Shown: positions 1 through 10,587 of the stretch, piece by piece
Layout: every line of letters begins with the position of its first letter
How positions within the stretch are numbered: the stretch's first letter is position 1
NCBI GenBank assembly: GCA_003453695.1
Contig: DMNK01000060.1
Span: 866 to 11,452 of the forward strand
Source of the DNA: Acidimicrobiaceae bacterium
GTDB lineage: Bacteria; Actinomycetota; Acidimicrobiia; Acidimicrobiales; UBA8190
Reading direction: 5' to 3'
DNA length: 10,587 nucleotides
The notes under the pieces: model-generated
Seen by the model: only the letters and a program-made list of their open reading frames with translations
Told to the model about the DNA's origin: nothing
The model's database searches: none
Program-made: the position numbers and the translations under genes

Positions 1-56
1 CCTCGGCGGCGCCTGGCCTCCTTCAGCGCCTCCGACGCCAGTTGCTCCCAGTTCAC
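1..56 (-). CDS. 5' end of an unknown leftward gene, cut by the window edge
   Basis: Reading the minus strand from a GTG at 56-54 gives MNWEQLASEALKEARRRR with no stop before the window edge. The composition (start, amphipathic charged helix, third-position GC) looks like a real N-terminus rather than chance. A -10-like TATCAT lies 6 bases upstream of the GTG and there is no Shine-Dalgarno, so the transcript would be leaderless. Eighteen residues are too few to assign a family. It lies downstream of, and in the same direction as, the HepT/MNT pair, but the 126-base gap and its own promoter argue that it is a separate transcription unit. Confidence is moderate that it is coding, and there is no basis for a function. 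Confidence 0.5.
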   Translation of the reverse strand, partial: MNWEQLASEALKEARRRR

Positions 57-62
57 CGGTCT

Positions 63-68
63 ATGATA
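63..68 (-). promoter_or_regulatory. -10 element for the left-edge gene, leaderless type
   Basis: On the minus strand TATCAT (5 of 6 matches to TATAAT) ends 6 bases before the GTG at 56, so transcription would start at or next to the start codon. No convincing -35 box is seen at 16-18 bases. The same TATCAT hexamer lies a similar short distance in front of the arsR-like gene at 9315. Confidence 0.4.
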
Positions 69-182
69 CCTTAAAAGGGATCAGTCTGCCGTCAGGTCGT
101 GCCCGGGCGAGAGCCGTCGGCGGGGCAGCGAGGGCGCGCTCATCGGCTTAGGCCGGATGTCCATCAGGAGCTCTGGCCAGCT

Positions 183-518
183 TCAGCCTGCGCCTGGTCG
201 ATCCAACAGTTGTCTGACGGCAGATTCAAGCTCAGGAACGTCGCGCTCGATGGTTGCAGCGATGATGGCATGCGAGGTGTCGAAATACCGATGGGCCAGA
301 CGGTCGCGCATTTGGGCTATTTGGTTCCAGGGAATGTCGGGCTGAGTTTCCACCAAGTCCGTGGGCAATGCCTTAACCGCTTCACCAATCTCGATCAGGC
401 GCACGCGGACGGCATCGAAGACGAGCCCATCGCTGAGGTTCCCTCGCTTCACGTGCTCGCGGATCGCGTCGATGGCCGCGAGGATGTCTTCGAGGGGCTG
501 ACGATCGAAGCGGCTCAA
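183..518 (-). CDS. hepT: HepT-family HEPN RNase toxin (DUF86), type VII toxin-antitoxin
   Basis: The 111-residue all-helical protein carries the HepT active-site motif RX4HXY as R71-DRLA-H76-R-Y78 near its C-terminal half, together with the family pattern IGEAVKALP (44-52). In this family the HEPN dimer cleaves RNA, and the partner nucleotidyltransferase silences it by adding AMP to the motif tyrosine; Y78 is present. Translation starts at TTG 518, which overlaps the antitoxin stop as TTGA (518-515). A GGAGG about 10-12 bases upstream supports that start, and no in-frame ATG occurs before residue 70. Length fits the family (about 110-140). The toxin lies second in the operon, so it depends on antitoxin transcription and probably on translational coupling. 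Family assignment is firm; toxicity is inferred. Confidence 0.92.
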   Translation of the reverse strand: MSRFDRQPLEDILAAIDAIREHVKRGNLSDGLVFDAVRVRLIEIGEAVKALPTDLVETQPDIPWNQIAQMRDRLAHRYFDTSHAIIAATIERDVPELESAVRQLLDRPGAG

Positions 519-1024
519 AGCGCGACCGCCTCCGACAGTACCGACTCAGCCACACCAGGTTTGAGATCGCGCGCCGGTACGAGATCGACGTGCACTCCGA
601 GAAGACGTTCGAGTTCACATTGGGCCCGGGCAAGCCCGATCAGACCTATGTTCGTCGCGACGTCCACGAGCAGATCCATGTCGCTGCCTTCGGATTCCTC
701 CCCCCTGGCCACGCTGCCAAAGACCCTGGGGTTCGAAAGCCCGTGGTGGGCCGCCACTTCTCGCACCTGGCCGCGACATTTCCAGACTCTCGCCCCGACC
801 GGGCCGCGCAGTGGTGAGGTGCGGGCGCGCACGCGCACTTCGAGCTCCAGACCTGTGGCCGCCACGAGGCGCTGGAGCGTCGGAAGCGAGGGTTGGCGTG
901 CGGAGGACTCGTAAGCACTGATCACGCTCTGGGCGACGCCGGCGCGCTTCGCGAGCTCGGCCTGAGAAAGGCGGGCGCGTCCTCTCGCTTCGCGAAGCAG
1001 CGATCCGGCCCTGGCATCGACCAC
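515..1024 (-). CDS. XRE helix-turn-helix / MNT nucleotidyltransferase fusion antitoxin
   Basis: The protein has 169 residues and two domains. Residues about 5-62 form an XRE/Cro-type helix-turn-helix (LSQAELAKRAGVAQSVISAY). Residues about 85-165 form a minimal nucleotidyltransferase with the full signature GSX10DXD: G103-S104, then D115 and D117, with the likely third carboxylate at D147 (VDLVP). All catalytic acids are present, so it should be able to AMPylate HepT. Free-standing MntA antitoxins are usually about 95-140 residues and lack the DNA-binding part; here repression and toxin modification are joined in one chain. The start is GTG 1024, with no clear Shine-Dalgarno and a -10-like TACGAT just upstream. 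It overlaps hepT by 4 bases. Autoregulation through the upstream repeats is likely but inferred. Confidence 0.88.
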   Translation of the reverse strand: MVDARAGSLLREARGRARLSQAELAKRAGVAQSVISAYESSARQPSLPTLQRLVAATGLELEVRVRARTSPLRGPVGARVWKCRGQVREVAAHHGLSNPRVFGSVARGEESEGSDMDLLVDVATNIGLIGLARAQCELERLLGVHVDLVPARDLKPGVAESVLSEAVAL

Positions 1025-1035
1025 GAAGGCACCAT

Positions 1036-1069
1036 ATCGTATTGTCGATCAAATGCGCATTGTCGATCA
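1036..1069 (-). promoter_or_regulatory. Promoter and probable operator of the antitoxin-toxin pair
   Basis: On the minus strand an 11-base direct repeat TGATCGACAAT occurs at 1069-1059 and again at 1051-1041, exactly 18 bases apart. TCGACA inside the first copy (1066-1061) and TACGAT (1041-1036) form a plausible -35/-10 pair with a 19-base spacer, and the second copy abuts the -10. Transcription would start only a few bases before GTG 1024. Direct repeats overlapping promoter elements suit binding by the XRE domain of the antitoxin, but no binding is shown by sequence. Confidence 0.5.
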
Positions 1070-1090
1070 CGACTCCAGGGATCAATTACC

Positions 1091-1153
1091 TGACATGACT
1101 GTCAGTCTTGACTGATCCATCTGTCAATTATTGACTGACTAACTGACTGACTA
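1091..1153. repeat. Cluster of TGAC/GTCA repeats upstream of the toxin-antitoxin promoter
   Basis: This AT-richer stretch is built from TGAC-type words. It includes TGACA-4-TGTCA (1091-1104), the palindrome GACTGTCAGTC (1097-1107), the palindrome GTCAATTATTGAC (1123-1135), and a 10-base direct repeat TGACTGACTA at 1132-1141 and 1144-1153 (12-base period). It is non-coding in all frames as far as I can see. It may be extra operator sites for the XRE-MNT protein, or a mobile-element or iteron-like site. Nothing in the sequence decides between these. Confidence 0.45.
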
Positions 1154-1155
1154 CG

Positions 1156-1316
1156 GGAGAGAGTTTCGGAGATATCCACAGATTACGTGAGAGTATTTCT
1201 CCTGGTCAGAGCGTTCTGTGGAGTTCCTGAGAGGCCCAGCAAGGCCTACGGATTAGAAGGTCGGCCGTTGAACCGCCGTTGAACCGCCAGGTCAGGGAGG
1301 TGCGGGCTGACCGTCG
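1156..1316. other. Remainder of the intergenic region, little visible
   Basis: The stretch between the repeat cluster and the end of the methyltransferase gene holds no credible gene or RNA. The only regularity is an 11-base tandem duplication, CGTTGAACCGC at 1266-1276 and 1277-1287. The two transcription units on either side both run leftward, so the 3' end of the methyltransferase operon falls here, but I see no hairpin followed by a T-run. Confidence 0.4.
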
Positions 1317-2057
1317 CTAGGCGATCGCGTGACCAGTAAGGGCGTAACGGTGCTTCACCTGCTCCAGCTTCCGGCCTGACTCTTCGTGGAGCTTCACAGC
1401 CGAGATCGCGACAAACCCAGCACCCGAGGTGACGTCGTCATCTGCGGACTCGACTCGGTATCGAGAAAGACCGGGAGGTTGCCGAAGGGTTGAGCGTCGA
1501 GCCGCCAGGGCAAATCCAGCATCCAAAAGGATTCTCTCGACCTCGGCCACGGTGTAGAAGCGAGCGTACCGGTAGACGTGATGACCATCTCGTCCACACT
1601 TCGCGTACGGATCTGCCCAGGCACTTCCGGCTGGGAGGAAGCCAACAACCACGCCACCACCATCGGCGAGAATCCGGTGAGCTTCGACGAGAGCCGCAGT
1701 TGGATTGGCAAGGAAGCAAAGGGTAAAAGCCAAGACGACGGTGCCAAAGGAGCTCTCGCCGAGCGGGAGCGCCTCGCCCTGCCCGAGGATGGCTGCGACT
1801 CCACGCCGCCGGGCGAGGGTCAAGGCAGGTTGGGATGGGTCGAGACCGAAACCGAAGCCGAGGGCTTCGGCGAATCGACCCGTCCCCACGCCGACCTCGA
1901 TTCGCGGCGAGGGCAGGGTGTCGACCAGCGGACGGAGGGCATCGAGTTCGATCAACATGATTGGCTTGTCCGTGGCGCTCTCATACCAGGCGTCGTAGGC
2001 GTCGGCCGAGGAATCGAACCATTGTGGCCGTGTGGACGCGTTCGACAGATGAGTCAC
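1317..2057 (-). CDS. Class I SAM-dependent methyltransferase (Methyltransf_11/UbiE-like)
   Basis: The 246-residue protein has the glycine-rich SAM loop IEVGVGTGRF (residues 53-62, with E54 in place of the usual D), an acidic residue ending strand 2 (GLDPS, D73), and a motif II/III region LPLGESSFGTVVLAFTLCFL (98-117). The N-terminal FDSSADAYDAWYE (14-26) is typical of this group. I chose GTG 2057 over an upstream in-frame GTG at 2132. Family similarity begins shortly after 2057, and a 15-codon frame with a good Shine-Dalgarno ends on this start as GTGA. The protein carries about 25 charged residues after the usual end (GFVAISA), rich in K, E and H. It is the last gene of the sulfur-type operon. 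The substrate cannot be read from sequence; a small thiol or metalloid acceptor would fit the context. Confidence 0.82.
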   Translation of the reverse strand: MTHLSNASTRPQWFDSSADAYDAWYESATDKPIMLIELDALRPLVDTLPSPRIEVGVGTGRFAEALGFGFGLDPSQPALTLARRRGVAAILGQGEALPLGESSFGTVVLAFTLCFLANPTAALVEAHRILADGGGVVVGFLPAGSAWADPYAKCGRDGHHVYRYARFYTVAEVERILLDAGFALAARRSTLRQPPGLSRYRVESADDDVTSGAGFVAISAVKLHEESGRKLEQVKHRYALTGHAIA

Positions 2058-2101
2058 GGGGACGGATTGGACCTGAGCTGTTCCACATCCACGGTATTCA
2101 T
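2054..2101 (-). CDS. 15-codon leader-like frame coupled to the methyltransferase
   Basis: On the minus strand an ATG at 2101 is preceded by AAGGAAAG about 8 bases upstream and encodes MNTVDVEQLRSNPSP, stopping at TGA 2056-2054. The stop overlaps the methyltransferase GTG as GTGA, and that GTG has no Shine-Dalgarno of its own. The frame is thus well placed to deliver ribosomes to the methyltransferase. The phrase VDVEQLRS resembles the opening helix of rhodanese domains, so it could be the stub of a lost rhodanese gene. This is a suggestion only. Confidence 0.4.
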   Translation of the reverse strand: MNTVDVEQLRSNPSP

Positions 2102-2120
2102 GCGTCGACTTTCCTTGTCC

Positions 2121-2138
2121 GAGTGCGCGCACGCACTC
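2121..2138. promoter_or_regulatory. GC-rich hairpin between dsrE-like and methyltransferase genes
   Basis: GAGTGCG (2121-2127) and CGCACTC (2132-2138) are perfect 7-base arms around a 4-base loop. It lies 30 bases after the DsrE-family stop and just ahead of the leader frame. There is no T-run on the minus strand, so it is not a classical terminator; it may attenuate or protect the intercistronic mRNA. Confidence 0.35.
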
Positions 2139-2167
2139 AGTCGGTTTCGAATGGCATTACGGATCAA

Positions 2168-2536
2168 CTAGTAGTTGAACGTGAGGGCGCCACCCTGTGT
2201 GAACTCGTAGAGCGAGGGGGCCCCTTTGACTTCAGCGCCCTTAACCCAGGAGGCCTCCTCGAGCTGGCGGGTCTTCACGCACACGGGACATGCGAAGAAT
2301 CGCCCACCCTTCTCGATGTACTCATTGTGCAGATCGGCAATGGAGGGCGCGTTGGGCACCGAAAGCTTCTCGCTGTAGCCCTCGGTGGCGATGTGCACTC
2401 CGTCCTTTGTGAGCCACATGACCGCTTCCTTCCCGGCACGGAGTGCTTCGACGCCGAGGAGATAGCCGATCAACACGGACTCGGCGTCATCGGCACCGTG
2501 GGTCTGGCCCACCACGACCTTGTCATCTGTTGCCAT
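2168..2536 (-). CDS. DsrE/DsrF-family sulfur-relay protein
   Basis: The 122-residue soluble protein matches the DsrE-like fold. It has an opening strand VVVGQTHGADD (7-17), a helix with AESVLIGYLLGVEAL, and the conserved segment GGRFFACPVCVKTRQL (77-92) with C83 and C86. In this family such cysteines carry persulfide sulfur between proteins, or the protein forms small oligomers that aid sulfur transfer. An AGGAGGA Shine-Dalgarno 8 bases ahead of ATG 2536 is the strongest in the operon. It follows the MFS gene by 56 bases. Next to a persulfide dioxygenase/rhodanese enzyme, a role as cytosolic persulfide carrier is the likeliest reading; the actual partner is inferred. Confidence 0.85.
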   Translation of the reverse strand: MATDDKVVVGQTHGADDAESVLIGYLLGVEALRAGKEAVMWLTKDGVHIATEGYSEKLSVPNAPSIADLHNEYIEKGGRFFACPVCVKTRQLEEASWVKGAEVKGAPSLYEFTQGGALTFNY

Positions 2537-2592
2537 TTCTGGTTCCTCCTGTCCTGGGTTGTGAGCCGGGCAGTGCCGGTCTCGTCTCTCAA

Positions 2593-3900
2593 CTACAGAT
2601 CGCTCATTTCCTCCACCAAGGCGGCGGCCCCGACCGCATCAGACGCCGGGACACCTCGACGGTGTGTCTCGTACATCCGTACGGCGACAACCAGTCCCGA
2701 CAGCCCGGTCAAGCCGGCTACGAACCAGATGGCGGCTCGAAGCCCAAAGGCGTCGGCCACGACCCCGGCCACCAGGGCCCCGATGGCGAACCCCGCGTCG
2801 CGCCAGAGGCGGTAGACGCCGACGGAGCGGGCCCGCCACGTCGGGTGGGCCACATCACCGATGGCGGCCAGCAGCGTCGGGTACACCATGGCCGTGCCGG
2901 CCCCGAGCAGCAGCGCCCCGAGCGCCCACGGCCAGAAGTTGTGCACCGCAGCGATCAACCCGATGGCAAGCGCTTGGAGCCACATGCCACCGGCGATGAG
3001 CCACTTGCGACCGATCCGATCGGAGAGCGCGCCGGTAACGAGTTGTCCCAGTCCCCACACCGCCGGGTACAGGGCGGCCAGGATGCCGATCCTCGACACC
3101 GACAACCCCGCCCGCGCAAAGAAGAGGGGGAAGATCCCCCAGGCGAGCCCGTCGTTCAAGTTGTTCACCAGTCCAGCCTGGCTGGCCGCCGACAATGCGC
3201 GCTCCTTCAAGCTCGTCAGCCAGAACACCTCCCTGGTGGACAACCCACCATGAGCATCCGGCGAGGCATCGACGTGGCTGGCCGCCTCGAGGCGGGCATG
3301 GCCATGGGTCTCGCGCACAAACAAGGACGAGAGCCCCAACCCGAGGCCGACCACGGCCATCCCGAGGAAGAAGGGCTGAGGACGCAGTCCAGCGTGGGCG
3401 GCGATGAACCCGGTGGCCAGGGCGGCAAGGGCCAGCGCGCCGTAGCCGGCCGCCTCGTTGAGGCCCATGGCCAGTCCACGGCGGCGCGGACCGACCAGGT
3501 CGATCTTCATAATGACGGTGGTGCTCCAGGTGAGCCCCTGATTCACCCCGAGGAGCACGTTGGCGAAGATGATCCACCCCCAACTCGGCCCGTAGGCGAG
3601 CAGGAACGGCACGGGGAGGCCAACCAGCCACCCCGCCACGAGCACCGGCTTGCGACCGACCCGGTCAGAGAGCGTCCCGGCCACGAAGTTGGTGGCCGCC
3701 TTGGTGGCCCCGAAGGCGACGATGAAGGTGAGCGCGGCGGTGAAGGCGTGGAGGTGGAAGACCCGCACGCCGAGAAGCGGCAGGACGGTGCGCTCCTGGC
3801 CGAGGAAGGCGCCGACGAGGGCGTTGACCCCGACGAGGAGCGAGAACTGGGCCAGGTTCTGTCGCAGACCAAGGCGCGTAGGCGCAGCTGCGTTGTTCAT
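2593..3900 (-). CDS. Major facilitator superfamily transporter, 12 TM
   Basis: The 435-residue membrane protein has two six-helix halves. Each carries the MFS loop 2-3 signature: GTLSDRVGRKPVL in the N-half and GALSDRIGRKWLI in the C-half. I count 12 hydrophobic segments with a longer cytoplasmic loop between helices 6 and 7 (around HGHARLEAASHVDASPDAHG). The start is ATG 3900, overlapping the upstream stop as ATGA (3900-3897). A longer in-frame start at 4032 would lie inside the MBL gene and add an Arg/Gly-rich, non-family stretch. The substrate is not recognisable; context suggests export or import of an oxidised or reduced sulfur compound. The last residues GAAALVEEMSDL reappear in a relic at 7798-7854. 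Confidence 0.9.
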   Translation of the reverse strand: MNNAAAPTRLGLRQNLAQFSLLVGVNALVGAFLGQERTVLPLLGVRVFHLHAFTAALTFIVAFGATKAATNFVAGTLSDRVGRKPVLVAGWLVGLPVPFLLAYGPSWGWIIFANVLLGVNQGLTWSTTVIMKIDLVGPRRRGLAMGLNEAAGYGALALAALATGFIAAHAGLRPQPFFLGMAVVGLGLGLSSLFVRETHGHARLEAASHVDASPDAHGGLSTREVFWLTSLKERALSAASQAGLVNNLNDGLAWGIFPLFFARAGLSVSRIGILAALYPAVWGLGQLVTGALSDRIGRKWLIAGGMWLQALAIGLIAAVHNFWPWALGALLLGAGTAMVYPTLLAAIGDVAHPTWRARSVGVYRLWRDAGFAIGALVAGVVADAFGLRAAIWFVAGLTGLSGLVVAVRMYETHRRGVPASDAVGAAALVEEMSDL

Positions 3901-5255
3901 CGGCCAGTGTCCAGTGGCCGGCCCGTCGCCTTCGCCCAGTCGGCCGGCCCGCCGAGGACCACCGTACGGTCCCGGTTGCCGCGTGCCTCCAAGATGCTGG
4001 CGGCGCTCATGGCCCGCTCGCCGTGACCGCACATGATCGTGAGGTGCTCACTGGGCAGCTCGGCCCGGTCGACCGAGCCCAGCTCGGCATGCAGGGCGCC
4101 GGGGATATGGCCTGCGACGAATTCGGCTGCCTGGCGGATGTCGAGAATCGTGCCTGTGGCCTCGGCGGCCGGAACGAGGGCGACACGGCTGTCCTCGAAC
4201 CCGGCCCGCCGCCACGCCCCCATCCCGCCCTCGAGCTCGCCTACGAGGTGCTCGTATCCGACCTTCAGCGCCTGGCGCACCACCTCGCCCCGGTCCTGCT
4301 CGCGATCGAGCACGAAGACGATGGGGCGGCCGTCTTCGACCAGCCACCCGAGCCAGGTGCCGAACTGGTCGCGCAGCTCGATCGAGAGTGCCCCGGGGAT
4401 GTGGGTCTCGGCATATGCCGTGATGGGTCGCACGTCGACCACCACTGCGCCGTCGTCGATACGGCGCCGCACGTCGATCGCGTCGAGACGCGCCAGCGCG
4501 GGCGGATCGGTGCCGAACACAGCGGGGCCTCGTCGGTTCACCTCACGCAGGCGGGTGAAGTAGGGCGGATACGTGCCGAGACCCTTGAAGAGAAGCTTGA
4601 CGAAGGCGTCCTCGTCGGGCGCGCCCAAAAGGGCGTTGCCCGCCTTCTCCGCCCCAATGGTGGTGGTCCGTTCGCCACCAGCCGGCGCCGAGCAGAACGA
4701 GCCTGCTCCATGGGTGGGGTAGACGGGCAGATCGTCGGGGAGCGTCAGGATCCGCTCGTGCAGCGAGCGCCACAGGCTTCGTGCCAGGTTCTCGGTCTGC
4801 TCCGGCGCGATCAGATCGGTGCGGGCCACCGAGCCGACGAGAAGCGACCCGCCCGAGAACAAGGCCATTGGAGCTGCGCCGTCGAGCAGCAGGTAGGAGA
4901 GGTGTTCGGGGGTGTGCCCCGGCGTGGCCAGCGCCCGCAGTGTGAGGCCCCCCAGGTCCACCTCCTCACCGTCGTCGAGACCGCGGTGGGGGAACTCGCT
5001 GTGGCCGGCGGCTGGCGCCAAGACCTGGGCGCCCTGGGCGGCGAGCTCCCGGCTCCCCGAGACGAAGTCAGCGTGAAGGTGGGTCTCGGCGCTGTAGACG
5101 ATGCGATCTCTGCTCTGCGAGGCGGCCCGCAGGTAGGGGCTGGGGTCACGCTCGGGGTCGATGGCGAGCGCCCGTCTGTCGCCGAGGTCGACGACGTAGG
5201 ACGAGTTACCGAGTCCCTCATCGACCACCGGGACGATGATGTCCGAGACGCTCAT
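3897..5255 (-). CDS. CstB-like persulfide dioxygenase with two rhodanese domains
   Basis: The 452-residue protein has three domains. Residues 1-245 are a metallo-beta-lactamase fold of the ETHE1/persulfide dioxygenase type, with THLHAD (H59, H61, D63), PGHTPEH (H114), D147 (SVARTD) and PTHGAGSFC (H182, C188). Residues about 256-350 are a rhodanese-like domain whose active loop reads FVLDREQD with no cysteine, so it is inactive. Residues about 360-450 are a second rhodanese with catalytic C409 (MCGHGERA). This order (dioxygenase, pseudo-rhodanese, rhodanese) is that of Staphylococcus CstB, which turns low-molecular-weight persulfides into thiosulfate; C188 sits where CstB has a functional cysteine in its dioxygenase domain. 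It should act in the cytosol on glutathione-, mycothiol- or similar persulfides. The ATG overlaps the preceding short frame as ATGA. Confidence 0.88.
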   Translation of the reverse strand: MSVSDIIVPVVDEGLGNSSYVVDLGDRRALAIDPERDPSPYLRAASQSRDRIVYSAETHLHADFVSGSRELAAQGAQVLAPAAGHSEFPHRGLDDGEEVDLGGLTLRALATPGHTPEHLSYLLLDGAAPMALFSGGSLLVGSVARTDLIAPEQTENLARSLWRSLHERILTLPDDLPVYPTHGAGSFCSAPAGGERTTTIGAEKAGNALLGAPDEDAFVKLLFKGLGTYPPYFTRLREVNRRGPAVFGTDPPALARLDAIDVRRRIDDGAVVVDVRPITAYAETHIPGALSIELRDQFGTWLGWLVEDGRPIVFVLDREQDRGEVVRQALKVGYEHLVGELEGGMGAWRRAGFEDSRVALVPAAEATGTILDIRQAAEFVAGHIPGALHAELGSVDRAELPSEHLTIMCGHGERAMSAASILEARGNRDRTVVLGGPADWAKATGRPLDTGR

Positions 5256-5404
5256 TGCGGCTTGGTGCCGGCGATGACGATGTAGCCCAGATAGGGAACG
5301 GCGGTCGAGGCTCGTCCTCCTGGGTGGATCACCCGCTTGCCGATAACGGCCATGAACTTGTGGGGGTCGAGCGCCGCCATCTCCCTCGAGGCCAGCTTGG
5401 TCAC
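5252..5404 (-). pseudogene. Probable internally deleted SAM methyltransferase remnant
   Basis: The frame is 50 codons from GTG 5404, which has GGGGAGGGA ending a few bases upstream; a longer in-frame start at 5443 is possible. The first part, DPHKFMAVIGKRVIHPGG, matches my recollection of the N-terminus of a class I methyltransferase group (about 250-290 residues). The last part, VPYLGYIVIAGTKPQ, matches the C-terminal strand of the same group. The SAM-binding core that should lie between is absent, so roughly 200 or more residues seem to have been removed in frame near residues 27-36. The stop still overlaps the MBL-rhodanese start as ATGA. It is first in the operon and may now serve only as a translated leader. 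The alternative is a genuine small protein of unknown function. Confidence 0.5.
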
Positions 5405-5457
5405 CGATCCCTCCCCGTTGTCACGTGCGGGCCTCATCTTCACCCAGGGTTTACGCT

Positions 5458-5489
5458 ATTGTCAAGCAGTTATTTGATCACTTGACAAT
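5458..5489. promoter_or_regulatory. Perfect inverted-repeat operator between divergent sulfur genes
   Basis: ATTGTCAAG (5458-5466) and CTTGACAAT (5481-5489) are perfect 9-base inverted arms around a 14-base AT-rich centre. Each arm holds a TTGACA hexamer on one strand, and the two point outward toward the divergent genes, so a bound dimer would block both promoters. No clean -10 is visible downstream of either hexamer. The ArsR-rhodanese protein encoded 12 bases to the right is the natural candidate to bind it. Confidence 0.65.
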
Positions 5490-5500
5490 GAGAATGGACG

Positions 5501-6190
5501 GTGAGCAGGATGTCCCTCGTGGGAGAGCGCGCCGCCAAGGACAACCTCTACGACGGCTTCGCCGAGGTGGCCAAGGCCCTCTCTAGTGGCCGCCGGGCGG
5601 AGATCGTCGACGTCCTGGCCCAGGGGGCGCGCTCGGTCGAAGAGATCGCCGTCGAGATCGACCAGAGCGTCGCCAATACCTCCCACCACCTCCGCGCCCT
5701 GGCCCGAGCCGGGCTGGTCACGACCCGGCGCGAAGGCACCCGCATCTACTACGCGCTATCCAGCGAGAGAGTGGCCGAGCTGTGGTCGGCGCTGTGTGAC
5801 GTGGCCGGCGAGCACGTCGCCGGGCTCGAGCGCTTGGCCGCTGCCTACCTCGGCGAACGCGACGGCATCGAGGAAGTCGGCCGCGACGAACTGGCCCGGC
5901 GACTCGAGTCAGGCGAGCTGGTCGTCCTCGACGTCCGGCCCGTAGCGGAGTTCGCGGCCGGCCACATCGTGGGGTCTCGTTCTGTGCCCATCGGAGAGCT
6001 GCGCAAGCACCTGCGGGCACTGCCCAAGGAAGTCGAGGTCGTCGCCTACTGCCGGGGCCCCTACTGCGCCTACGCGGACGAGGCGGTGCGCGAGCTCACG
6101 AAGAAGGGTTTCCGTGCCCGCCGCCTGGCCGACGGATTCCCGGAATGGCGACGCGCCGGCCTGCCGGTCGCCGTCGGAGCTGAAAGCTAG
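5501..6190 (+). CDS. ArsR-family repressor fused to a rhodanese domain
   Basis: The protein has 229 residues. Residues about 15-95 are a winged helix-turn-helix of the ArsR/SmtB type (SVANTSHHLRALARAGLV at 56-73, wing GTRIYYALS at 79-87). Residues about 125-225 are a rhodanese domain with VVLDVRPVAEFAAGHI and an active loop YCRGPYCAYADEA containing C184 and C189. Apart from C99 the DNA-binding half has no cysteine, so the usual dithiol sensor of BigR/SqrR regulators is missing. The rhodanese loop could act as the persulfide sensor instead. GTG 5501 is used here; ATG 5510, three codons later, is equally possible and matches the family length. It is divergent from the CstB-like operon and shares the 5458-5489 inverted repeat, which suggests control of that operon and of itself. 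Confidence 0.9.
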   Translation: MSRMSLVGERAAKDNLYDGFAEVAKALSSGRRAEIVDVLAQGARSVEEIAVEIDQSVANTSHHLRALARAGLVTTRREGTRIYYALSSERVAELWSALCDVAGEHVAGLERLAAAYLGERDGIEEVGRDELARRLESGELVVLDVRPVAEFAAGHIVGSRSVPIGELRKHLRALPKEVEVVAYCRGPYCAYADEAVRELTKKGFRARRLADGFPEWRRAGLPVAVGAES

Positions 6191-6222
6191 ATGGCGGCGG
6201 TGTCGTCCTCCGAGGTCCGACC

Positions 6223-7044
6223 ATGACCGATGAGCTGACAGCGCCACCCGGCCTGGTGCATCTCGCTGAGGGGCGCGAGGCTGAAGTCTTCCTTCGCGAC
6301 GACGGAAGCGTCGTGAAGATCATGCGCAGCGCCGCTCAGGCACCGAGGGTCCAGCGCGAAGCGGCCGCGCTCCAGGCGCTCGCTGGGAAGGAGCATCTGG
6401 CGCCGGCGTTCAGGGAGGTCACCAACGTTGCTGGTCGGCCCGCGCTGGTGAGCGAGCGGGTGACCGGTGCCGACTTCCTGGCAGTGCTGTCGAGAAAGCC
6501 GTGGCTCGTGCTCGGCGTGGCCGGCAGCCTGGGCCGTGCCCACGCCGCTATGCATGAGCACCGGGCACCGGTTTCCCTGCCCGAGCTCAACGACGAACTG
6601 GCCCGGCGAATCGAGTCAGCCAGTGCCCTGCCACCGAATCTCGCGTCGGAGGCGCTCATCCGGCTCCGGACCCTCCCGAGCGGAGATCGCCTCTGTCACG
6701 GGGATTACCACCCGGCCAACATCCTCGGGACGCTGAAGGCGCCTGTGATCATCGATTGGGGCGATGCCTCGCGGGGCGCACCCGTGGCGGATGTGGCGCG
6801 CACATTGCTGCTCCTTCGGGCAGGGGAACTCCCGCCCGACACCCCCGTAGCCATGCGGGCGCTCACCGCTGTCGGGAGGGGACTGCTCACGCGGCGCTAC
6901 CTCGCCGTCTATCGCCGAAGTGCGGGGCATGACCTGGCTCGTCTGGACGACTGGATGTTCGTGCGGGTGGCGGCCCGTTTCAACGAAGAGATCGAGGTCG
7001 AATACCCGCGCCTCACACGGCTATTGGAGGAGGCTTCACAATGA
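6223..7044 (+). CDS. Aminoglycoside phosphotransferase (APH)-like kinase
   Basis: The 273-residue protein has the APH/choline kinase-like fold. The N-lobe contains VVKIMRS (K near residue 30, likely the ATP-binding lysine) and REAAALQAL. The Brenner-type catalytic loop is CHGDYHPANIL, with D161 and N166, and the metal-binding IIDWGDASRG has D178. All key residues are present, so it should transfer phosphate from ATP to a small molecule. The family is broad and substrates range from aminoglycosides and macrolides to sugars and homoserine; nothing here picks one, and context does not suggest an antibiotic cluster. The start ATG 6223 has a weak GAGGT 5-10 bases upstream. It begins 32 bases after the ArsR-rhodanese stop, so it may be co-transcribed, and it overlaps the next gene by 4 bases. 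Confidence 0.85.
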   Translation: MTDELTAPPGLVHLAEGREAEVFLRDDGSVVKIMRSAAQAPRVQREAAALQALAGKEHLAPAFREVTNVAGRPALVSERVTGADFLAVLSRKPWLVLGVAGSLGRAHAAMHEHRAPVSLPELNDELARRIESASALPPNLASEALIRLRTLPSGDRLCHGDYHPANILGTLKAPVIIDWGDASRGAPVADVARTLLLLRAGELPPDTPVAMRALTAVGRGLLTRRYLAVYRRSAGHDLARLDDWMFVRVAARFNEEIEVEYPRLTRLLEEASQ

Positions 7045-7778
7045 AGAAACCCGCCGAGTACGCCCAAGCCGTCGAAGACCACCCGACGCTGCCGAAAGGA
7101 GACTGCGAGCGCGTCTCCGGCTACGGCGTCATGGGGCTCCCCTTCGCCTCGGGCCACGTCCTTGGCTTGCGGCGGTGGACAGCCTCGTCCGTCGGCGACC
7201 GATTCACGTCGATCTGGCACCGGAATCCGACCGGGCAATGGACGTTCTACGAGTCCGCACCTTGCGAGGTTGCGTGCAGCCGCTACTTCGGAGACGGGGT
7301 CGAACGTTTCTTCGAGGGCCCAATCGATCTCGACTGGGAGGCGTCGGCGCGCCTTCGCATTCGCACCGCCGACGGCGCGGTGGATTGGACGGTCGAGATG
7401 GAGGCGACCGCCAGAACCCGGGCGATGAGTGCCGCCAGCTCGGCGCTCCCCATGGCGGCCTGGCGTTCGGGCCCGGTGCTGCGTGCCATGGGAGCGATGG
7501 CAGGGCCGTTCCTCGGCGTGGGCAAGGTCCAGCTCACCGGCACCACCTCCAACCGTCAGCACTTTGAAGCCAACCCGCTGCGCATTTGGTACGTCGCCGA
7601 CAGCCATGCCGTCGTCGAGGGAGAAGACCTCGGCCCGATCGGGGCGTTGGCCGAGCAGGCCCACATGGCCGACTTCTACTTCCCCCAACGGGGCATGTTC
7701 GCCGTCGGACGCGTCTTCGTCAGCCCGCTGGAACCGAGCTCTCGAAGCTCGCAAGAAGCCACTGCCGCCACACGGTGA
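7041..7778 (+). CDS. Conserved-looking protein of unknown function, coupled to the kinase
   Basis: The 245-residue protein starts at ATG 7041, overlapping the kinase stop as ATGA, with GGAGGAGG 7-14 bases upstream. I do not recognise it with certainty. It lacks a signal peptide and clear membrane helices, and is rich in tryptophan, aromatics and alternating beta-type segments (TSIWHRNPTGQWTFYE, VDWTVEMEATARTRAM). It has two cysteines close together (APCEVACSRYFG). The beta-rich layout vaguely recalls lipocalin-like or CrtC-like carotenoid-hydratase folds, but this is a guess. The last 15 or so residues (SSRSSQEATAATR) are low-complexity and run into the relic at 7798, so the natural C-terminus may have been altered by a rearrangement. 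Coupling to the kinase suggests a shared pathway. Confidence 0.7.
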   Translation: MKKPAEYAQAVEDHPTLPKGDCERVSGYGVMGLPFASGHVLGLRRWTASSVGDRFTSIWHRNPTGQWTFYESAPCEVACSRYFGDGVERFFEGPIDLDWEASARLRIRTADGAVDWTVEMEATARTRAMSAASSALPMAAWRSGPVLRAMGAMAGPFLGVGKVQLTGTTSNRQHFEANPLRIWYVADSHAVVEGEDLGPIGALAEQAHMADFYFPQRGMFAVGRVFVSPLEPSSRSSQEATAATR

Positions 7779-7797
7779 AATCGATCAGAGCTGCATC

Positions 7798-7854
7798 GCC
7801 GTGGTCGATTCCGGTGCTGCCGCGGCACTCGTCGAACAGATGAGCGACATCTGA
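7798..7854 (+). pseudogene. Relic of an MFS transporter C-terminus
   Basis: Read from about 7798 this frame gives AVVDSGAAAALVEQMSDI and a TGA stop. Its end matches the tail of the MFS transporter encoded at 2593-3900, which ends SDAVGAAALVEEMSDL. The shared pattern GAAA-LVE-MSD with the stop at the same place is hard to explain by chance. Codons differ at most third positions, so this is an old or independently acquired copy. No transporter sequence precedes it. It lies just past the unknown gene, in the opposite orientation to the intact transporter. Confidence 0.5.
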
Positions 7855-7931
7855 GCGGTTGGCCCGTAAGGGAGCGCCCCGACTCTCGGCAGCCTCGTCC
7901 TCCCAGGCAAGACACCCAGAAAGCCCCTCTG

Positions 7932-7959
7932 TTGACAAGGATTTTCGTAAGTGTAGAGT
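7932..7959 (+). promoter_or_regulatory. Promoter of the arsR-SRPBCC operon, leaderless type
   Basis: TTGACA (7932-7937, perfect -35) and TAGAGT (7954-7959, 4 of 6) are separated by 16 bases. The start codon GTG 7968 lies 8 bases after the -10 and no Shine-Dalgarno precedes it, so the mRNA should begin at or within a base or two of the GTG. Confidence 0.7.
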
Positions 7960-7967
7960 GACGGTCG

Positions 7968-8288
7968 GTGGCAGCTTACCGTTCTTCGGCCCTCCTGGCG
8001 CTGGGTGACCCCACCCGCCTGGCCATCTTGGAGCGGCTAACGGAGAGCCCCCTCGCAGTGGTCGACCTCACGCGAGGGCTGCCGGTCAGCCGCCCGGCGG
8101 TGTCGCAGCACCTGCGCGTGCTCAAAGACGCCGGCCTCGTCGTCGACGAGGCCGTGGGCAACCGCCGCATCTACCGCGTCGATCCCGACGCGCTGGCCGC
8201 GCTGCGAGATCAGCTCGACCGGTTCTGGGGGAAGGCCATGGCCGCGTACAAGACGACCGTGGAAGAAACCACGAAGGAGGACCGATGA
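7968..8288 (+). CDS. ArsR-family repressor of an SRPBCC operon
   Basis: The 106-residue winged helix-turn-helix protein opens with ALGDPTRLAILERL, the hallmark of the family. Its recognition helix is in SRPAVSQHLRVLKDAGLV and its wing is NRRIYRVDP. It has no cysteine and no obvious metal site, as is common for the ArsR proteins that lead operons with AHSA1/SRPBCC genes. It starts at GTG 7968, and the stop overlaps the next start as ATGA (8285-8288). It probably represses its own operon. The inducer is unknown. Confidence 0.9.
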   Translation: MAAYRSSALLALGDPTRLAILERLTESPLAVVDLTRGLPVSRPAVSQHLRVLKDAGLVVDEAVGNRRIYRVDPDALAALRDQLDRFWGKAMAAYKTTVEETTKEDR

Positions 8289-8773
8289 GTCAATCGGCAC
8301 CGTCGACCAGCGTTCGCCATTCTGTCGTGGTGGAGGCTCCCATCGACACGGCCTTCAAGGTGTTCACCGAGGACTTCGGCCGCTTCAAGCCGCCCGAGCA
8401 CAACATGCTCGGCGTGGACATCGCCGAGACCATCTTCGAGCCTCGCGCCGGTGGCAGCCTCTACGACCGTGGTGTAGACGGCAGCGAATGTCGCTGGGGT
8501 CGCGTCCTGGCCTACGAACCTCCTCATCGTGTGGTGGTCAGCTGGGACATCAGCCCCACTTGGCAGATCGAGACCGACCTCGACAAGACCAGCGAGTTCG
8601 AGGTGCGCTTCACGGTTGAGACGCCCGGGCGGACAAAGGTGGAGCTGGAGCATCGTTATCTCGACCGCCACGGCGAAGGTTGGGAAGGTGTCCGAGCCGG
8701 AGTGGACGGGGACCAGGGTTGGCCGCTTTACCTGGGTCGGTTTGCCGGGCTGCTGAAGGTGGAGGCTGACTGA
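8285..8773 (+). CDS. SRPBCC/AHSA1-family protein
   Basis: The 162-residue protein is of the START/Bet v1-like SRPBCC superfamily, closest to the Aha1 C-terminal type. It opens with SVVVEAPIDTAFKVFTED (14-31), has the conserved turn FEPRAGGSLYDRG and the strand WGRVLAYEPPHRVVVSW, and closes with a long C-terminal helix. These proteins form a deep hydrophobic pocket for a lipid-like or aromatic ligand; some act as cyclases or hydrolases, most are uncharacterised. AGGAGG lies 4 bases ahead of the ATG, which overlaps the arsR stop by 4 bases. The ArsR-AHSA1 pair is a very common bacterial arrangement. Confidence 0.87.
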   Translation: MSQSAPSTSVRHSVVVEAPIDTAFKVFTEDFGRFKPPEHNMLGVDIAETIFEPRAGGSLYDRGVDGSECRWGRVLAYEPPHRVVVSWDISPTWQIETDLDKTSEFEVRFTVETPGRTKVELEHRYLDRHGEGWEGVRAGVDGDQGWPLYLGRFAGLLKVEAD

Positions 8774-9234
8774 TGTCGATCTCGACCAGCATCGACGTGG
8801 ATCGTCCACCCAGCGAGGTCTTCGCCTACGTCACCGATCCCGGCCGTTTCGCCGAGTGGCAGAACGGCGTCGTCGGTGGGCGCATGGCGAACGGGGGGCC
8901 ACAGTCGGTCGGCGATCGGTGCGTCACGACCCGTCGCATTGGGTTTGCCGAGCGGCCGGTGACCTCGGAAGTCACCCACATCGAGCCACCACGGAAGTGG
9001 GGAGTGCGAGGAATCGACGGCCCCATTCGCGCCGAGGTGAACGTCACCGTCGAGACGCTCGAGAGCGACCAGCGATCACGAGTGACGATCGAACTTGAAT
9101 TCGCCGGCCATGGGATCGGGATCCTCCTGGTCCCTCTCGTCGTCCGCCCCCGGGCCCGCAAAGAGATGCCAGTCAACATTCGGAGACTCAAGCAGCGATT
9201 AGAAGCTGACTCCCGGCCCGCAGCGAGCACGTAG
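8773..9234 (+). CDS. SRPBCC-family protein (polyketide cyclase/dehydrase type)
   Basis: The 153-residue protein is a second SRPBCC-fold protein. It has the typical N-terminal strand and helix STSIDVDRPPSEVFAYVTD (4-22), followed by PGRFAEWQNGV, and a C-terminal helix preceded by a hydrophobic strand and basic turn (VVRPRARKEMP). It is of a different branch from its neighbour, with little obvious residue identity between the two. The ATG shares one base with the previous stop (TGATG at 8771-8775) and has GGTGGAGG 7 bases upstream, so the two are translated together. The ligand and any enzymatic role are unknown. It ends the operon. Confidence 0.85.
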   Translation: MSISTSIDVDRPPSEVFAYVTDPGRFAEWQNGVVGGRMANGGPQSVGDRCVTTRRIGFAERPVTSEVTHIEPPRKWGVRGIDGPIRAEVNVTVETLESDQRSRVTIELEFAGHGIGILLVPLVVRPRARKEMPVNIRRLKQRLEADSRPAAST

Positions 9235-9275
9235 TCCCCGCCCGGCGCCCGTGCCCTGTGATCGGCTGCCTGCCC

Positions 9276-9317
9276 TCGACAGGGGCCATGATCATCGATT
9301 ATCATCGATAGTCGATG
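9276..9317 (+). promoter_or_regulatory. Promoter and operator of the arsenic-type arsR
   Basis: TCGACA (9276-9281, 5 of 6) and TATCAT (9300-9305, 5 of 6) are 18 bases apart, placing the transcript start within a few bases of ATG 9315. Over the -10 lie a direct repeat ATCATCGAT (9291-9299 and 9301-9309) and the inverted repeat CATCGA-TAG-TCGATG (9303-9317), which covers the start codon. A protein bound here would block both polymerase and, in a leaderless message, the start site. Autorepression by the ArsR protein encoded at 9315 is the likely use. Confidence 0.6.
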
Positions 9318-9710
9318 GAGGTGGACAGGAACTCGGCCGAGGTCTGGGCATCGTGGTTCCGATGCCTCGGGGACCCCTCTCGGGTCCTCCTGCTCAACTG
9401 CCTGGCCACCGCCGAGTCGCCGATGACCGTGGGCGAGCTCGTCGGCCGGGTCGACATCGGACAGTCGACGGTCTCGCACCACCTGAAGGTCCTCGCCGAG
9501 ACCGGCTTCGTGCACTCCGAACGTCGGGCCAACACCACGTTGTTCCGGGTGAACGAGCGTTGCCTCGAGCGCTTTCCCTCGGCGGCCGAGCTGATCATGG
9601 GTGTGCTTCCTCGCTACGACCCCACCCCCTCGAGCTGCGTCGCGCCGTGGCAGGACGGCCACCCCCAAGACCGTCCCCGCGGTCGTTCGCGAACGGGGGT
9701 TGCCCGGTGA
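9315..9710 (+). CDS. arsR: ArsR-family (arsenic-type) transcriptional repressor
   Basis: The 131-residue protein has LGDPSRVLLLNCL (18-30), the recognition helix in QSTVSHHLKVLAETGFV and the wing ANTTLFRVN. Cysteines occur at FRCLGD, LNCLAT, NERCLE and SSCVAP, giving several possible metalloid ligands, though the classic ELCVCDL motif is absent. The final 35 residues are Pro/Arg/Gly-rich and look disordered. Start ATG 9315 sits directly behind a promoter and is covered by an operator-like repeat. The stop overlaps an in-frame GTG of the next gene as GTGA, although a better start lies 30 bases on. Its position ahead of an arsM-type gene supports arsenite or methylarsenite as inducer; this is inference. 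Confidence 0.88.
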   Translation: MEVDRNSAEVWASWFRCLGDPSRVLLLNCLATAESPMTVGELVGRVDIGQSTVSHHLKVLAETGFVHSERRANTTLFRVNERCLERFPSAAELIMGVLPRYDPTPSSCVAPWQDGHPQDRPRGRSRTGVAR

Positions 9711-9736
9711 CGAATGCCGAGGAAGGAGCTCAGGGA

Positions 9737-10587
9737 ATGAGCGGTGGTCCGCCTGAGCGAACGGCCATCCGCCTCGAGCTCGAGCAAGCGCGCCTGTCGT
9801 TCCGCGACCTGGTCTCGAGCGCGATTGAGGAAGACTTCGCTCGACCCAGCAACGGCACCCGCTGGACCAATCGGCAACTGCTCTTCCACATGATGTTCGG
9901 TTATCTGATCGTGCGAACACTCTTGCCCATGGTCAAGGTGGTCGGCCGGCTGCCGGAAGCGATGGGACGTGGCTTCGCTGCCGGGCTCAACGCGGCCACC
10001 GGTCCGTTCAACGTCATCAACTACTGGGGCTCGGTCGCCGGTGCCCGCCTCTACGGCGACCGTCGGATGACGGGCAAGTTCGACGCAGCGGTCTCTCGTC
10101 TCGGAGAGCGTCTGGCTACGGAGAGCCAGGCCGAATTGGCCCGGCCGGTGGCTTTTCCCGTGCGGTGGGACCCGTTCTTCAAACCGGTGATGACCCTGCT
10201 GGACGTCTACCACTACCCGACGCAGCACTTTGAATTCCATCGGCGCCAGCTGACCCTCGTCGACCGGCGCAAAGAGGAGGTCGATATGGACGATCCCGAC
10301 AGCGAGATCCGCAGCGCCGTGCGCGAGCACTACGCCAAGGCGGCCCAGGCCGTGGAGAGCTGCTGTGGGCCGACAGGGTCCGCAGAAGACCTCATCGGCC
10401 GCACGCTGTATGACGAAAAGGAAGCGACCGCACTGCCCGAAGGGGCACTGGCCGCCTCGCTCGGATGTGGGAACCCGACTGTCCTGGCCGAGCTGCGGCC
10501 CGGTGAGGTGGTACTCGACCTGGGCTCGGGAGGCGGCATCGACGTGCTCCTCTCCGCCCGTCGGGTCGCCCCGTCGGGCAAGGCCTA
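9737..10587 (+). CDS. arsM: DinB-like domain fused in frame to arsenite methyltransferase (ArsM), 3' end outside window
   Basis: One open frame runs for 283 codons to the window edge without a stop; I checked each codon. Residues about 10-175 look like a DinB-superfamily four-helix domain, with [18 protein letters not shown] (H51) and [10 protein letters not shown] (H164 and H168), which fit the usual metal triad of one His plus HxxxH. From M184 the sequence is ArsM-like, with ESCCGP (C209, C210), SLGCGNP (C244) and the SAM loop [12 protein letters not shown] (258-269). ArsM adds methyl groups from SAM to arsenite bound by cysteines; the later cysteines lie outside the window. The start ATG 9737 has GGAAGGAG 8 bases upstream. 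ArsM alone normally begins at the position of M184, where a second strong ribosome site exists, so both a fusion and a free ArsM could be made. Confidence 0.85.
10271..10288 (+). promoter_or_regulatory. Internal ribosome-binding site and ATG for a free ArsM
   Basis: AAAGAGGAGG (10271-10280) lies 5 bases ahead of ATG 10286, inside the long open frame and in the same frame. The following codons ([17 protein letters not shown]) are what actinobacterial ArsM proteins typically begin with. This is a good signal for separate translation of ArsM, and it may be the ancestral start of arsM before the upstream stop codon was lost. Confidence 0.6.

Follow-up and report, generated by a model that had tools for sequence, protein, structure and literature searches.

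Does this arsenic locus encode, in a single reading frame, a DinB-type domain joined to an arsenite methyltransferase, with a start for free ArsM retained inside the frame, and what might the DinB domain contribute? The question was raised by a first-pass annotation of the 10,587-nucleotide stretch of DNA analyzed here (termed the window), in which DinB was read straight through into ArsM and was tentatively proposed as a thiol-conjugating partner for arsenic methylation. The arsR and fused-gene features described below lie on the forward (+) strand.

A DinB domain and ArsM in one open frame

Translation of the window sequence from position 9737 to its end at 10587 gave a stop-free frame of 283 residues, as the annotation had described, with domain matches in both halves. 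The DinB/YfiT-like domain (9737..10285, residues 1-183 counted from ATG 9737) matched Pfam DinB_2 over residues 14-172, with 30.1 bits against a gathering score of 24.8, and Pfam MDMPI_N over residues 16-138, with 28.9 bits against a cut-off of 24.2. The three histidines expected in this half were found where they had been placed, with the codon of H51, the first presumed metal ligand, at 9887..9889 and the codons of H164 to H168, the second and third, at 10226..10240, and an alignment of 37 DinB rows showed all three in every row. Directly upstream lies an arsR-type repressor gene (9315..9710), the product of which matched Pfam HTH_5 (49.1 bits, cut-off 22) and NCBIfam HTH_metalloreg (67.2 bits, cut-off 55), and by which the fused gene may be controlled. 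The fused gene may start at ATG 9737, which is preceded by AAGGAG, or ten codons upstream at an in-frame GTG (9707..9709) that forms a GTGA overlap with the arsR TGA (9708-9710); two fused proteins of 472 amino acids each (P0003 and P0006) start at the place matching this GTG.

The ArsM half begins at 10286 and continues past the window, so that 10286..10587 covers its N-terminal part, and residues 188-283 matched PRK11873, the NCBIfam arsenite methyltransferase model, with 99 bits on this partial piece. The remainder is separated from the window by a run of 233 N (11453-11685 of the surrounding locus, L002) and resumes at L002 11686-12168; the second part of ArsM was taken from a public full-length protein (P0002) and from the sequence after the run of N. 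Residues 188-458 of P0002 scored 324.8 bits against PRK11873, above the cut-off of 263. Three cysteines, C244 (codon 10466..10468), C332, and C382, align with C72, C174, and C224 of Cyanidioschyzon merolae ArsM, which are described in passages of PMC5552862 as integral to arsenite binding, and a further cysteine pair, C209-C210 (10361..10366), lies near C44 of the same enzyme without aligning to it. The three motifs were present in 15, 14, and 14 of 15 fused proteins, the single miss being P0008, which diverges at its C-terminal end. With the PRK11873 cut-off passed and the three cysteines aligned, the ArsM half looks like a working ArsM.

By our estimate, about ten codons free of stops in one of three frames would be expected roughly once in five, and an open in-frame junction by itself is therefore weak evidence; the weight rests on recurrence and conservation. 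P0002, a public protein of 462 amino acids, is 99% identical to the window frame, differing at four of the 283 residues, and runs straight through the junction. A further 14 DinB::ArsM proteins, 65-78% identical, were found in public contigs; P0003-P0015 reach this identity over 98-100% of the query, and P0122 is an additional DinB::ArsM protein, 72% identical over the DinB part. The longest contigs that carry such proteins range from 1.5 to 246 kb. The fusion and its recurrence are real: a sequencing error or frameshift hiding a stop before 10286 is ruled out by the other fused proteins in public contigs, and their existence also shows that homologous loci do not all keep two separate genes, the two outcomes that had been named as fatal to the original reading.

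It could still be that the dinB part is foreign to this genome and was joined to it in assembly or binning. The contig that carries the window is 23 kb long, one of 173 in the genome, and a run of N flanks the window on either side, the first (L002 592-865) ending just before it and the second being that at the window end; moreover, in overlapping samples of 148 relatives, 395 genomes of the class, and 397 of the order, the DinB half was found in its own genome alone, and in a sample of the phylum (again overlapping) it was found in 6 of 396 genomes, its own included. Such an artefact is highly improbable, however, given that the fused protein recurs on other contigs, the longest of 246 kb, and that the best genome match of the arsM half (77%) is to G010, which belongs to the same family. 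A further protein of the window has a counterpart in G010 at 71% identity, which likewise argues against misbinning. Horizontal gain fits better, with an integrase piece and a stretch resembling the end of a tRNA downstream. The latter (L002 12488-12517) resembles a tRNA 3′ end and is single-copy in the genome, no whole tRNA being found there, and it is followed by an open reading frame with a phage-integrase N-terminal domain (L002 13051-13875). Together these suggest a mobile island, of which this may be an integrated edge.

Several neighboring genes were noted. Past the window, a 37-residue open reading frame with seven cysteines (L002 12165-12278) shares an ATGA overlap with the stop of the fused gene. 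Its CxxCxC...CCC pattern was matched in P0159 and P0160, where it stands ahead of a DinB domain, and was absent from the other compared proteins and from 1.64 Mb of compared loci; the frame is likely a further part of the system. A sulfur-handling set occupies window positions 2168-6190, comprising a rhodanese/metallo-beta-lactamase protein, an ArsR-rhodanese fusion, and MFS and DsrE-like genes, while L002 13954-15174 encodes a flavoprotein of the thioredoxin-reductase type with a fused glutaredoxin, which might serve the arsenic genes as a reductant.

The arsM start inside the fused frame

A short sequence and an in-frame ATG had been reported at the domain junction, and this was confirmed: AAAGAGGAGG (10271-10280) precedes ATG 10286-10288. 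The motif AGGAGG-N(4-9)-ATG, of which this is one instance, was counted four times in the window, where shuffles gave an expectation of 0.38. The free arsM of G010 (locus L004), a genome of the same bacterial family, carries an identical GAGGAGGTCGAnATG ahead of its start and has GACGAGGAGGTCGAAATG at the place of AAAGAGGAGGTCGATATG in the window. Upstream of the G010 gene are an ACR3-like frame and a small cysteine-containing frame (both named by eye), and no dinB; since the same ribosome-binding stretch is present there without dinB upstream, the site in the window is the old arsM start. The internal start is thus upheld in a more specific sense, as an ancestral start with its ribosome-binding site kept inside a coding sequence.

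The linker between the domains (10253..10285) was modeled with low confidence, residues 179-185 having a pLDDT below 50. Each of the 17 fused linkers counted has the Met of the ArsM start, and 15 of them have E at -3, while positions -4 to -7 are variable. Note that the pattern used for this count required a Met; the column was checked separately on an alignment (A1), where Met stands in 14 of 14 fused rows and in P0018. Outside the count are P0001 (encoded by the gene of P0002), P0016 (in which the two halves are joined in an odd way), and P0122, and the last two carry the Met too. The internal ribosome-binding site was read in DNA for the window and the free arsM genes and was deduced from residues for the other fused genes, as DNA of other DinB::ArsM genes was not found among 148, 395, 396, and 397 genomes (overlapping samples) or the best 80 of 181 relatives.

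One interpretation of the junction is that the fused protein is the only product, with the internal ribosome-binding site and ATG being a relic or encoding a needed Glu-x-Asp-Met linker. Met codons can indeed persist by descent, but the Met is invariant next to a variable stretch (-4 to -7), the model gives the linker low confidence, and the pattern E-[VAI]-[DE]-M of most rows is the one expected from a retained GAGGTCGAnATG; we regard a fused-only product as improbable. With the arsM ribosome-binding site and start retained inside the fused frame, free ArsM is likely to be made alongside the fused protein.

To examine how fused and separate forms relate, 73 DinB domains were placed in a tree, the rows being the top matches of a fused query, which favors fused rows; P0055, P0057, P0016, and P0122 were left out and P0017 was called fused by hand. 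Fifteen DinB::ArsM rows fell inside one group of 23 (support 88/86) together with eight rows not read as fused, and rows called separate may include proteins cut at contig ends or broken by sequencing error. Two supported clades were fused throughout, with 5 of 5 rows (100/94) and 6 of 6 rows (97/90), and fused P0014 was placed among the non-fused P0020, P0022, P0031, and P0033 (branches 98/86 and 100/97). The non-fused rows inside the fused group indicate that the fusion is not essential. It is lineage-bound and has separate-gene relatives, for which there are also hints in contig sizes: the contigs of P0027 and P0082 are equally long (118,201), as are those of P0031 and P0079 (5,770), as would be expected of adjacent separate dinB and arsM genes, a hint weakened by P0009 and P0033, which share a size of 1,486 that is too small for both.

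At the end of the P0019 frame are residues whose codons could spell an arsM-like start in the next frame, and no such alternate-frame start was found in the other compared proteins (61,414 residue positions); this test hinges on codon choice and speaks of compatibility, not of DNA. The fused and separate states probably toggle by small indels near an overlap. The fusion might then be an operon by-product, in which overlapping dinB and arsM neighbors in a metal island are occasionally framed together by an indel, the halves act independently, and being fused confers no particular function. The position of P0014 among non-fused rows, the P0019 frame, which is compatible with an overlap onto an out-of-frame arsM start, and the short linker, which would make chance fusion easy, are all in keeping with such an origin. 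Against it stand the two clades fused throughout, although DinB identity to the window falls to 60%, and the existence of both a reverse-order ArsM fusion and ArsC-type fusions, and we consider it unlikely, if less so than a fused-only product.

The DinB family in arsenic and mercury islands

The DinB half is a member of an actinobacterial family that is common in arsenic and mercury islands. Of 181 DinB relatives in the genome collection, the best 80 were examined, all of them actinobacterial, and a fused DinB::ArsM was carried by 0 of the 80 loci. Among these best 80 of 181, ArsR was counted at 43 loci, ArsC at 40, a flavin monooxygenase at 26, ArsI at 23, an aquaporin at 21, ACR3 at 20, MerR at 10-11, MerB at 10, MerA at 4, and ArsM at 4. 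At least one of the six core genes (ACR3, ArsI, ArsC, ArsM, MerA, and MerB) was present at 51 of 80 loci, as against 0 of 40 control stretches drawn from three genomes only; at 29 of the 80 no core gene was present. These counts are to be read with the loci in mind: genera repeat, so that the 80 are not independent, 11 of them are under 9 kb, and the reference proteins were taken from the same loci, which favors their detection there. The neighbors were named from nine representatives, of which ACR3, ArsI/CadI, MerA, and ArsR exceeded curated cut-offs and ArsC, MerB, MerR, MIP, and the flavin monooxygenase fell under them.

DinB relatives were also found on 42 plasmid records, 35 of which were called mobilizable or conjugative. 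The neighborhoods of 5 of the 42 were examined; three held clear metal genes (an ars island in L123, merB in L126, and cadmium/copper genes in L124), one held a metal transporter together with a methyltransferase gene overlapping dinB (L122), and one held no metal gene (L125). The L122 pair (5372-6537), on a Kocuria plasmid, consists of a class I methyltransferase gene and dinB, which overlap by 4 nt.

When the DinB part was used by itself as the query and matches of fused length were sought, 61 proteins were obtained. Domain scans identified the reverse order, ArsM::DinB, in P0018, and ArsC-type::DinB in P0146 and P0148 and in part in P0156, the ArsC-type parts scoring 68-82 bits, under cut-offs of 158-215. 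Fusions to SRPBCC domains in both orders (P0131, P0137, P0157, and P0158; P0134) were read from precomputed Pfam marks and the place of DinB in the domain scan. By the same marks, eight proteins (P0128, P0136, P0142, P0144, P0145, P0150, P0153, and P0154) join DinB to a second class I methyltransferase, of which P0142 scored 20 bits against the arsenite methyltransferase model, far under its cut-off of 263, and P0140 joins a PfpI-type protein to DinB. The second domain was unnamed in most of the remaining proteins, and part of these other fusions may be gene-prediction joins. SRPBCC genes also occur beside the fused gene in the window, where a second arsR-type gene and two SRPBCC genes (8285-8773 and 8773-9234) lie upstream on the same strand within 7968-9234.

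The role of a dedicated methylation partner is thus too narrow for DinB, as arsM was directly upstream of dinB at only 3 of 80 loci (L066, L072, and L106), any arsenic or mercury gene was present at 51 of 80, and other fusions exist; the lineage-bound fusion with separate-gene relatives points the same way. The mercury, cadmium/copper, and metal-free neighborhoods argue for a broader role of the family. The proposal of a thiol-conjugating partner for arsenic methylation therefore survives in part: the resemblance of the DinB half to thiol enzymes holds at the level of the fold, and the restriction to methylation does not.

A putative thiol transferase among known systems

The DinB half was predicted to adopt a four-helix fold of the YfiT type, resembling YfiT, mycothiol-dependent maleylpyruvate isomerase, mycothiol S-transferase, and other DinB proteins, with a best Foldseek E-value of 5e-3. 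In these models the matches are DinB-wide and do not single out the thiol enzymes, and the pTM of the whole-protein model (0.56) is too low for the relative placing of the two domains. A search of PDB chains by sequence with the DinB family profile found none at E up to 1. The window protein did not match TIGR03083, the mycothiol-dependent model, at E 0.001, and P0146, P0148, and P0134 scored 21.0, 19.5, and 22.9 bits, under its cut-off of 50. In the host genome, an MshC-like gene scored 418.4 bits (cut-off 485.1) and an MshA-like gene 405.2 bits (cut-off 462.5).

The substrate of ArsM is generally considered to be arsenic bound to small thiols. We know of no enzyme that prepares thiol-bound arsenic for ArsM in mycothiol-making bacteria, and a DinB domain joined to ArsM and to an ArsC-type reductase, in chromosomal and plasmid arsenic/mercury islands, is a named candidate for this step. 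The gene directly behind arsR would encode a two-domain enzyme, in which an N-terminal DinB/S-transferase-like domain, probably binding a metal, is followed by a short flexible linker and a complete ArsM. The DinB family would serve actinobacterial arsenic and mercury resistance as an accessory, its domain carrying out the metal-dependent transfer of a low-molecular-weight thiol, probably mycothiol, to or from a metalloid, and ArsM, or ArsC in other fusions, would receive or shed the thiol-bound form. With free ArsM probably produced from the internal start as well, this combination of a mycothiol-type thiol transferase, an accessory role, and two ArsM products is the best explanation of the data, and we hold it with a confidence that stops a little short of even. 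In passages of PMC10950700, ArsC1/ArsC2 of mycothiol-making bacteria join arsenate to mycothiol, and the ArsC-type::DinB fusion fits the thiol model for this reason. Against a mycothiol mechanism are the lack of any TIGR03083 match over cut-off, the occurrence of the family next to mercury and cadmium genes, the absence of a core gene from 29 of 80 loci, and the differing residues of the M. tuberculosis mycothiol S-transferase (see below).

Alternatively, the three-His site of DinB could itself bind or convert an arsenical (As(III), methylated products, or organometals) with no thiol cofactor, the fusion serving to channel the ArsM product. The three histidines are invariant, and the family also lies beside MerB, MerA, and ArsI genes, the products of which act on metals and organometals. 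However, the DinB half of the window has no cysteine available for As(III) binding and some of its nearest solved folds of known function are thiol-dependent, and we think a thiol-free site improbable. The thiol reading can be extended to a new class of metalloid-thiol transferase in actinobacterial arsenic/mercury resistance, which would load mycothiol onto As(III)/As(V) or remove it and pass the conjugate to ArsM or ArsC, having been fused to these on more than one occasion and to ArsM in both orders, with the DinB::ArsM mRNA yielding two products, an ArsM supplied with thiol by its fused domain and, from the preserved internal start, a free ArsM; taken as a whole, this fuller proposal is rather doubtful. 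Genes annotated merely as 'DinB family protein' would gain a likely role in metal resistance.

Among the matches listed from the open-licence literature, no report was found of a link of DinB to ArsM or ArsC or of the DinB family in ars/mer islands. DinB is not mentioned in the main text of PMC6514093, PMC7767326, PMC6205960, or PMC5552862; PMC2829063 places a dinB-like gene among DNA-repair genes, and PMC6016940 has DinB in unrelated table lines.

Compared with a stand-alone ArsM of the PRK11873 type, which it resembles in the over-threshold score of P0002 residues 188-458 and in the three aligned cysteines, the fused protein has an extra N-terminal DinB domain and carries the start of the free form inside its frame. 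Known ars fusions likewise join an arsenic protein and a partner in one chain, among them ArsR-ArsC, Acr3-ArsC, AqpS-ArsC, and ArsN-ArsC (PMC6205960) and, for ArsM, ArsR-M (PMC10190100) and ArsM-SelD (PMC5552862), and the passages concerned do not name DinB as a partner. Within the DinB/S-transferase-like superfamily (YfiT/BstA, MDMPI), the family of the window differs in having no PDB sequence match, in its frequent location in arsenic/mercury islands, and in its fusion to ArsM or ArsC-type proteins. It shares the four-helix fold with the superfamily, and its three conserved histidines have a parallel in Bacillus subtilis BstA-H (passages of PMC5815605), whereas the corresponding residues in the Mycobacterium tuberculosis mycothiol S-transferase are two His and one Asp (passages of PMC10950700). 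EgtB-type enzymes, in the same passages of PMC5815605, also combine DinB with a second domain thought to set the non-thiol substrate, but in the window protein the place of that domain is taken by an arsenite methyltransferase. Both ArsM fusions and two-domain DinB enzymes belong to kinds already known; the joining of DinB with ArsM or ArsC, and the presence of this DinB family in ars/mer islands, appear to be new among the open-licence papers covered.
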